Source: Acidobacteriota bacterium (GTDB lineage Bacteria > Acidobacteriota > Thermoanaerobaculia > Gp7-AA8). From it: a DNA stretch of 61,167 nucleotides. Below the pieces are notes generated by a model. It saw only the letters and a program-made list of their open reading frames with translations, searched no databases and was not told where the DNA came from. The stretch covers positions 1 through 61,167 of the forward strand of contig JAJPHC010000040.1 of the NCBI GenBank assembly GCA_021325515.1, read 5' to 3'. Positions 1-61,167 of this stretch are shown piece after piece (position 1 is the first letter of the stretch; the number at the start of each line of letters is the position of its first letter). The translations under genes and the position numbers were made by a program.

Positions 1-1
1 A

Positions 2-118
2 CTCCGCGATTACGAGCAGCCGCCGATGACCGCGGTGAACGAGTCGTACGAGCCGCCCGATGTCGAGCTCCGTGACGGCGACGAGCTGGCATTCATTCCA
101 CCGGTGGCGGGCGGATGA
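2..118 (+). CDS. moaD: Molybdopterin synthase small subunit MoaD (3' end only)
   Basis: Only the last 38 residues are in the window; the gene starts before base 1. They end in ...LAFIPPVAGG, the invariant C-terminal Gly-Gly tail of MoaD. In this family the tail is adenylated by MoeB, converted to a thiocarboxylate and used as sulfur donor for molybdopterin. The short motif DGDELAFIPPV is also typical of MoaD just before the tail. The TGA stop overlaps the moaE ATG (ATGA), so the two subunits of molybdopterin synthase are probably translationally coupled. The region precedes any long open reading frame and is easily missed, but both the tail and the neighbour support it. Confidence 0.85.
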   Translation, partial: LRDYEQPPMTAVNESYEPPDVELRDGDELAFIPPVAGG

Positions 119-528
119 GCTACCTCACCGACGATCCCATCGACACCGCTGCGCTCATCCGCCGCGTGATGCGCCCGTCCGACGGTGCGTATGTCCTGTT
201 CGAAGGCGTCGTCCGCAATCACCATGAAGGACACGCCGTCGAATCGATCTTCTACGACGCATATCGCCCGATGGCGGAGAAGGAGCTGGAGAAAATCGTC
301 CGCGACGTCTCCGCCGAGTATGCGGACGTGGCGATCGCGCTCCTGCATCGCCTCGGTCATCTCGACGTCGGCGACTCATCGATTGCCATCGTCTGCTCGT
401 CGCCTCATCGTGGCGAATCGTTCGACGCATGCCGCGCGTTGATCGACCGCATCAAGCTGACCGTTCCGATCTGGAAGAAGGAGAAAGGTCCCGGCGGCGA
501 AGAGTGGGTCGGGTGGCAGTCATGCTAG
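115..528 (+). CDS. moaE: Molybdopterin synthase catalytic subunit MoaE
   Basis: A 137-aa protein, normal for MoaE. It shows the family's conserved blocks: FEGVVRNHHEG near residue 30, LEYxAY-like FYDAYRPMAEKEL, HRLGHLDVGDSSIAIVCSSPHRGESFDACR, and the C-terminal PIWKKEKGPGGEEWVG containing the active-site lysines. It transfers sulfur from the MoaD thiocarboxylate onto cyclic pyranopterin monophosphate to make molybdopterin in the cytoplasm. It overlaps moaD by 4 nt upstream and the Nudix gene by 7 nt downstream, so it lies in a tightly packed + strand transcript. The organism therefore probably makes molybdenum cofactor, although no molybdoenzyme is in this window. Confidence 0.95.
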   Translation: MSYLTDDPIDTAALIRRVMRPSDGAYVLFEGVVRNHHEGHAVESIFYDAYRPMAEKELEKIVRDVSAEYADVAIALLHRLGHLDVGDSSIAIVCSSPHRGESFDACRALIDRIKLTVPIWKKEKGPGGEEWVGWQSC

Positions 529-1043
529 TCGAGGCGATTCCCGCCGCGAGTCTCATCCTTCTTCGCGATGCGCCGCTGGAGGTGCTGATGATCCGCCGCC
601 ATCAAAACGCGAGCTTCGTCCCAGACGCGTGGGTGTTCCCGGGCGGCGCGGTCGAGGAGAGCGACGGCGGCGACATGCGCATCACCGCGATTCGCGAGAC
701 GCGCGAAGAGACCGGCATCTCGATCGACGATCCCTCGCGTCTCGTCCTCACCTCGCGATGGATCACGCCCGCCGGCGCACCGAAGCGATTCGACACCTGG
801 TTCTATCTCGCGAAAGCAGACCACGGAACGGAAGCCACCTTCGACGGAAATGAAGCGGTGGATGCGCTGTGGATCACGCCGGACCGCGCGCTCGCCGAAT
901 TGAAGATGGTCTTTCCGACCATCAGGAACCTCGAGGCGCTGCGCGGCTTCGAAACTGCGGATGCCCTGATCGCATCGCGCCGCGGGGCGATCATCGAACC
1001 GGTGCAGCCGATTCTGGTGAACGGAAAACCGACGCTGCCGTGA
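522..1043 (+). CDS. Nudix hydrolase
   Basis: Starting at the ATG at 522 gives 173 aa; a longer open frame begins at 429 but would lie inside moaE. The Nudix core is clear: WVFPGGAVEE, then RETREETGI, matching the REUXEEXGU half of the Nudix box. The spacing between the first glycine and the RE pair is a couple of residues longer than the canonical GX5EX7RE, as in NUDT7/NUDT19-like enzymes that hydrolyse CoA or acyl-CoA, so a CoA-type substrate is possible but unproven. It is followed, with overlapping ends, by an MBL-fold hydrolase; the pair resembles the neighbouring Nudix and LACTB2-like genes of fatty-acid/CoA-related loci. Substrate unknown. Confidence 0.85.
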   Translation: MLVEAIPAASLILLRDAPLEVLMIRRHQNASFVPDAWVFPGGAVEESDGGDMRITAIRETREETGISIDDPSRLVLTSRWITPAGAPKRFDTWFYLAKADHGTEATFDGNEAVDALWITPDRALAELKMVFPTIRNLEALRGFETADALIASRRGAIIEPVQPILVNGKPTLP

Positions 1044-1756
1044 ACATCCGCTCCATCACCGCACCGAATCCCGGGCCGTTCACGCTCGACGGAACGCGCA
1101 CCTATCTGCTCGGCGACTCGATCATCCTGGATCCCGGTCCTGCAATCGAGTCGCACATCGATGCAATCCTCGCGGAGATGCCGCGCGTCCGCTCCATCTT
1201 CATCACGCACCGGCATGGAGATCACGCACCCGCCGCGCTTCCTCTGAAGGAGCGCAGCGGCGCGCAGATCATCGCGCCGCCGGGAGTGCTCGACGCGACC
1301 GATCGCATCGTCTCGGATGGCGAGGTGATCGAAGGATTGGAAGTGATCGCCACCCCCGGCCACACCGCCGAACATGTCTGCTACCTCACCTCCGCCGGCG
1401 ATCTCTTCACCGGCGACACCATCCTCGGTTCCGGCACGACGACGATCTTTCCGCCCGACGGCAACATGCGCGATTACATCGCGTCGCTCCGCAGGCTGCG
1501 TGCGCGCGAGCCGAAACGGATCTGGCCCGCGCATGGACCGACACGCGACGACGCGCTCGCTCTGATCGACGAGTACATCGCCCACCGTCTGCAGCGCGAG
1601 CAGCAGGTGATCGCCGCGATGGCGGGCGGCGCGCGGACGCCGGCGGACATTCGCAGAGTCATCTATCCCGATCTCGATCCACGCCTCGAGCGCGCGGCCG
1701 AGATCCAGATCACTGCACACCTGGAGAAGTTGCGAGAAGAGGAGTCCTCGAAATGA
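1040..1756 (+). CDS. MBL-fold metallo-hydrolase, LACTB2-like
   Basis: A 238-aa protein starting at a GTG that overlaps the Nudix stop (GTGA). The frame is open further upstream, but that part lies inside the Nudix gene. The metallo-beta-lactamase signature THRHGDHA (HxHxDH) is present, followed by TPGHTAEHVCYL, DLFTGDTILG and the terminal histidine in WPAHGP; these are the ligands for two metals. The C-terminal about 75 residues (ALIDEYIAHRLQREQQVIAAMAGGARTPADIRRVIYPDL) form the helical domain typical of LACTB2-type proteins, which include endoribonucleases and thioesterase-like hydrolases. It overlaps the next gene by 4 nt. Exact substrate cannot be told from sequence. Confidence 0.85.
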   Translation: MNIRSITAPNPGPFTLDGTRTYLLGDSIILDPGPAIESHIDAILAEMPRVRSIFITHRHGDHAPAALPLKERSGAQIIAPPGVLDATDRIVSDGEVIEGLEVIATPGHTAEHVCYLTSAGDLFTGDTILGSGTTTIFPPDGNMRDYIASLRRLRAREPKRIWPAHGPTRDDALALIDEYIAHRLQREQQVIAAMAGGARTPADIRRVIYPDLDPRLERAAEIQITAHLEKLREEESSK

Positions 1757-3303
1757 AGCTGCCGCAGACCGTCGCCGAAACCAGCAACTTCCTCTCGACG
1801 TCGCGCTATGACGACGTCATGAAATTCGTCGCAGCGATTCAGCAGCTCGATCCGGAGATCCGCGTCGAGACGTTCGCCACGACGAACGAAGAACGCGCGT
1901 TGCCTCTCGTCATCGCCGGACCGCCGGGAGTTGCCGATCCCGCGTCGGCACGCGCGGCCGGGCTGCCGGTCGTCTTCATCATGGCCAACATTCACGCGGG
2001 TGAAGTCGAGGGGAAGGAGGCCGCGCAGATGTTCCTGCGTGACCTCGTCACGACGCACCGCAAGCTTCGCGACGACGTCATTTTTCTCGTGGCGCCGATC
2101 TACAACGCGGACGGCAACGAAGCGATGGCCACGGACCACCGTCCGACGCAGATGGGTCCTCTCAACGGCTATGGCACGCGCGAGAACGCGCAGGGACTCG
2201 ATCTCAATCGCGATGCGATGAAGCTCGAATCGCCGGAAGCGCGCGGCCTGATCAGCAACGTCTTCCGGCGCTGGGATCCGCTCGTATTCGTCGATCTGCA
2301 CACGACGAATGGTTCCTATCACGGCTATCACCTGACCTACGCGCCCTCCCTGAACGCGAACGTCGACGAGGACATCACCAGCTTCGCGCGCGGCACGCTC
2401 TTCCCCTGGCTGAGCGAGCGGATGAGGAAGGAGCACGAGAAAGAGACGTACTACTACGGAAACTTCGCCGATCAGCTCACACCCGAGAAGGGGTGGTACA
2501 CGTTCGACGGCCGGCCGCGGTTCGGAACGAACTATGGCGGCCTGCGCAATCGCTTCACGATTCTGTCGGAGGCGTACAGCTACATCGACTTCAGGTCGCG
2601 CGTGGAGGTCACCTACCAGTTCGTGCACGAGATCGCGAACGCGGTCGTGCGGTACGGGCGCAAGATGCAGCGGATTGTTAGTAAGGCCGAGGAGAGGATC
2701 CGCCGCGGAAAGTTGAAGAAGCAGGGGGTTCGCTTCGAAATCGCGAAGTGGAAAGACGGCGTGGAGATCCTATGGGAGCGCTGCATCGCGGCGGAACCAG
2801 GATCCGGCGCGCCGGATCCGGAGACGGGCAAAGGCATGATCACGCGAGGCGGCGAGATCGTGCCGGTGAAGATGACCGACTTCGGGATCTTCAAAACGAC
2901 GGAACGCGCCGATGTTCCCTTCGCCTATCTCATCGATGCCGCGGCGACGGAAGCGATCGAGAATCTGCTGGCCCATGGAATCGTCGTCGAGAAGTTGAAC
3001 AACGAGGCGCGGCTGGACGTCGAGCGCTTCGTGATCAGCGAGGCGAAAAAGTCAGAAGAAGAGTTCCAGCAACACAACGAGCTGACGCTCGCCGGAAAAT
3101 GGAAGAGCGGCGAGGAATCGATCTCCGCCGGCACATTCCTCGTGCGCCTCAACCAGCCGCTGGCACGTCTCGCGTTCTACCTGCTCGATCCCCGCAGCGA
3201 CGACGGCCTCTTCAACTGGAACTACTTCGACGACCTCATCGAAAAGGTGGCCCCCGTGCGGCGGATCATGAAGCCTGCCGGCCTGGACGCGATGGTCGTT
3301 TGA
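1753..3303 (+). CDS. M14-family zinc carboxypeptidase-like protein
   Basis: 516 aa. The Zn-binding HxxE pair of M14 peptidases is seen in MANIHAGEVEGKEAAQMFLRDL near residue 76, followed by NGYGTRENAQGLDLNRDAMKLESPE (the substrate-binding NR pair) and the third ligand in VFVDLHTTNGSYHGYHLTY. The second half (about 310-516) is a family-specific extension not found in simple carboxypeptidases. No signal peptide is visible, so it is probably cytoplasmic or exported by another route. It is the last gene of the moaD-moaE-Nudix-MBL run, coupled by an ATGA overlap. Peptide substrate unknown. Confidence 0.8.
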   Translation: MKLPQTVAETSNFLSTSRYDDVMKFVAAIQQLDPEIRVETFATTNEERALPLVIAGPPGVADPASARAAGLPVVFIMANIHAGEVEGKEAAQMFLRDLVTTHRKLRDDVIFLVAPIYNADGNEAMATDHRPTQMGPLNGYGTRENAQGLDLNRDAMKLESPEARGLISNVFRRWDPLVFVDLHTTNGSYHGYHLTYAPSLNANVDEDITSFARGTLFPWLSERMRKEHEKETYYYGNFADQLTPEKGWYTFDGRPRFGTNYGGLRNRFTILSEAYSYIDFRSRVEVTYQFVHEIANAVVRYGRKMQRIVSKAEERIRRGKLKKQGVRFEIAKWKDGVEILWERCIAAEPGSGAPDPETGKGMITRGGEIVPVKMTDFGIFKTTERADVPFAYLIDAAATEAIENLLAHGIVVEKLNNEARLDVERFVISEAKKSEEEFQQHNELTLAGKWKSGEESISAGTFLVRLNQPLARLAFYLLDPRSDDGLFNWNYFDDLIEKVAPVRRIMKPAGLDAMVV

Positions 3304-3318
3304 AGACAGCAGGCAGCC

Positions 3319-3765
3319 CTACCGCGGTATCACGAGCCGGATGAACTTCTTGTTCACGTAATAGGTGTCCGCCTCGTCGTCGATCCGCATGAAGAACTCG
3401 CTCAGGTCGTTCAGCACGTCCGAGATGCGCGAGAACTCGCGAGGGCGGTCGATCGGGACGATTCCTTCGATCCTCGTGCCGTCGGTCAGTTCGAGGATCG
3501 TCAGCTTTTCGACGATCGTGGTCTCGGCGATCGCCGTCGGGAGCTTCTCGTAACGCACCCAGACGATTTCGTCGCGGTTCACCATCCTCGCGACGCCGGC
3601 AGCGATCATCGGAAAGAAGCGCCGGCCGCCATTGAGGTAATCCTCCATCGTCTCCGGCCCCTCGCGCCGTTCGGAGTGCGTGGAAAGGTAGACGAAGTGC
3701 TCCTCCGGCTCACAGCCTGAGAGCGCCACCTCCACCGCCAGCTCGTTCATCGGAACCTGAAACAT
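3319..3765 (-). CDS. Conserved hypothetical protein, function unknown
   Basis: About 148 aa starting at the ATG whose complement ends at 3765 (MFQVPMNELAVEV). A longer frame to 3831 would run into the argF coding region. It contains no motif I can assign. It is rich in acidic residues and predicted strands, with a stretch ELTDGTRIEGIVPIDRPREFSRISDVLNDL and a C-terminal YYVNKKFIRLVIP. It lacks a signal peptide and membrane segments, so it is probably cytoplasmic. It is divergent from argF with only 46 bp between start codons, so the two probably share a promoter region. It could be a small regulator or adaptor, but nothing in the sequence shows this. Confidence 0.6.
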   Translation of the reverse strand: MFQVPMNELAVEVALSGCEPEEHFVYLSTHSERREGPETMEDYLNGGRRFFPMIAAGVARMVNRDEIVWVRYEKLPTAIAETTIVEKLTILELTDGTRIEGIVPIDRPREFSRISDVLNDLSEFFMRIDDEADTYYVNKKFIRLVIPR

Positions 3766-3811
3766 GAGGGAAGTGCCGAAAATCATACGCCCGCGTAGAA
3801 TGCGCCGCGAC

Positions 3812-4744
3812 ATGCGACACAAAGACTTCATTGAGATTCACGACTATTCAGCAGACGAAGTGATGCAGATCTTCGAGATCGCACGCGACATGAAGGCAGA
3901 TCCCGAGAAGTTCACGACGGCTCTGCAGGGGCAGACGCTGGCGATGATCTTCGAGAAATCATCGACGCGCACGCGCGTCTCGTTCGAGGTGGGGATGTTC
4001 CAGCTCGGCGGCCACGCGCTCTTCCTCTCATCGCGCGATATCCAGCTCGGCCGCGGCGAGCCGATCTACGACACGGCAAAAGTTCTCTCGCGCTACGTCG
4101 ACGGCATCATGGCGCGCACGTTCGCGCACAAGACCGTGACCGACCTCGCGGAGTACGCGAGCGTGCCGGTCATCAACGGTCTCACCGATCTCTCGCATCC
4201 GTGCCAGTCGATGACCGACTACTTCACCGCGTGGGAGAAGTTCGGCCACGACCTGAAAGGGCGGAAGCTCGCCTACATCGGCGATGGCAACAACATGGCC
4301 CACTCGCTGATGTTCGGCGGACCGAAACTCGGCATGGATGTCGCGATCGCAACTCCGCCGGCCTATGCACCCGATCCTTCGGTCGTGGCGAAAGCGCAGG
4401 CCGATGCAGATCACGCCGGCACGAAGATGATCATCACGACTTCCATCGATGAAGCGGTCAGGAACGCGGACATCGTCGAGACGGACGTCTGGGCATCGAT
4501 GGGCCAGGAGGCGGAGGCCGCCAAGCGGCAGAAGGACTTCGAGGGGTGGATCGTCAATGAGCGCGTGATGTCGCTGGCGAAGAAGGAGGCAATCTTCATG
4601 CACTGTCTCCCGGCGCACCGCGGCGAAGAGGTTGCGGCTGAAGTGATCGACTCGCCGTGTTCCGTGATCTATGACGAAGCGGAGAACCGTCTGCACGTGC
4701 AGAAAGCGATCATGTACGTTCTGATGAAAGGACGACGGAAGTAA
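3812..4744 (+). CDS. argF: Ornithine carbamoyltransferase
   Basis: 310 aa from the ATG at 3812 (MRHKDFIEIHDYS); another ATG lies 12 nt upstream. Signature residues are all present: carbamoyl-phosphate binding KSSTRTRVSFE near residue 45, ARTFAHKTV, HPCQSMTDYFT (HPxQ), and the ornithine-binding MHCLPAHRGEEV with its catalytic cysteine near residue 262. The HCLP motif separates it from aspartate and N-acetylornithine carbamoyltransferases. It converts ornithine and carbamoyl phosphate to citrulline in arginine synthesis, in the cytoplasm. No other arg gene is adjacent; the next gene starts 8 nt downstream of the stop and may be co-transcribed. Confidence 0.95.
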   Translation: MRHKDFIEIHDYSADEVMQIFEIARDMKADPEKFTTALQGQTLAMIFEKSSTRTRVSFEVGMFQLGGHALFLSSRDIQLGRGEPIYDTAKVLSRYVDGIMARTFAHKTVTDLAEYASVPVINGLTDLSHPCQSMTDYFTAWEKFGHDLKGRKLAYIGDGNNMAHSLMFGGPKLGMDVAIATPPAYAPDPSVVAKAQADADHAGTKMIITTSIDEAVRNADIVETDVWASMGQEAEAAKRQKDFEGWIVNERVMSLAKKEAIFMHCLPAHRGEEVAAEVIDSPCSVIYDEAENRLHVQKAIMYVLMKGRRK

Positions 4745-4752
4745 CCGGCTCG

Positions 4753-5739
4753 ATGGCAGCGGACGCGCACACGCGCCACAATCGCGGCCTTCTGGTCGTC
4801 ATCCTCCTCGGCGTGATCTTCTTCGCGCTGCTCGCGGCGATCATCCTGACGCCGCGGCGCGCGACGACGGCTCCTGCGGCGACGATCGAGACCTTCACCG
4901 TTCTCCCGCTGCGAATCCGCATTCGCACCGAGCCGAACGCGAAGGCGCCGGTCGTCGCCACCGCCTCCTCCGGCGAGAAGCTGACGCTGATCGAAGATCG
5001 CGGCGCGTGGGTGCGTGTGCAGAACGAGGATGGGCTCACAGGCTGGGCCGAGCGCAGCTCGCTCGAGCGGACGAAAGAGCGCGAGGCGCGACTCGCGCGT
5101 TATGCCGCGATTCGCAAGCTCCCGCCGCTGGCCGGCATCATCGCCGAGCGAACGCAGCTCTACGCCGGGCCCGGCATCTTCTATCCCGTCATCGGCGAGT
5201 TGCCCGCCGCATCGCAGGTGCACATCTTCACGCGCGATCACGACTTCTACGCGATCGACTATCAGAACCAGGTCGCGTATGCAGACATCGATGCGGTCGA
5301 TGTGACGGGCGCGGGCACGAGGCAGCTCGACGTCGCCACGACGTCGTCGCCGGCAACATCCACCGCGGCGACGGAGACCGCGCGCGAAGAGCCTCCTCCG
5401 CAGGCGACGGCGCCCACGTCACCCGAGCCCACGCCGGAGCCGGCGGGCGTTTATGCCGCCGTGCCCGCCGGAGGAACGCAGCCCGAGGAGACGGATCGGG
5501 TCATCCCGCGCTATCCGGCACTTGCCCGCAGGGCCAACGTCGCCGGCGCGGTGGTGATCCGGGGAATCGTGCGCAAAGACGGCACGATCGACAACGTCGA
5601 GATCATCAAGGACCTCCCGTACGGTCTCGGCGAAGCCGCGCGCGAAGCGGTCGAGCAGTGGAAGTTCCGCCCCGCCACATACCGCGGCGAGCCCATCGAC
5701 GTCTATTACACCGTCACCGTGAATTTCAAACTGCAATAG
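4753..5739 (+). CDS. Inner-membrane-anchored SH3 / TonB C-terminal domain protein
   Basis: 328 aa. A single N-terminal transmembrane helix (GLLVVILLGVIFFALLAAIIL, residues 12-32) anchors it to the inner membrane. Two bacterial SH3-like repeats follow (about 45-105 with VRVQNEDGLTGWAERSSLE, and 120-180). A Pro/Thr-rich linker follows (about 190-235). The C-terminal domain (RVIPRYPALARRANVAGAVVIRGIVRKDGTIDNVEIIKDLPYGLGEAAREAVEQWKFRPATYRGEPIDVYYTVTVNFKL) is a typical TonB_C fold. The layout suggests a periplasmic linker between cell wall and an outer-membrane partner. Without ExbB/ExbD nearby it need not be the energising TonB. It sits just before the nested palindrome. Confidence 0.8.
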   Translation: MAADAHTRHNRGLLVVILLGVIFFALLAAIILTPRRATTAPAATIETFTVLPLRIRIRTEPNAKAPVVATASSGEKLTLIEDRGAWVRVQNEDGLTGWAERSSLERTKEREARLARYAAIRKLPPLAGIIAERTQLYAGPGIFYPVIGELPAASQVHIFTRDHDFYAIDYQNQVAYADIDAVDVTGAGTRQLDVATTSSPATSTAATETAREEPPPQATAPTSPEPTPEPAGVYAAVPAGGTQPEETDRVIPRYPALARRANVAGAVVIRGIVRKDGTIDNVEIIKDLPYGLGEAAREAVEQWKFRPATYRGEPIDVYYTVTVNFKLQ

Positions 5740-5742
5740 CAA

Positions 5743-5841
5743 CGTTAAGTTGGTTTTCGGGGGTCACACCTGGAAAATCAACTTAACTGCGCCCCCGTTA
5801 AGTTGATTTTCCAGGTGTGACCCCCGAAAACCAACTTAACG
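5743..5841. repeat. 45-bp perfect inverted repeat with nested hairpins (REPIN-like)
   Basis: Two 45-base arms (5743-5787 and 5797-5841) are perfectly complementary and separated by a 9-base loop, tgcgccccc. Each arm is itself an imperfect palindrome: GTTAAGTTG and TTTTC at one end face GAAAA and CAACTTAAC at the other, with one mismatch, around GGGGGTCACACCTG. The element fills the entire gap between the TonB-domain gene and nfo. The GGGGTCA(x)ACCTG core resembles REP sequences mobilised by RAYT (Y1) transposases in many environmental genomes; that link is from memory. In RNA it would be a very strong stem-loop and could act as a terminator in both directions. Confidence 0.9.
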
Positions 5842-5844
5842 GTC

Positions 5845-6714
5845 ATGGCCCGTTTCGCGTTTTCTGACGCTCCCGGCGATCTCATCGGCGCTCATCTTTC
5901 GACGAAGGGCGGGCTGCACACCGTCTTCGAGCGAGCGACCGCGATCAACGCGACCGCACTCGCGATGTTCGCGAAGAACTCGAATCAGTGGAAGGGAAAA
6001 ACGCTCACGGCGGATGACATCCGCATGTTCAGCGAGAAGCGGCACGTGCGGCCGATCGTCACGCACGCGTCGTATCTCATCAATCTCGCCACGACGAACC
6101 CGGAGTTCCATGCGAAGTCGATCGCCGCGATGATCGACGAGCTCGACCGCGCCGAGCAGCTCGATGCATACGGTGTCGTACTTCATCCCGGCGCACACCT
6201 CGGCGCCGGCGCGGACGCCGGACTCGATCAGATCGCGCGCTCACTCGATCGGATTCACGCCGCGCTTCCGGCGCATCGAGCCGTCACGCTGCTCGAGACC
6301 GCAGCGGGACAGGGAACGTGCCTCGGCTGCACTTTCGAGGAGCTCGGGCGCGTGATGTCGATCGTCGACGACAAGAGCCGCGTCGGCATCTGCATCGACA
6401 CCTGCCACATCTTCGCCGCGGGATACGACATCCGGACGCGCGACGGCTACGACCGCGCGATGGACGAGATGGAGAAGCACGTCGGCGCGGAGAACGTCGG
6501 CGCCTTTCACATCAACGACTCGAAAAAGGGAGTGGGCTCACGCGTCGATCGTCACGAGCACATCGGGAAGGGCGAACTGGGACTCGATGCATTCGCCTTC
6601 GTGCTCAACGATCCGCGCTTCCTCCGAATCCCGAAGCTGATCGAGACGCCGAAGACCGTGGAGAACGTGAGCGATCGAAAGAACCTGAAACTCCTCCGAT
6701 CCTTACTGCAGTAG
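5845..6714 (+). CDS. nfo: Endonuclease IV (AP endonuclease)
   Basis: 289 aa, the usual length for this family. Metal-ligand motifs of the trinuclear zinc TIM barrel are visible: [10 protein letters not shown] near the start, [36 protein letters not shown], and the C-terminal [25 protein letters not shown] followed by LIETPK. It cleaves DNA 5' to abasic sites and removes blocked 3' ends in base excision repair. The start ATG lies three bases after the large palindrome, so any Shine-Dalgarno sequence would be inside the right arm; translation could be influenced by folding of that stem. It is followed by icd after a 116-bp gap carrying a heptamer repeat. Confidence 0.95.
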
Positions 6715-6750
6715 ATCCGCGTTGGAGCGGGTCCAGATCCCGCCGGGCGC

Positions 6751-6788
6751 CACGTTCATCGTTCATCGTTCCTCGTTCATCGTTCCAC
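6751..6788. repeat. Heptamer tandem repeat (GTTCATC)n
   Basis: Five near-identical 7-bp units: GTTCATC, GTTCATC, GTTCCTC, GTTCATC, GTTCCAC. They lie in the 116-bp gap between nfo and icd. The architecture matches other short-period tandem repeats in this window (19344, 20965, 35731, 40106, 40316, 47844, 58600), although the unit sequence differs. Confidence 0.85.
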
Positions 6789-6830
6789 GAGAGCTTGTCC
6801 TGCACATGGCGTTTTCATTACTCTCGCCGC

Positions 6831-8054
6831 ATGACACCTCCTGTCACCGGCACGCGCATCGGCTACGAGAAGAACCAGATCGTCGTTCCTGATGATCCGA
6901 TCATTCCCTACATCGAAGGCGACGGCACCGGGCCCGACATCTGGAAGGCCACGCAATACGTCCTCGACGGGGCGGTGAAGAAGGTGTACGGCGGCAAGCG
7001 GCAGTTTCACTGGCACGAAGTGTTCGCCGGCGACAAGGCGAACGAGAAGTTCGGCGAGTATCTGCCGCAGGCGACGATCGACGCGCTGCAGCACTATCGC
7101 GTATCGATCAAGGGGCCGCTCGCGACACCCGTCGGCGGCGGTATTCGTTCTCTCAACGTGACGCTGCGTCAGGTGCTCGATCTCTACGCGTGCGTGCGCC
7201 CCGTGCGGTACTTCGACGGCGTTCCCTCTCCGGTTCGCGAACCGCAGAAGGTCAACATGACGATCTTCCGCGAGAACACGGAAGACGTCTACGCGGGCAT
7301 CGAATGGCCCGCGGGAAGCGACGGAGCGAACCGGATCATCGCCTGCATCAACGACATCGAGCGCCGGACCACGAGCAAGATTCGCGAAGCGTCGGCAATC
7401 GGAATCAAGCCCGTGTCGGAGTTCGGATCGAAGCGGCTGGTGCGGAAAGCGATTCAGTATGCGATCGCGACGAAGCGCGACTCCGTCACGCTCGTTCACA
7501 AGGGCAACATCATGAAGTTCACCGAGGGGGCGTTCAAGGATTGGGGTTACGCCGTCGCGCGGGAGGAGTTCGGCGACATCACGATTCCGGAGTCGGAAGT
7601 GACGGGCGCCGCGCCGGCGGGAAAGATCGTGATCAAGGATCGCATCGCCGATTCCATGTTCCAGCAGGTTCTACTGCGGCCTTCGGAGTACTCGGTCATC
7701 GCGACGACGAACCTCAATGGCGACTATCTCTCCGATGCACTCGCCGCGCAGGTGGGCGGCCTCGGGATGGCGCCGGGCTCGAACGAGTCCGATGAAGTGG
7801 CGATCTTCGAAGCGACCCACGGCACCGCGCCGAAGTATGCGAACAAGGACATGATCAATCCGGGATCGCTGATTCTCAGCGGCGTCATGCTGCTGCGCCA
7901 CCTCCGCTGGTTCGAAGCGGCCGAGGCGATCGAGAACGCGGTGGCGAAAACGATCTCGCAGAAGAAGGTCACCTACGATCTCGAGCGCCAGATGGAAGGA
8001 GCCACGAAAGTGTCGACCTCGGAATTCGGGCGGGCGATCGTGGAGAACGTGTAG
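6831..8054 (+). CDS. icd: NADP-dependent isocitrate dehydrogenase
   Basis: 407 aa from the ATG at 6831; the open frame extends upstream through nfo but that part is not coding. Key segments match bacterial [15 protein letters not shown], the substrate/phosphorylation loop [22 protein letters not shown] containing the serine modified by AceK in E. coli, [32 protein letters not shown], and the NADP-specificity stretch [22 protein letters not shown] (Lys-Tyr pair). It oxidises isocitrate to 2-oxoglutarate in the TCA cycle. It is a single gene, convergent with the membrane-protein gene at 8060; both TAG stops sit in a 13-bp GTAGGAAACCTAC palindrome. Confidence 0.95.
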
Positions 8055-8063
8055 GAAACCTAC
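8051..8063. repeat. 13-bp palindrome GTAGG-AAA-CCTAC joining two convergent stop codons
   Basis: GTAG at 8051-8054 contains the TAG stop of icd. The mirrored CTAC at 8060-8063 contains the TAG stop of the opposite-strand gene. It mirrors the full REP pair at 33325-33387, where the same tetranucleotides supply two convergent stops; it could be a collapsed copy of that element or chance. Confidence 0.5.
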
Positions 8064-8710
8064 GCGGTCCGCACGGCGAGGAACCACGGCTCCCGGCGCC
8101 CGAACTTCGTCGCGAGTGCACTGCCGACGCCGAACACCGATGCGCCTGCCCAGATCACCGGTCCGACGACGGGGATCAGGCGCAGCGCACCGAGAACGAC
8201 GAGGCCGAGGACGGCGAGAGCGAGATCGCCGCGGAGCCAGTTGCGCGACGCAAGCTCATCGCGTGTGCGCGCGCCGCCGATCAGAGCACCAAGCGCGTGG
8301 AACACGGCGACGAGTCCGTAGATCTTCGTGATCACCGCGAACACCGCGAGCATGAACAGCAGCGGCACGCCGACGAAGAACGGAATCAGGTAGCTGAACA
8401 CGATCGCGGTCAGCACGAAGCTCGTGACGGCGACGAGACCGAGCGTGAAGCAATGGAGAGCGCTGTGGCGCAACTCGATCGATGACGACCGCACTTCGCG
8501 GCCGCTCATGAGCGTGAGCCCGACGGCTGCGAGCAGCCAGACGGCGATCAACGACACCGTCACCGCGGACTCCTGCATCATCGATGCGGCATGCTCGAGG
8601 GGGAAAGGCATCTCGAGCTGATTGCCGGGATGCGGTGCGGCGATCATCGCCGTGACCAGGCTCGCGGCGACGATCGTCAACGGCAGGAAGAGCCGGAGAA
8701 TCCTACGCAT
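8060..8710 (-). CDS. Polytopic membrane protein, third gene of the ECF sigma operon
   Basis: 216 aa from the ATG at 8710 (MRRILRLFLPLT); a frame extending to 8743 would overlap the anti-sigma gene more deeply. Five to six hydrophobic segments are visible: residues about 4-25, 47-70, 84-106, 110-140 and 160-185, with a conserved-looking VFHALGALIGGARTRDELASR loop. No family recognised. It overlaps the 3' end of the anti-sigma gene by 8 nt, so it is co-transcribed with the sigma factor and may help sense envelope stress or be an output of it. Its stop lies in the 13-bp palindrome shared with icd. Confidence 0.65.
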   Translation of the reverse strand: MRRILRLFLPLTIVAASLVTAMIAAPHPGNQLEMPFPLEHAASMMQESAVTVSLIAVWLLAAVGLTLMSGREVRSSSIELRHSALHCFTLGLVAVTSFVLTAIVFSYLIPFFVGVPLLFMLAVFAVITKIYGLVAVFHALGALIGGARTRDELASRNWLRGDLALAVLGLVVLGALRLIPVVGPVIWAGASVFGVGSALATKFGRREPWFLAVRTA

Positions 8711-9134
8711 CGATCCCCCGCGGCGCGCGCCGGAGCAGCGCAATCAGCACGGCGTTCACGATCACGAAGGCGGCGACGAAACCGATCTGCGCGGCGCGTG
8801 ACGCCTCGCGGAGAGAATCAGCCCAACCAAGCACTGCAGCACGCCGCGCCTGCATCGATCCGATCACGTGATCCGCGATCTCCGCCGCGCTGACTCCAGC
8901 CATTCTGCACAAGACGACCGACGCTGCGAGCAACACGAACGCCACGAGCGCGACCAGCGGCCACGGCCGGTGTTTCGCCCCTTCCCACGGTGCAAGCGGC
9001 AGTGCCTCGATGTGAAGCGGCTTCGTCGCGACGGCTGTCTCGCCGAACAACGCACGGCATTCCTCGCACTCCGCGAGGTGGCCCGCGTTCGCTTCCGGAT
9101 CTTCGAGATACCGCTCACACGATTGGGTCTTCAT
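8703..9134 (-). CDS. Zinc-finger anti-sigma factor-like membrane protein
   Basis: 143 aa. The N-terminus has the ZAS-type zinc motif C...HLAECEECRALF (HxxxCxxC, residues 19-26) that marks anti-sigma factors binding ECF sigma factors. Two transmembrane helices follow (about 58-80, WPLVALVAFVLLAASVVLC, and about 116-134, IGFVAAFVIVNAVLIALL). Its ATG overlaps the sigma stop (ATGA), so the pair is translationally coupled. It probably holds the sigma factor inactive at the inner membrane until a signal arrives. The signal cannot be inferred from the sequence. Confidence 0.75.
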   Translation of the reverse strand: MKTQSCERYLEDPEANAGHLAECEECRALFGETAVATKPLHIEALPLAPWEGAKHRPWPLVALVAFVLLAASVVLCRMAGVSAAEIADHVIGSMQARRAAVLGWADSLREASRAAQIGFVAAFVIVNAVLIALLRRAPRGIDA

Positions 9135-9715
9135 ACCGGTTCCATATACGACTCGAGCTGATCCTTGAGCAGATTCCGTGCGCGGAACAGCTTGTTTTTC
9201 ACGGTGCCAAGGGGAAGCTTCTTCATCGAAGCGATCTCCTCGTACGACAGCTCCGCATAATGCCGGAGCTGAATCAACTCCCGATAGTCGGGCGGCAGAT
9301 GTTCCACCGCCTTTTCGATCGCGGCGCTCATCTGCTTGTTGCTGAGAGCACGATACGGCGAAACGCCGTCATCGGCGAACTCGCGCTCCTTCCCCTCCTC
9401 CTCGTCGCCCGGCCGGACCAGCGGCACCTCGGAGATCGACTTCTTCCGCAGCGCATCGATCGCGCTGTTCTGCGCGATGCGGAACAGCCAGGTCGAAAAC
9501 TGAAACTTCGGGTCGTAGCGATCGAGAGCGAGAAAGACCTTCACGAAGATTTCCTGGGCGAGATCGTGGGCGTCTTCATAGCGATGCGTGATCCGGTACA
9601 CGTAGTTGACGACGCGCTTTTCATAGCGCGCAACCAGCTGCGTGAAGCGGTCGCGGTCGCCCTCGAGGATGCGGGCGACCAGTGCCCGGTCGTCGAGTTG
9701 CTCACTTTGCGCCAT
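9131..9715 (-). CDS. ECF RNA polymerase sigma factor (RpoE family)
   Basis: 194 aa, typical for an ECF sigma. Region 2 is clear: RYEDAHDLAQEIFVKVFLALDRYDPKFQFSTWLFRIAQNSAIDALRKK (about residues 45-92), binding the -10 element. Region 4 is clear: LPPDYRELIQLRHYAELSYEEIASMKKLPLGTVKNKLFRARNLLKDQL (about 140-187), a helix-turn-helix for the -35. The linker is acidic (RPGDEEEGKEREFADDG). It heads an operon with the zinc-finger anti-sigma factor and a polytopic membrane protein. I could not find a convincing autoregulated ECF promoter upstream; the 57-bp gap to the divergent ABC gene is the place to look. Confidence 0.93.
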   Translation of the reverse strand: MAQSEQLDDRALVARILEGDRDRFTQLVARYEKRVVNYVYRITHRYEDAHDLAQEIFVKVFLALDRYDPKFQFSTWLFRIAQNSAIDALRKKSISEVPLVRPGDEEEGKEREFADDGVSPYRALSNKQMSAAIEKAVEHLPPDYRELIQLRHYAELSYEEIASMKKLPLGTVKNKLFRARNLLKDQLESYMEPV

Positions 9716-9772
9716 TCAGGTGTACGGCTCCGGGAGCCGAAGGTTTTCGGATGATACTCTGCGGACGAAGCG

Positions 9773-10495
9773 ATGATCGAGATCCGCAATCTCACGAAGA
9801 AGTACGGCGACTTCACCGCGGTGGACGATCTCAGCCTTTCCGTGGAGCGCGGCGAAATCTTCGGATTTCTCGGGCCGAACGGCGCCGGCAAGACTTCGAC
9901 GATCCGCATCATCGCCGGCTTGTCGCTGCCGACGGCAGGAACCGTCCACGTCCGCGAGATCGACGTCGTCGCTTCTCCGGAAAAAGCGAAAGCTCTCCTC
10001 GGATATGTCCCCGACCGGCCCTACCTCTACGAAAAACTCACCGGCCGTGAGCTGCTGGAGTTCGTCGCGAACCTCTATCACCTCGAATGGAGCGCCTGCG
10101 AAGCGCGCGCGAACGAGCTGCTGCGCTACTTCGATCTCGCACAATGGGCCGGGTCGCGCATCGAGAGCTACTCGCACGGCATGAAGCAGAAGCTCGTGAT
10201 CATCTCCGCGCTGGTGCATGAGCCGGAGGTGCTGATCATCGACGAGCCGATGGTCGGTCTCGATGCGCTCGCGCAGCGCCAGGTGCGGCAGCTCATGCGC
10301 GATCTCGCAGGCCAGGGGAAGACGATTTTTCTCACGACGCACACGCTGTCCATCGCGGAAGCGGTGTGCGACCGCGTGGCGATCATTCACCACGGCAGGA
10401 TCATCGCAACCGGACCGACCGCGGAGCTCCGGCAGAATCGCGCGCTGGAGGATCGATTCCTCGAGCTGACGTATGAGGAAGGCGATGCGACATAG
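9773..10495 (+). CDS. ABC transporter ATP-binding protein
   Basis: 240 aa with all nucleotide-binding motifs: Walker A GPNGAGKT (residues 35-42), the signature YSHGMKQK, Walker B VLIIDEP, D-loop GLDA and the switch histidine in TTHTLS. It resembles ATPases of the multidrug/ABC-2 exporter type (CcmA-like), which pair with a separate permease. No permease gene lies in this window; the next gene is prmC immediately downstream, so the partner must be elsewhere or lost. The gene is divergent from the ECF sigma gene (57 bp). Its TAG stop is followed directly by a degenerate REP hairpin. Confidence 0.9.
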   Translation: MIEIRNLTKKYGDFTAVDDLSLSVERGEIFGFLGPNGAGKTSTIRIIAGLSLPTAGTVHVREIDVVASPEKAKALLGYVPDRPYLYEKLTGRELLEFVANLYHLEWSACEARANELLRYFDLAQWAGSRIESYSHGMKQKLVIISALVHEPEVLIIDEPMVGLDALAQRQVRQLMRDLAGQGKTIFLTTHTLSIAEAVCDRVAIIHHGRIIATGPTAELRQNRALEDRFLELTYEEGDAT

Positions 10496-10520
10496 ATGGA
10501 GTGCGGACGCCTCCTACGCA
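10493..10520. repeat. Degenerate copy of the GGAGTGCGGACG hairpin repeat
   Basis: The ABC-gene TAG stop is followed by atGGAGTGCGGACGCctccTACGCAC. It shares GGAGTGCGGACGC with the intact hairpin at 56464-56496, but the second arm is altered. It sits in the ABC/prmC junction and creates the alternative upstream ATG (10496) of prmC. Probably a decayed REP copy. Confidence 0.5.
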
Positions 10521-10537
10521 CATGGTCTGTCTCTCCG

Positions 10538-11326
10538 ATGACCACCATCGCCGAAGTCCGTGCGCGCTTTCGCGACGACCCGATCCGGCGCGATGTCGAT
10601 CTCCTGCTCGCCGACATCACCGGGAAGCCCACAGCGTGGGTGTTCGCGCACGGCGATGAGGCCGTCGACCCGCGCATCGAGGCACTGATCCAGCGGCGCC
10701 TCGCCGGCGAGCCGCTCCAGTACATCCGCGGCCGGACCGAGTTCTATTCGCGCGAGTTCTATGTCGATGACCGCGCGCTGATTCCGCGGCCCGAAACCGA
10801 GATCCTCGTCGAGACGGTCATCCAGCAGTCGCCGCGCGGCGCACGCGTGATCGACATCGGTTCCGGCAGCGGCTGCATCTCGGTGACACTGGCGCTGGAG
10901 CGCGCGGATCTCCGTGTGTTCGCATTCGATGCGAGCATCGCCGCGCTGGCGGTGACGCGGCGCAATCGCGACGCACATCGGGCAACCGTGCGGCTCGCGG
11001 CCTCCGACGTTCTCGATGCTGCGAGCGCGCGCTTCGACGTCATCGTCTCGAATCCGCCGTACATCCCTGCGTCCGACGTGGAGACGCTCGCGACCGAAGT
11101 GCGCGATCACGAGCCGCACATGGCGCTGACGCCGGGCCGCGAAGGGACGGAAGTGATCGAGCGCATCTACGCTTCGGCGCGCGGCGCGCGGGTCTTTCTG
11201 GAGATCGGCTACGGCCAGGCGGAGGCGGTTCGGCGGATCGCGCAGTCGCATGGCTATCGCGTCGACGGCATCGTTCGCGATCTCGCCGGAATCGAGCGCG
11301 TCGTCATATCATCGCCGCATGGCTAA
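10538..11326 (+). CDS. prmC: Peptide chain release factor N5-glutamine methyltransferase
   Basis: 262 aa from the ATG at 10538 (MTTIAEVRARF); an ATG at 10496 would add 14 unconserved-looking residues derived from a repeat. The SAM-binding glycine motif VIDIGSGSGCISVTLAL (about residues 109-125) and the catalytic NPPY motif (SNPPYIPASDV, about 171) are present. So is the family N-terminus with EPLQYIRGRTEFYSREFYV..IPRPETEILVE. It methylates the GGQ glutamine of release factors RF1/RF2. prfA is not adjacent. The gene overlaps the HIT gene by 8 nt. Confidence 0.92.
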   Translation: MTTIAEVRARFRDDPIRRDVDLLLADITGKPTAWVFAHGDEAVDPRIEALIQRRLAGEPLQYIRGRTEFYSREFYVDDRALIPRPETEILVETVIQQSPRGARVIDIGSGSGCISVTLALERADLRVFAFDASIAALAVTRRNRDAHRATVRLAASDVLDAASARFDVIVSNPPYIPASDVETLATEVRDHEPHMALTPGREGTEVIERIYASARGARVFLEIGYGQAEAVRRIAQSHGYRVDGIVRDLAGIERVVISSPHG

Positions 11327-11672
11327 CAACGATCGGTGTCTCTTCTGCCGCATTGCGAACGGCGAGATCTCGGCCCGCAAGGTGTATGAAGATGACGACG
11401 TCTTCGCGTTCGAGGACATCAACCCGCAGGCGCCGACGCATGTGTTGATCATCCCGCGCAAGCACATCGCCAGCATGGACGACCTCGGCGACGGCGACGC
11501 CGCAATCATCGGCACGACATTGGCGCGCGCCGCGGACATCGCGCGCACGCTGCACCTCAACTCCGACGGATACCGGCTCGTCGTGAACACCGGCGAGGCC
11601 GCCGGCCAGACCGTCTTCCACGTTCACTTCCACATCCTCGGCGGCCGCAACATGGGTTGGCCTCCGGGGTAG
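11319..11672 (+). CDS. HIT-family (HINT/PKCI-type) nucleotide hydrolase
   Basis: 117 aa, the usual size for bacterial HinT-like proteins. It starts CLFCRIANGEISARKVYEDDDVFAFEDINPQAPTHVLIIPRKHIAS and ends with the histidine triad HVHFHILGGRNMGWPPG (His-x-His-x-His), the catalytic site that hydrolyses purine nucleoside phosphoramidates. The Cys-x-x-Cys at the N-terminus may bind zinc with a later histidine. The start ATG lies inside the last codons of prmC. It closes the ABC-prmC-HIT run and is followed by a repeat-filled 331-bp gap. Confidence 0.93.
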   Translation: MANNDRCLFCRIANGEISARKVYEDDDVFAFEDINPQAPTHVLIIPRKHIASMDDLGDGDAAIIGTTLARAADIARTLHLNSDGYRLVVNTGEAAGQTVFHVHFHILGGRNMGWPPG

Positions 11673-11690
11673 CCCGGTTCATCCAGCAGT

Positions 11691-11991
11691 TTCATCCTGA
11701 GCGAAGCGAAGGATCAACGAAGGCGCCGCGCTTCGCGCTCTTCAGGCGCTGCGCGCGTGGCAACCCGGCGTCCATCCCGACCGGAGCGAAGCGGAGGGAT
11801 CAACGAAGGCGCTGCCCATTCTTCAGGCGCTGCGTGCGTGGCAACGCACACCCGGCGTCCATCCCGACCGGAGCGAAGCGAAGCGGAGGGATCAACGTGA
11901 CGCGCCGCGCTTCGCGTTCTTCAGGCGCTGCGCGCGTGGCAACGTTCACCCGGCGCCTTCGTTGATCCTTCGCTTCGCTCAGGATGAAACC
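11691..11991. repeat. Tandem/inverted CCTGAGCGAAGCGAAGGATC repeat element (copy 1)
   Basis: Nearly the whole 331-bp gap after the HIT gene is repetitive. Three head-to-tail units of about 75-100 bp each contain a CATCC(C/T)GA..GAGCGAAGCG..GGATCAACGAAGGCGC arm and a TTCAGGCGCTGCGYGCGTGGCAACG segment. The block ends with an inverted copy of the first arm, GGCGCCTTCGTTGATCC..GCTCAGGATGAAAC (11950-11990). Terminal inverted repeats of about 35 bp therefore bound the element. Related but divergent copies lie at 21928-22050 and 23890-23986. No open reading frame inside looks real. Confidence 0.85.
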
Positions 11992-12003
11992 CCGAAACCC
12001 CGG

Positions 12004-13872
12004 CTACGCGGGCGGCGGCACTCGGAACCTTGTCCCGCTGAACGTCATCGACCGCTGGCCCTTCCGGCGCGATCCCTTGCGGCGATTGAGGAAGTCGTCC
12101 TTGGCTTCGCGCAGCGTCGATGGCACGTACGTCGCGCCCGCGCCAATCGTCTTCTGCTGATCGCGCGCGAATCCTGAGCCGCCGGCGACGATCATCAGCT
12201 CCGGGAAGTTCGACGCAATGAGCTGCAGCAGCGTATAGCCAGAGTCGAGGTGATCGAGGTTCGAGCACGAGACGAACAGCGCCTCGGGCTTCACTTCTGC
12301 GATGAACGCAACGAGCTCCGAGTCCGGAAGATCGGTGAAGTAGTCGACCGAGAATCCTTCCGCGCGCAGCAATTGCGTCAGCATCAGCGTGCCGAGGGAG
12401 AGGCGCTCACCGGCGACCGACACGGCGACGATGTGCCGCTCCGCGTCGCCGATCATCGCATTGCGGTCTCCGAAGCGAATGATCAACTCGCGAATCACAT
12501 CCTTGATGAAGTGATCGTGCGCTGGCGTGATGCGCTTCCGATTCAACTCTTCCTGCGCGAACGTCAGCGTTGGGATGAAGAGATCGTTGAACATCTCCTC
12601 CATCGTCGCCGCTTCGGCGTAGCGGTCGGCGATGGCGATCGCGCCCGTGCGATCGCGCAGCAGCAGACGGTTGTAGAACGAGAGATAGCCCTCGAGCGGA
12701 TCCTCCGTCCCGAACATGATCGAAAAGACGCGCAGCGCGGGGATGAACTCTCCGCCGACGGTCAGACAGACGGAGATCGGCGTCGCGAGCAGCAGGCCGA
12801 CAGGTCCCCACAGCCAGCCCCAGAAGATCGCGGCGACGAGCAGCGCGATCGGCGAAACGCCGACGCGGTGGCCAACGACGATCGGCTCGACGAACCCTCC
12901 GATCAACTGATCGCTCAGGATGAAGAGGCCGAGAACGGCGAGGGCCGTGAACCAGTTCGGAAAGACGGCGAGCGCGAGAATCGTCGGCATCGAAGCGCTC
13001 AGCACCGCACCGACGTAGGGAATGAAGCGGAGCAATCCCGCAAGCACGCCCCACAACGAAGCATGAGGCACGCGCAACGCGAACAGACCGAGCCCGATGA
13101 GCACACCGAACCCGACGTTGAGCAAGGCAATGGTCAGCAGATACCGGCTGATGCGCTGCGAGGTCTCACCGATCGCCTGCGTGGTGACGGTCAGATGCGC
13201 GCGGCCCGCGAGCCGCAGCATCTTGTCACGCAGAGATTCTCGATCCTGCAGCAGAAAGAAGACGAGCACGACGACGAGAAACCCTGCCGCGACGAACTCG
13301 ATCGTGGGGGCGGCCTTCTTGTACTGGTCGGCGATCGTCCGCTTCTCCGGAATCACGCGGACCTTGAGGTCCGCGACTTCGGGCTTCTCCGTCGATTCGG
13401 CAATCTGCTGCGCGGTCTTCTCGACCCACGCAATGCTGATGTTGAAGCGGCGGAAGTAGCGCAGCTTCTCTTCGATCTTGCTGCTGCTGGAAGCGATCTC
13501 GTGCGCCACTCCGCTGAATTGCTGATAGATCCAGTAACCGCCGAGCGACAGGCCGGCCACCGCGAGCCCGAGCGAGAGAACGACCGCGCCCGTGCGGCGA
13601 AGGATCGTCCGCTCCAGCATCGCCACGATGGGCGAGAGGAGGAACGCGAACAGGATCGCGAGTGCGATCGGGACGACCACCGGCCGCGCGAGATAGAGGA
13701 CGGCGATGACGATCAGCGTCGTGAAGAATGTCCGCGCATTCGACTGGCGGCGTTCCTGTGCACGCTTGTCGGCGTACTGCGCTTCCACCGACAGCGGCGC
13801 AGTATCCGACGCGCGCCGCCTCACGGACAGAGTTCGATCGAGATCGTCAGTATCCTCGTCATCCTGGTACAC
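12004..13872 (-). CDS. AI-2E-family permease fused to a C-terminal B12-binding-like domain
   Basis: 622 aa. Residues about 45-375 form the AI-2E transporter (PerM/UPF0118) fold with seven to eight hydrophobic helices, including LLRFIPYVGAVLSASMPTILAL and SDQLIGGFVEPIVVGHRVGVSPIALLVAAIFWGWLWGPVGLLLATPISVCL. About 395-470 is a helical cap (YAEAATMEEMFNDLFIPTLTFAQEEL). About 478-585 is a Rossmann-like domain of the B12-binding type (LSLGTLMLTQLLRAEGFSVDYFTDLPDSELVAFIAEVKPEALFVSCS...AGGSGF). The DxHxxG motif that ligates cobalamin is replaced here by ERLSLG, so the cobalt-binding histidine is missing. Transport substrate unknown; a single-gene unit between repeats and the IPT/TIG gene. Confidence 0.8.
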   Translation of the reverse strand: MYQDDEDTDDLDRTLSVRRRASDTAPLSVEAQYADKRAQERRQSNARTFFTTLIVIAVLYLARPVVVPIALAILFAFLLSPIVAMLERTILRRTGAVVLSLGLAVAGLSLGGYWIYQQFSGVAHEIASSSSKIEEKLRYFRRFNISIAWVEKTAQQIAESTEKPEVADLKVRVIPEKRTIADQYKKAAPTIEFVAAGFLVVVLVFFLLQDRESLRDKMLRLAGRAHLTVTTQAIGETSQRISRYLLTIALLNVGFGVLIGLGLFALRVPHASLWGVLAGLLRFIPYVGAVLSASMPTILALAVFPNWFTALAVLGLFILSDQLIGGFVEPIVVGHRVGVSPIALLVAAIFWGWLWGPVGLLLATPISVCLTVGGEFIPALRVFSIMFGTEDPLEGYLSFYNRLLLRDRTGAIAIADRYAEAATMEEMFNDLFIPTLTFAQEELNRKRITPAHDHFIKDVIRELIIRFGDRNAMIGDAERHIVAVSVAGERLSLGTLMLTQLLRAEGFSVDYFTDLPDSELVAFIAEVKPEALFVSCSNLDHLDSGYTLLQLIASNFPELMIVAGGSGFARDQQKTIGAGATYVPSTLREAKDDFLNRRKGSRRKGQRSMTFSGTRFRVPPPA

Positions 13873-13939
13873 ACACGCTCCGCGGGGCTCCGGTTCAGTC
13901 TACTGCAAAGGCAACGCCGCAGTGCCGCGCGTGCGGCTT

Positions 13940-16453
13940 CTAGTGACCCGAGGCGCGGCGTCGCGCCGGCGTGCCGTTCGACGAGATGAGCAGCGTCACC
14001 GGATTCGACGTCGTGCCGTCCTGATTGATCACGGTGATCGTCAACGCTCCGGCGGTCCCGAGATCCGCAGCCGTCAACTGCACATCGAGCTCGACGCTGC
14101 TGACGAAGGTCGTCGCGCGAGGCGTGCCGTTGATCGCGACCTGGGATGTGGGGAGGAAATTCACGCCCGTGACGAACAACGTCTGGGCCGGCGCACCGGC
14201 GACGAACGACTGCGGATTCAGTCCGAGGACAATCGGCGCACCGGGTGACAGGATCGAGAAGAGAGCGGGGGTCGACTCCGAGGCCGGCGTGTTGCGCACG
14301 ATCACCGGAACGATCTTCGGCGTCGCGAGATCGCCCGCCGTCAACTGGATCGAGAGTGAGCCGCTGGCGCTGTCGAATGTCGTTGCCCGCTCGACGCCGT
14401 CAAAGACGACTTTTGCGGTCGAAAGGAAGTTCGTCCCGCCGACGGTCAGCGTCATCGGACCATTGCCGGCGCTCGTCGAGAGTGGTGAAAGCGACGTGAT
14501 CGCGGGACGCGCCACCGTGAGCCTGGACGCGCCGGAGGTGATGCCGCGATCGGTGACGGTGATGTCGAGCGTTGCCGGTGCCGCGATCTCGCTGGGAAGA
14601 ACGGCGGTCGAGATCGATCCGCTGTTCGCGTCGTACTCCGTCAGATGTGCGGTGCCTCCGACGTTGATCACCGACGAAGTGCTGAAGCCCGTGCCGTTGA
14701 CGGTCAGCGTGAAGCCCGTATCGCCCGCGGTCACCGTCGACGGCGAAATCGACGTGATCACCGGCGGAATCACCGAGACGGTCAGCGGCACGGATGCCGA
14801 GGCCGGGCTTCCCGGATTGAGCACCGACACCTGGATCTGGCGCGCCGAACTGAGGTCGCTGGCGAACACCGGAGCCGTCAGCTTCGTGATGCTGACGAAG
14901 GTCGTGGAGCGGGCCGCGCCGTCGAACTGCACGATCGACTGTTCCGTGAAGCCGGTGCCGTTGATGGTTAGAGTGAACGGAGCGCCGTTCACCGCCGCAT
15001 TCGACGGGTTGATCGTGGAGATGATCGGGCCGGCCGACGAGTCGCTCACGTTGAAGACTGCCGGGGCCGACGTCGACCCGTTCGTGTGCTTCACCGTCAC
15101 CGCGTACTGGCCGGCCGCCGAAACGTCCGCCGCCGTCAGCGAGATCACGAGCTGCGTCGCGCTGACGAACGACATCTGGCGCAGCGATCCATTGAAATAG
15201 ACGGAGTCCGTGTTGACGAAGCCGCTGCCGTTGATGATGACGTTCACCGCACCGGAGCCCGTCGCCACCGATGTCGGATTCAGGTTGCTGATCACCGGCG
15301 CGTCGGACGCGATCACGTTGAGAACCAGCGCGGAGGACGTCGTCGAGCCCGTGCCGGGATTCGTGACGGTGATCGACAACTGCCCCGGATTCGAAATCTC
15401 GCTCGAAGTGATCGTCGTCGTCAGCGACGTCTCGCTGATGAAGGTGGCGGTGTGCACCGCCGTGTTGACGTTCACCTTCGCGCCGCTCATGAAATTCGAG
15501 CCCGTAAGAGTCAGCAGGAACGAGCCGCTCTTCGCCGTAACCGAGTTCGGCGAGATCGACGTCAACTGCGGTTGATTCGCCCCCGACACCGTCAGCGCCG
15601 ACGGATCGGAGATCTTTCCATCCGGATTGCGAACGGTGATCGGAAGACTGCCTTCGATCGCCACATCCGACGAAAGAATGCGCGCCGTCAGTTGCGTCGA
15701 GCTGTTGAACGTGGTCGACCGCGAGACGCCATTGACGCGCACGACTGCGCCGCTCACGAAATTCTGTCCGGTGACGACGAGATCGAACGCTGCGCTGCCG
15801 GCAGGAACGAGATTCGGATTGAGCAGCGAGATCGTCGGAGCCGGAACCGTGTTCGATACGACGAGATTCACCGCATTCGAAGTCTTGTTGCTCGGATTGA
15901 GCACCGTGATCGACAGCGTGCGGTTCGAGGAGACGTCGGTCGCAGGAATCGCGGCGTCGAGATGGCTGCTGTCGATGAACGTCGTCGTGCGGTTGGCGTT
16001 GTTCACCTTGACGACCGCGGTGCTCGCGAAGTTCGAGCCCGTGAGGTGCAGCGTGAACGCACCGCTCCCCGTGACGACGGTCGAGGGATCGAGCGCGGAA
16101 ATCGTGGGCGAATTCGGCAGGACGTTGAACGACACCGCGGTCGACAGGCCGCCGCCGCTCGGATTCGCAACGACGAAGCTCAGCGTGCCGGGATTCGCGA
16201 CGTCGCTCGTGATCAGCGTGACCGTCAGATGTCCCGAGTCGGTGAACGTCGTCGGGCGATTCGCGTTGTTGACGCGAACGACGGAACCGCTGACGAAGTT
16301 CGCTCCGCGAACTCCCACCGTCTGCTGACCCGTTCCCGCGATGGTGTCCTGAGGAAGGAGCGAGGTGATGACGGGAGGATTCGTCACGGCCAGAGCCGCA
16401 AACGACATAAACAGAACTGCCACGACCGCCACGACACGCGCGCGCATGGACAT
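13940..16453 (-). CDS. Secreted protein of nine IPT/TIG repeats
   Basis: 837 aa with a clear signal peptide (MSMRARVVAVVAVLFMSFAALAV). The rest is about nine tandem immunoglobulin-like IPT/TIG domains of 85-90 residues. Each begins like P.ITSLSP.S..AG and continues through FTLTVNGTGFS..S.V.VNG..R.TTF.S.T.L...I...D....G.L.ITV.NP. No catalytic domain and no obvious C-terminal anchor, although the tail SSNGTPARRRASGH is short and basic. It is probably exported, with a structural, adhesive or carbohydrate-binding role; I infer this only from the fold. Internal repeats are similar enough at DNA level to invite recombination. It is a single gene, convergent with nothing and followed by the AI-2E gene. 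Confidence 0.85.
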   Translation of the reverse strand: MSMRARVVAVVAVLFMSFAALAVTNPPVITSLLPQDTIAGTGQQTVGVRGANFVSGSVVRVNNANRPTTFTDSGHLTVTLITSDVANPGTLSFVVANPSGGGLSTAVSFNVLPNSPTISALDPSTVVTGSGAFTLHLTGSNFASTAVVKVNNANRTTTFIDSSHLDAAIPATDVSSNRTLSITVLNPSNKTSNAVNLVVSNTVPAPTISLLNPNLVPAGSAAFDLVVTGQNFVSGAVVRVNGVSRSTTFNSSTQLTARILSSDVAIEGSLPITVRNPDGKISDPSALTVSGANQPQLTSISPNSVTAKSGSFLLTLTGSNFMSGAKVNVNTAVHTATFISETSLTTTITSSEISNPGQLSITVTNPGTGSTTSSALVLNVIASDAPVISNLNPTSVATGSGAVNVIINGSGFVNTDSVYFNGSLRQMSFVSATQLVISLTAADVSAAGQYAVTVKHTNGSTSAPAVFNVSDSSAGPIISTINPSNAAVNGAPFTLTINGTGFTEQSIVQFDGAARSTTFVSITKLTAPVFASDLSSARQIQVSVLNPGSPASASVPLTVSVIPPVITSISPSTVTAGDTGFTLTVNGTGFSTSSVINVGGTAHLTEYDANSGSISTAVLPSEIAAPATLDITVTDRGITSGASRLTVARPAITSLSPLSTSAGNGPMTLTVGGTNFLSTAKVVFDGVERATTFDSASGSLSIQLTAGDLATPKIVPVIVRNTPASESTPALFSILSPGAPIVLGLNPQSFVAGAPAQTLFVTGVNFLPTSQVAINGTPRATTFVSSVELDVQLTAADLGTAGALTITVINQDGTTSNPVTLLISSNGTPARRRASGH

Positions 16454-16473
16454 GATGTTATTACGACACGGAA

Positions 16474-17949
16474 TTAAATCGCAGGATTCCAGCGCAAAAC
16501 AGGCTGCCGCGCGGCCCTCGCCTCGTCCAGCCGGCGTACCGGTGTCGAGTGCGGAGCGGTCCTGACCAGCTCAGGCCGCTCGTCACATTCACGGGCGATG
16601 GCGATCATTGCCTCACAAAACGCGTCGAGCTCTTCCTTCGGCTCGCTCTCCGTCGGTTCAATCATCAGCGCGCCCGACACGATCAGCGGGAAGTAGATCG
16701 TCGGCGGATGGAAGCCGTAGTCCATCAGCCGCTTCGCGATATCCAGCGTGTGGACATCCTTCGCCGTCTGGTTCTTGTCGCTGAAGACGACCTCGTGCAG
16801 CGAAGGCGCGTCATACGGCAGGTGATACGAGCTCTTGAGGCGCGCGCGGATGTAGTTCGCATTGAGAACCGCGAGCTGCGCAATGCGGCGCAGGCCATCG
16901 GGTCCCATCGACCGCATGTACGTCAGAGCGCGGACGAGCACGTTGAAGTTGCCGTTGAACGCGCGCATGCGGCCGATCGAATCAGGATGGCTGTAGTCGA
17001 GATAGAACGAGCCGTCTTCGCGGCGCTCGACCGTAGGCGCCGGCAGGTAGGGCACGAGCCGCTCGCTCACGCCGACCGGACCCGCGCCGGGGCCGCCGCC
17101 GCCGTGCGGCGTCGAGAACGTCTTGTGCAGATTCGAGTGAATGCAGTCGACGCCCATGTCGCCGGGCCGCGCGATGCCGACGAACGCGTTGAGATTCGCG
17201 CCGTCGCAGTAGAGATACGCACCCTTCGCGTGAAGGATGTCGGCGATCGAGCGGATCTCGCTCTCGAATACGCCGAGCGTGTTCGGCACCGTGATCATCA
17301 GCGCCGCCACGTCTTCGGTCACCGCCGCTTCCAGCGTGGAGAGCTCGACCGTGCCGCGGCTGTTCGACTTCAGTTCCCTGATCTCGTATCCGGCGAATGC
17401 CGCCGACGCCGGATTCGTACCGTGAGCGGAGTCGGGGATCAGAATGTACTTTCGCGGATTGCCGCTCTTCGCCAGCGCCTTGTGCACCATCAGGATGCCG
17501 GTGAGCTCGCCGTGCGCACCGGCGACCGGCTGCAGCGACACGCGCGGCATGCCGAAGATTTCCTTCAGCGTCTGCTCGAGATGCCACAGCAGCTCGAGGT
17601 TCCCCTGCACCTGATGATCGGGCTGCAGCGGATGGGAGTGCGCGAAGCCGGGCGTGCGCGCGATCTCTTCGTTGATGCGCGGATTGTGCTTCATCGTGCA
17701 CGAGCCGAGGGGATAGAGGCCCGCATCGATCGAGACATTCAGCTTCGAGAGACGCGTGAAGTGGCGGATCACGTCCACTTCCGACACTTCGACTTCGTTG
17801 GCGATCTCCTCGCGGCGCAGCGCCGCGGGGATCATCGCATCGAGCGCCTCTTCCGGCACGTCGAGCGCAGGCAGCTTGTAGCCGCGGCGTCCTGTCTTCG
17901 AATGCTCGAAGATCAGCGGCGGGGTGTGGGCGGACTTCATCTCGCTCAT
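16474..17949 (-). CDS. gcvPB: Glycine dehydrogenase (decarboxylating) subunit 2
   Basis: 491 aa from the ATG at 17949 (MSEMKSAHTPPLIFE); the frame stays open further upstream into gcvPA but that part is not coding. This is the C-terminal half of the P-protein as a separate chain. It carries the PLP-binding lysine in NLHKTFSTPHGGGGPG, plus PVAGAHGELTG, DSAHGTNPASA and PPTIYFPLIVSGALMIEPTE. With gcvPA it forms the alpha2beta2 decarboxylase of the glycine cleavage system. It is the last gene of the operon and its start overlaps the gcvPA stop by 4 nt (ATGA), ensuring equal subunit synthesis. Confidence 0.96.
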   Translation of the reverse strand: MSEMKSAHTPPLIFEHSKTGRRGYKLPALDVPEEALDAMIPAALRREEIANEVEVSEVDVIRHFTRLSKLNVSIDAGLYPLGSCTMKHNPRINEEIARTPGFAHSHPLQPDHQVQGNLELLWHLEQTLKEIFGMPRVSLQPVAGAHGELTGILMVHKALAKSGNPRKYILIPDSAHGTNPASAAFAGYEIRELKSNSRGTVELSTLEAAVTEDVAALMITVPNTLGVFESEIRSIADILHAKGAYLYCDGANLNAFVGIARPGDMGVDCIHSNLHKTFSTPHGGGGPGAGPVGVSERLVPYLPAPTVERREDGSFYLDYSHPDSIGRMRAFNGNFNVLVRALTYMRSMGPDGLRRIAQLAVLNANYIRARLKSSYHLPYDAPSLHEVVFSDKNQTAKDVHTLDIAKRLMDYGFHPPTIYFPLIVSGALMIEPTESEPKEELDAFCEAMIAIARECDERPELVRTAPHSTPVRRLDEARAARQPVLRWNPAI

Positions 17950-19331
17950 CTGCGCTCCCGGGAAATCGCGGCGCTCAGCGCAGCGACGTAATGATCGAGT
18001 TGCTCGCGGGTGTGCAACTCGGTGACGGCGGCGAGGAAATCGTTGGCGCGGCCTTCGAAGAAACCGGCGAGCGGTATCCCACCGAGGATCTTCTCGTGCT
18101 CGAGATCGGCGAGGATCTCGGAAGCAGGGAACGGCGTGCGGATCACGAACTCGTTGTAAACCGGGCCGGAGAACGGCAGCTCCACTCCTCGGACTTCGCT
18201 CAGTTTCGTGCGGAGGTAGTTCGCCTTCTGCATCGACTGCAGCGCGACTTCGCGCAGGCCTTCCTTGCCGAGAAGCGAGAGATACATGTTCGCGGCGAGC
18301 GCGATGAGCGCCTCGTTCGTGCAGATGTTCGACGTCGCCTTGCCGCGGCGGATGTGCTGTTCGCGCGTCGCGAGCGTCAGCACGTAGGCGCGGCGGCCGT
18401 CGACGTCGACGGTCTCTCCGACGAGCCGGCCCGGCATGTGCCGCTTCAGCGCATCGCGCACGACCATGAAGCCGACGAACGGACCGCCGAACTGCGTGGG
18501 AATGCCCCACGCCTGCCCTTCACCGACACAGATGTCGAAGCCATGCGCTCCCGGCGGCGTCAGGATTCCCAGCGACGTCGCCTCGGCCACCACCGCGATG
18601 CGCGTGGTTCCCTCGCTCGCGGCGCGGATCGCGTCGTAATCCTCGACGACTCCCAGGAAGTTCGGCGACTGCACCGCGACGGCGAACGCCCCCTCAGCGG
18701 CAGCGCGGAGCGCGTCGAGATCGACGCGGCCGTCGTCGCTCCATCCCACCTCCACGACTTCGATGCCGAGATTCTGGATGTATGTGCGAACCGTCTCGCG
18801 GTAGTGCGGATGCACCGACTTCGCGATGAGCACCTTCGTCTTGTTCTTGTGCATCCGCTCCGCGAGCAGCACCGCCTCACAGAGCGCGGTCGACCCGTCG
18901 TAGAGCGATGCGTTCGCGACGTCGAGCCCCGTCAACAGACACTGGTGCGTCTGATACTCGAAGATCGACTGCAGCGTTCCCTGAGAGACCTCCGGCTGAT
19001 ACGGCGTATAGGCGGTGAGGAATTCCGCGCGCAGCAGGAGCTGATCGATGCAGGCCGGCTGGTAGTGCGCGTACGCTCCGCCGCCGAGGAACGACGCATG
19101 ATCGACAGCCGTGCGGTTCTTCGCGGCAAGACCGCGGAACCAGCGGCGCGTCTCGATCTCCGACCAAGGTCCCGGCACTTCCAGAAGCCTGTTCAGCTTC
19201 ACCGCATCAGGAATCGTGTCGAAGAGCCTGTCGATCGAATCGACGCCAACGACGTCGAGCATCTCGCGAACGTCCTGGCTGGCGTTGGGGATGTAGCGGT
19301 GGTGGGAAGTGAGGGGATCAGGGAGTGTCAT
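17946..19331 (-). CDS. gcvPA: Glycine dehydrogenase (decarboxylating) subunit 1
   Basis: 461 aa, the N-terminal-type subunit of a split P-protein. Typical stretches include FLGGGAYAHYQPACIDQLLLRAEFLTAYTPYQPEVSQGTLQSIFEYQT, DVANASLYDGSTALCEAVLLA, VAVQSPNFLGVVED and GEGQAWGIPTQFGGPFVGFM. It pairs with GcvPB to decarboxylate glycine and load the methylamine group on lipoyl-GcvH. The gene starts 107 bp downstream of gcvH, the only sizeable gap in the operon, and that gap is filled by a perfect inverted repeat. Confidence 0.96.
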   Translation of the reverse strand: MTLPDPLTSHHRYIPNASQDVREMLDVVGVDSIDRLFDTIPDAVKLNRLLEVPGPWSEIETRRWFRGLAAKNRTAVDHASFLGGGAYAHYQPACIDQLLLRAEFLTAYTPYQPEVSQGTLQSIFEYQTHQCLLTGLDVANASLYDGSTALCEAVLLAERMHKNKTKVLIAKSVHPHYRETVRTYIQNLGIEVVEVGWSDDGRVDLDALRAAAEGAFAVAVQSPNFLGVVEDYDAIRAASEGTTRIAVVAEATSLGILTPPGAHGFDICVGEGQAWGIPTQFGGPFVGFMVVRDALKRHMPGRLVGETVDVDGRRAYVLTLATREQHIRRGKATSNICTNEALIALAANMYLSLLGKEGLREVALQSMQKANYLRTKLSEVRGVELPFSGPVYNEFVIRTPFPASEILADLEHEKILGGIPLAGFFEGRANDFLAAVTELHTREQLDHYVAALSAAISRERR

Positions 19332-19343
19332 GTTTTTGAAAAG

Positions 19344-19426
19344 CGAAATTCAGAATGCATCAATCGAATGCAGAATTCAGATCAACATTTTTCATTCTGA
19401 ATTCTGGATTCTGAATTCTGCATTCG
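19344..19426. repeat. AT-rich inverted/tandem repeat (CAGAATTcag) between gcvH and gcvPA
   Basis: Two 16-bp perfect inverted arms, 19365-19380 (cgaatgcagaattcag) and 19411-19426 (ctgaattctgcattcg), are flanked by further partial copies of ATTCAGAAT/ATTCTGAAT with a 7-8 bp period. The whole 107-bp gap is far more AT-rich than its neighbours. The hairpin lies in the middle of the gcv transcript and could attenuate or process it. Confidence 0.85.
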
Positions 19427-19438
19427 TTTTTCCAACCG

Positions 19439-19840
19439 TCAGTGTCCCGCCTCGGTCTGGATGTACTCCTCGTACTCCTCGGCGTTCATCAGGAGCTCGT
19501 CCATCTCGCTGGGGTCCGAGAGCTTGATCCTCACCATCCAGCCGTCGCCGTACGAATCGGTGTTCACCAGCTCCGGCTTCTCGGCCAGCGCTTCGTTGAC
19601 CTCGACCACTTCGCCCGACACCGGCGAGAAAAGCTCGGACACGGCTTTCACCGACTCGATCGAGCCGAGCTCGTCGCCGGCTTCGAGTTGTGTTCCCACC
19701 TGCGGCAGTTCGACGAATACGACGTCGCCGAGCTCTTTCTGCGCATAGTCGGTAATGCCGATCGTGCCGATTCCTTCCTTCTCATCGAAGTGGACGTATT
19801 CGTGACTCTTCGCGTATTTGCTGTCTTCAGGCGTGCTCAT
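19439..19840 (-). CDS. gcvH: Glycine cleavage system H protein
   Basis: 133 aa. The lipoylation site is clear in LGSIESVKAVSELFSPVSGEVVEVN (the lysine of ESVKA, about residue 67), with the family's GITDYAQKELGDVVFVELP before it and NTDSYGDGWMVRIKLSDP after it. H protein shuttles the aminomethyl group from the P-protein to GcvT. It lies 13 bp downstream of gcvT and precedes gcvPA. The acidic tail EYEEYIQTEAGH is ordinary. Confidence 0.97.
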   Translation of the reverse strand: MSTPEDSKYAKSHEYVHFDEKEGIGTIGITDYAQKELGDVVFVELPQVGTQLEAGDELGSIESVKAVSELFSPVSGEVVEVNEALAEKPELVNTDSYGDGWMVRIKLSDPSEMDELLMNAEEYEEYIQTEAGH

Positions 19841-19853
19841 CGCAGCATCTCCT

Positions 19854-20945
19854 TCACTTCGCGCGCTTGTAGAACGGGGTGGGGACGACTCGGGCCCGGG
19901 TCTCCCTGCCGCGGATCAACACCATGAATTCGGTTCCCGGCGCCGATTTGTCGAGCGGAAGATATGCGAGACCGATCGCTTTTTTCAATGTCGGCGAATG
20001 GGTGCCGCTCGTGACGACGCCGATCTCTTCCGAGCCATCCACGATGGGGTAACCGTGCCGCGCGATTCCGCGCTCGGCCATCTCGAATCCGACCAGCTTC
20101 CGGCGCGGCCCTTCCGCCTTTTCGCGCTGCAGGACGTCGCGGCCGTTGAACTCCCCTTTCTCCACCTTCACGATCCAGCCGAGGTCGGCTTCGAGCGGCG
20201 TGGTGGTGTGATCGATGTCGTTGCCGTAGAGCGCCATCTTCGCCTCGAGACGCAGCGTGTCGCGCGCGCCGAGACCGCAGGGCTTCGCTCCGAGCTCGAT
20301 CAGCTTGCGCGCGACGCGCGTCACATCCTCGGGATCCAGGAAGATCTCGAAGCCGTCTTCGCCCGTGTAGCCGGTGCGCGACAGGATCGCCTTCGCGCCA
20401 TCGACCGTGCCGTGTGCGAAGGCGTAGTACTTGAGCGGCGAGAGCTCGATGTTCACGAGCGGCTGCAGCAGTGCCACCGAGCTCGGCCCCTGCAGCGCGA
20501 TGAGCGCGTACTCATCGCTGCGGTTGACGAGCTCGACCTCCATCCCTTTCGCGGTGTTCTCGAACCACTCGAAGTCCTTGTCGATGTTCGACGCGTTGAC
20601 GACCGCGAAGTAGTCGTTGTCACCGTTCTTGTAGATGAGGAGGTCATCGACGAACGTTGCGGTGGGATAGAGGAGGCCGTTGTACTGCGCGCGCCCGTTG
20701 GCGATCTTCGAGACGTCATTGCAGGTCGTCGACTGCAGCATGCGCAGCGTATCCGGCCCGCGAAAGGTGAACTCTCCCATGTGCGAGACATCGAAGAGAC
20801 CGGCGCCGGTCCGTACGGCTTCATGCTCCTCGAGGATGCCGGAGTACTGCACCGGCATTTCCCAGCCGCCGAAGTCCACCATCTTCGCGCCCAACTCGTG
20901 ATGCAGTGCATTCAGGGGGGTTCGCTTCAGGTTTTGGTCTACCAT
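19854..20945 (-). CDS. gcvT: Aminomethyltransferase (glycine cleavage T protein)
   Basis: 363 aa from the ATG at 20945 ([34 protein letters not shown]); an upstream in-frame ATG at 21002 lies in the AT-rich repeat and would add an unlikely MSISIFNFQFSIS leader. Folate-binding residues are present in [27 protein letters not shown] and [23 protein letters not shown]. The protein transfers the methylene group to tetrahydrofolate and releases ammonia. It is the first gene of gcvT-gcvH-gcvPA-gcvPB. I found no glycine riboswitch upstream; the 87-bp region to the divergent xer gene is mostly repeat. Confidence 0.96.
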
Positions 20946-20964
20946 GGCCGCGTAGCGTATTGCG

Positions 20965-21013
20965 GAAATTGAAAATTGAAAATTGAAAATTGAAATGGAC
21001 AATTTTCAATTTC
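20965..21013. repeat. AT-rich tandem and inverted repeat (GAAAATT)n between gcvT and xer
   Basis: GAAATTGAAAATTGAAAATTGAAAATTGAAATGGACAATTTTCAATTTC-type sequence: the 14-bp ends (20965-20978 and 21000-21013) are perfect inverted copies, and the left half is a tandem run of about 8-bp units. It occupies most of the divergent promoter region of gcvT and xer, so it must contain or displace their promoters. Confidence 0.85.
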
Positions 21014-21032
21014 GCGCAGCGGGAGCGCGGGC

Positions 21033-21926
21033 GTGAAACGAGAGATCGGTGATTTCCTCGACTATCTGACCTACGAGCGCAACGTCTCGACGAACACGGT
21101 CGAGGCTTACCGCGACGATCTCGAATCGTTCCTTCGCTTTCTCTGCAACGACTACCTCACGATCGATCGCGACCTCGTCGATCTCCGGCGCGTCGATCAC
21201 CTCACGGTCCGCGCCTACCTCGCGCACCTCTCGCGCCGGAAGCTGGCGCGCACGTCGATCGCGCGGCATCTCTCCGCGCTGCGCACGTTCTTCAAGTACC
21301 TGATGCGCGAAGGTCTGGCCGAGGCCAATCCGGCGCGGACCGTCGCCACGCCGAAGCGCGAGAAGCATCTGCCGGCGGTGATGCAGCCGTCCGACATCTC
21401 GCTTCTCCTCGAGCAGCCCGATCTCGACACCTCTCTCGGGATCCGCGATCGCGCCTGGCTCGAGCTGCTCTATGCATCAGGGCTGCGCATCAGTGAGCTC
21501 GTCGGCATCGATCTCGACGACATCGAGGTGCGCGCACGGCTGGTGAAGGTTCACGGAAAGGGATCGAAAGAGCGGATCGTGCCGTTCGGCTCGAAAGCCG
21601 AGGAAGCGCTGCGCGCGTACCTCGCGGTGCGGGAAGCGGAGGCGGATGAGCAGGCGCTCTTCGTCAACTACCGGGGAGGCCGCATCACGACGCGCAGCAT
21701 CCGGCGCCTGTTCGATCGTTATCTGCGGGCGGCATCGCTTCGCGCCGGCATCTCCCCCCACACGATGCGCCATTCATTCGCGACACACCTCCTCAACGCC
21801 GGTGCCGATCTCCGCGGCATTCAGGAGCTCCTCGGCCATGCGTCGCTGTCGACGACGCAGAAGTACACGCATCTGAACGACTGGGAGTTGATCAAGGTCT
21901 ACAAGAAGGCGCATCCGCGGGCGTAG
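21033..21926 (+). CDS. Tyrosine recombinase XerC/XerD
   Basis: 297 aa, the standard Xer length, with no phage-type extra domain. The SAM-like N-terminal domain runs to about residue 105. Catalytic residues follow: Arg in SGLRISELVG, Lys in HGKGSKERIVPFG, HTMRHSFATHLLNAGADLRGIQELLGHASLSTTQKYTH (His-x-x-Arg, His and nucleophile Tyr). It probably resolves chromosome dimers at dif. Start is the GTG at 21033. Whether it is XerC or XerD cannot be decided from one gene. It is divergent from the gcv operon. Confidence 0.92.
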   Translation: MKREIGDFLDYLTYERNVSTNTVEAYRDDLESFLRFLCNDYLTIDRDLVDLRRVDHLTVRAYLAHLSRRKLARTSIARHLSALRTFFKYLMREGLAEANPARTVATPKREKHLPAVMQPSDISLLLEQPDLDTSLGIRDRAWLELLYASGLRISELVGIDLDDIEVRARLVKVHGKGSKERIVPFGSKAEEALRAYLAVREAEADEQALFVNYRGGRITTRSIRRLFDRYLRAASLRAGISPHTMRHSFATHLLNAGADLRGIQELLGHASLSTTQKYTHLNDWELIKVYKKAHPRA

Positions 21927-21927
21927 T

Positions 21928-22050
21928 CCTTCATCCCGAGCGAAGTCGAGGGATCAACGCAGGCACCGGACAAATCGACCCATGTGGCTTGCTCATGACA
22001 CCAACTTTCGCGGCGCCGTCGATGATGCCTCGACTTCGCTCGGCATAAAC
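21928..22050. repeat. Inverted-repeat element, GAGCGAAGTCGAGGGATC type (copy 2)
   Basis: Begins TCATCCCGAGCGAAGTCGAGGGATCAACGCAGGCACC and ends GGCGCCGTCGATGATGCCTCGACTTCGCTCGGCAT, so the ends form an imperfect inverted repeat around about 55 bp of unrelated sequence. It fills the 131-bp gap between xer and the 609-aa gene, ending just before that gene's GTG start. Related to 11691-11991 and 23890-23986. Confidence 0.75.
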
Positions 22051-22057
22051 TAGACCT

Positions 22058-23887
22058 GTGATCCGGGCGATCGTGCATCAGGGGTTCATCGGCGAGACGA
22101 TCGAATACTTCGCCGTCGTGACCGGACCCGACGTCGATCGCCGCTTCTTCTTCGAGCAGATTTCCACCGGCCGCGGCGACGTCGTGCGCTACTTCGGCGG
22201 CAATTCGGAGATCACCCTGAATCCCGAGGGGATCCGCTTTCGCGGCAACGGCGGCATCTTCGGCGAGTACATGTTCGGCGGCCATTTTCCGGTCGGCGAT
22301 CTGCTCAACGATGAAGTCGTGAACCGCCTCGTGCTGTTCGGCGCGACCACCGACGCGCAGACTCACGAGCTCCGTTTCACGCAGCACACGGAAGGCTTCG
22401 AGACCTACGACAATCTTTTTCTTCAGGGCAACGCGATCGCGAACTACTTCTTCTTCGTCGACGATCGCAAGCGCTTCAACGACGTCGCGGAGCGCCAGTC
22501 CCAGATTCTCCGCAACGCGGGAAAACTGTTGAAGCGCTCGCGCAAGGTTGGAGAGGGAAAGTTCATCGCGCTCGGCAACGAGGTGCTCGACGCGCTCGCG
22601 GAACCGGAGACGACGATCGTGATCCTCCGCGTCGTGCATCGCTCGAATCAGCGTTTCTCCGACGCCTGCCGCCAGGCCTACGCGCAGCACCGCTCGATGC
22701 AGGAGATCGGAGCGATCGCCAGTGACGGCGTGGAAACGTATCAGCGGGAACGCATCCAGATCGATGTCATCTATCACCACCGCGACAACCAGGAGCTGAT
22801 CAACGAGTACAAGCGCATCCTCGCCTCCTGCATCGGCTCCAACATCGGTCCGTCGGCTCGCGCGCGGCTGATGCGCATCCGCACGCTCTCGCTGCGCAAT
22901 GAAGTCCCGCTGTCGATCTTCGACACGCTGGAGGAGATCGTGCTGCAGGAGTCGCGGCTGGCGACGACCGAGCAGGAACCCGACTACATCCAGTCGACGC
23001 GCGAGATCCTGGGCGGCTTCCTGCTCGGCAAGAACATCACGCGCAAGCTCTCGTCACTGGACATGGTCCAGTTGATGGAGAACAAACAGAAGGCGGGCGC
23101 GAATCGCGACCAGACGTTCGAGGAGCTGCTGCTCGACACCGGGCGTCTGATCGACGAGATCTCGCGCGAGGAAGAAGACTTCGAGCGGCTGGAGTCGTTC
23201 GGCGAATTGATCACGCTCTTCGACCGCATCGATCACACCACGACACTCGTCAACAAGCTCGCGTTCATGGACGACGTCGAGCTGTCGAACGAGCAGGTGC
23301 GCTCGCTGCTCGGCAACATGCAGGTGTTCGAAAAGCTGCGCCGCGGGCTTTTTCAGCAGCTCTTCATCGATCCGATCGTCGCCAACGAGTACGCGCTCTC
23401 CTACGGCAAGAAGAAGCTCTACGCGCTGACGCTGGGCCTCATCTCGATCGAGAACAACGAAGCGTCGATCGGCGATGTCGTCGAATCGATCACCGCGATC
23501 AACCGGAACGAGCGCGCCTACTTTGCCGTGTACAAGCTCGCACGGCGGCGCATGATGAACTTCTACCTCGAGCTGAACACGCCCGAGGGACGCGAGACGT
23601 TCCGCCGCGAGATGCGGGACGAGATCGCGCGCGACGAAGCGCTGAACGACCTGCAGGACCTGATCAACGAGTCGCTGCTCGAGGATGTCATCACGAAGAT
23701 CCGGCTCGAGGCGTTCTACATCAACCAGTTGCTGCCGAAGATCATCGACGAACAGGATGCGAAGCTGCGGAGCGATTTCCTGTCGAATTCCGGCCTCGAC
23801 CGCTTCCAGATCGAAGAGCTCGAGTCGGAGTATTTCGAGATGCGCGCCTTCCCGCCGCAAATGCTCGAAGCGATCCAGAGGCCGTAA
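22058..23887 (+). CDS. Uncharacterised 609-aa conserved protein
   Basis: Start is a GTG at 22058. No signal peptide, membrane helix or recognised enzyme motif. The first about 120 residues look like a beta-rich domain ([29 protein letters not shown]...[35 protein letters not shown]). The rest is long, highly charged and helical (for example [54 protein letters not shown]). The length and start resemble an uncharacterised family I associate with TIGR04442, found in delta-proteobacteria and acidobacteria; this is from memory. It is flanked on both sides by inverted-repeat elements, so it is probably transcribed alone. Probably cytoplasmic. Confidence 0.8.
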
Positions 23888-23889
23888 CT

Positions 23890-23986
23890 CCGTTTATGCT
23901 GAGCACCGCGAAGCATCAACCAAGGCGCCGCGGTCATCGTGCCATTCGCCCTGCGCCTTGGCTGATCCTTCGCTGCGCTCAGGAAT
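23890..23986. repeat. Inverted-repeat element, CTGAGC..GCGAAG..ATCAACCAAGGCGC type (copy 3)
   Basis: Left arm TTATGCTGAGCACCGCGAAGCATCAACCAAGGCGCC; right arm GCGCCTTGGCTGATCCTTCGCTGCGCTCAGGAATAA; about 25 bp between. The arms pair with a few mismatches over about 36 bp. It fills the gap between the 609-aa gene and the yyaL-like gene and probably forms a terminator-like hairpin. Same family as copies 1 and 2. Confidence 0.8.
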
Positions 23987-23990
23987 AAGA

Positions 23991-25955
23991 ATGACAAACC
24001 GCCTCGCGAACGAGACCTCTCCTTACCTCCTCCAGCACGCGCACAACCCTGTGGACTGGTACCCGTGGGGCAGCGAAGCATTCGCGAAGGCGAAGGCGGA
24101 GAACAAGCCGGTCTTTCTTTCCGTCGGCTACTCCGCCTGCCATTGGTGTCATGTGATGGAGCGCGAGTCGTTCGAGAGCGCCGAGATCGCGGCGATTCTC
24201 AACGAGCTGTTCGTCTCCATCAAAGTCGATCGCGAAGAGCGTCCCGATGTCGACTCGATCTACATGGAAGCCGTGCAACTCATGACCGGCCACGGCGGCT
24301 GGCCGATGTCCGTGTTCCTGACGCCGGACGGAGCGCCGTTCTACGCAGGTACGTACTTCCCGCCCGACGATCGCCACGGAATGCCGGGGTTCCGCCGCGT
24401 GCTCGCGCATGTGGCGGACGCGTTCCGCCACCGGCAGGAGGACGTGCGCGGCGCGGCGCAGGAAGTGGTCTCGGCGATCGGCGGCTCGCTGCGTGCGGCC
24501 ACGGGCCGCGAGTCGGGAGGCGTCACGAGCGCTGCGCTGCAGCAGGCCGTGGAGCGCCTCGCGCAGAACTATGACCGCGTGCACGGCGGTTTCGGCGGCG
24601 CGCCGAAGTTCCCGCCTTCCATGACGCTCGACTTTCTGATGCAGATGGACGGCGGACGCGAGATCGTGGTCAACACGTTGACGAAGATGGCGCGCGGCGG
24701 CATGTACGACCAGATCGGCGGCGGCTTCCACCGCTACTCCGTCGACGCGCGCTGGCTCGTGCCCCACTTCGAGAAGATGCTGTACGACAACGCGCTGCTG
24801 GCGCGCCTCTACACGCGCGCATGGCAGTGGACCAAAGATCCCTTCTTCGCCCGCATCGCGAACGAGATCCTCGGCTACGTCCAGCGCGAGATGACCTCGC
24901 CCGACGGCGGCTTCTACTCATCGCAGGATGCCGACTCGGAAGGGGAAGAGGGAAAGTTCTATGTCTGGTCGCGGCGAGAGGTTCTCGACGTGCTCGGCGC
25001 CGATGAAGGGCGAATCTTCTGCGCGCTGTACGACATCACCGAGAGCGGCAACTGGGAAGGTCACAACATCCTGAATGTGCCGCGGGATCCGGAGGCGGTG
25101 GCCGCGGATCTCGGCATCACGATCGAGCGCCTCAACGAAATCGCGGCGCGGGGCAAGTGCAAGCTCTACGGCGTCCGCGCCGAGCGCGTCGCACCGGGAC
25201 GCGACGACAAGATCCTCACCGGCTGGAACGGCTGGATGCTCGCGGCATTCGCCGAGGCGAAGCTGGCATTCGGACGGTACGAGGATGTCGTGCGCGCCAA
25301 CGCCGAATTTCTGCTCCGGCGAAATGGAAAACGCACCGATCGCATCGCCGGACTGCTCGAAGATTACTCGGGTGCGGCATGGGGTCTCGTGCTCGCGTAC
25401 GAGGCGACGCACGAGCGGCGCTATCTGGATGCCGCTCGTCAACTTGTTGACGAAATTGTGAATCGCTTCGCCGATGAGGAGAATGGCGGATTCTTCGACA
25501 CGGCGATCGATCACGAGAAGCTGATCACGCGTCCGAAAGACGTCTTCGACAACGCGACGCCGTCAGGAAACTCCGTCACCTGCGATCTTCTGCTTCGCAT
25601 GGCCGTGCTCTTCGGAGAGGAAACGTACGCGCGCCTCGCGACGCGCGCAATCGACGCGGTCTGGCCTCTCGCCGAGCGCTATCCCTCCGGCTTCGGCTTC
25701 CTCCTCGGCGTCGCCGCGTGGCGCCTCGGCCAGCCGAAAGAAATCGCGCTGACCGGTGCCGGCATCGCCGCCTTCGAGCGCGTCATCGGCGAGACCTACC
25801 TGCCCCATCGCATTCTCGTCGCCGGCGAACAATCCGCATCACTCCCCTTGATGGAGGGACGCCCGCACGATCGCACGATGGCGTACGTGTGCCAGGGCTA
25901 CGCGTGCCAGGAGCCGACGGCCGATCCGGAACGCCTGCGCGAATTGCTCGAGTAG
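23991..25955 (+). CDS. YyaL/SSP411-type thioredoxin-fold protein (DUF255)
   Basis: 654 aa from the ATG at 23991; the frame is open upstream into the previous gene but not coding there. N-terminal thioredoxin-like domain: [47 protein letters not shown] (CxxC, about residues 48-51), [16 protein letters not shown], and [27 protein letters not shown]. The rest is an (alpha/alpha)6-barrel region similar to N-acylglucosamine 2-epimerases, with [39 protein letters not shown] and [22 protein letters not shown]. The function of this widespread family is unsettled; a redox-linked sugar-modifying role has been suggested. No signal peptide. Confidence 0.9.
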
Positions 25956-25968
25956 CATCAGGAAAAAA

Positions 25969-27102
25969 TCAAGGCGTCTTCGGCACGATCACCGGCTTCG
26001 TCTTCGCGTGTGCGCTGTAGTTCCACGACTTGTCCACCGCGACGACGTCGTACGTGTACTCGACTCCGGGCTGGATCGAGATGTCGGTGAAGGTCGTCTG
26101 TGGAATCGTGTCTTTGGAGAGGAACAGCTCTTTCTGCCCCGCCTCGTTGCGGAACACGAGATAACCGCGCAGATCGGGCACATCGACCGGATCCCAGACG
26201 AGCCGCACAGCGCCTGTTTCGATCAGCGCCGTCAGACCGGTCGGTGCGGGCGGCGGCTGCAGATCCTTGAACGTCGCCGTCACCGCGGGCGAAATCTCAC
26301 TCTCGATCCGCGGAGGGCCGGCCATCGCGACTGCCGTCACCCGATATTCGAAGTTTCCGTACGGCGGCACATCGAGGTAATCGGTCTTCGCCACCGGTGC
26401 CGGATTGACCGGCATGCTCAGCTCATTGAAGCTCTCGCCAACCGGCGTTCTGTAGACGTTGTATCCGATCGGCTCACCGCTGCCTGACTTCGCCCACGAC
26501 AGGGCAACGCCTTCCGGCTTCGGCTCCGCTTTGAGATCGGCTGGAGCCGATGGAGGCATGAGCGGGATGATGAATGCGAGATTGGACATGCCTCCCGTCG
26601 CCGATTCCCCTTCGGTGACGACGCCGTACGTGAGCCGCACCGGCCGCTTGTCGGACGTCTCGAACGGCGGATTGTCTTCGAACGTCAGCTTCGCGCCGTT
26701 GGTCGCCGCTGGAAGGCTGGCACCTTCAATGCTGTCCACCTTCGTCTTGAGTTTGTTGAACTGGCCGGCGGTGAGCTGCGGGACCTTCGAGAAATCGGAG
26801 ATCGCGCGGGGCTTCGTCGGGTCTGTATCGCCGGGGAGGATGGCGTTCGGGTCACGGCCGCCCTGTGGAACCGGAAGCGGCTCGCTGTAGCGATAGACGG
26901 TCACGCCTTTGATCGGACCGAGCTTTTTCCCCGCGGTTGTTACCGATGGGTAGCTCCAGGCGAGAACAATGCGCGGCCCTCGCTGTGTTACAAGAAGGTC
27001 GTTCGTCGCCTGCGGGATCATCGGCACCGGCGGTTTCGGGTCGCCGCGCTTGCCACAGGCGAGGATCGCGAGAACAACGACGAGCAAACAAAGCCGTTTC
27101 AC
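25969..27102 (-). CDS. Lipoprotein with fibronectin type III domains
   Basis: 377 aa from a GTG at 27102; the longer open frame to 27318 overlaps glmS. The N-terminus MKRLCLLVVVLAILACGKRGDPKPPVP has a lipobox (ILAC), so it is a lipoprotein. The body carries two or three FN3-like domains, for example PSAPADLKAEPKPEGVALSWAKSGSGEPIGYNVYRTPVGESF and PPPAPTGLTALIETGAVRLVWDPVDVPDLRGYLVFRN. The GKRGDPKPP start after the cysteine is shared by a family of small lipoproteins often found in delta-proteobacteria and acidobacteria. Divergent from glmS with 24 bp between starts. Role unknown; probably envelope-associated. Confidence 0.8.
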   Translation of the reverse strand: MKRLCLLVVVLAILACGKRGDPKPPVPMIPQATNDLLVTQRGPRIVLAWSYPSVTTAGKKLGPIKGVTVYRYSEPLPVPQGGRDPNAILPGDTDPTKPRAISDFSKVPQLTAGQFNKLKTKVDSIEGASLPAATNGAKLTFEDNPPFETSDKRPVRLTYGVVTEGESATGGMSNLAFIIPLMPPSAPADLKAEPKPEGVALSWAKSGSGEPIGYNVYRTPVGESFNELSMPVNPAPVAKTDYLDVPPYGNFEYRVTAVAMAGPPRIESEISPAVTATFKDLQPPPAPTGLTALIETGAVRLVWDPVDVPDLRGYLVFRNEAGQKELFLSKDTIPQTTFTDISIQPGVEYTYDVVAVDKSWNYSAHAKTKPVIVPKTP

Positions 27103-27126
27103 GGCGGCGATTGTACTGGAGTCAAC

Positions 27127-28962
27127 ATGTGCGGAATCATCGGATACGTCGGCACACGTGATGTGGTGCCGGTTCTCATCGGCGGATTGAAGAAACTGGA
27201 GTATCGCGGATACGACAGCGCCGGCATCGCCGTCGTGAACGGGAACGGGGTCGAAGTCGTACGCGCGGAAGGCAAGCTGTCGAATCTCGAAGCGAAGCTC
27301 GACGACAGGAAGCTGCACGGTTCATTCGGCATGGGGCACACGCGCTGGGCCACCCATGGAAAGCCGAACGAGAACAACGCGCATCCGCACCGCGACTGCA
27401 CCGGCCAGGTCGTCGTGATCCACAACGGGATCATCGAGAACTTTCTCCCCTTGAAGCAGCGCCTGCAGAAAGCGGGACACGAGTTCAAGACGGAGACCGA
27501 CACCGAGGTCGTCGCGCATTTGATCGAAGAGCGAATCAAGGGCGGAACGAAGTTCGTCGACGCCGTCCGGCAGACGCTGAAAGAGCTCGAGGGCCACTTC
27601 GCGCTGGTGATGATCGACGGCAGCGAGCCGGGAACGATCGTCGCCGCCAAGCAGGGTCCGCCGCTGGTCGTCGGACTCGGTGAGAACGAGAACATCATCG
27701 CGTCGGATGTCGCACCGCTGCTCGCCTACACGCGCAACATCATCTATCTCGAAGATGGCGAATACGCGATCGCGGATCAGCAGAACGTGCGCGTGTTCGA
27801 CAAGAACGACAACGACGTCACACGCCCGCCGAAGAAGATCCTCTGGGATGCGGTCATGGCCGAGAAGGAAGGCTACCGCCACTACATGCTGAAGGAGATC
27901 CACGAACAGCCACGCGCCGTGCGCGACACGTTCAACGGCCGGATGTTCGAGGAGTCAGCGCAGATCTACTTCAACGATCTCCAGCTCACGGCAGACGACT
28001 GGGCGAAGATCAAAAAGGTCCAGGTCATCGCGTGCGGCACGTCGTGGCATGCGGGACTCGTCGGCAAGTTCCTGCTCGAAGATGCGGCACGCATTCCGAT
28101 CGAAGTCGACTACGGCTCGGAGTACCGCTACCGCAATCCGATCATCGACGGTTCGACGCTCGTCATCGGCGTCACGCAATCGGGCGAAACGGCGGACACG
28201 ATCGCCGGCATGCAGGAAGCGAAGCGGCAGGGCGCGAAGCTGATCACGATCTGCAATGTGATCGGCGCAGCGGCCACGCGGATGTCGGACGGCGTGATCT
28301 ACACGAATGCCGGACCGGAGATCGGCGTCGCGTCGACGAAGGCGTTCACGACGCAGCTCACGGCGTTCTATCTGCTCTCGCTCTACATCCGCGAGCTGCG
28401 CGGCGAAGATGTCAGCGTGCGCAAGCAAGGGATGCATGAGATGCGGATGATTCCGCATCGCATCGAGCACATCCTGAAACATCAGGAGCAGCACATCGAG
28501 CGGCTCGCGCACAAATACGCCAACTCGACCGACTTTCTCTTCCTCGGCCGCGGCGTGCACTATCCGATTGCGCTCGAAGGTGCGTTGAAGCTGAAGGAGA
28601 TCTCGTACATCCATGCCGAGGGCTATCCGGCGGGGGAAATGAAGCATGGACCGATCGCGCTGATCGACGAGAATCTGCCGGTCGTGGCGATCGCGACGAA
28701 AACGCCGGTGTACGACAAGGTCGTCTCGAATCTGCAGGAAGTCAAAGCGCGCGATGGAAAGCTGATCGTCATCTGCGACGAAGGGGACGAGGAAATCGCG
28801 AAGCTCGCCGATGACGTGATCGAGATTCCGCACACGATCGAGCCGCTGCAGCCGATCCTCTCGGTCGTGCCGACGCAACTGCTCGCGTACTACATCGCGC
28901 TGCGGCTCGGGAAGGATGTCGATCAGCCGCGGAATCTCGCGAAGAGCGTGACGGTGGAGTAG
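27127..28962 (+). CDS. glmS: Glutamine-fructose-6-phosphate aminotransferase (isomerizing)
   Basis: 611 aa. The N-terminal nucleophile cysteine follows the initiator Met (MCGIIGYVGTRDVVPVLI), with HTRWATHGKPNENNAHPH, HNGIIENF and the class II amidotransferase domain to about residue 240. Two SIS sugar-isomerase domains follow, with CGTSWHAGLVGKFLLED, TQSGETADTIAGMQEAK, ASTKAFTTQLTAFYLL, LEGALKLKEISYIHAEGYPAGEMKHGPIALI and the terminal QPRNLAKSVTVE. It makes glucosamine-6-phosphate for cell-wall and LPS precursors. The 24-bp leader is too short for a glmS ribozyme, so regulation is not by that route. Confidence 0.97.
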   Translation: MCGIIGYVGTRDVVPVLIGGLKKLEYRGYDSAGIAVVNGNGVEVVRAEGKLSNLEAKLDDRKLHGSFGMGHTRWATHGKPNENNAHPHRDCTGQVVVIHNGIIENFLPLKQRLQKAGHEFKTETDTEVVAHLIEERIKGGTKFVDAVRQTLKELEGHFALVMIDGSEPGTIVAAKQGPPLVVGLGENENIIASDVAPLLAYTRNIIYLEDGEYAIADQQNVRVFDKNDNDVTRPPKKILWDAVMAEKEGYRHYMLKEIHEQPRAVRDTFNGRMFEESAQIYFNDLQLTADDWAKIKKVQVIACGTSWHAGLVGKFLLEDAARIPIEVDYGSEYRYRNPIIDGSTLVIGVTQSGETADTIAGMQEAKRQGAKLITICNVIGAAATRMSDGVIYTNAGPEIGVASTKAFTTQLTAFYLLSLYIRELRGEDVSVRKQGMHEMRMIPHRIEHILKHQEQHIERLAHKYANSTDFLFLGRGVHYPIALEGALKLKEISYIHAEGYPAGEMKHGPIALIDENLPVVAIATKTPVYDKVVSNLQEVKARDGKLIVICDEGDEEIAKLADDVIEIPHTIEPLQPILSVVPTQLLAYYIALRLGKDVDQPRNLAKSVTVE

Positions 28963-29023
28963 TCGATCTTCCACGTCCGAAAACGGCTAGTCGCCGCGGG
29001 CACAGTCATCCATACTGTGGCTC

Positions 29024-30367
29024 GTGACCCTTGACCGCTGGTACGACGCGCTGCGCAGCCACGATCCGCGCTTCGACGGGCGGCTGTTCATCGCGGTGAC
29101 GTCGACGAAGATCTACTGCCGGCCGATTTGTCCGGCGAAACGGCCGCTGCGAAAGAACGTCCGGATCTACGCGTCGGCCGCGGCCGCCGAAGCCGCCGGC
29201 TTCCGCCCCTGCCTCCGCTGCCGCCCGGAAGTCGCACCATGGACTTCGGCCTGGAACGGCACGTCGGCGACGGTCTCGCGCGCGTTGCGTCTGATCGGAG
29301 AAGGAGCGCTCGACGGCGGCGATGTCGAGTCGCTCGCGCAGCGCCTCGGCGTCACCTCACGTCATATCCGCCGTCTGTTCGAAGAGCACCTCGGCGCCTC
29401 GCCCATTGCGATCGCGCAATCGCGCCGCATCCATTTCGCGCGGACGCTGCTGACCGATACCTCGCTGCCGATCACCGACGTCGCCTTCGCGGCAGGCTTC
29501 AGCTCGATCCGCCGTTTCAATACGGCGATGCGCGCGACGTATCGAATGGCGCCGCGCGACATGCGCCGGCGCCGGAGTGTCGCGAGCGACGGCACGATCG
29601 AGGTTCGCCTCCCCTATCGCCCGCCGTTCGATTTCGCCGGACTCCTCTCGTTCTTCCGGCCTCGCGCGATCGCCGGAGTCGAGTCCGTCGGCCGCGATGA
29701 ATACCGCCGGACGATCTCACTCGGCGGCGTGCACGGCGTGATCCGCGTGCGGGACGATCGCGACGCGCTGCTGTTGTCCGTTCCACGCGCATTCACGCAC
29801 ACGCTGAAGCCGATCGTCGATCGCGTCCGGCGCATGTTCGACGTGTTCGCCGATCCCGACACGATTGGCGAAGAGCTCGCGCGCGACCGCGCGCTGCGGC
29901 CGCTCGTGCGGCGCTGGCCCGGCGTGCGCGTCCCGGGCGCGTGGGATGAGGTCGAGCTTGCGGTGCGTGCGATCGCCGGCCAGCAGGTGAGCGTCGCCGC
30001 CGCGACGACGCTCGTCGGCCGAATCGCAGCGCGGCACGGCATGCACATCGACACGGGCGATGCCGCGCTCACGACGGTGTTCCCGTCCGCAGAGATTCTT
30101 CGCGACGCACGAATCGAAGGGATGCCTTCGTCGCGCGCGGAGACGATTCGCCGCGTCGCCGGCGGCTCGCTCGATGTCAAGGGCATCGGCCCCTGGACGC
30201 GCGGCTACATCGCGATGCGCAGCGGCGATCCCGATGCGTTCCCCGAGGGTGATCTCGTGCTGAGGAAAGCGCTGAAGGGAATCTCTGCGCGCGAACTGCT
30301 CGCACGCGCGGAGGGATGGCGGCCGTGGCGCGCATACGCTTCGATTCTTCTCTGGAGAAGCGCATGA
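29024..30367 (+). CDS. Ada-AlkA fusion: AraC-type regulator plus 3-methyladenine DNA glycosylase
   Basis: 447 aa with GTG start. Order: Ada N-terminal zinc domain (YDALRSHDPRFDGRLFIAVTSTKIYCRPICPAKRP...GFRPCLRCRPE, residues 7-68, carrying the four zinc cysteines); AraC helix-turn-helix (about 75-185, with LAQRLGVTSRHIRRLFEEHLGASP); AlkA N-terminal domain (IEVRLPYRPPFDFAGLLSFFRPRAIAGVE); HhH-GPD glycosylase (AIAGQQVSVAAATTLVGRIAA, KGIGPWTRGYIAMRSGDPDAFPEGDLVLRKAL, catalytic Asp in the last block). It combines methyl-sensing transcription control with excision of alkylated bases. Coupled to ogt by an ATGA overlap: a compact adaptive response to alkylation. Confidence 0.93.
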   Translation: MTLDRWYDALRSHDPRFDGRLFIAVTSTKIYCRPICPAKRPLRKNVRIYASAAAAEAAGFRPCLRCRPEVAPWTSAWNGTSATVSRALRLIGEGALDGGDVESLAQRLGVTSRHIRRLFEEHLGASPIAIAQSRRIHFARTLLTDTSLPITDVAFAAGFSSIRRFNTAMRATYRMAPRDMRRRRSVASDGTIEVRLPYRPPFDFAGLLSFFRPRAIAGVESVGRDEYRRTISLGGVHGVIRVRDDRDALLLSVPRAFTHTLKPIVDRVRRMFDVFADPDTIGEELARDRALRPLVRRWPGVRVPGAWDEVELAVRAIAGQQVSVAAATTLVGRIAARHGMHIDTGDAALTTVFPSAEILRDARIEGMPSSRAETIRRVAGGSLDVKGIGPWTRGYIAMRSGDPDAFPEGDLVLRKALKGISARELLARAEGWRPWRAYASILLWRSA

Positions 30368-30840
30368 ACTACACGTTCGTCGAGACGCCGATCGGCCCGC
30401 TTCTGGTCGCAGGTGACGCGGAAACGGTTCACGAGATTCATTTCGCGCCCGCCGAACCGCGCGATGAGTGGGTTCGCGATGACGACGCCTTGAAGTACGC
30501 GAGCGTGCAGCTTCGATCCTACTTCGCAGGCAAGCGGACGAGTTTCGACCTTCCGCTCGCGCCTTCGGGAACGGAGTTTCAGCGCGCGGTGTGGGACGCC
30601 CTGCGCCGGATCCCGTTCGGCGAGACGACGACCTACGGCGACATCGCCCGCGCCATCGGGAAGCCGGATGCCGTCCGCGCAGTCGGCGCGGCGAACGGCG
30701 CGAATCCGATCCCGATCGTCATCCCCTGCCACCGCGTCATCGGATCGGACGGCTCGCTGACCGGATTCGGCGGAGGGCTGAAGGCGAAGCGCTGGCTACT
30801 CGATCATGAGGCGCGAATCGCCGGCATCCGCCTGTTCTGA
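30364..30840 (+). CDS. ogt: Methylated-DNA-protein-cysteine methyltransferase
   Basis: 158 aa from the ATG overlapping the Ada-AlkA stop. The active-site sequence IPCHRVIGSDGSLTGFGGGLKAKRWLLDHE contains the acceptor cysteine; the preceding FQRAVWDALRRIPFGETTTYGDIARAIGKPDAVRAVGAANGANPI is the DNA-binding helix-turn-helix. It directly reverses O6-methylguanine and O4-methylthymine, using itself up. Together with the Ada-AlkA gene it forms a two-gene alkylation-repair operon. The last 45 bp overlap the 3' end of the convergent cation-efflux gene. Confidence 0.96.
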   Translation: MNYTFVETPIGPLLVAGDAETVHEIHFAPAEPRDEWVRDDDALKYASVQLRSYFAGKRTSFDLPLAPSGTEFQRAVWDALRRIPFGETTTYGDIARAIGKPDAVRAVGAANGANPIPIVIPCHRVIGSDGSLTGFGGGLKAKRWLLDHEARIAGIRLF

Positions 30841-31713
30841 ACCATGCACCGGTTCCGCGTGAACCGTGACCACGACGCGCGGGAGCACTTCGCGTATCCG
30901 CGCCTTGACGAGCTCCGTCAGGTCGTGCGCTTTCTCGAACGTCACATTGCTGTCGATGCAGAGCTCGAACTCGACGAAGCGGACACCCGCGGCGCGGCGC
31001 GTGCGCAGCTCGCGATAGTTGACGACGGCCGGATCGGCGCGCTCGATCGCCCGCACGATCTGATCGATCTCCTCCTCGGGCAGCGCGGGATCCATCAGAT
31101 CGCCTGCCGCCGTCCAGATGAGATAGAGCGAGTTCCAGCCGATCCAGCAGGCGACGGAAATGCCGAGGATGGAGTCGAAGAGCGGGTTGCCGGTTCTGCG
31201 CACGAGGATCAGCGCCACGATCGTCGCAAGATTCGATGCGACGTCCGTCGTGTAGTGCAGCGCGTCGCTCGACAACGCGACGCTTTCCGATCGCGCCGCG
31301 TTCTTCTTCAGGTACGTCGTGACGAACGTCGTGGCGATGATCGAGCCGACCATCGTGCCGATCGCAGCAAGTGACGCGTCGATCGGTGCAGGTGTGCGAA
31401 TCCTCTCGATCGCACGAATGGCCAGCAGAACGCCGCCCGTGAGAATGATGACGCCCTGCAGCAGCGCCGCGAGATGTTCCGCTTTGCCGTGCCCGAACTG
31501 GTGATCTTCATCGGGAGGCTTCGCCGCGATCGACAGAAAGATGAAGTTCATGAACGACGCGAGCACATCGCCGCCGGAGTCGAGCGCGGATGACAGAACG
31601 GCGAGCGAACCCGTCGTGAATCCGACGGCGGCCTTGGCCAGCGCGAGAAGCAACGCAGCGCCGGTGACGTTCAATGCGACACGGTTCGCGCCCGAATGAG
31701 ACTGCTGCTGCAT
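30796..31713 (-). CDS. Cation diffusion facilitator, FieF-like
   Basis: 305 aa from the ATG at 31713 (MQQQSHSGANRVALNVTGAALLLALAKAAVGF); a frame to 31773 is also open. Six transmembrane helices. Metal-site residues are ALDSGGDVLASFMN (DxxxD-type) in helix 2 and DALHYTTDVASN (HxxxD) in helix 5, the DD-HD pattern of FieF (YiiP), which exports zinc and iron. GHGKAEHLAALLQG follows helix 2 as in FieF. The C-terminal ferredoxin-like cytoplasmic domain (about 210-290) ends with VTVHAEPVH. Inner-membrane proton-coupled efflux; metal not certain. It overlaps ogt tail to tail. Confidence 0.88.
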   Translation of the reverse strand: MQQQSHSGANRVALNVTGAALLLALAKAAVGFTTGSLAVLSSALDSGGDVLASFMNFIFLSIAAKPPDEDHQFGHGKAEHLAALLQGVIILTGGVLLAIRAIERIRTPAPIDASLAAIGTMVGSIIATTFVTTYLKKNAARSESVALSSDALHYTTDVASNLATIVALILVRRTGNPLFDSILGISVACWIGWNSLYLIWTAAGDLMDPALPEEEIDQIVRAIERADPAVVNYRELRTRRAAGVRFVEFELCIDSNVTFEKAHDLTELVKARIREVLPRVVVTVHAEPVHGSEQADAGDSRLMIE

Positions 31714-31799
31714 CACGATCCCTCTTCGTACACCGCAACCGCCGTTCCCGCCGGATCGAGGATCACACAACAAGGTGCGATCCGCTGCGAGACGCGCGT

Positions 31800-32879
31800 C
31801 TACGCCTTTGCGATCCAGCCGCCGCCAAGGCAGAGATCGTCCTGATAGAAGACGACGGCCTGGCCCGGCGCAATCGCTCGCAGCTTCTGCGCGAACACGA
31901 CGCGTGCTCGATCGCCATCGAGCGGGGTGATCGTCGCCGCGACGTCGGCCATGCGCGAGCGCACCCGCGCCTGCGCCTCGATCGGTCCCGAAGGCCGCGC
32001 GCCGATCCAGTGCACGCGCTCGGCGATCAACTCGCTCTTCTCGAGCAGCGACGCGGGGCCCACCGTCACGCGCTTCGTGAACGGATTCACATCGACGACG
32101 TACCTCCGCTCCGGCGCGCCGCCGACGTCGATGCCGCGCCGCTGGCCGATCGTGAAGTGGTAGTAGCCCTCGTGCCGGCCGATCACCGAGCCATCGGCGT
32201 CGACGATCTCGCCCGCGGCCTCCGCCGGCGTGATTCCTGTCTCGCGCTCGACGATCGATGGATAACCGTCCTTCTCCGGCACGAAACAGATTTCGTAGGA
32301 CTCCTTCTTGCGCGCGACCGACAGTCCGCCTCTCTCCGCAAGCGCACGCACTTCCGGCTTCGTCATCTCCCCGAGCGGGAAGAGCGCTTCCGACAGTTGT
32401 GCCTGTGAGAGCTCGAAGAGGAAGTACGTCTGATCCTTCGCGAGATCGACCGCCTTGCGAAGCTCGAAGCGGCCCTCGGCGTCGCGAGTGATGCGCGCGT
32501 AGTGTCCTGTGGCGATGCGATCCGCTCCGATCGCGATCGCCTTCTGGTGAAAGAGGTCGAACTTGACATGCGTATTGCAGAGGACGCAGGGACTGGGTGT
32601 GGTCCCTGCGAGATAGCTCTGCACGAATGGCGTGATGACCTTCTCGTGGAAACCCGACTCCATGTTGAGCGTGAAGTGAGGGATTTCCAGTTTCCAGGCG
32701 ACGCGGCGCGCATCCGCGAGGTCGTCGATCGTACAGCAGCCGCCGTAAGTGGACTCGGCACGGCTGAGGTTGTCGTACATCTGCATCGACAATCCGACCA
32801 CCTCATGTCCCTGCGACTTGAGGAGGTATGCGGCAGTCGAGGAGTCGACTCCGCCCGACATGGCAACGGCGATCTTCAT
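31800..32879 (-). CDS. mnmA: tRNA-specific 2-thiouridylase
   Basis: 359 aa from the ATG at 32879 (MKIAVAMSGGVDSSTAAYLL); the open frame continues upstream but only this start gives the PP-loop near the N-terminus. SGGVDSS binds ATP. The catalytic cysteines are in SPCVLCNTHVKF (about residue 95) and SYEICFVPEKDGY (about 195); TGHYARI and FTIGQRRGI are also diagnostic. It puts sulfur on U34 of tRNA-Lys, -Glu and -Gln. Its start is 53 bp from the divergent receiver gene. Confidence 0.96.
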   Translation of the reverse strand: MKIAVAMSGGVDSSTAAYLLKSQGHEVVGLSMQMYDNLSRAESTYGGCCTIDDLADARRVAWKLEIPHFTLNMESGFHEKVITPFVQSYLAGTTPSPCVLCNTHVKFDLFHQKAIAIGADRIATGHYARITRDAEGRFELRKAVDLAKDQTYFLFELSQAQLSEALFPLGEMTKPEVRALAERGGLSVARKKESYEICFVPEKDGYPSIVERETGITPAEAAGEIVDADGSVIGRHEGYYHFTIGQRRGIDVGGAPERRYVVDVNPFTKRVTVGPASLLEKSELIAERVHWIGARPSGPIEAQARVRSRMADVAATITPLDGDRARVVFAQKLRAIAPGQAVVFYQDDLCLGGGWIAKA

Positions 32880-32932
32880 CGTGGCGAGGTCGAATACGAA
32901 CCGGGTTACGGCATAATTCCCGGCGGTGTTTC

Positions 32933-33328
32933 GTGACTGAAGCAACGGTAGCGTCCCCGGCCGATGCTCTCCGCGTCCTCGTCGTCGACGATGACAGCAA
33001 CATCCGCCGCATGATCGTCGCTGCATTGAAGCGGGACGGCTATGCGTTCCTGGAAGCAGGCAACGGGCGGGAAGCGCTCGACGTCATGCGCGCCGGACAT
33101 CCGGATGTCGTCGTACTCGATCTGATGATGCCCGTGCTCTCGGGATGGGATGTGCTCTCGGAGCGGCAGCGCGACGCGGAGCTCCTCCGGATTCCCGTGA
33201 TTCTGATCAGCGCGAGCCGCGACCCGGAGATTGCAAGCGCGGTCGACAAGGGCGTCTGCGCATTTCTGCCGAAGCCGTTCGACATCGGCGCGCTGTCGGC
33301 GCTGGTTAGAAGCTGCGTGAGAATGTAG
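32933..33328 (+). CDS. Single-domain response regulator (receiver)
   Basis: 131 aa from a GTG at 32933. It is a receiver domain only: acidic pocket VVDDDSNIRR, phospho-acceptor Asp in DVVVLDLMMPVLSG (about residue 63), ILISAS (Ser/Thr switch) and the KP lysine in AFLPKPFD. There is no output domain, as in CheY or DivK-type signal carriers. No histidine kinase is adjacent. Its TAG stop lies in the GTAG of the REP element at 33325. Partner unknown. Confidence 0.92.
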   Translation: MTEATVASPADALRVLVVDDDSNIRRMIVAALKRDGYAFLEAGNGREALDVMRAGHPDVVVLDLMMPVLSGWDVLSERQRDAELLRIPVILISASRDPEIASAVDKGVCAFLPKPFDIGALSALVRSCVRM

Positions 33329-33387
33329 GACAGGCGCCCCCGCCTGTCCCTTCCGGCGACAGAGGACAGGCGAGGCGCCTGTCCTAC
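33325..33387. repeat. REPIN: paired GTAG-GACAGGCGCCCCCGCCTGTC hairpins
   Basis: GTAG (33325-33328) is followed by a hairpin GACAGGCGcccccGCCTGTC. About 14 bp later comes the inverted copy GGACAGGCGaggCGCCTGTCC followed by CTAC (33384-33387). The GTAG contains the stop codon of the receiver gene and the CTAC contains the stop codon of maeB on the other strand, so the element spans exactly from stop to stop. A second copy lies at 41962-42024. GTAG-headed hairpins in inverted pairs are the form of REP/REPIN elements mobilised by RAYT transposases. Confidence 0.9.
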
Positions 33388-35645
33388 ACTTTCTCCTGCG
33401 CGTCGAGCACGGCCATCGCGGCCATGTTGACGATGTCGTTCACATCGACGCCGCGCTGCAGCACGTGCACCGGCTTCGCGAGTCCCTGCAGGATCGGCCC
33501 GATCACTTCGGCAGTCGCGAGACGCCACAGCAGTTTGTACGCAGCGTTGGCCGCGTCGAGATTCGGAAAGATCAGGACGTTCGCATCGCCCTGAATTGCG
33601 CTCCAGGGATAGTCGCCCGCGGCGATCTCCGGAACGACTGCGGTATCCGCCTGCATCTCCCCTTCGACGACGAGATCGGGACGCCGCTGCTTGAGCAGAC
33701 GGACGGCCTCGCGCACCTTTTCCGTCTCCGGATCCTTCGTCGAGCCGAAGTTGGAGAACGAGACCATCGCGATGCGCGGCTCCATGTTGAAGCGGCGTGC
33801 GGTCTCCGCCGACTGCTCGGCAATCTCGACCAACTGTTCCGCCGTCGGATTGATGTTCACGGTCGTATCCGCGAGCAGGAGCATGCGGCCGCCCTTGAAC
33901 ATCAGGAGGTAGGCGCCGGACACCCAGCGCGCACCGGGCCGCGTCTTCAGAATCTGAAGCGCCGGTCGAATGGTTGCGGGGTAATAGGCGCGGAGCCCCG
34001 CGATCACGCCGTCGGCGTCGCCCTGCTCGAGCATCATCATCGCGAAGTAGTTGCGGCTGTTCAGAATCCTGCGCGCGTCCGCGACGGTGATGCCGTCGCG
34101 CTGGCGGAGATCCGCAAAGCGCTGCGCGTACTCCTCGTACTTCGGCGACTGCGCGATGTCGATGATCGTCACCTGCGATTCGTCGATGTGGTATTTCTCG
34201 AGCAACGCGGTGATCTCTTCGCGCCGTACGAGCAGAATCGGCTTCGCCATCTTCTCGTCGATGAGAATCTTCGCCGCGCGAATGATCTTCTCCTGATCGC
34301 CTTCGGGGAAAACGATGCGCTTCGGATCGCGCTTCGCCCGATCGAAGATCAGTTGCATCACGCTGCGCGAGCGGCCGAGGAGACCCTCGAGACGGCGCCG
34401 ATAGGCGTCGTAGTCCTGAATCGGCTGCTGCGCCACACCCGTCTCCGCGGCGGCCTTCGCGACGGCAACCGGCACGTTCAGCAGCACGCGATAATCGAAC
34501 GGCTTCGGGATCAGATACTCGCGGCCAAACGAAAAGCGATCGTTGCCGTAAGCGCGCAGCACGGAGTCGGGAACATCTTCCTTCGCCAGACTCGCCAGCG
34601 CTTCCGAGGCGGCGAGCTTCATCTCATCGTTGATGGTCGTCGCGCGGCAATCGAGCGCACCGCGGAAGATGAAGGGGAAGCCGAGGACGTTGTTGACCTG
34701 ATTCGGAAAATCGCTGCGGCCCGTGGCCATGATCACGTCAGGCCGCGCGGCCACTGCCACGTCGTAAGGGATCTCCGGATCGGGATTCGCCATCGCGAAC
34801 ACGATCGGATTCGGCGCCATCGCTCGCACCATGTCGGCGTTGACGATGCCGCCGATGGAGAGCCCGACGAAGACATCGGCGCCCTCCATCGCTTCCGCGA
34901 GTGTGCGCTTCGGTGTGTCGACGGCGAACTCCTCCTTGTAAGGAGTCATGTCAATCGTCCGGCCCTTGAAGATCACGCCCTTGCTGTCGCTCAGCATGAC
35001 GTTCTCTTTGCGCAACCCCATCTTGATATAGAGGCGCAGACAGGCCATCGCGGCGGCGCCCGCGCCGGAGATGACGACCTTCACCTTCGCGATGTCTTTG
35101 CCGGCGACCTCGAGCGCGTTCTTCAGCGCAGCCGCCGAGATGATCGCCGTTCCATGCTGATCGTCATGGAAGACGGGGATGTTCATCTCCTTCTTCAGAC
35201 GATCTTCGATCTCGAAGCATTCGGGCGCGGCGATGTCCTCGAGATTGATGCCGCCGAACGTCGGCTCGAGCGCCTTGACTGCATTGATGAAGAGCTCCGT
35301 GTCGCGCGTCGCGAGCTCGAGATCGAAGACGTCGATGTCGGCGAATCGCTTGAAGAGAACCGCCTTCCCTTCCATGACGGGCTTGCCCGCCGCCGGTCCG
35401 ATGTTGCCAAGCCCGAGGACGGCCGTGCCGTTGGAGATGACGGCGACGAGATTGCCCTTGTTCGTGTACTTGTAGACCTCACCCGGATCACGCGCGATCT
35501 CGAGACACGGTTTCGCAACGCCCGGCGTGTACGCGAGCGAGAGATCGCGCTGCGTCGCCGTCGGTTTCGTGGGGATGACTTCCGTCTTACCGGGCCGTTC
35601 GCCCTGGTGGTACTCGAGTGCCTCTTCGCGCAACGTATCGCTCAT
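33384..35645 (-). CDS. maeB: NADP-dependent malic enzyme with C-terminal phosphotransacetylase domain
   Basis: 753 aa from the ATG at 35645 ([20 protein letters not shown]), the size of MaeB fusions. Malic enzyme part to about residue 420: [14 protein letters not shown], the DDQHGTA motif after [22 protein letters not shown] (GxGxxA nucleotide binding) and [10 protein letters not shown]. Pta-like part about 435-750: [68 protein letters not shown] and [22 protein letters not shown]. It oxidatively decarboxylates malate to pyruvate; in known MaeB proteins the Pta part is regulatory and binds acetyl-CoA. Stop codon sits in the REPIN. Confidence 0.96.
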
Positions 35646-35730
35646 GGCGCCGGAGTCTAACAAAAAGAAGTGAGGGCGCTTTGAGGGGTGGCACCGCGAG
35701 CAGTGATGGAGAGCACGGATGGATGAGACT

Positions 35731-35829
35731 TATGGGACGGATGGGACGGATAGGACGGATGGGTGAGGTCCCATCGGTCCCATCGGTCCCATCCGTCCCA
35801 TCCGTCCCATCCGTCCCATCGGCCCCCAT
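35731..35829. repeat. Nonamer tandem repeat (GGGACGGAT)n facing (ATCCGTCCC)n
   Basis: Three or four direct units GGGACGGAT / AGGACGGAT (35734-35763) are followed by about seven inverted units CCCATCGGT/CCCATCCGT (35769-35824). The two halves are complementary and can form a long hairpin with a short loop, gtgag. It lies in the maeB upstream region, about 90-180 bp from its start. Confidence 0.9.
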
Positions 35830-35923
35830 ACCGCGTCATCCGCGCGAACCGGTTGCTCGAGCTCCGGCGCAATCCCAAGGAGCATGAAGTTCGCTCGGAT
35901 CCTCTTTTTCGACAAATACAAAT

Positions 35924-35945
35924 CGGGCGGCCCGAAGGCCGCCCG
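35924..35945 (-). terminator. Rho-independent-like terminator after secF
   Basis: Stem CGGGCGGCC / GGCCGCCCG with a 4-base loop, 9 perfect GC-rich pairs. On the minus strand it is followed by ATTTGTATTTGT, a moderately T-rich tract. It lies 33 bp past the secF stop and would end the lolA/tgt-yajC-secD-secF transcript. Confidence 0.75.
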
Positions 35946-35977
35946 AAACAAATTTCTTTTTGATTACGCCTGAGCCG

Positions 35978-37183
35978 CTACACCGCTTTGCGCTTGCGCG
36001 GCTCTTCGCTCTCTTCGATGCGCGGGCGTGCGGCCGGGCCCTTCACATCATGCGTACGGCCCGTCATCGCGTTCCACGCGATCGCGACCGCGGGGACGAT
36101 CGTGACCGTCGAGTACGTGCCGGCGAGGACGCCGATCAGCAGGATCCACGCGAACTCGTGAATGACCTTGCCGCCGAAGAGGATCAGTGCGATGAGAACG
36201 ATGACGACCGAGCCTGACGTCAGGATCGTTCGCGACAGCGTCTGGTTCATCGCGAGATTCAACTGCTCCTCGAGCGTCATGCCGACCTTCAGCTTGCGGC
36301 GGTTCTCGCGAACGCGGTCATACGTGACGACCGTGTCGTTGATCGAGTAACCGACGATCAGCAGCAGCGCCGCGACGATGTTCAGCGAGAACTCGCCGCG
36401 GATCATGAAGAGGAACGCCATCGAGACGAGCACGTCGTGAACGATGCAGACGATCGCCGCGACGCCGAACATCAGGTCGAAGCGGATCCAGAGGTAGAGG
36501 CCCATCGCGAGCGTCGAGAAGATGATCGCGAGAACGGCCTTCTGCTGCAGCTCCTTGCCGACCTGCGGTCCGACGGTCTCCTGATTGAGCACGTTGAACT
36601 GGCCGAGGAACGTCTTCTCGCCGAGGACTTTGGCATCCGCAGCGGTAACGCCGGGGGCGGAGCTGACCTGGCTCATGCTCGTGAAGAGGCCGAGCTCCGA
36701 GCGCTTGTTGATGATGTTCTGCGCGATGCCGAGGTAATGCTTCTTCGCGTCGTCGTTCGTTCCCTTGGCGTCGGGGTCAGCCGCAGCAAGCAGATCGGAG
36801 ATGCGGTCGCGTCCGTGGAAGTTGAGATCGATCTTGTTCGCGTCGGCCGATTCCGGATTGAGATCCTTGTTCAGCTTCGCGACCGTCGCGCCGGCGTAAT
36901 CGCCTTCGCGCTTGAGCTGCGGCAGCCGGATGAGCACCGAGTTCTCCTCGGGCTTCCCGTACTGCTGGATCGACGCGTCCGCCAGATCGGCGCGGAGGCG
37001 ATCCATCGGAACCTTGTCCTTGAACTTGAGGACGATGTTCGCGCCACCGGCGAAGTCGATGCCCCAGTTCATCCCGTTCTTGAAGTAGAACGCGGCGCCG
37101 ATGAGCATCCAGAAGAGCGAGAACGCCACGGCGGCGAAGCGCCATTTGACGAAATCGTATTTGGTATTGACGAAGATCTGCAT
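35978..37183 (-). CDS. secF: Protein translocase subunit SecF
   Basis: 401 aa. Six transmembrane helices in RND half-transporter layout; FYFKNGMNWGIDFAGGANIVLKF follows helix 1 (the D-F-(A/T)GG motif), and the block LLIVGYSINDTVVTYDRVRENRRKLKVGMTLEEQLNLAMNQTLSRTILTSG in the middle is diagnostic. The periplasmic loop between helices 1 and 2 is longer than in E. coli (about residues 50-195), and contains LLAAADPDAKGTNDDAKKHYLGIAQNIINKRSELGLF. The C-terminus is cytoplasmic and basic (EESEEPRKRKAV). It works with SecD in the inner membrane to pull exported proteins using proton motive force. 9 bp after secD. Confidence 0.95.
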   Translation of the reverse strand: MQIFVNTKYDFVKWRFAAVAFSLFWMLIGAAFYFKNGMNWGIDFAGGANIVLKFKDKVPMDRLRADLADASIQQYGKPEENSVLIRLPQLKREGDYAGATVAKLNKDLNPESADANKIDLNFHGRDRISDLLAAADPDAKGTNDDAKKHYLGIAQNIINKRSELGLFTSMSQVSSAPGVTAADAKVLGEKTFLGQFNVLNQETVGPQVGKELQQKAVLAIIFSTLAMGLYLWIRFDLMFGVAAIVCIVHDVLVSMAFLFMIRGEFSLNIVAALLLIVGYSINDTVVTYDRVRENRRKLKVGMTLEEQLNLAMNQTLSRTILTSGSVVIVLIALILFGGKVIHEFAWILLIGVLAGTYSTVTIVPAVAIAWNAMTGRTHDVKGPAARPRIEESEEPRKRKAV

Positions 37184-37192
37184 GGTTGTCTC

Positions 37193-38758
37193 CTAGATGC
37201 TGATCGTGGCCGGCCGGTCTTCCGGCTTGTACATGACATCGAAGATCACGCGCGAAACGAAGAACGCGGTGAAGACCGATGCGAAGAGACCGATGAGCAG
37301 CGTGACGGCGAATCCTTTGATCGGGCCCGTTCCGAACTGGAAGAGGAACAGCGCCGAGATGATCGTCGTCATGTGGGTGTCGATGATGGTTCCGAAGGCA
37401 CGGGCAAATCCCTGCTCGATCGACGCGCGAACCGTCTTGCCTTCGCGCAGCTCTTCACGAATGCGCTCGAAGACGAGCACGTTCGAGTCGATGGCCATAC
37501 CGAGCGTGAGGATGATGCCGGCGATGCCGGGCAGCGTCAGCGTGGCCTTGAAGTAGGCCATCATGCCGAGGAGGATGACGAGGTTGAGCAGCAGCGCGAG
37601 CACGGCATTCACGCCGGCGCCGCGGTAGTAGAGGAGCACGGCGACGATCAGCGCGATGAAGCCGATCATCGAAGCGGTCACGCCCTGGCGGATCGAGTCG
37701 CGGCCGAGCGACGGTCCGACCGTACGCTCTTCGAGCGTCGTGAGCGACGCCGGCAGCGAACCGCTGCGGAGGATCAGCGCGAGATCCGAGACCTGCTGCT
37801 GCGTGAACTGGCCGCGGATGATGCCTTCGTTCTCGATCCGCTCTTCGATGCGCGGTGCGGAAACGACTTTGTTGTCGAGGACGATCGCGAGCTGACGGCC
37901 CTTGTTGTTGCCGGTCAGTTCCGCGAACTTCTTTCCGCCTTCGGTCGTAAACGAGAAGCCGACGACCGGCTGGCCGAGCTGGCCCTTCTGCGGACGCGCG
38001 GTCTTCAGATCCGTGCCTGTGACCGGAACGGTCTTGCGAACCGCCACGTACGAAGTGCCGACCGCCTGACCGAGCTCGTTCTCACGCGTCTCGGGAAGGA
38101 CGTCGACATCGTTCTTCATGTTGGCCGGCACCGACGCGAGCGCTGCCGCCGCGTCATTGCCTTCACCTTCGACGATACGGAACTGAAGCACCGCCGTCGT
38201 CTTGATGATGTCCTTCACGCGTGCCGGATCGTCGACGCCGGGAAGCTGGATGACGATGCGGTTGCCGCTTTCCGGAGCGATGATCGGCTCGGTGACGCCG
38301 AGAGCGTCCACGCGGTTGCGGATCGTCTCGACGGCGTGCGTGATCGTGTCGCGCTCGACCTGAGTCTGGTAGAGCGACTTCATCTTGAACTGCAGCGCGC
38401 CATCCTGCGTGCGGCTCATGTCGAACTGGCCGAGCGTGTCTTTGCCGAGTTTTTCGTAATCGCCGTTGCTGGCGGCCTGCGGGCCGGTCGCGACGAACGT
38501 CGCGTCGTCGATGCGGTGCGTCGTCAGCGTCGGGAGATTCAGCTTGGCGGCCTGCGCCTTCAGCGTCTCCGCTGCCTGATCCGTTTCGAGACGGACGGCG
38601 TCGCCGACATTGACACGCATGACGAGATGCGTGCCGCCCTTGAGGTCGAGGCCGCGCTTGATCGGCTCGGGGTTGCTCGCCGTCGGCACGATGGCGACGA
38701 TGAACACCACCAGGATCGCGAGGATCAACACGACCTTCCACGTTACGTTTCTGTTCAA
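37193..38758 (-). CDS. secD: Protein translocase subunit SecD
   Basis: 521 aa. Signal-anchor helix at the N-terminus ([19 protein letters not shown]), then [15 protein letters not shown] (conserved D-L-KGG). The large periplasmic P1 domain is next, including [19 protein letters not shown]. The C-terminal five-helix RND bundle carries [85 protein letters not shown]. It is shorter than E. coli SecD (615) but similar to many other phyla. Lies 26 bp after yajC and 9 bp before secF in the conserved order. Confidence 0.96.
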   Translation of the reverse strand: [521 protein letters not shown]

Positions 38759-38784
38759 GAGTTCCTCCGGAAAAACAGCCGCGG

Positions 38785-39096
38785 CTATTCGGCCTCGCCG
38801 GTGTTGTTGACCACACCGGTGACGGCAGAACGCGCGACTTTGACCTTTACATTCTCGGCAATCTTCAGATAAACGGCGTCGGGCTCAACACCCTGGATCG
38901 TTCCGTAAATCCCGCCGGTCGTAACGACCTTATCGCCCTTCTTCAGCGAGCCCAGCATCTCCTGCTGCTGCTTCCGCTGTTTGTTCGCGGGGGCGATGAC
39001 GAGGAAGTAGAAAACCAGACCGATCGCAGCGATGGGAAGAATCTGGACGATGTACGCCGCCATCGTGGCGTTTTGAAGCAGAGCAATCGTATGCAT
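38785..39096 (-). CDS. yajC: Preprotein translocase auxiliary subunit YajC
   Basis: 103 aa with one N-terminal membrane helix (IVQILPIAAIGLVFYFLVIAPANKQRKQQQEML) followed by the small cytoplasmic domain LGSLKKGDKVVTTGGIYGTIQGVEPDAVYLKIAENVKVKVARSAV. This is the exact YajC plan. It associates with SecDF and SecYEG. Start at 39096 gives a short MHTIALLQNATM leader; the Met 12 codons later is an alternative start. 44 bp after tgt. Confidence 0.94.
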   Translation of the reverse strand: MHTIALLQNATMAAYIVQILPIAAIGLVFYFLVIAPANKQRKQQQEMLGSLKKGDKVVTTGGIYGTIQGVEPDAVYLKIAENVKVKVARSAVTGVVNNTGEAE

Positions 39097-39140
39097 GCGT
39101 TGTCTTTATGTTTTTGAAGTTTGGCGGCGCGCCGGGGGTC

Positions 39141-40371
<1,231 letters not shown>

Positions 40372-40377
<6 letters not shown>

Positions 40378-41052
40378 AATCTTCATCTGCTCGACGCGCA
40401 CCGTCGGCGGAAGGTTGAGCGAAAAGCGTCCCTGCTCCACCGGCTGATTCACCTTGATGTTCGTGAACTCGTAGCGCGTGATGTCTCCATCGCCCTCGGT
40501 GTACTCGACCTTCGTCGTGAGATACGTCTTCTTGTCGATGGCGAGCCGGATGTGTTTCACACGCTTGGCGACGACGCGCGACTTCGGATTGAGATCGAGA
40601 GTCCAGGTCGGGCTGGCCGCGTTGTCGATGAACGTGAAATCGAAATACTGGCTCAGCTCGTCAATCGCGCCGGTCGCACCCATGTACTTGAAGATGCGAT
40701 CCTGATAGCGCTTCACGTCGACCTGCTCCGCCTTGTTGAGGTCGGGATAGTACGTCGTGAGCATCCCGTTCGCGATGAGCATGCGGACGCGCTTCGGCGC
40801 CTCGTACTGCCAGAGCACATTGCTGGGGCGGGAGAACGTGAAGGTGCCGGTCGAGACCTCAGGCTTCGAGAGAAGCGCGAGCTCTTTCTCCTGGCGAAAC
40901 TCGGCCTGGAGGGTCTTCGTCGCTTTCTGGACTTCCTGGACTTTCCTGATGACGGCATCGAGCGAGTTCGGATCGCTCTTGCGGGCGGCACTCATCGGCA
41001 CCGCGACGGTCACGGCCAGAAGTGCCGCGGCCACGAATTTGGAAGGTGACAT
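40372..41052 (-). CDS. lolA: LolA-like outer-membrane lipoprotein carrier
   Basis: 226 aa from the ATG at 41052 with a signal peptide (MSPSKFVAAALLAVTVAVPMSAA). The body matches LolA in layout: LQAEFRQEKELALLSKPEVSTGTFTFSRPSNVLWQYEAPKRVRMLIANGMLTTYYPDLNKAEQVDVKRY, then the unclosed beta-barrel strands WTLDLNPKSRVVAKRVKHIRLAIDKKTYLTTKVEYTEGDGDITRYEFTNIKVNQPVEQGRFSLNLPP. It probably carries lipoproteins across the periplasm. Its position just upstream of tgt-yajC-secDF suggests an export-linked operon. The gene symbol is by similarity of fold; this branch is divergent from E. coli LolA. Confidence 0.8.
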
Positions 41053-41093
41053 GGGCCACGCAACGTCCCTGCGCTCGGCGAAAATTTCTCCGG

Positions 41094-41116
41094 TATACTG
41101 AGCCGACATCCAGGAG
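41094..41116 (+). promoter_or_regulatory. Candidate -10 box and ribosome binding site for the 41123 gene
   Basis: TATACT at 41094-41099 is a good -10 hexamer; no clear -35 is seen 17 bp upstream. AGGAG at 41112-41116 is an ideally spaced Shine-Dalgarno for the ATG at 41123. The gap to the divergent lolA gene is 70 bp. Confidence 0.45.
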
Positions 41117-41122
41117 TTATTT

Positions 41123-41959
41123 ATGATCAGGAAGAGTGGGTTGGTGGTGGGGTTGCTCTTCGTCTGCCACGCGGCAAGCGCTGCCATTCTGTACGACTTT
41201 CAGCAGATCGCGCGCTCGGACTCGTCAGGACAGTCGGCGACCGAGTTCTCAGGCCGCGCAGTGATCGATGGCGATCGCTCGCGTGTCGATGTCGTCGGCG
41301 GCAATGCCTATACGCCGGGTGTCTACATCATTTCCACCAACGGTTCCCGCAGCCTGACGTTCGTCGATCCTTCGAAGAAGGCCTACGCCGAGGTGAATGC
41401 GGGAGGCGTGGCAGCGTCGGTGGGCGCGAGCAACATCACCATCGACAACCTCACGCACTCCGTCAACAAGCTCGACGACCATCCGGTCTACGCCGGGGTG
41501 CCGACCGATCACTATCGCCTGACGATCGCCTACGACATCACGCTGACGATGGGAACGATCATCCTCAAACAGAACGTCCACACCACGATCGACAAATGGA
41601 CGACCGTCATCTTCGGCGATGTGGCGGAGACGTTTCTCGCAAACAGCGGCATTCGCACCGGCAACCCGAAGCTCGACGAGATCGTTTCGCTCGAGACGAC
41701 GAAGATCAAAGGCTTTCCTCTGCGCGAGACGATGGAGACGACCACGACGGACGCGCGCAACGCGCCGCCTGAGTCGGAGTTGGCGCGCAGCGGCGCATAC
41801 AGCCGCATGCGCCACCAGAGCCGCGAGATGACGATCACCTCGATCCGTCAGGGCGAGCCGCCGGCGAACACGTTCATCGTGCCGGCCACCTACAAGAAGG
41901 CGGACTCCGGCGACGAGAAGCTCTCCCAGACGCAGGTGCAGACGCTTTCGATGCAGTGA
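41123..41959 (+). CDS. Exported protein of unknown function
   Basis: 278 aa with a signal peptide (MIRKSGLVVGLLFVCHAASA). The mature part is beta-rich: ILYDFQQIARSDSSGQSATEFSGRAVIDGDRSRVDVVGGNAYTPGVYIISTNGSRSLTFVDPSKKAYAEV. It resembles small secreted proteins that record or bind membrane-derived ligands (a DUF4412-like plan), but I cannot place it firmly. It is a periplasmic candidate, divergent from the lolA gene with which it shares a 70-bp upstream region. Followed at once by a REPIN. Confidence 0.65.
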   Translation: MIRKSGLVVGLLFVCHAASAAILYDFQQIARSDSSGQSATEFSGRAVIDGDRSRVDVVGGNAYTPGVYIISTNGSRSLTFVDPSKKAYAEVNAGGVAASVGASNITIDNLTHSVNKLDDHPVYAGVPTDHYRLTIAYDITLTMGTIILKQNVHTTIDKWTTVIFGDVAETFLANSGIRTGNPKLDEIVSLETTKIKGFPLRETMETTTTDARNAPPESELARSGAYSRMRHQSREMTITSIRQGEPPANTFIVPATYKKADSGDEKLSQTQVQTLSMQ

Positions 41960-41961
41960 AT

Positions 41962-42024
41962 GTACGACAGGCGCCCTCGCCTGTCGCTACCCGTTGGATG
42001 GACAGGCGAGGGCGCCTGTCCTAC
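41962..42024. repeat. REPIN: second paired GACAGGCGCCCTCGCCTGTC element
   Basis: GTAC (one base off GTAG) at 41962-41965, then GACAGGCGCCCTCGCCTGTC (41966-41985), a 15-base spacer, the inverted GACAGGCGAGGGCGCCTGTC (42001-42020) and CTAC (42021-42024). The two 20-bp hairpins are perfect mirror copies of each other. It lies two bases past a TGA stop, between the exported-protein gene and the M23 peptidase gene. Confidence 0.92.
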
Positions 42025-42080
42025 ATGTTCTGATGTACCATCCGCGAAGTAGTTCGTCCCGGTTTTGTATCGATTGACTG

Positions 42081-43394
42081 ATGAGTAACCTCTTCGCCAT
42101 CGGCGATCGCCTCGGCGGTTTTCTACGCAGGCAGCCGGCGTACCTAGCGATCGCTCTCCCCATCGCCATTCCCTTTCTCCTGGCCACGGTGAGCCTGCAC
42201 GATCCGTCCGCGAAACCGGCTGCGGCGAGCAGCGGTCCGCACCTCAACTACGCGGATCTCATGGCTGCTTCGGCCCCGTCACAGCTTCCCGATCATTCGG
42301 TGATCCTGCCGATCGAGGAGGACGACACGCTGGATGCCGTTCTGCTCAGCGGCGGTCTGACGCGCGGCGAGAGCGCGGCGCTCACCGCGCAGTTCGCGAA
42401 ATCCATCGACGTTCGCCGGCTGCGTCCCGGCAATCTCGTTCGTTTTCACTACGGCGAGAATCAGAGACCCGACAGCATTGAGCTGAAGATCAACGGCTGG
42501 GGCAAAGTCGACGCGCTGCGCAACGGCGATCACTTCGACGTCACCGCGCGCGAGGCGGAGATCCGCGAGATCGAGAGCACGATCTCGGCGAAGATCGACA
42601 CGTCGCTGTACGAAGCGATCCGCAGCGCGGGGGAGAGCCCGCAACTGGTGCAGCAACTGGTTGATGTTTTCCAGTGGGACATCGATTTCTTCGCGTTGAA
42701 AAAGGGCGACTCATTCAATGTCGTCGTGAAAAAACGGTTCGCCGGCAGCGACGACATCGGCTACGGCCCGATCAGCGCCGCCCGCTTCATCCATGACGGC
42801 GAGACGTACGAGGCGTTCCACAGCGACACCGGCTACTACAGCGCCAACGGCACGCCGCTTCGCAAACAGTTCCTCCGTGCGCCGCTGGCGTTCACGCGCA
42901 TCACATCGACGTTCTCCAACCGCCGCTTCCATCCGCTGCTCCACTACTTCCGCCCGCATCACGGCGTCGATTACGGAGCTCCGACCGGCACGCCGGTCAT
43001 GACGACCGCCGACGGCGTCGTCGTCGAAGCGGCCTACAACCGCGGCGAAGGGAACTACATCAAGGTGCGTCACTCCGCGCGCATCGACACGATGTACCTC
43101 CACCTCTCGAAGTTCGCAAAAGGCATCAAGCGCGGAGCGAAAGTCACGCAGGGACAGGTCATCGGTTATGTCGGCATGACCGGTCTCGCGACGGGACCTC
43201 ACCTCGATTACCGGGTGCAGGAAGCGGGTGTGTGGCTCGACCCGCAGAAGATGAAATCGATCACACCAGATCCGCTGCGTGGCGATGCACTGCGCGTGTT
43301 CCGCAATGAAGTCGTCCGCCTGACGCCGCGGCTCTCTGCTCCACCGGCGCAGGTTGCACAGAGTGCCGTGCCGAAACGGCGGGCACTTTTCTAG
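42081..43394 (+). CDS. M23-family murein endopeptidase (MepM-like)
   Basis: 437 aa. One N-terminal membrane/signal helix (LAIALPIAIPFLLATVSL, about residues 22-39). Middle region (70-270) resembles the OapA/LysM-like and MepM second domains (DDTLDAVLLSGGLTRGESAALTAQF). LytM peptidase domain about 285-400: RFHPLLHYFRPHHGVDYGAPTGTPVMTTADGVVV contains the zinc pair HxxxD, then HSARIDTMYLHLSKFAKGIKRGAKVTQGQVIGYVGMTGLATGPHLDYRVQ. The family HxH is here H-L-D, so the zinc-binding second histidine is replaced by aspartate. It would cut peptidoglycan cross-links in the periplasm. Neighbour of the GHMP-kinase fusion, 17 bp upstream of it. Confidence 0.9.
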   Translation: MSNLFAIGDRLGGFLRRQPAYLAIALPIAIPFLLATVSLHDPSAKPAAASSGPHLNYADLMAASAPSQLPDHSVILPIEEDDTLDAVLLSGGLTRGESAALTAQFAKSIDVRRLRPGNLVRFHYGENQRPDSIELKINGWGKVDALRNGDHFDVTAREAEIREIESTISAKIDTSLYEAIRSAGESPQLVQQLVDVFQWDIDFFALKKGDSFNVVVKKRFAGSDDIGYGPISAARFIHDGETYEAFHSDTGYYSANGTPLRKQFLRAPLAFTRITSTFSNRRFHPLLHYFRPHHGVDYGAPTGTPVMTTADGVVVEAAYNRGEGNYIKVRHSARIDTMYLHLSKFAKGIKRGAKVTQGQVIGYVGMTGLATGPHLDYRVQEAGVWLDPQKMKSITPDPLRGDALRVFRNEVVRLTPRLSAPPAQVAQSAVPKRRALF

Positions 43395-43411
43395 CAGAGA
43401 ACGGGTCCCTC

Positions 43412-45274
43412 ATGAAAAAAGTGATTGTCCGGGCGCCGGTGCGCGCCGATCTGGCTGGAGGCACTCTCGATCTCTGGCCGATTTACCTGTTTCATCCGGG
43501 ATCGCGCACCGTCAACGTCGCGATCTCCTACTACGCCGAGTCGGAAGTCGCGATCGCCGGCGATGGCGCGTTCGAGATCAATCTGACGGACCAGCAGTAT
43601 CGCCGCCGCTACGCATCGATCGCCGAAATGGCGGCCGATCCGAAAGCGGCGCTGATCCATCGCGTGGTCGAGCATTTTCATCTTCACGGACTTCGCATCA
43701 CGACACGGACGGATGCACCGCGCGGCTCCGGCCTCGGTGGCTCGTCCGCGCTGGCCGTCACACTCGTCCGCGCGTTCTCGGAGATCGCCGGGGCGCCCAT
43801 CGACGGCGATGCTCTCATCGCGCTCGTTCGCGATCTCGAGACGCGCCTCCTCGGCGTTCCCGCCGGGATTCAGGACTACTACCCGCCGGTGTACGGCGGG
43901 CTCGCAGCGCTGCATCTCAATCCCGGCATGCCGGCGCATCATCCCGTCGGTATTCCGCTGCACGACCTCACTGAGCACTTCCTGCTGCACTACACCGGCA
44001 TCGCTCATTTCTCCGGCACGAACAACTGGGAGATGTACAAGCGGCAGATCGAGGGAAACGAAAGCGTCCGCTCCGGATTCGCACAGATCGCTCAGACAGC
44101 GATCGACATGGAGCGTGCTCTTCGCAGCGGAGACTTCGAAGCGGCGGGCCGCGCGCTCGCGCTCGAGTGGACGAACCGGAAAGCTCTGATCGAAGGCATC
44201 TCCACTCCCGAGATCGACGCGGCGATCGCTGCTGCGACGGCCGCGGGTGCGTGGGGCGGCAAGGTCTGCGGTGCCGGCGGCGGAGGCTGCATCGTGTTTC
44301 TGCTTCCGCCCGACCGGCGCGAGGCGGTCACGCGCGCGCTGGCGACCGTTCCCGGCCGCGTACTCGAAGCCGTTCCGGTTGCACACGGACTCACGATCGA
44401 TCGCGGCGACGACGGCACCTCGCTCAACAGCGGCCGCGGCCGGCTTCCGGTGCGCATCGCGGGCGAATCGGTGGATCAGCTCTATGTCTACGGCGGACAG
44501 GGCGACTACCGGCCGTTTCTCTTCGCCGAAGGTGTGATCACGTACAACGAGTCGCGCAGCGGCGTGCATCTCTCGCTCGTCCGCTCCTACATCGCGCCGA
44601 TCGAGCCGGCGGACGGCAAGGTCTCCTGGGACCGCGCGACGCCGGTCGATCAGGAGAAGCTCGACATCCGCGCCGTTCCCGATCCCGCGCACAAACTCGA
44701 CCTCGGAGTCACGCCCGAGGCGCTGGTGCAGAGCGCGGCGCAGTCGGAAGAAGCATTCCGGCAGTACGTCGAAGAAACCGAAAAGCTGCGCATCTACAGC
44801 AATCAGGCATTCGCGATGTATTCCAACGCGAACGAAAGCCGCGAGTCCTTTCTGGAGCGCTGCATCGACGAAGCGAAGCGGCGTCTGAATGAAGAATCCG
44901 AGCGGCTGGAGAGTACGTTCCGCCGGCGCATCGATCAGTTGCGCGAGCGCGCCGAGCGCGAAGAGCGCGATGCGATCAAGGACGACCTGACGCCGGAAGA
45001 GTCTCCGCAGAACATGAACGTCGCATGGGGCCAGGCGCTCTACAACATCACGAGCGGGCGTCCGGCGGCGGTCAGCGATGCTGCATCGACCGTTCGCGAA
45101 GTCGACTATCTCGAGAACATCGCGCAGATTCAGCGCTCCTGGGACAAGGAGCTCGAGACCTTCCGCGATGAACTGATGCAGAGCGCGCGTGCAATCGAAG
45201 AGATCGAAGTCGCCCCCGCCGCGAAGAACATCGAGATCACGAAGTACATCATTCTCTGGTCAGCCGCGCTATAA
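43412..45274 (+). CDS. GHMP sugar kinase fused to a HerA/DUF87-type C-terminal module
   Basis: 620 aa, about twice a normal GHMP kinase. Residues 1-330 are a complete kinase: N-terminal VRAPVRADLAGGTLDLWPIY, ATP-binding DAPRGSGLGGSSALAVTLVRAF (about 101-121), and the third GHMP motif WGGKVCGAGGGGCIVFLLPP (about 281-300). It is closest in style to D-glycero-D-manno-heptose 7-phosphate or fucose/sugar kinases. Residues about 345-620 carry no kinase motif. They resemble, from memory, the C-terminus of HerA-like DUF87 ATPases: YRPFLFAEGVITYNESRSGVHLSLVRSYIAPIEPADGKVSWDRAT, then a long coiled coil SFLERCIDEAKRRLNEESERLESTFRRRIDQLRERAEREERD (about 479-520), ending EIEVAPAAKNIEITKYIILWSAAL. No Walker motifs precede it. 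The reading frame is continuous. Confidence 0.75.
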   Translation: MKKVIVRAPVRADLAGGTLDLWPIYLFHPGSRTVNVAISYYAESEVAIAGDGAFEINLTDQQYRRRYASIAEMAADPKAALIHRVVEHFHLHGLRITTRTDAPRGSGLGGSSALAVTLVRAFSEIAGAPIDGDALIALVRDLETRLLGVPAGIQDYYPPVYGGLAALHLNPGMPAHHPVGIPLHDLTEHFLLHYTGIAHFSGTNNWEMYKRQIEGNESVRSGFAQIAQTAIDMERALRSGDFEAAGRALALEWTNRKALIEGISTPEIDAAIAAATAAGAWGGKVCGAGGGGCIVFLLPPDRREAVTRALATVPGRVLEAVPVAHGLTIDRGDDGTSLNSGRGRLPVRIAGESVDQLYVYGGQGDYRPFLFAEGVITYNESRSGVHLSLVRSYIAPIEPADGKVSWDRATPVDQEKLDIRAVPDPAHKLDLGVTPEALVQSAAQSEEAFRQYVEETEKLRIYSNQAFAMYSNANESRESFLERCIDEAKRRLNEESERLESTFRRRIDQLRERAEREERDAIKDDLTPEESPQNMNVAWGQALYNITSGRPAAVSDAASTVREVDYLENIAQIQRSWDKELETFRDELMQSARAIEEIEVAPAAKNIEITKYIILWSAAL

Positions 45275-45282
45275 AGAGCGCG

Positions 45283-47214
45283 ATGAATCCGTCCGGGCGG
45301 AGCGTGCGGCGTGCCGAATGGCTGTGGGTGATTCTCGCCTCGATCGTCAAGCTCTGGATTGGAAACGCCAGAGATCTGATGGCGATCGGCTGGGCCAAGG
45401 TCGATGACTACTGGTTTCTCGAAAAGGCGGATTCGATTCTCCGCGGAGCATGGCTCGGCCCGTTCGACGAGCGGACGCTGATCAAGGGCGCAGGCTATCC
45501 GCTGTTCATCGCGTTCACGAAGACGCTCTCGCTTCCGCTCCTCTTTGCCCACCAGTTGTTCTACACCGCCGCGTGCATCGTGACGATCGCCGCGCTGCGG
45601 CCGGCGATCCGCTCGCCGCGCTGGCGGATCGCGATCTTCACACTGCTGCTCTTCAATCCGATCTGCTGGAGTGAGGATGTCGGCGACCGCGTGCTGCGCG
45701 AGGCGATCTACCCTTCGTTGTCCCTGCTCGTCCTCGCAGGCTTCGCAGGCGCATTTCTGCGGCGCGAGGAGAGGACCGCGCGCATCGCACCGTGGGTTCT
45801 CGTTGCAGCTTTCTCGCTCGCGATGTTCTGGCACACGCGCGAGGAAGGCGTCTGGCTCCTGCCTGCACTGGCTGCGCTGATCGGCGCACTGCTGTGGGCC
45901 GCGTGGAAAGCTCCGGATCTCCGGCGCAAGACCGTTCTCATCATCGGCATTCCGCTCCTGCTCTTCGCGGGCTCGACGATCGCCATCGTGGCGGCCAACG
46001 GCTCTCGCTATGGTCTGGTCACGACGGTCGAGTTCAAGGACTCGTCGTTCGTCCGCGCGTACGCGAGCCTGATTGCCGTGCGGCAGCATCCGCCGCTCGT
46101 GCGTGTGCCGGTCCCGACGGAGACGCGCGAACGGATCTACGCGGTGAGTCCCGCCTTCGCGGAGTTGCGGCGGTTTCTCGAGGGACCGATCGGCAAGCAC
46201 TGGGTCGAAGAAACGCCGACGGATCACCATGGTGAGATGGGCGACGGGACGTTCATGTGGGCGTTCCGCGATGCCGTCGCGGCCGCCGGATATTACGCGC
46301 GCGGCGGGAAGGCCGTCGCCGCGTACTACGAGCGGATCGCGAAGGAGATCGATGCCGCACGTGTGTCGAAGCGGCTCGATGCACGAAAGGCTCGCGGGTC
46401 GATGGCTCCGCCGCTGCTCTGGGGCCAGCGGAGCGAGATTGCGACGACGTTTCTGCGAGGCCTCGTCCATCTGTCGCGCTTCGACAGCTTCTGGATCCGG
46501 CAACCGTTCTCGTCGGGATCGGATGAGGAGCTCGACTACTTCGCAACGATGACGTCGTCACGCGTCGCGCCGCTGCGCCTCGAACAGCCTTGCGTTCATC
46601 TGACGGGCAGCGCACGCGACGCGGAAGGCCCGCTGGATGTCGATGTCCGCCGCACGAACGGCACCCGCTCGTACGGCGCGATCGTCAATCGCGATCCGGC
46701 CGGCCATTTCGATCTCTGGGCACCAGCCCACGATTCCTGGCTGGTTCTCTCGAAGCACGGCCGGCCGATCGACAGAATCGAAGTCACCTACGACGCCCAT
46801 CTCGCCAGCAGGGTGCCCGGCGTTCAGGTGTCGCTGGAGAGCATGAGCGTCGGATCAGAACCTGAAGGCACGTACCCGGTCGACGGCGTTCGCTTCGCGT
46901 TGATGAAGGGAATCGGCCGGATCTATCAGTTCGCGTTTCCCATCGCGCTGCTCGCTGCGCTCGGACTTTACTTCGCAGGCATCAGAAGGAGCGGTGCCTA
47001 TGCCGAGTTGCACGTCGTCATCGCCGGAGTTGCTGCGGCGATCGCGGCGCGCACGCTGCTGCTCGCCGCGATTCAGGTGACATCGATGGAGATGTTTCTC
47101 GGGCGCTACGAGTGTCCCGGTCACGCATTTCTGATTCTGCTCGCGGGGCTTATGGGCTACATCGGAACCGAGCGGATGCGTGAGCGCGGAATTCCGAAAA
47201 CCCGTTCGTGTTAG
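45283..47214 (+). CDS. Polytopic membrane protein, GT-C glycosyltransferase-like
   Basis: 643 aa, start 8 nt after the kinase-fusion stop, so co-transcribed. N-terminal half has about eight transmembrane helices (WLWVILASIVKLWIG, LFIAFTKTLSLPLLFAHQLFYTAACIVTIAAL, IAIFTLLLFNPICW, SLLVLAGFAGAFL, APWVLVAAFSLAMFW, ALAALIGALLWAAW, TVLIIGIPLLLFAGSTIAIVAA). A long periplasmic loop (about 255-545) and three to four C-terminal helices follow. The first periplasmic loop contains VDDYWFLEKADSILRGAWLGPFDERTLIKGAGYPLFIA, and DD or DE pairs there are typical of GT-C lipid-linked-sugar transferases. Together with the GHMP kinase it suggests surface-glycan synthesis, but this is inference. Confidence 0.65.
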   Translation: MNPSGRSVRRAEWLWVILASIVKLWIGNARDLMAIGWAKVDDYWFLEKADSILRGAWLGPFDERTLIKGAGYPLFIAFTKTLSLPLLFAHQLFYTAACIVTIAALRPAIRSPRWRIAIFTLLLFNPICWSEDVGDRVLREAIYPSLSLLVLAGFAGAFLRREERTARIAPWVLVAAFSLAMFWHTREEGVWLLPALAALIGALLWAAWKAPDLRRKTVLIIGIPLLLFAGSTIAIVAANGSRYGLVTTVEFKDSSFVRAYASLIAVRQHPPLVRVPVPTETRERIYAVSPAFAELRRFLEGPIGKHWVEETPTDHHGEMGDGTFMWAFRDAVAAAGYYARGGKAVAAYYERIAKEIDAARVSKRLDARKARGSMAPPLLWGQRSEIATTFLRGLVHLSRFDSFWIRQPFSSGSDEELDYFATMTSSRVAPLRLEQPCVHLTGSARDAEGPLDVDVRRTNGTRSYGAIVNRDPAGHFDLWAPAHDSWLVLSKHGRPIDRIEVTYDAHLASRVPGVQVSLESMSVGSEPEGTYPVDGVRFALMKGIGRIYQFAFPIALLAALGLYFAGIRRSGAYAELHVVIAGVAAAIAARTLLLAAIQVTSMEMFLGRYECPGHAFLILLAGLMGYIGTERMRERGIPKTRSC

Positions 47215-47226
47215 CATCCGCCGAGT

Positions 47227-47303
47227 CGGGCAGTAGCGCAGCCTGGTAGCGTACCTGAATGGGGTTCAGGTGGTCGCGGGTTCAAATCCCGCCTGCCCGA
47301 CCA
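47227..47303 (+). tRNA. tRNA-Pro (GGG anticodon)
   Basis: 77 nt with encoded CCA. Acceptor stem CGGGCAG pairs with CTGCCCG; the anticodon arm CCTGA-ATGGGGT-TCAGG places GGG at positions 34-36, reading CCC codons; T arm GCGGGTTCAAATCCCGC. D arm GCGCAGCCTGGTAGCGT. The gene lies 12 bp after the membrane-protein stop. Confidence 0.97.
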
Positions 47304-47320
47304 GTTTCAAACCCCGCGAT

Positions 47321-47809
47321 TCATCCCTTCCAGAAGGTCGGACCCGGCGGCCGTCGCGTCGCGACACCGTGGCGACGATCGAGCTCGATCCGCAGACTCT
47401 CGTCACCGCGCGCCATCGCCCAGCGATGATTCGCAGCGAACAGCGGCTTCAGAATTGGCGAGAGGATGCGCAGCAGCGGCTTCTCTGCGCGGATGCGCCA
47501 CTCGTACGTGATGTTCGCGAAGTCGCCATCCTGCCCGAAGATCCAGTTGCCATGGCCGGCGAAGTCGCCGAAGGCTTCGAGCGCGAAGCCATCCTGCCGC
47601 TGTTCCGTCACGCGGAAAGACCAGCGCAACGTGTAAGGCAGCCACCCTTTCGTGAACAGCTCGACGGATCCATCATCGCGCTTCTTCACGTCGAGATACA
47701 CCGACGGCCACCATCGTTTCAGATCTTCGGCGTCTTCGAGAATCGAGCGGACCTCTGAAACATCGCCGCGGATGCGCCAGCGCGTCACGAAAAAATATTC
47801 GTTCAACAT
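47321..47809 (-). CDS. SRPBCC (START-like) domain protein
   Basis: 162 aa from the ATG at 47809 (MLNEYFFVTRWRIRGDVSEVRSILEDAEDLKRWWPSVYLDV). The frame is open to 47896 through a repeat. The pattern 'conserved helix with RWWPSVY, then antiparallel strands (SVELFTKGWLPYTLRWSFRVTEQ, DFAGHGNWIFGQDGDFANITYEWRI) and a long final helix' is a polyketide-cyclase/SRPBCC fold that holds a hydrophobic ligand. No catalytic residues suggest a specific ligand. It is convergent with the tRNA-Pro gene. Confidence 0.75.
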   Translation of the reverse strand: MLNEYFFVTRWRIRGDVSEVRSILEDAEDLKRWWPSVYLDVKKRDDGSVELFTKGWLPYTLRWSFRVTEQRQDGFALEAFGDFAGHGNWIFGQDGDFANITYEWRIRAEKPLLRILSPILKPLFAANHRWAMARGDESLRIELDRRHGVATRRPPGPTFWKG

Positions 47810-47843
47810 TCGATTAGAACTACGAGCGGCGCGCGCGATCCGA

Positions 47844-47951
47844 TGGGTGCTGGGGCGCTGGGGCGCTGGGTTACGCGGGATGACGCTTCGCCGCAATCCT
47901 GAAGAAGCGAAGCACCCAGTACCCCAGAACCCCAGTACCCCAGCACCCCAC
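47844..47951. repeat. Octamer repeats GGGGCGCT / CCCCAGTA in inverted arrangement
   Basis: Left: GGTGCTGGGGCGCTGGGGCGCTGGGTTA (47846-47871). Right: ACCCAGTACCCCAGAACCCCAGTACCCCAGCACCCC (47914-47950), period 8-9. The halves pair across a 40-bp spacer. They resemble, in general style, the heptanucleotide STRR repeats (CCCCAGT) known from cyanobacteria. They lie upstream of the SRPBCC gene and downstream of the TonB receptor. Confidence 0.85.
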
Positions 47952-47956
47952 TGACC

Positions 47957-50020
47957 TCACCTGAAGAACCAGCGGTACGACACTTCGATACTGCGCGCGG
48001 GCATCAGGTAGTACTGCGCATCGCCGAGCTCACTCTCTGCGACAGGCACGCGCTTGTTGCCGAGATTTCGTCCATCGATGCGCAACTCGGACTTCGCCAT
48101 GCGATAGCCGATCCCCGCTGACCATGTGGTGTACGACTTGTTGGGAGCGGTATTGCGCTTGTTCAGCCAGCTCTTCCCGGCGTAGTTGAGGAGCGCGTTC
48201 GCGTTGAATCCACGATCGGGCATGTAGAGGATGCCGGCGCCGGCGAGATCGTGCGGCGAGAGCTCGAGCCGCTTGCCTGCGAGCTGCACCGGCACACCCG
48301 GCTCGAACTCCCGGGTGAAATCGCGGAAGCGCGCATCGTGATAGCTGTATCCGAACTGCGCGCGCAGCGACGGTTGCCAGGCGTACTCGAGCTCGACCTC
48401 GCCGCCTTTGAACCGCTCCCGGCCTGCGTTTTCGAGCACCGGCGTGTTGTCCACCGTTGCCGCGGTCACGAGATTGCGGAAGTTCATCAGGAAGACGGAA
48501 GCCGTCCAGTCGAGACGGCCCTCATCGAAGCGCCCTTTGACTCCCACTTCATAACTCTGCGCCGTCTCCGGGTTCAGGATCTCCACCTCAGCCTCGGGCC
48601 CGAAGTCGATCGCAGCAGGCTTGAACGTGTTGCGATAGTCCGCAAACACGGCGGCCGTATCCTCCGCCCGCTCGAAGATCGTGTACGCAACACCGGCGAC
48701 GCCCGAGAATCTCGTGAAGCTGCGCGACTCTTTCTCCGGTCCGTCGGGGCCGTTGTTGTTGCGCGACTCCCGCGTGTGATTGAGGCGCAGGCCGAGATCG
48801 AATCGAAGATCCGGCGTCACGGTCCATTGCGTCGTGGCGTACGCGCCCGAGAAGTTTCTCTTCGTCCGCGCGTCGAACTCCTCCGCCGGCTCTTCGCTGG
48901 CGCGATCTCCGCGTCCTCCTGAAAGAGGCGCGAAGTAGTCGAACGTGGCGCTCTTCGCATGGCCGTCGCCGTAGAGGTGATCGAGTCCGGCGACGATGCG
49001 CAGCGCCGGCGAGATCGCGCGTACGACATGCGTGTCGAAGTAGACATCCGTCACGCCGCGGTCCTGCGTGAAGCCGAACGCATTGGGCCCGGCCTCGCTC
49101 ACGCTGGTGAGAAAGCCGCGCTTGATGTCGAACGTCGAGCGCGACAGCGCAAGAGTCGTCGTCCACGGCGAAGCACCGAGCGTGGACTCGAAGCCGCCGG
49201 CGAGGTGAAACCGATTCTGATCGATGTGCGCATTCGCAGGGTTGTAGTTCGCGTCGACCGGAGTCGCGGTCGAGAGCGCACGTCCCTCGCGGAGGTGCGG
49301 CGTGCCCGGCTCCTGCTGCAGCCACATCGCATCGGCATCGAGTCTCCAGGTGCCTCCTGCAGCCTTGCCCGCGCTGCGATAGAGCCCATGCAGCCGGTCG
49401 AACCCGGTGTCGTCATCGCGAAACTTCCTGCGATCGGCATTGACGAGAATCGACGAACGAAAATCCGCCGACTGCGTGAGCGGCATGGACATCGCCGCCG
49501 ATGTGCTGCCGTACGATCCTCCGGAGAGACGCGCGATGCCACCCGCCGCACCCGCTTCGCGATGGATCACATGAATCACGCCGACGAACGATGTCGCTCC
49601 GTACATGACGGGCGACGAACCGCGAATGACTTCGATGCGGTCGACGTCGGTGAGATCGAGCGACGGCAGATCGGGATTGAATGCGCCGCCCCACGGGACA
49701 CCGTCGACGACGAGCAGAAATGCGTCGAGCTCGCGCAGCCCCCACATCTCCGGGACGGAACCCGCAGGACCGCCGTCGCCGCCCGGCGCGATCGAGACGC
49801 CGGCCGCCAGCGCGAGCGCCGACTGCAGGTCGGTCGCATTTCGCGCGCGCAACTCGTCGCCGCTGATGACCGAGACGTGCGCCGGCACGCTGAGCACATC
49901 CTCCGCGAATTTGTCCGCCGTCACTTCGATCGTCTCGTCGATCTTCTGCGGCTGCTGGGTCTGTGCAAACGCGGTCGCGCACGCGAGTGCGCACACCGCC
50001 ATGAGCAGTGTTCGTTTCAA
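47957..50020 (-). CDS. TonB-dependent outer-membrane receptor
   Basis: 687 aa. Signal peptide MKRTLLMAVCALACATAFA. TonB box region DETIEVTADKFAEDV, plug domain with PAHVSVISGDELRARNATDLQSALALAAGVSIAPGGDGGPAGSVPEMWGLRELDAFLLVVDGVPWGG, and VDRIEVIRGSSPVMYGATSFVGVIHVIHREAG. The 22-strand barrel ends in the typical aromatic residue (IEVSYRWFFR). It is a ligand-gated importer. Ligand unknown: no riboswitch or Fur-like site is visible. The 225-aa exported protein immediately upstream of it (55-bp gap) is probably a partner. Confidence 0.92.
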   Translation of the reverse strand: MKRTLLMAVCALACATAFAQTQQPQKIDETIEVTADKFAEDVLSVPAHVSVISGDELRARNATDLQSALALAAGVSIAPGGDGGPAGSVPEMWGLRELDAFLLVVDGVPWGGAFNPDLPSLDLTDVDRIEVIRGSSPVMYGATSFVGVIHVIHREAGAAGGIARLSGGSYGSTSAAMSMPLTQSADFRSSILVNADRRKFRDDDTGFDRLHGLYRSAGKAAGGTWRLDADAMWLQQEPGTPHLREGRALSTATPVDANYNPANAHIDQNRFHLAGGFESTLGASPWTTTLALSRSTFDIKRGFLTSVSEAGPNAFGFTQDRGVTDVYFDTHVVRAISPALRIVAGLDHLYGDGHAKSATFDYFAPLSGGRGDRASEEPAEEFDARTKRNFSGAYATTQWTVTPDLRFDLGLRLNHTRESRNNNGPDGPEKESRSFTRFSGVAGVAYTIFERAEDTAAVFADYRNTFKPAAIDFGPEAEVEILNPETAQSYEVGVKGRFDEGRLDWTASVFLMNFRNLVTAATVDNTPVLENAGRERFKGGEVELEYAWQPSLRAQFGYSYHDARFRDFTREFEPGVPVQLAGKRLELSPHDLAGAGILYMPDRGFNANALLNYAGKSWLNKRNTAPNKSYTTWSAGIGYRMAKSELRIDGRNLGNKRVPVAESELGDAQYYLMPARSIEVSYRWFFR

Positions 50021-50075
50021 GTGGTTTTCTCCTTCTCCTCAAACGCAGGAATGAGAGAGGCGCGCGAGCCGGGTA

Positions 50076-50753
50076 TCAGATGTTGAGGCGGCTCGTGAGA
50101 AGAAGGAGTGGGCGCAGCACGACGATCGCGCGCGCAGTCTGCCGCGCGTCATGCACCTGAGTTTCGATCCGAGAGCGGCGGACGTCGGCGCGCGCCACAG
50201 GTGCCTGCGTACAACACGCATCGACGACGCGCGAGGGCGCGAAGCGAGGCTCACTCGATGCAGACGGTTCCGTGTAGCGGTGCGTCACGTAATCCGATGA
50301 CACCCACTCGACTGCCGGATCGCCATCCGGTGTCGCCGGCTCGCCTGCTTCGGATTCCGGTGACGCGAGCTCGAGCGGCGCAGGCGACGGCTCGATCGCG
50401 AATGTCTGCGGCAGCGCGAGAATCCGTTCGTTCTTCTCGTCGCCGATGCGCAGCATGAGGCAGGCGCGGCTCGTCGTCACATTCGGAACGCGCCACGTCA
50501 CGGAGCGGACGGCATCGCTGAGATGCGGCGTGATGCGGACCGCGTAGTATCCGCCGCCGTCGATCGAGAGAAACGCTTCCCACTCGTGGACGCCGGGAGG
50601 AAGCGCGTCCGCGGCCCACGTCAGCGTCGCGTCGGTTCCTCCTTCGAGCCGCTCGCCTGCGCGAGGCGAGACGAGAGTGATGCCGGCAAATGCCGGCGCC
50701 GCGAGCAGTAGCACGACTGAGACTGCGAGCAGGAACCGCCGCCAGGAGGTCAT
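50076..50753 (-). CDS. Exported protein encoded with the TonB receptor
   Basis: 225 aa with a signal peptide (MTSWRRFLLAVSVVLLLAAPAFA). Residues 24-125 form an Ig-like domain (GITLVSPRAGERLEGGTDATLTWAADALPPGVHEWEAFLSIDGGGYYAVRITPHL). The remainder is Pro/Ser-rich, with a paired cysteine VDACCTQAP and a tail RPLLLLTSRLNI. It precedes the TonB receptor gene and may bind or present its ligand, or be part of a periplasmic complex. No homologue recognised. Confidence 0.6.
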   Translation of the reverse strand: MTSWRRFLLAVSVVLLLAAPAFAGITLVSPRAGERLEGGTDATLTWAADALPPGVHEWEAFLSIDGGGYYAVRITPHLSDAVRSVTWRVPNVTTSRACLMLRIGDEKNERILALPQTFAIEPSPAPLELASPESEAGEPATPDGDPAVEWVSSDYVTHRYTEPSASSEPRFAPSRVVDACCTQAPVARADVRRSRIETQVHDARQTARAIVVLRPLLLLTSRLNI

Positions 50754-50772
50754 CGGGAAGCGAAAGTCTAAC

Positions 50773-53571
50773 CTACGAACTTCCCGACATCGCTTCGTAA
50801 AACTCGACGACGGAGTCGAAGCGCTCTACCGCGTTCTTCGACAGCGCGCGATGCACCGCCTCGGCAGCCTCCACGGAGACCTCCGGCGCGAGCTTGCGCA
50901 ACGGCGGCACCATCTCTTCCGTGTGGCTCTTCACGATCGACGCGAGATCGGTCGCATGTCCGAACGGATGCTCACCCGTGAGCAGCTCGTACGCGATCAG
51001 CCCCAGCGCGTACTGATCGGAACGCGCATCGGCGCCGCGCCCGCTCAGCAGTTCCGGTGCGAGATACATCAGCGTGCCGACGACTCCCACACTCTGCGCC
51101 GACTGCACGACGGTCGCCTCATGATCGCCGATCGGCCCGCTCAGCTTCGCGAGGCCGAAGTCGAGCACGCGCGGCGACAACGCTCCTCCCTCATGCACGA
51201 TCATGATGTTCTCCGGCTTCAGGTCGCGATGAACGACGCCGGCGCGATGCGCGGCATCGACGGCCTCGCACACCGGCTTCATGATCTCCAGCATCCGCTC
51301 GAACGGCTGCGCGCCTGCATTGATCGTTTTCCGCAGCGTCTGTCCTTCGAGATGCTCCATCACGAGATAGGCGTGACCGCCGGAGAGCACGCCGAAGTCA
51401 TGCACCGTCACGATCGCCGGATGCTTCAGGCGCGCGACGATCCGCGCCTCGCGCTCGAAGCGGCTGCGCATGCTCGGGCTGCCGACGAGATGCGCGAGCA
51501 GCACCTTCACCGCAACGGGCCGGTTGAGTCTCTTCTGCGTCGCGAGATAAACGGAGCCCATCCCTCCGCGGCCGAGGATTTTCGTGACGAGGTATTTGTC
51601 CTCGATCATTCGCGGCACGCCATGCTCCTGCACGAGCGTCTGATGATCGACCTCGCACGCGGCCTGATCGGCGCCATAGCAGCGGCCGCACGCGGGACAG
51701 GAGCGGAGCTCATCGAGAATCGGCGGCGGTGCCGCTTCCGCGAGAGGCGACCAGACGAACGATGGCGAGCCCTTCAGCCGCGCGTAATCGAAGGTGAGCG
51801 CCAGTTGCGCCGCGATCGTGCGGAGCAGCTCGCGGTCTTCGCGGCTGTAGGGTTCCTCCGACATCCGCTCGCCGAGGACCATGAGACCGGCGAGGCGGTT
51901 TTCGATGAGCAGCGGAACCAGCAGATATGCGTCCGCCTCGGCGAGCCAGTCGCGCTCGGCGGCCGGCAGGCGCGTCACCAGCGTCTTCGTCGTGCGCGCG
52001 TGCAGATCGAGCGGCTCCGGATCCGTCGCGAGCAGCGTCGGCAGCGCACCGGTGGACGGCAGCGGCGAGACGATCGCGTCCGACCGCTCGCCTCGCGCGA
52101 ATGCACGCGAGAGCTCCCTCCCTTCGCGATCGAGCTGCCAGAGCGAGACATGTTTCGGATGCAGCGCGCTCTCGACTTCATCCAGCGTGACGCGCGAGAG
52201 GCCGATGATGTCCGAGCCGTCGCGCACCATCGACACGACGTGCAGCATCAGATTGCGCGCATCGTACTGCTCGCGGAAGTAACGCCGGTCGAGTGCGAGC
52301 AGCAGGCGCTTGCGATATCCGATCATCAGCGCGAGCGGCAGGATCAGCAGAAGATAGATCGCCGGCGTCCGCGTCACGACCGCGGCGAGGGAATCGTGGC
52401 GATGGAGATAGAGATAGGCGACCAGGCCGATCACCGGGAGCGCCATCGCCACGAACAGCGTTCCGCGCGCCAGCGCGTATTGAATGCTGCGCCGCACCAG
52501 CACACGGATGTTGAACATCCGGTGACGAACGACCGCGTAGGCGAAGATCGCCGATCCGGCCATCGTGCAGAGACTGTTCGCAAGATCCGCGATCTGATCG
52601 AGCGCGAAGCTTTCGAAGAGATGAAGAATGTTCGCCAGCACGAAGCCGAGCACGCCGGGGAAGAGCGCGAGAAAACAGAGTTGCAGACGGCGCCGGCTGT
52701 TCAGATCCTTCGCGCGGCGAAGGCGGAACGCGAGGATGAGCAGCGACAAGATCAGCAGCGCCGGCCCGAGCGTCAGATACACCGAGCTGTGCGCCGGGAT
52801 GGCCAGCGTCGCCGGATCGTTGCCGGCGTGACGAATGTCCGATCCGAGCGCTTCGATGAAGATCGGCAGCGGCAGCAGGTACAACAGCGCGCGCCAGGCG
52901 CGAGGCGGCCGCCCATGACCGGCGAACACCACTGCGAAATGCAACGACGCCGCGAAGAAGGCGGCGACGAAGACGCTGTCGGTGATGTAGATCGCGAGCC
53001 GCAGCCATCGCGGCAGTTCTGCGATCAGTGCGCCGAAGCCCGGCGCATCGGCGAAGAAGTTCCCTCCCGCCCAGTAGAGGAAGAAGAGCGATGCGAGCCG
53101 CGCGTCCTTGTACTCGCCGCGAATCAGCAGCAGCGCGATTCCGAGCGCGAGCATCCAGATGTTCAGCGGATACCAGAAGTAGCTGTTGATCGCGCCGAGC
53201 GTCCGCTCGCCGCCGGCGAGGAGCGCTTCTTCGCGCGCTTCCTCGTTCATCACCGGAACCGCGAAGAGCGTGACGTGGCGGCGGCCGCGCTCTACGACGA
53301 TCGGAACCGTGTCGCCGGCGCTGGTGAAGTGCATCGGCGAGACGCGCGGCGCAAGAGGGATTCCGTTGATCGAGAGAATGCGGTCGCCGGGACGGAGTCC
53401 TGCACGCTCCGCTGCTCCACCATGGACGACGCCGGCGACGATGCCCGTCGCGCGCGAGAGCTCCGCCTGCAGCGAAGGACGCACGGCCTGGTTGTAGCCG
53501 GCCGCCACAACGAATGCCGCCGCAATGAAGAGCTGGGCCCAACAGAAGACGAGCAGCGGCCGGAATTTCAT
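50773..53571 (-). CDS. Membrane PDZ-GAF protein with C-terminal serine/threonine kinase
   Basis: 932 aa from the ATG at 53571. Domain order: signal-anchor (about 6-26), PDZ (about 40-105, GGAAERAGLRPGDRILSINGIPL), a block of about seven transmembrane helices (130-415), GAF (about 440-597), a zinc ribbon CPACGRC (about 625-631), and at the C-terminus a complete Hanks kinase (about 658-928): GRGGMGSV, AVKVL, HRDLKPENIM, DFGLAK, APELL. Bacterial kinases usually begin with the kinase domain; here it is last, behind sensory and membrane modules. It should phosphorylate cytoplasmic Ser/Thr targets after a periplasmic or membrane signal. It is divergent from the zinc-ribbon membrane protein at 53633. 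Confidence 0.9.
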   Translation of the reverse strand: MKFRPLLVFCWAQLFIAAAFVVAAGYNQAVRPSLQAELSRATGIVAGVVHGGAAERAGLRPGDRILSINGIPLAPRVSPMHFTSAGDTVPIVVERGRRHVTLFAVPVMNEEAREEALLAGGERTLGAINSYFWYPLNIWMLALGIALLLIRGEYKDARLASLFFLYWAGGNFFADAPGFGALIAELPRWLRLAIYITDSVFVAAFFAASLHFAVVFAGHGRPPRAWRALLYLLPLPIFIEALGSDIRHAGNDPATLAIPAHSSVYLTLGPALLILSLLILAFRLRRAKDLNSRRRLQLCFLALFPGVLGFVLANILHLFESFALDQIADLANSLCTMAGSAIFAYAVVRHRMFNIRVLVRRSIQYALARGTLFVAMALPVIGLVAYLYLHRHDSLAAVVTRTPAIYLLLILPLALMIGYRKRLLLALDRRYFREQYDARNLMLHVVSMVRDGSDIIGLSRVTLDEVESALHPKHVSLWQLDREGRELSRAFARGERSDAIVSPLPSTGALPTLLATDPEPLDLHARTTKTLVTRLPAAERDWLAEADAYLLVPLLIENRLAGLMVLGERMSEEPYSREDRELLRTIAAQLALTFDYARLKGSPSFVWSPLAEAAPPPILDELRSCPACGRCYGADQAACEVDHQTLVQEHGVPRMIEDKYLVTKILGRGGMGSVYLATQKRLNRPVAVKVLLAHLVGSPSMRSRFEREARIVARLKHPAIVTVHDFGVLSGGHAYLVMEHLEGQTLRKTINAGAQPFERMLEIMKPVCEAVDAAHRAGVVHRDLKPENIMIVHEGGALSPRVLDFGLAKLSGPIGDHEATVVQSAQSVGVVGTLMYLAPELLSGRGADARSDQYALGLIAYELLTGEHPFGHATDLASIVKSHTEEMVPPLRKLAPEVSVEAAEAVHRALSKNAVERFDSVVEFYEAMSGSS

Positions 53572-53632
53572 CGTGGTGACCTGACGATTGTAGTGGAGTG
53601 GTAGCATCGGCCACACACCCCGGAGGATTGCC

Positions 53633-54811
53633 ATGTACGGCTCGCCGCAGAGCTCTTCGATCGACCTCGCGAATATGTCCTGCGAAGGATGCGGCGTTTA
53701 TGACGCGAGTCTCCGCTTCTCCACGCACCCGACGGTGATCTCGTTTCTCTTCGGTGCGTCTCAGGGAGGAGAGTCGGGCATCTGGTGCGCGCGCTGCCGC
53801 GGCATTCAGTCCGCCAAGGCGGCGGCGATCACCGCGCTGGCCGGCTGGTGGTCGATTCCCGGACTCCGCGCAACCATCGCCGCGCTGAAAGCGAACCTCA
53901 ACGACGGCGAGCAGAACGCGACGGCGAACGGACAACTGCTGCGCGGTCTGGCGCGCACCGAATTCGACAATGGCAATCCGGAGTTCGCGGCGATGTTCGC
54001 GCAGGCCGCGCACGACGTGCAGCCGCAGCGGGAGAACAGCCGTCTGCTGGAGGATCTTCGGCGCTCCGGTCATCGCGCGGCGGTTCCGCCTTCACCCTGG
54101 CGCTACGCGGCGATCGTGCCGGTCGTGCTCGCCGCGCTGCTCGCGTTGTTCGGAGCTTCGCGCCTTCTGTCGCGCAAGGGTGCGGAAACCGCAGTCGCCG
54201 CGAGCCAGCCGCCGGCATCGACGACGTCGACGTCCGGTTCGAACTTCGCCGCGCTCGCCGCAGCGAGATCGCAGGGACATCCGAAACTCAATCCCAATGC
54301 GACCGCGGACGAGCTCGAGAAGCTGCTGACTCCTGACTCTGACGAGGCGACGGTCAAGACGTACATCCGTACACGCCTCATGGAAATGAAGAGCGAGCTG
54401 CGTCCGGCAATCGAGCGCGGCGACAGCCTGATCATGTTTCAGTCGAAGATCGACGCGCTGGCGCAGCAGCCGGCGGTGACGAAGTACATGTCGACGAGGC
54501 CCGCGCTGCGCAGTGCATTCGACTCGCTCAGCTCGGCGATCGGCGATGCGATGCGTTACTACCACGGCGGGGCGCCGGTCGACGCGATTCAGCGGACGGC
54601 AGGTGAGTCGCTCAACGTCACGAGCAACATGGCATACGACGCGATTCAGGCGCAGTCGAAAGGACACTCGGGGGAGAGCAGCATTCTCGTTACCGATATC
54701 CAGAACCGTTCGGACTCGATGGAAATGATGCGACTCGACCTCCGAGTCCGCGGTGCAGTCATCGGAAACGTGGGAGAAGCGATCAACAACTGTCTGAACG
54801 AGATTCCCTGA
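53633..54811 (+). CDS. Zinc-ribbon membrane protein of unknown function
   Basis: 392 aa. An N-terminal zinc ribbon (MSCEGCGVYDASLRFSTHPT...GIWCARCRGIQSAK, two CxxC pairs) precedes a transmembrane helix (YAAIVPVVLAALLALFGASRLL, about 159-180). After it comes a Ser/Thr/Pro linker and a helical region with DSDEATVKTYIRTRLMEMKSELRPAIERGDSLIMFQSKIDALAQQ. The start ATG is 61 bp from that of the divergent membrane kinase, which also has a zinc ribbon; a shared regulatory theme or phosphorylation relation is possible but not shown. Probably inner membrane. Confidence 0.65.
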   Translation: MYGSPQSSSIDLANMSCEGCGVYDASLRFSTHPTVISFLFGASQGGESGIWCARCRGIQSAKAAAITALAGWWSIPGLRATIAALKANLNDGEQNATANGQLLRGLARTEFDNGNPEFAAMFAQAAHDVQPQRENSRLLEDLRRSGHRAAVPPSPWRYAAIVPVVLAALLALFGASRLLSRKGAETAVAASQPPASTTSTSGSNFAALAAARSQGHPKLNPNATADELEKLLTPDSDEATVKTYIRTRLMEMKSELRPAIERGDSLIMFQSKIDALAQQPAVTKYMSTRPALRSAFDSLSSAIGDAMRYYHGGAPVDAIQRTAGESLNVTSNMAYDAIQAQSKGHSGESSILVTDIQNRSDSMEMMRLDLRVRGAVIGNVGEAINNCLNEIP

Positions 54812-54866
54812 GCCGTTCCCTCTCACGAGAATGAAATCCGTCCCGCTGTGCGTTACGGCGGGCCAA

Positions 54867-55163
54867 ATGGAACAGCCGCAGTCACAGACGCTCCGCATCT
54901 CCATCGACGACCAGACCGCGCAGGGGCACTACGTCAATTTCGCGCACATCATTCATTCTCCGAGTGAGTTCGTGATCGACCTCGGCCGCATCATGCCGGG
55001 CCAGCCTGACGTGAAGGTGTACAGCCGCGTGGTGATGACACCTCTGCACGCCAAGCAGCTTCTGCAGGCGCTGGCGCAGAATGTGTCGCTCTTCGAGCAG
55101 AAGTTCGGCGAGATTCATCTCGAGCCGCATGCCTTCGAGATGAACAACGAGCCTTCGAACTGA
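54867..55163 (+). CDS. DUF3467-family small protein
   Basis: 98 aa from the ATG at 54867; an alternative start at 54831 adds 12 residues. Sequence QTLRISIDDQTAQGHYVNFAHIIHSPSEFVIDLGRIMPGQPDVKVYSRVVMTPLHAKQLLQALAQNVSLFEQKFGEI matches the conserved DUF3467 pattern: 'GxYxNxxxIxHxxxEFxxDF..xxPxxxxxxxxxRVxxxPxHAKxLLxALxxNxxxYExxFGxI'. Function unknown throughout the family. It ends 2 bp before trmFO, so co-transcription is likely. Confidence 0.85.
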   Translation: MEQPQSQTLRISIDDQTAQGHYVNFAHIIHSPSEFVIDLGRIMPGQPDVKVYSRVVMTPLHAKQLLQALAQNVSLFEQKFGEIHLEPHAFEMNNEPSN

Positions 55164-55165
55164 CG

Positions 55166-56467
55166 ATGGCGCGAATCAAGGTCATCGGCGCCGGCCTGGC
55201 CGGATCCGAGTGCGCATACGCGCTCGCACGGCGCGGGCACTCGGTCGATCTCTACGAGATGCGGCCGGTGAAGATGACGCCCGCCCACAAGAGCGGCGAT
55301 CTCGCAGAGCTCGTCTGCTCGAACTCGTTCCGTTCGTCGAATCTGTCGAACGCGGTCGGCTTGCTGAAGCACGAGATGACGCTCATGCAGTCACTCGTGA
55401 TGCGCTGTGCGGGGGAAGCGCAGGTCCCGGCCGGCGATGCGTTTGCGGTGGACCGCGAGCGCTTTTCCGCGGCGGTGACTCGTGCCATCGCGGCCGAGGC
55501 TAACGTTTCGCTGCACCACGAGGAAGTGGAGAGCCTCGACCGCGGCGACTGCGACTATCTCGTCGTCGCCACCGGCCCGCTCACCTCGCAGCCCCTCTTC
55601 CATGCGATCGACGCCTTCCTCGGGCACGATGGTCTCTATTTCTACGACGCGATCGCGCCGATCGTCGCCGCCGACTCCCTCGATTACTCGAAGCTCTACT
55701 GGAAATCGCGCTATGGAAAAGGCTCCGGAAGCGATTACCTCAACGCGGCGATGAATCAGGAGCAGTACGAAGCCTTCGTCGCTGCATTGCTCGCCGCGGA
55801 GCTCTATCCGCTGCACGACTTCGAGAATGCCGTCCACTTCGAGGGATGCCTGCCCGTCGAAGAGATCGCATCACGCGGCATCGACACCCTGCGCTTCGGT
55901 CCGATGAAGCCAGTCGGACTCGAGCATCCGGAAACGAACGAGCGGCCCCACGCCGTCGTGCAGTTGCGCAAGGAAGATCTGTCCGACGAGTACTTCAATC
56001 TCGTCGGTTTTCAGACGAAGATGAAGGTCGGCGCGCAGCAGCAGGTCATTCGGATGATTCCGGGACTGGAGAACGCGCAGTTCGCGCGCTTCGGCTCGAT
56101 GCACCGCAACACGTTCATCAACGGTCCGCGGCACCTGCGCAACACCTTTCAGACGAAGAAGGATGACCGCGTCTTCTTCGCCGGCCAGATCACCGGCGTC
56201 GAGGGATATGTCGAGTCCGCGGCCGTAGGCCTTCTGACGGCGCGCTACATCGACGAGCACTCGCGTCACGGCGACATTCGTCCGCTTCCGTATCACACCG
56301 CCCTCGGCGCGCTCGGCCGCCACGTCGCCGAGTCGTCGCCGGAGCGCTATCAACCTTCGAATGTGACCTGGGCGCTGATCGAAGACGTCGTAGGGCGGAT
56401 GAAGAAGACGATCAAGCGCGAACGGCAGGCGGAAAAAGCGGCGGCTGCGGTGCTGGCGATCCTGTAG
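55166..56467 (+). CDS. trmFO: Methylenetetrahydrofolate-tRNA-(uracil-5-)-methyltransferase TrmFO
   Basis: 433 aa. FAD-binding GAGLAGSECAYALARRGHSVDLYEMRPVKMTPAHKSGDLAELVCSNSFRS at the N-terminus is diagnostic, as are VPAGDAFAVDRERFS, ATGPLTSQ, YFYDAIAPIV, CLPVEEIASRGIDTLRFGPMKPVGL, QTKMKVGAQQQVIRMIPGLENAQFARFGSMHRNTFINGP and FFAGQITGVEGYVESAAVGL. It makes 5-methyluridine-54 in the T-loop of tRNA using methylene-folate, the pathway of Firmicutes, acidobacteria and others rather than TrmA. Its TAG stop lies in the GTAG of the following REP. Confidence 0.96.
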   Translation: MARIKVIGAGLAGSECAYALARRGHSVDLYEMRPVKMTPAHKSGDLAELVCSNSFRSSNLSNAVGLLKHEMTLMQSLVMRCAGEAQVPAGDAFAVDRERFSAAVTRAIAAEANVSLHHEEVESLDRGDCDYLVVATGPLTSQPLFHAIDAFLGHDGLYFYDAIAPIVAADSLDYSKLYWKSRYGKGSGSDYLNAAMNQEQYEAFVAALLAAELYPLHDFENAVHFEGCLPVEEIASRGIDTLRFGPMKPVGLEHPETNERPHAVVQLRKEDLSDEYFNLVGFQTKMKVGAQQQVIRMIPGLENAQFARFGSMHRNTFINGPRHLRNTFQTKKDDRVFFAGQITGVEGYVESAAVGLLTARYIDEHSRHGDIRPLPYHTALGALGRHVAESSPERYQPSNVTWALIEDVVGRMKKTIKRERQAEKAAAAVLAIL

Positions 56468-56496
56468 CGGAGTGCGGACGCGTCGTCCGCACTCCG
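56464..56496. repeat. GTAG-headed REP hairpin, CGGAGTGCGGACG type
   Basis: GTAG (56464-56467, containing the trmFO stop codon) is followed by a perfect 13-bp stem CGGAGTGCGGACG / CGTCCGCACTCCG with a 3-base loop. It sits alone between the convergent trmFO and btuB genes and may terminate trmFO. Degenerate relative at 10493-10520. Confidence 0.85.
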
Positions 56497-56507
56497 ACGG
56501 TCAAGGC

Positions 56508-58358
56508 CTACCCGCCGTAGCGAATCCCGAAGATCAGCCTGCGGCCCGGCGAACGATAGCCGCGAACTTCCTCATAGCGCTCGTTCGTCGCGTTTTCCAG
56601 CTTGATGTACGGCGTGTAGTGTTCGCCGTGCATCTGCATGTTCACGTCCATCGTCGTGTATGCGGAGTTGCTCACGCGCGAGTACGGCGCAACCGGCAGG
56701 ACGTCGAAGCGCGAGCCCGTGTGCACGAGCGCGACATTCGTGTCGATGCTGCCGGCACGGCGGCCGACAAAAATGGATCCCGAATGCTTCGGCCGGCGGA
56801 GCAGCGCCTGGCCCGTGTCGTCCTGCTTCGTATCGAGATACGTGTACGTCACGCTCGAGTAGTAGCGCGATGCGATGTCGTGCGTGAGCGACACCTCCGC
56901 TCCCTGCGTCCGCGCACGGCCTACGTTGGCGAATGCGTACGTCGCGTTGTCGAAGACGATGAGATCGCGATAGCGCGCGTGGAAGAGCGTGACGGAGAAG
57001 AGACCGCTGCCATTGCCCAGCGGGAGGTCGTATCCGATCTCGCTGCTGCGCCCATGCTCCGGCTCGAGATTGCGATTGCCGGAGAACGGGAAGAAGAGCT
57101 CGCCGACGGACGGCGCGCGGAACGACTGTCCGTACGACACGCGAAACTTGCCGGCGCTCGTGATCCAGCCGAACGCAAGCCGCGGCGAGGTCTCGCTGCC
57201 GAAATCGCCGAAGTCGTCGTGGCGGGCGCCGGCGCTCAGCTCGATGCGCGAATCTCCGAGCGCATGCTCGTAGCGGTCTTCGATGAACCACGACTTGTCG
57301 CGGCGGCGGTCATGATCGAGGTTCACGCCGTAGCTGTTCGAATCGTTCACGGTCGCACGTGCAGTCTCGCCTCCGGCGACGATCGTGCCGACGGGTGTGG
57401 ACGTGCGGGTCGTCAGGCGCGCGCGGCGCGTGGTCGAGGCGGTGGTGCTCGCGTTGAAGCCGAACGGATCGTCGGGATCGGAGAAGTCGTCCGTGCGCTT
57501 GCTCTCCGACAGCGCGAGCTCATACGAGAATCGGCCGATCGTCTGCGCAATCGGAATCGCCACCTGGCGCTCGTTGCCATTCTGGCGGCGGTTCGGCGAC
57601 GCGATGATCTGCGTGCCATCGGCGCTCACATTCGTCGGAATGCCGAGGTCGTAGGTCGTGTGGCGTCCGGCGACGCCGAGCGAAAAGTGGTTCGCGGCCG
57701 TCCAGCGCCAGAAAACGTTCGTGGTGTTCTGCGAGAAATCGTCGTTGCGATCGAAGCCGTCGTCGTTCCGATGTTCATACGACGCGCTGAGAAGCATCGA
57801 CGGCGTCACGTAGTCCGCGCCGGCCTGCGCGTTGCGCAGACCGCGGCCGCCGGCTTCGAGGTCGGCATGCACGCCGCTCTTCACCGGATTGGTCAACACG
57901 TTGACGACACCGGCCATGGCGTCCGATCCGTACAGCGCGGAGTAGGGACCGCGCACGACTTCCACCTGCTGAACGCCGGCGGTCGAAAAGCGTCCCCAGT
58001 CGTAGCCGGCAAAGTAGGGATTGTTGATCTCGATGCCGTTCCACAGCACGAGCGTGTGCGTCGAGTTCGCGCCGCGCGTGAACATCGAGGTCGCTTTGCC
58101 CGGCGAGCCGGTGCGGCTGATCGTGATGCCCGGCACCTCGCGCAGCACGTCCGCGAGATCGCGCGCCTCATGCTGCTCGATCTCCTTTTGCGTGATCACA
58201 GTCACGGCTGCGGGAGAGGACTCGACGGTTTCCGGCAGGGCCGATGCCGTGACCACGATTTCGTCCGCGGCTTTGGCCGCCGGCGCGAGCGGGGATTCGG
58301 TTTGCGCGAAAAGTGAGAGTGTGAAAAGCGATGCGAGAAAGACGAGGACTGACTTCAT
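56508..58358 (-). CDS. btuB: Vitamin B12 TonB-dependent receptor BtuB
   Basis: 616 aa from the ATG at 58358, with signal peptide (MKSVLVFLASLFTLSLFAQ); an upstream in-frame ATG lies within the riboswitch. TonB box DEIVVTASALPETV, plug ITQKEIEQHEARDLADVLREVPGITISRTGSPGKATSMFTRGANSTHTLVLWNGIEINNPYFAGYDWGRFSTAGVQQVEVVRGPYSALYGSDAMAGVVNVLT. Barrel with DRNDDFSQN loops and a C-terminal RRLIFGIRYG. Identification as BtuB rests mainly on the cobalamin riboswitch directly upstream and on overall length close to E. coli BtuB (614). It imports cobalamin. Confidence 0.93.
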   Translation of the reverse strand: MKSVLVFLASLFTLSLFAQTESPLAPAAKAADEIVVTASALPETVESSPAAVTVITQKEIEQHEARDLADVLREVPGITISRTGSPGKATSMFTRGANSTHTLVLWNGIEINNPYFAGYDWGRFSTAGVQQVEVVRGPYSALYGSDAMAGVVNVLTNPVKSGVHADLEAGGRGLRNAQAGADYVTPSMLLSASYEHRNDDGFDRNDDFSQNTTNVFWRWTAANHFSLGVAGRHTTYDLGIPTNVSADGTQIIASPNRRQNGNERQVAIPIAQTIGRFSYELALSESKRTDDFSDPDDPFGFNASTTASTTRRARLTTRTSTPVGTIVAGGETARATVNDSNSYGVNLDHDRRRDKSWFIEDRYEHALGDSRIELSAGARHDDFGDFGSETSPRLAFGWITSAGKFRVSYGQSFRAPSVGELFFPFSGNRNLEPEHGRSSEIGYDLPLGNGSGLFSVTLFHARYRDLIVFDNATYAFANVGRARTQGAEVSLTHDIASRYYSSVTYTYLDTKQDDTGQALLRRPKHSGSIFVGRRAGSIDTNVALVHTGSRFDVLPVAPYSRVSNSAYTTMDVNMQMHGEHYTPYIKLENATNERYEEVRGYRSPGRRLIFGIRYGG

Positions 58359-58392
58359 GACGACTTCCCTCCGAAGCGGCTCATGGAAAATT

Positions 58393-58570
58393 GAAGCGCC
58401 CGAGGTGGTCGGTCTCCTGGCTTCCGGGTCATCCTTCTCGGGCACCCTTCCCGCGGTGTTCCGCAGTGGGGGCTGTCGCCTTCGCGCCGAGTCGTCGCCG
58501 GATACAGTGGCGGGGGCCGCGCCGGTTTTTCACCGGCTTCCCAGCACCAGATCGGGTTAACTTGTAAAAG
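58393..58570 (-). ncRNA. Cobalamin (AdoCbl) riboswitch controlling btuB
   Basis: Read on the minus strand, the leader contains the B12-box and its partners: GGGAAGCCGGTG, AAACCGGCGCGGCCCCCGCCACTGTATCCGG, then CACTGCGG..ACCGCGGGAAGG, and near the end GAAGCCAGGAGACCGACCACC. These are the highly conserved elements of the cobalamin riboswitch. It ends about 35 bp before the btuB ATG, so expression would drop when B12 is plentiful, probably by hiding the start. Confidence 0.95.
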
Positions 58571-58599
58571 AACCGGGCGCGGATGATAGCACCGAAGCC

Positions 58600-58647
58600 A
58601 GTGACGGGTGACGAGTGATGAGTCGCGGCTGATGAGTGATGAGTGAG
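58600..58647. repeat. Heptamer repeat (GTGAYGA)n upstream of mglA
   Basis: AGTGACGGGTGACGAGTGATGAGTCGCGGCTGATGAGTGATGAGTGAG has a 7-bp period and is related to the CACTCRK repeat of 40316-40377 in opposite orientation. It lies between the B12 riboswitch and the mglA-like start. Confidence 0.75.
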
Positions 58648-58712
58648 GGAAACCGGTTTGACACGATTTCAGCCGCAGATTACCCTCAGGACCATCCAGG
58701 CATACACCCACC

Positions 58713-59936
58713 ATGGTCCTCTTTAATTACGCCACGAAAGAGATCACTGCCAAGATCGTCTACTACGGGCCAGGCCTGTGCGGTAAGACGACGAATCTGC
58801 AGTTCATCTACGACTCGCTGCCTTCGAACAACAAGAGCAAGATGCTCTCGCTGGCGACGAAGACCGATCGCACCCTCTTCTTCGATTTCCTTCCTCTCGA
58901 CCTCGGAAAAATCCGCGGAATGCGGACGAAGCTCCAGTTGTACACCGTGCCCGGACAGGTCTATTACAACTCGACGCGCCAGCTCGTGCTGAAGGGGGCG
59001 GACGGAATCGTGTTCGTCGCCGACTCGCAGGACTTCGCGCTCGATGCGAATCTCGAGTCGCTGCAGAACCTCGAGGACAATCTCAAGCGGCAGGGTGTGC
59101 GCATCCGCGAGATCCCGCTCGTCATTCAGTACAACAAGCGCGATCTTCCCAACGCGCTGTCGGTGAAAGAGCTCGACGAAGCGATCAACAAGCTGCACGT
59201 GCCGTCGTACGAGTCGGTCGCCACGACCGGCATCGGCGTCGAAGAAGCGGTCAAGGGAATCACCGGTCTCGTTCTCACGCATCTCGTGAAGAAGTACGGA
59301 CTCGAAGGCTCCGAGCCACTGGAGAAAGAGATTCAGATTCTCAACCCGGCATCGAGCAACCGGCCCGCGGCGGACTCGCTCTGGGATGATGACGACGAAA
59401 CGCCTGCAGCACCGGCGGCGCCAGCACCCGCTGCAGCGCGCGCGAGCACAACGCCCTCCGCACCGGCGCCATCGTTCTTCGTCGACGCGGCCGACGACGA
59501 ATCCATTCCTCTCGTCGCCACGGAGCTCGTCGGCTCTTCCGCACAGCCACAGCAGAGCAGCCCGTTCGAAGATGTGACCGATTACTTCAGCACTCCGGTC
59601 GCAGCACCGGCACCTCAGCCTGCACCGGCACCGGCGCCCGCTCCTCAACCGCAAGCCGCGCCTGCACCACGCTCTTCAGGCATTCCGCGAAACGCAGAAC
59701 CGGCGACGCATGTGCCGATGGCTTCGATCGAAATCCCTCTTCCGCCGGGCATTCTCGATTCGCTCCCTGCTCTCGACGCCGCACCTGCGGGCGCGCCGGC
59801 TACAGCGCCCGAGCGCCGTTCGAGCGACGGGATCGTGAAGGAAGTCAGCATCCCGCTGAATCTCTCACTCGACGAGATCCGCGGTCACCGGCGGCTCAGG
59901 CTGAAGATCACGCTCGACGTGAATCTTTTGCCGTAG
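58713..59936 (+). CDS. MglA-type Ras-like GTPase with Pro/Ala-rich tail
   Basis: 407 aa. Residues 1-195 are a full MglA GTPase: P-loop GPGLCGKTTN (19-28, close to the MglA form GPGLSGKT), G3 TVPGQVYY (78-85, in place of the Ras DTAG(Q)), NKRD (141-144) and SVATTGIGV. It is a bacterial cell-polarity and motility switch in Myxococcus. Unlike Myxococcus MglA (195 aa), it carries a tail: a 160-residue Pro/Ala/acidic linker (about 210-370), and a short conserved block IVKEVSIPLNLSLDEIRGHRRLRLKITLDVNLL (about 373-405). No MglB partner or GAP is adjacent. The tail could anchor it to a partner. Confidence 0.9.
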   Translation: MVLFNYATKEITAKIVYYGPGLCGKTTNLQFIYDSLPSNNKSKMLSLATKTDRTLFFDFLPLDLGKIRGMRTKLQLYTVPGQVYYNSTRQLVLKGADGIVFVADSQDFALDANLESLQNLEDNLKRQGVRIREIPLVIQYNKRDLPNALSVKELDEAINKLHVPSYESVATTGIGVEEAVKGITGLVLTHLVKKYGLEGSEPLEKEIQILNPASSNRPAADSLWDDDDETPAAPAAPAPAAARASTTPSAPAPSFFVDAADDESIPLVATELVGSSAQPQQSSPFEDVTDYFSTPVAAPAPQPAPAPAPAPQPQAAPAPRSSGIPRNAEPATHVPMASIEIPLPPGILDSLPALDAAPAGAPATAPERRSSDGIVKEVSIPLNLSLDEIRGHRRLRLKITLDVNLLP

Positions 59937-59957
59937 TCTCTTGTTCTCCACGACCCC

Positions 59958-60047
59958 GGAGGAGTGGTCGAGTGGTTTAAGGCAGCGGTCTTGAAAACCG
60001 CCGTACCGGGAACGGTACCGTGGGTTCGAATCCCACCTCCTCCGCCA
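59958..60047 (+). tRNA. tRNA-Ser (UGA anticodon), putative integration site
   Basis: 90 nt, class II with a long variable arm. Acceptor GGAGGAG pairs with CTCCTCC, discriminator G and encoded CCA; anticodon arm GCGGT-CTTGAAA-ACCGC gives TGA at 34-36, reading UCA. Variable arm CGTACCGGGAACGGTACCG is a strong hairpin; T arm GTGGGTTCGAATCCCAC. A tyrosine integrase gene follows 130 bp downstream, so its 3' end is probably an attachment site. Confidence 0.97.
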
Positions 60048-60177
60048 GTCTTTTCAGCAAGTTACGCTCGCGGCTGGCCTTCCAGTACAACCCTCGCCAG
60101 TCCGTCGATTTCCGCTGAACCCCACTTTTGACCCCACTTTAGCAATTAGAATGCGCCTTTCTGGAGGCTCCCCGGAG
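60048..60177. other. tRNA-Ser/integrase junction, possible att region
   Basis: 130 bp with no gene. Contains a direct repeat CCCCACTTTTGACCCCACTTT near 60119-60140. It looks like the left attachment side of an integrated element; the core of the site would lie in the tRNA 3' end, but the second copy is outside the window. Confidence 0.45.
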
Positions 60178-61167
60178 ATGCGCACACCATCAGGTTCAGT
60201 CAAACCGATTCGCGACGGAAAGACCGTTGTCGGGTATCGAGCGCGAATCACCTGGACCGATCTGCAGACAGGAAAACGTCGTGAGCGTGAACAGCGGGTA
60301 GCGTCCCAGAACGCCGGATGGGATCTTGTCCGTCGATGGGTTGAAGAGTGGAGGGAAACGCGCACGATCACTGCGAAGCCGGTCATCCCCGAGATCGTTC
60401 AACCTGTACGCCGTGCGACCTTCGGCGAGCTCGCTGACTTCTATGAGGAACGGTACGCCAAACCGGCCGAGTATCGAGACGGGAAAAAGCTGTCCGGATT
60501 GCGAAGCTATCGGACGGTGCGCGGTCACGTTCGTCATCTCCGTCAACTGATCGGCGACGCCACCCATCTCGACACAATTACCTTCGGCACCTTCGAAGAC
60601 GCGCGTGAGCAACTCCTCGCCGGGGAGACGTGGCAGGGGAAAAAACGATCGATCGCCTACACGAATCGCGTGATGTCGACCGCGCGAAGGATGTTCCGCA
60701 TCGCGCGACAACGAAAGCTGATGACCGGCGATCCTTGGCACGACGGCGAGGAGAAGCGGCTGGTGAACATGCGGCTCGAGGATCCGCGTACTCGCGTGAT
60801 GAGCCTCGCCGAAGAAAAGGCGCTCCTCTCCGCCTGTACGAGAAGTAAGAACCGAGCGCACCTGAGACCAATGATCATCATGGCGGTCGAGACAGGCATG
60901 CGTGAGGGTGAAATCGTGGCCGCGCAGCGATGGGAGATCAAGGATTCAGACGGAAACCCGCTCCCGTGGGTCGACTGGAAGGAACACGTCATATACGTGA
61001 CAGCCCGGTACGCAAAGAACGGAAAGGACCGCATCGTCCCTATCACTCCACGACTCATGAAGGAACTGAAGGCGTGGTGCAAGTACCGCGCTCCGCACGA
61101 GCCGTCGCTCTTCGGTCTCAAGGTCGGCGGGAATGTGGACACCGCGTGGAACGGCGCGAAGCGTCAA
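60178..61167 (+). CDS. Phage/island-type tyrosine integrase (5' part, runs off the window)
   Basis: At least 330 residues from the ATG at 60178, open to the last base; no stop within the window. It begins MRTPSGSVKPIRDGKTVVGYRARITW, an AP2-like arm-binding domain, then a SAM-like core-binding domain (about 80-195, RATFGELADFYEERYAKP...SYRTVRGHVRHLRQL). The catalytic domain starts about 210: MIIMAVETGMREGEIVAAQRWE (first Arg), YAKNGKDRIVPITPRL (Lys). The HxxR and Tyr motifs lie beyond the end. It is the first gene of a mobile element inserted at tRNA-Ser. Codon use looks less GC-rich than its neighbours, consistent with import. Confidence 0.88.
   Translation, partial: MRTPSGSVKPIRDGKTVVGYRARITWTDLQTGKRREREQRVASQNAGWDLVRRWVEEWRETRTITAKPVIPEIVQPVRRATFGELADFYEERYAKPAEYRDGKKLSGLRSYRTVRGHVRHLRQLIGDATHLDTITFGTFEDAREQLLAGETWQGKKRSIAYTNRVMSTARRMFRIARQRKLMTGDPWHDGEEKRLVNMRLEDPRTRVMSLAEEKALLSACTRSKNRAHLRPMIIMAVETGMREGEIVAAQRWEIKDSDGNPLPWVDWKEHVIYVTARYAKNGKDRIVPITPRLMKELKAWCKYRAPHEPSLFGLKVGGNVDTAWNGAKRQ

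Follow-up and report, generated by a model that had tools for sequence, protein, structure and literature searches.

A sugar kinase of the GHMP superfamily is encoded here in one uninterrupted gene with a module that, judging by profile comparison, otherwise forms the C-terminal part of DUF87/HerA-like ATPases, and the motor of such an ATPase is missing from the fused protein. The gene occupies positions 43412-45274 of the forward strand of the window, by which is meant the whole 61,167-nucleotide stretch of Acidobacteriota DNA analyzed, starts with ATG, and is a single open frame of 620 codons, as the first-pass annotation (made from the letters of the sequence) had reported of the frame's length. 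It comprises a kinase half, a variable linker, and a tail of about 270 residues, and constitutes a new architecture in which a known enzyme family is joined to a module that has no name in the libraries searched (Pfam, NCBIfam, and PADLOC, all with the fusion as query). The fusion is not an accident of assembly, since full-length copies with 44-71% identity are encoded in 17 other genomes, and all 18 copies found are unbroken; the concern raised at the outset that the frame might resolve into two genes in relatives was thus not borne out. The copy in G011 was counted with one TGA inside it; the match there is 3 bases longer than the 620 codons open in L033, which is the same sequence, and the TGA is therefore taken as the terminal stop.

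The kinase half (residues 1-325; 43412..44386, forward strand) corresponds closely to the first 330 or so residues previously assigned to a GHMP kinase. Membership of the superfamily is indicated by Pfam matches to GHMP_kinases_N at residues 83-163 (3.5e-16, 59.6 bits against a curated cut-off of 22.3) and GHMP_kinases_C at residues 233-311 (1.3e-14, 54.8 bits against 21), together with retention of the catalytic and ATP-binding residues; the motifs PRGSGLGGSS and GKVCGAGGGG, quoted in the first reading, are both present. The nearest solved structures are heptose kinases or putative sugar kinases (PDB 3k85, 1.2e-46; 4usk, 3.6e-35; 4n3o, 1.1e-29), of which 4usk, whose numbering fits, is taken here to be WcbL. 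WcbL activity is reported to be abolished by R13A, D22A, the triple substitution S118A/S119A/S120A, Q162L, and D163A (PMC4691232). On alignment to 4usk, these essential positions fall on R11, D20, G110-S111-S112, Q154, and D155 of the window kinase. R11, D20, S112, Q154, D155, and the GAGGGG stretch (287-292) are invariant in the 18 fusions, and variation is seen at S111 (P in L033) and G110 (A in L019). Since the kinase keeps the residues essential in WcbL, it is probably an anomeric kinase acting on a sugar or a sugar phosphate. It resembles the WcbL/HddA heptokinases (4usk, 4n3o, 3k85) in this respect but differs from them in carrying about 290 extra residues after the kinase, and its gene does not lie beside a GmhA-like gene.

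Assignment of the fused kinase as HddA (D-glycero-D-manno-heptose 7-phosphate kinase) was considered and rejected: it scores 122.1 bits against the NCBIfam equivalog cut-off of 600, and the GmhA-like gene is found near a different kinase. In the window's genome, GmhA-like matches (below the family cut-off) lie on contigs C4 and C39, and the fused gene lies on C10. About 8 kb from the GmhA-like gene on C4 is a paralogous GHMP kinase, which groups apart from the fused kinases in the kinase tree, and in G004, G009, G013, and G017 this paralogue is within about 1.1 kb of the GmhA-like gene. Across the 18 genomes of the family, GmhA (TIGR00441) and RfaE domain I (TIGR02198) gave matches below cut-off only.

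The tail (residues 352-620; 44465..45271, forward strand) is less readily placed by domain libraries. Searched alone against Pfam it matched nothing better than Apolipoprotein (0.084), the window protein gave no DUF87 match at E 0.1, and inspection by eye found no P-loop or Walker motif ahead of the tail, in agreement with what had been noticed earlier. When 60 genomes including the window's own were searched, the protein aligned over its full length in 18; elsewhere in the host class the kinase aligned alone and the tail aligned with separate frames of about 770-910 aa. The motif GMTGSGKT is present in all 14 of the long tail-bearing frames aligned (one of which, as used, begins right before it), and Pfam recognized DUF87 in each of the seven tested (0.00076 to 1.4e-9), five matches being above the cut-off of 23.2 bits and the other two just below it, at 20.1 and 21.4 bits. 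A profile of the 18 fused tails matched that of the 14 ATPases in hhalign with a probability of 99.8% and an E-value of 3.7e-29 over 263 columns, covering ATPase columns 497-784 of 797, and comparison of the fused with the ATPase tail profiles gave 99.9% and 6.5e-31. In the hhalign alignment, W406, E475, and R483, which are invariant in the 18 fusions, pair with the ATPase residues W526, E595, and R603, which do not vary among the 14 sequences. These comparisons indicate homology, along the whole length of the tail, to the C-terminal module of some 280 residues found in the approximately 780-residue DUF87/HerA-like ATPases of the host class, from which the window protein differs in having neither Walker A nor DUF87 motor and a sugar kinase instead. 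The first-pass annotation had arrived at the same family from a C-terminal pattern, and the C-terminus that it quoted is present; its assignment was right, and the profile comparison that it had set as a test produced the match.

Such ATPases are common in the phylum, the ATPase profile finding matches in 100 of 297 genomes, with the long class frames other than the 14 taken in full being called ATPases by length and match position only. Against the PDB, the fused-tail profile returned one chance-level match (0.53) and the ATPase profile returned seven: one phage protein, and six that are either HerA-like helicases or a coupling protein. The phage protein, Phi92_gp134 (PDB 21vq_V), matches in the tail region only (547-750 of 782, E 0.0011), which could reflect either chance coiled-coil similarity or a copy of the module carried by the phage.

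The module also exists in free-standing form. Among the 297 genomes, 22 frames of 288-341 aa, all outside the host class, match only the tail part of the ATPase profile, and of 20 tail-only loci taken, 18 hold clean frames of 279-339 aa, L106 a run-on frame, and L115 a remnant. Fused and free tail profiles align in hhalign at 99.9% (1.1e-35), and free and ATPase tail profiles at 99.8% (4.2e-28). The free-standing proteins, of about 290 aa, therefore share a homologous module with the fusion but differ from it in being separate genes with no kinase nearby, a six-frame search of 6-11 kb around the 20 loci having found no GHMP kinase of this kind. The one free-tail protein tested against Pfam (L096) gave no match. 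Compared by eye with the free-standing and ATPase tails, only the fusions display a WGQ tip. Within the host class, a free-tail profile built from 15 of the 18 clean frames (L101, L105, and L112 left out) matched 59 of 119 genomes at E <= 1e-6; every one of these matches falls either within a kinase fusion (18 genomes) or within a frame of 629-1133 aa, and none was in a tail frame of about 300 aa.

Several features of individual free-tail loci can be recorded. L115:5095-5571 (G289:C5) is a 159-aa frame in which an ATPase-like start runs into a tail end, as would follow from an in-frame deletion of the motor core, and could be an independent loss of the core or an assembly error. The free tail gene is flanked in L100 and L108 by genes for a CT398-like coiled-coil/zinc-ribbon protein and an NAD kinase; an MnmA-like gene comes after it in L102, and its neighbor in L114 is an NFACT gene.

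Two donors for the fused tail have to be weighed. In family f5 of the host class, an unfused kinase lies just upstream of an ATPase frame, on the same strand and contig, in 6 of the 10 genomes having both (G048, G051, G339, G343, G351, and G372; not G021, G024, G033, or G054), an adjacency derived from compared coordinates, with the G339 kinase cut by a contig end and G048 and G051 alone taken in full. Outside the fused order, 15 genomes from other families were compared, and none shows this arrangement. In G048 and G051 a LysM gene on the opposite strand stands between kinase and ATPase, and the resulting order of M23 peptidase, kinase, LysM, and ATPase, combined with the lack of tail frames of about 300 aa in the class, suggests an ATPase as donor. 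The occurrence of kinase and ATPase as neighbors in one lineage and of kinase and tail as a fusion in another also provides Rosetta-stone evidence of a shared function. That the fusion arose by deletion of the motor-encoding segment from an ATPase gene which closely followed the kinase is nevertheless put at about even odds, because the two kinase-adjoining f5 ATPases, L074 and L078, rank only 6th and 7th of 14 when scored with the fusion profile. A small LysM gene adjoining the ATPase on the opposite strand was observed in the f5 loci L132:6140-6565, L133:7274-7720, and L070:976-1407; the L132 copy has LysM and a weak BON match, and the other two were recognized by their similar C-terminal sequence.

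Since the module is free-standing elsewhere in the phylum, an ATPase need not have been the donor, and a plain fusion of the kinase with a free-standing tail gene is a serious contender, although in our estimation it falls a little short of an even chance; it concerns the origin of the tail only, and the present role may be the same. Suitable genes do exist in other classes, and for all 18 fused tails the free-tail profile gives a score no lower than that of the ATPase profile (111-155 against 92-128 bits, with one virtual tie at 0.2 bits). A tree of 50 tails, including 18 of the 20 free loci (the L106 run-on frame and the L115 remnant left out), resolves separate fused (100/97), free (99/96), and ATPase (94/77) groups, does not put the fusions inside the ATPases and, unrooted as it is, has fused and free tails on one side (94/77). 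Against this origin, the 119 class genomes yielded no free tail frame of about 300 aa, no kinase accompanies the free tails sampled, and the kinase-ATPase gene order is one that does occur in the class. In AU tests, placing the fusions beside the f5 ATPases falls short of the best tree but is not rejected (p-AU 0.186), nor are other groupings (0.255 and 0.223), the grouping of fused with free tails being already in the best tree. Scored in the other direction, the best match of the fusion profile is an f5 ATPase (L070, 100.6 bits; best free tail 93.9), and the top four ATPase tails are all from f5. The tree, the AU tests, and the profile scores do not decide between an ATPase and a free gene as donor.

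Structure prediction gives the module a recognizable outline. Modelled alone by AlphaFold2 from 17 sequences (mean pLDDT 81.6, pTM 0.65), the tail is predicted to comprise a sheet and closing strands together with a long helical hairpin and its short tip helix, the last of low confidence (pLDDT about 47-62). The first long helix of the coiled-coil hairpin spans residues 477-524 (44840..44983), close to the coiled coil that the first-pass annotation had put at about 479-520, and includes the stretch ERLESTFRRRIDQ, conserved in the fusion alignment. The tip helix, NVAWGQALYNITSGR, occupies residues 536-550 (45017..45061), the second long helix residues 561-593 (45092..45190), and the C-terminal strands residues 594-617 (45191..45262), among them W616, which is invariant in the 18 fusions; all of these features are on the forward strand. 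The whole-protein model (mean pLDDT 72.8, pTM 0.49) is of a confidence too low for reading the arrangement of the domains.

In a fold search of the tail, among the checks proposed in the first reading, the first three Foldseek matches of the model in the PDB were to RapA, at E 0.017-0.12 and a TM-score of 0.21. Alignments made with VIA extend to the C-terminal end of RapA (Z 6.1-6.7, rmsd 5.1-7.0), but coiled coils of RNA polymerase beta, at Z 7.0, score as high or higher, a level that the tool calls common. A RapA_C (PF12137) profile made from three sequences, E. coli RapA and two Acidobacteriota homologues, gave no support for a relationship with the three tail profiles (hhalign probability 0.7-1.6%), and the tail has no Pfam match. 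Kinship with the RapA C-terminal domain is not claimed, because profile-profile support is absent, and the likeness of the model to it is treated as resemblance only. The model matched nothing in BFVD at E 0.001 or better.

The fusion is present in 17 of the 18 genomes of the host family (all but G003) and in G018, the sole other genome of the host order searched, and the fused kinases, the window's included, form one clade (SH-aLRT 98). Among 69 kinase homologues, a comparison that leaves out the partial kinases L067 and L069, 282-295 residues follow the kinase in the 17 fused proteins and 0-38 in the other 52. Across seven pairs, dN/dS ranged from 0.08 to 0.19 in the kinase and from 0.17 to 0.44 in the tail; both halves are under purifying selection, and the tail is constrained less than the kinase. 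Mean pairwise identity across 17 genomes is 75% for the kinase, 55% for the tail, and 35% for the linker (residues 326-351; 44387..44464, forward strand). The most conserved part of the tail is the hairpin-tip helix, with a mean top-residue frequency of 0.89 and 7 of 15 positions invariant in 17 sequences. On the same measure the kinase reaches 0.83, the two long helices 0.71-0.74, and the sheet 0.61. Of the tip residues, W539, G540, Q541, and G549 are retained in the G018 copy, which is more distant. Because selection maintains both halves, the tail is likely to have a function of its own.

That function must usually be performed without the motor. An intact ATPase was found with the ATPase profile in two of the 18 family genomes, G003 and G012, and none was found in 16 of the 17 that carry the fusion; five of those 16 are less than 90% complete, so that single absences may be gaps. 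The genome of the window is among the 16, the only other match in it being a 45-residue P-loop stretch. Docking of the kinase, by way of the tail, onto a separately produced DUF87/HerA-like ATPase is another reading, favored by the tail being that ATPase's own C-terminal module and by the coexistence of fusion and ATPase in G012 and G018, but with an intact ATPase found in so few fused genomes it is very improbable. Least credible, and very unlikely indeed, is the view of the tail as a non-functional ATPase remnant that stayed attached to the kinase when a deletion removed the rest. The loss of the motor and the poorly conserved linker speak for it; against it stand the constraint on the tail, its identity across 17 genomes, the 18 unbroken copies, and conservation of the hairpin tip at the level of the kinase, which are not what decaying sequence would show. 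The relic of a deletion entertained in the first-pass annotation is accordingly contradicted insofar as decay was meant, the deletion itself having the even standing given above. G003, which belongs to the same genus as G012 and is 97% complete, has a full ATPase, lacks the fusion, and gave no kinase match at E 0.001; its lack of fusion and kinase is a loss or an assembly gap.

The surroundings of the gene are conserved on one side. Directly upstream lies a gene for an M23 murein endopeptidase, ShyC/MepM-like (42081..43394, forward strand), matching Pfam Peptidase_M23 (9.1e-29) and Csd3_N2 (2.1e-15), with NCBIfam matches to ShyC, ShyA, and MepM all below their cut-offs. Six-frame searches found an M23 gene immediately ahead of the kinase and on its strand, both in the window and in all 17 fused relatives, so that the murein peptidase noted earlier is both real and conserved. 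It also directly precedes 12 unfused kinases of the class (L116, L119-L128, and L132) and was not found upstream in seven class loci (L117, L118, L129-L131, L134, and L135), of which L134 and L135 belong to a distant paralogue group in the kinase tree; L133 stands outside the count, its contig ending 305 bases upstream. In the 30 kinase loci of other lineages (L038-L066 and L068), many of them from Blastocatellia, Armatimonadota, or unplaced records, M23 was found upstream in no case, given a search with the window's own M23 as query at E 1e-10, which very distant M23 genes would escape. Upstream of the M23 gene, a 278-aa ORF (41123..41959, forward strand) is matched by tblastn in all 17 fused relatives, gave only DUF4412 (0.0077, below cut-off) in Pfam, and is possibly a third member of the unit. 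LolA and TGT genes were matched in 15 of the 17. Downstream, the 643-aa ORF previously described as a glycan-type membrane protein exists but has no Pfam or NCBIfam match and was found in none of the 17 fused relatives, three of whose contigs end within 1.1 kb of the fusion. The surface-polymer reading built on the two neighbors thus has the peptidase to rest on, which is conserved, and not the membrane protein, which is not.

From these observations we would give an even chance to a two-part protein in which an HddA/WcbL-type kinase carries a tail serving as a motor-independent docking or oligomerization arm by way of its hairpin tip. The tail is a module, predicted as beta-sheet and coiled-coil hairpin, that is common to the DUF87/HerA-like ATPases and the free family of about 290 aa; acting without a motor, its conserved tip would place the kinase next to a partner, and this placement would tie sugar activation to cell-wall turnover. 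Conservation and the predicted fold point to the docking role, and gene order to the link with wall turnover, set against which five related class kinases (L117, L118, and L129-L131) have no M23 gene upstream. A broader and more speculative proposal, which we regard as rather unlikely, is that the tail is a portable recruitment module with three clients (a HerA-like motor, none, and a sugar kinase), the kinase having replaced the motor in the host order and so linked wall hydrolysis to sugar activation. If so, the operon of an M23 endopeptidase would include a sugar-1-kinase that is directed to its target by what was once the tail of a motor, and the link would be a direct physical one.

Under the two-part reading, the C-terminal module of a HerA-like ATPase group common in the phylum would seem able to work without its motor, and the fused kinase offers a small handle for asking what the module binds, as well as a candidate for connecting the hydrolysis of murein with the activation of sugars. 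Among the literature matches listed for HerA/DUF87 ATPases, GHMP kinases, and heptokinases, the module is not described, and no title or abstract start among them concerns a kinase-tail fusion; passages of PMC10853773 hold nothing relevant to either. Elsewhere in the window, 50776-53634 on the reverse strand encodes a 953-aa protein with PDZ, GAF, and Ser/Thr protein kinase domains.
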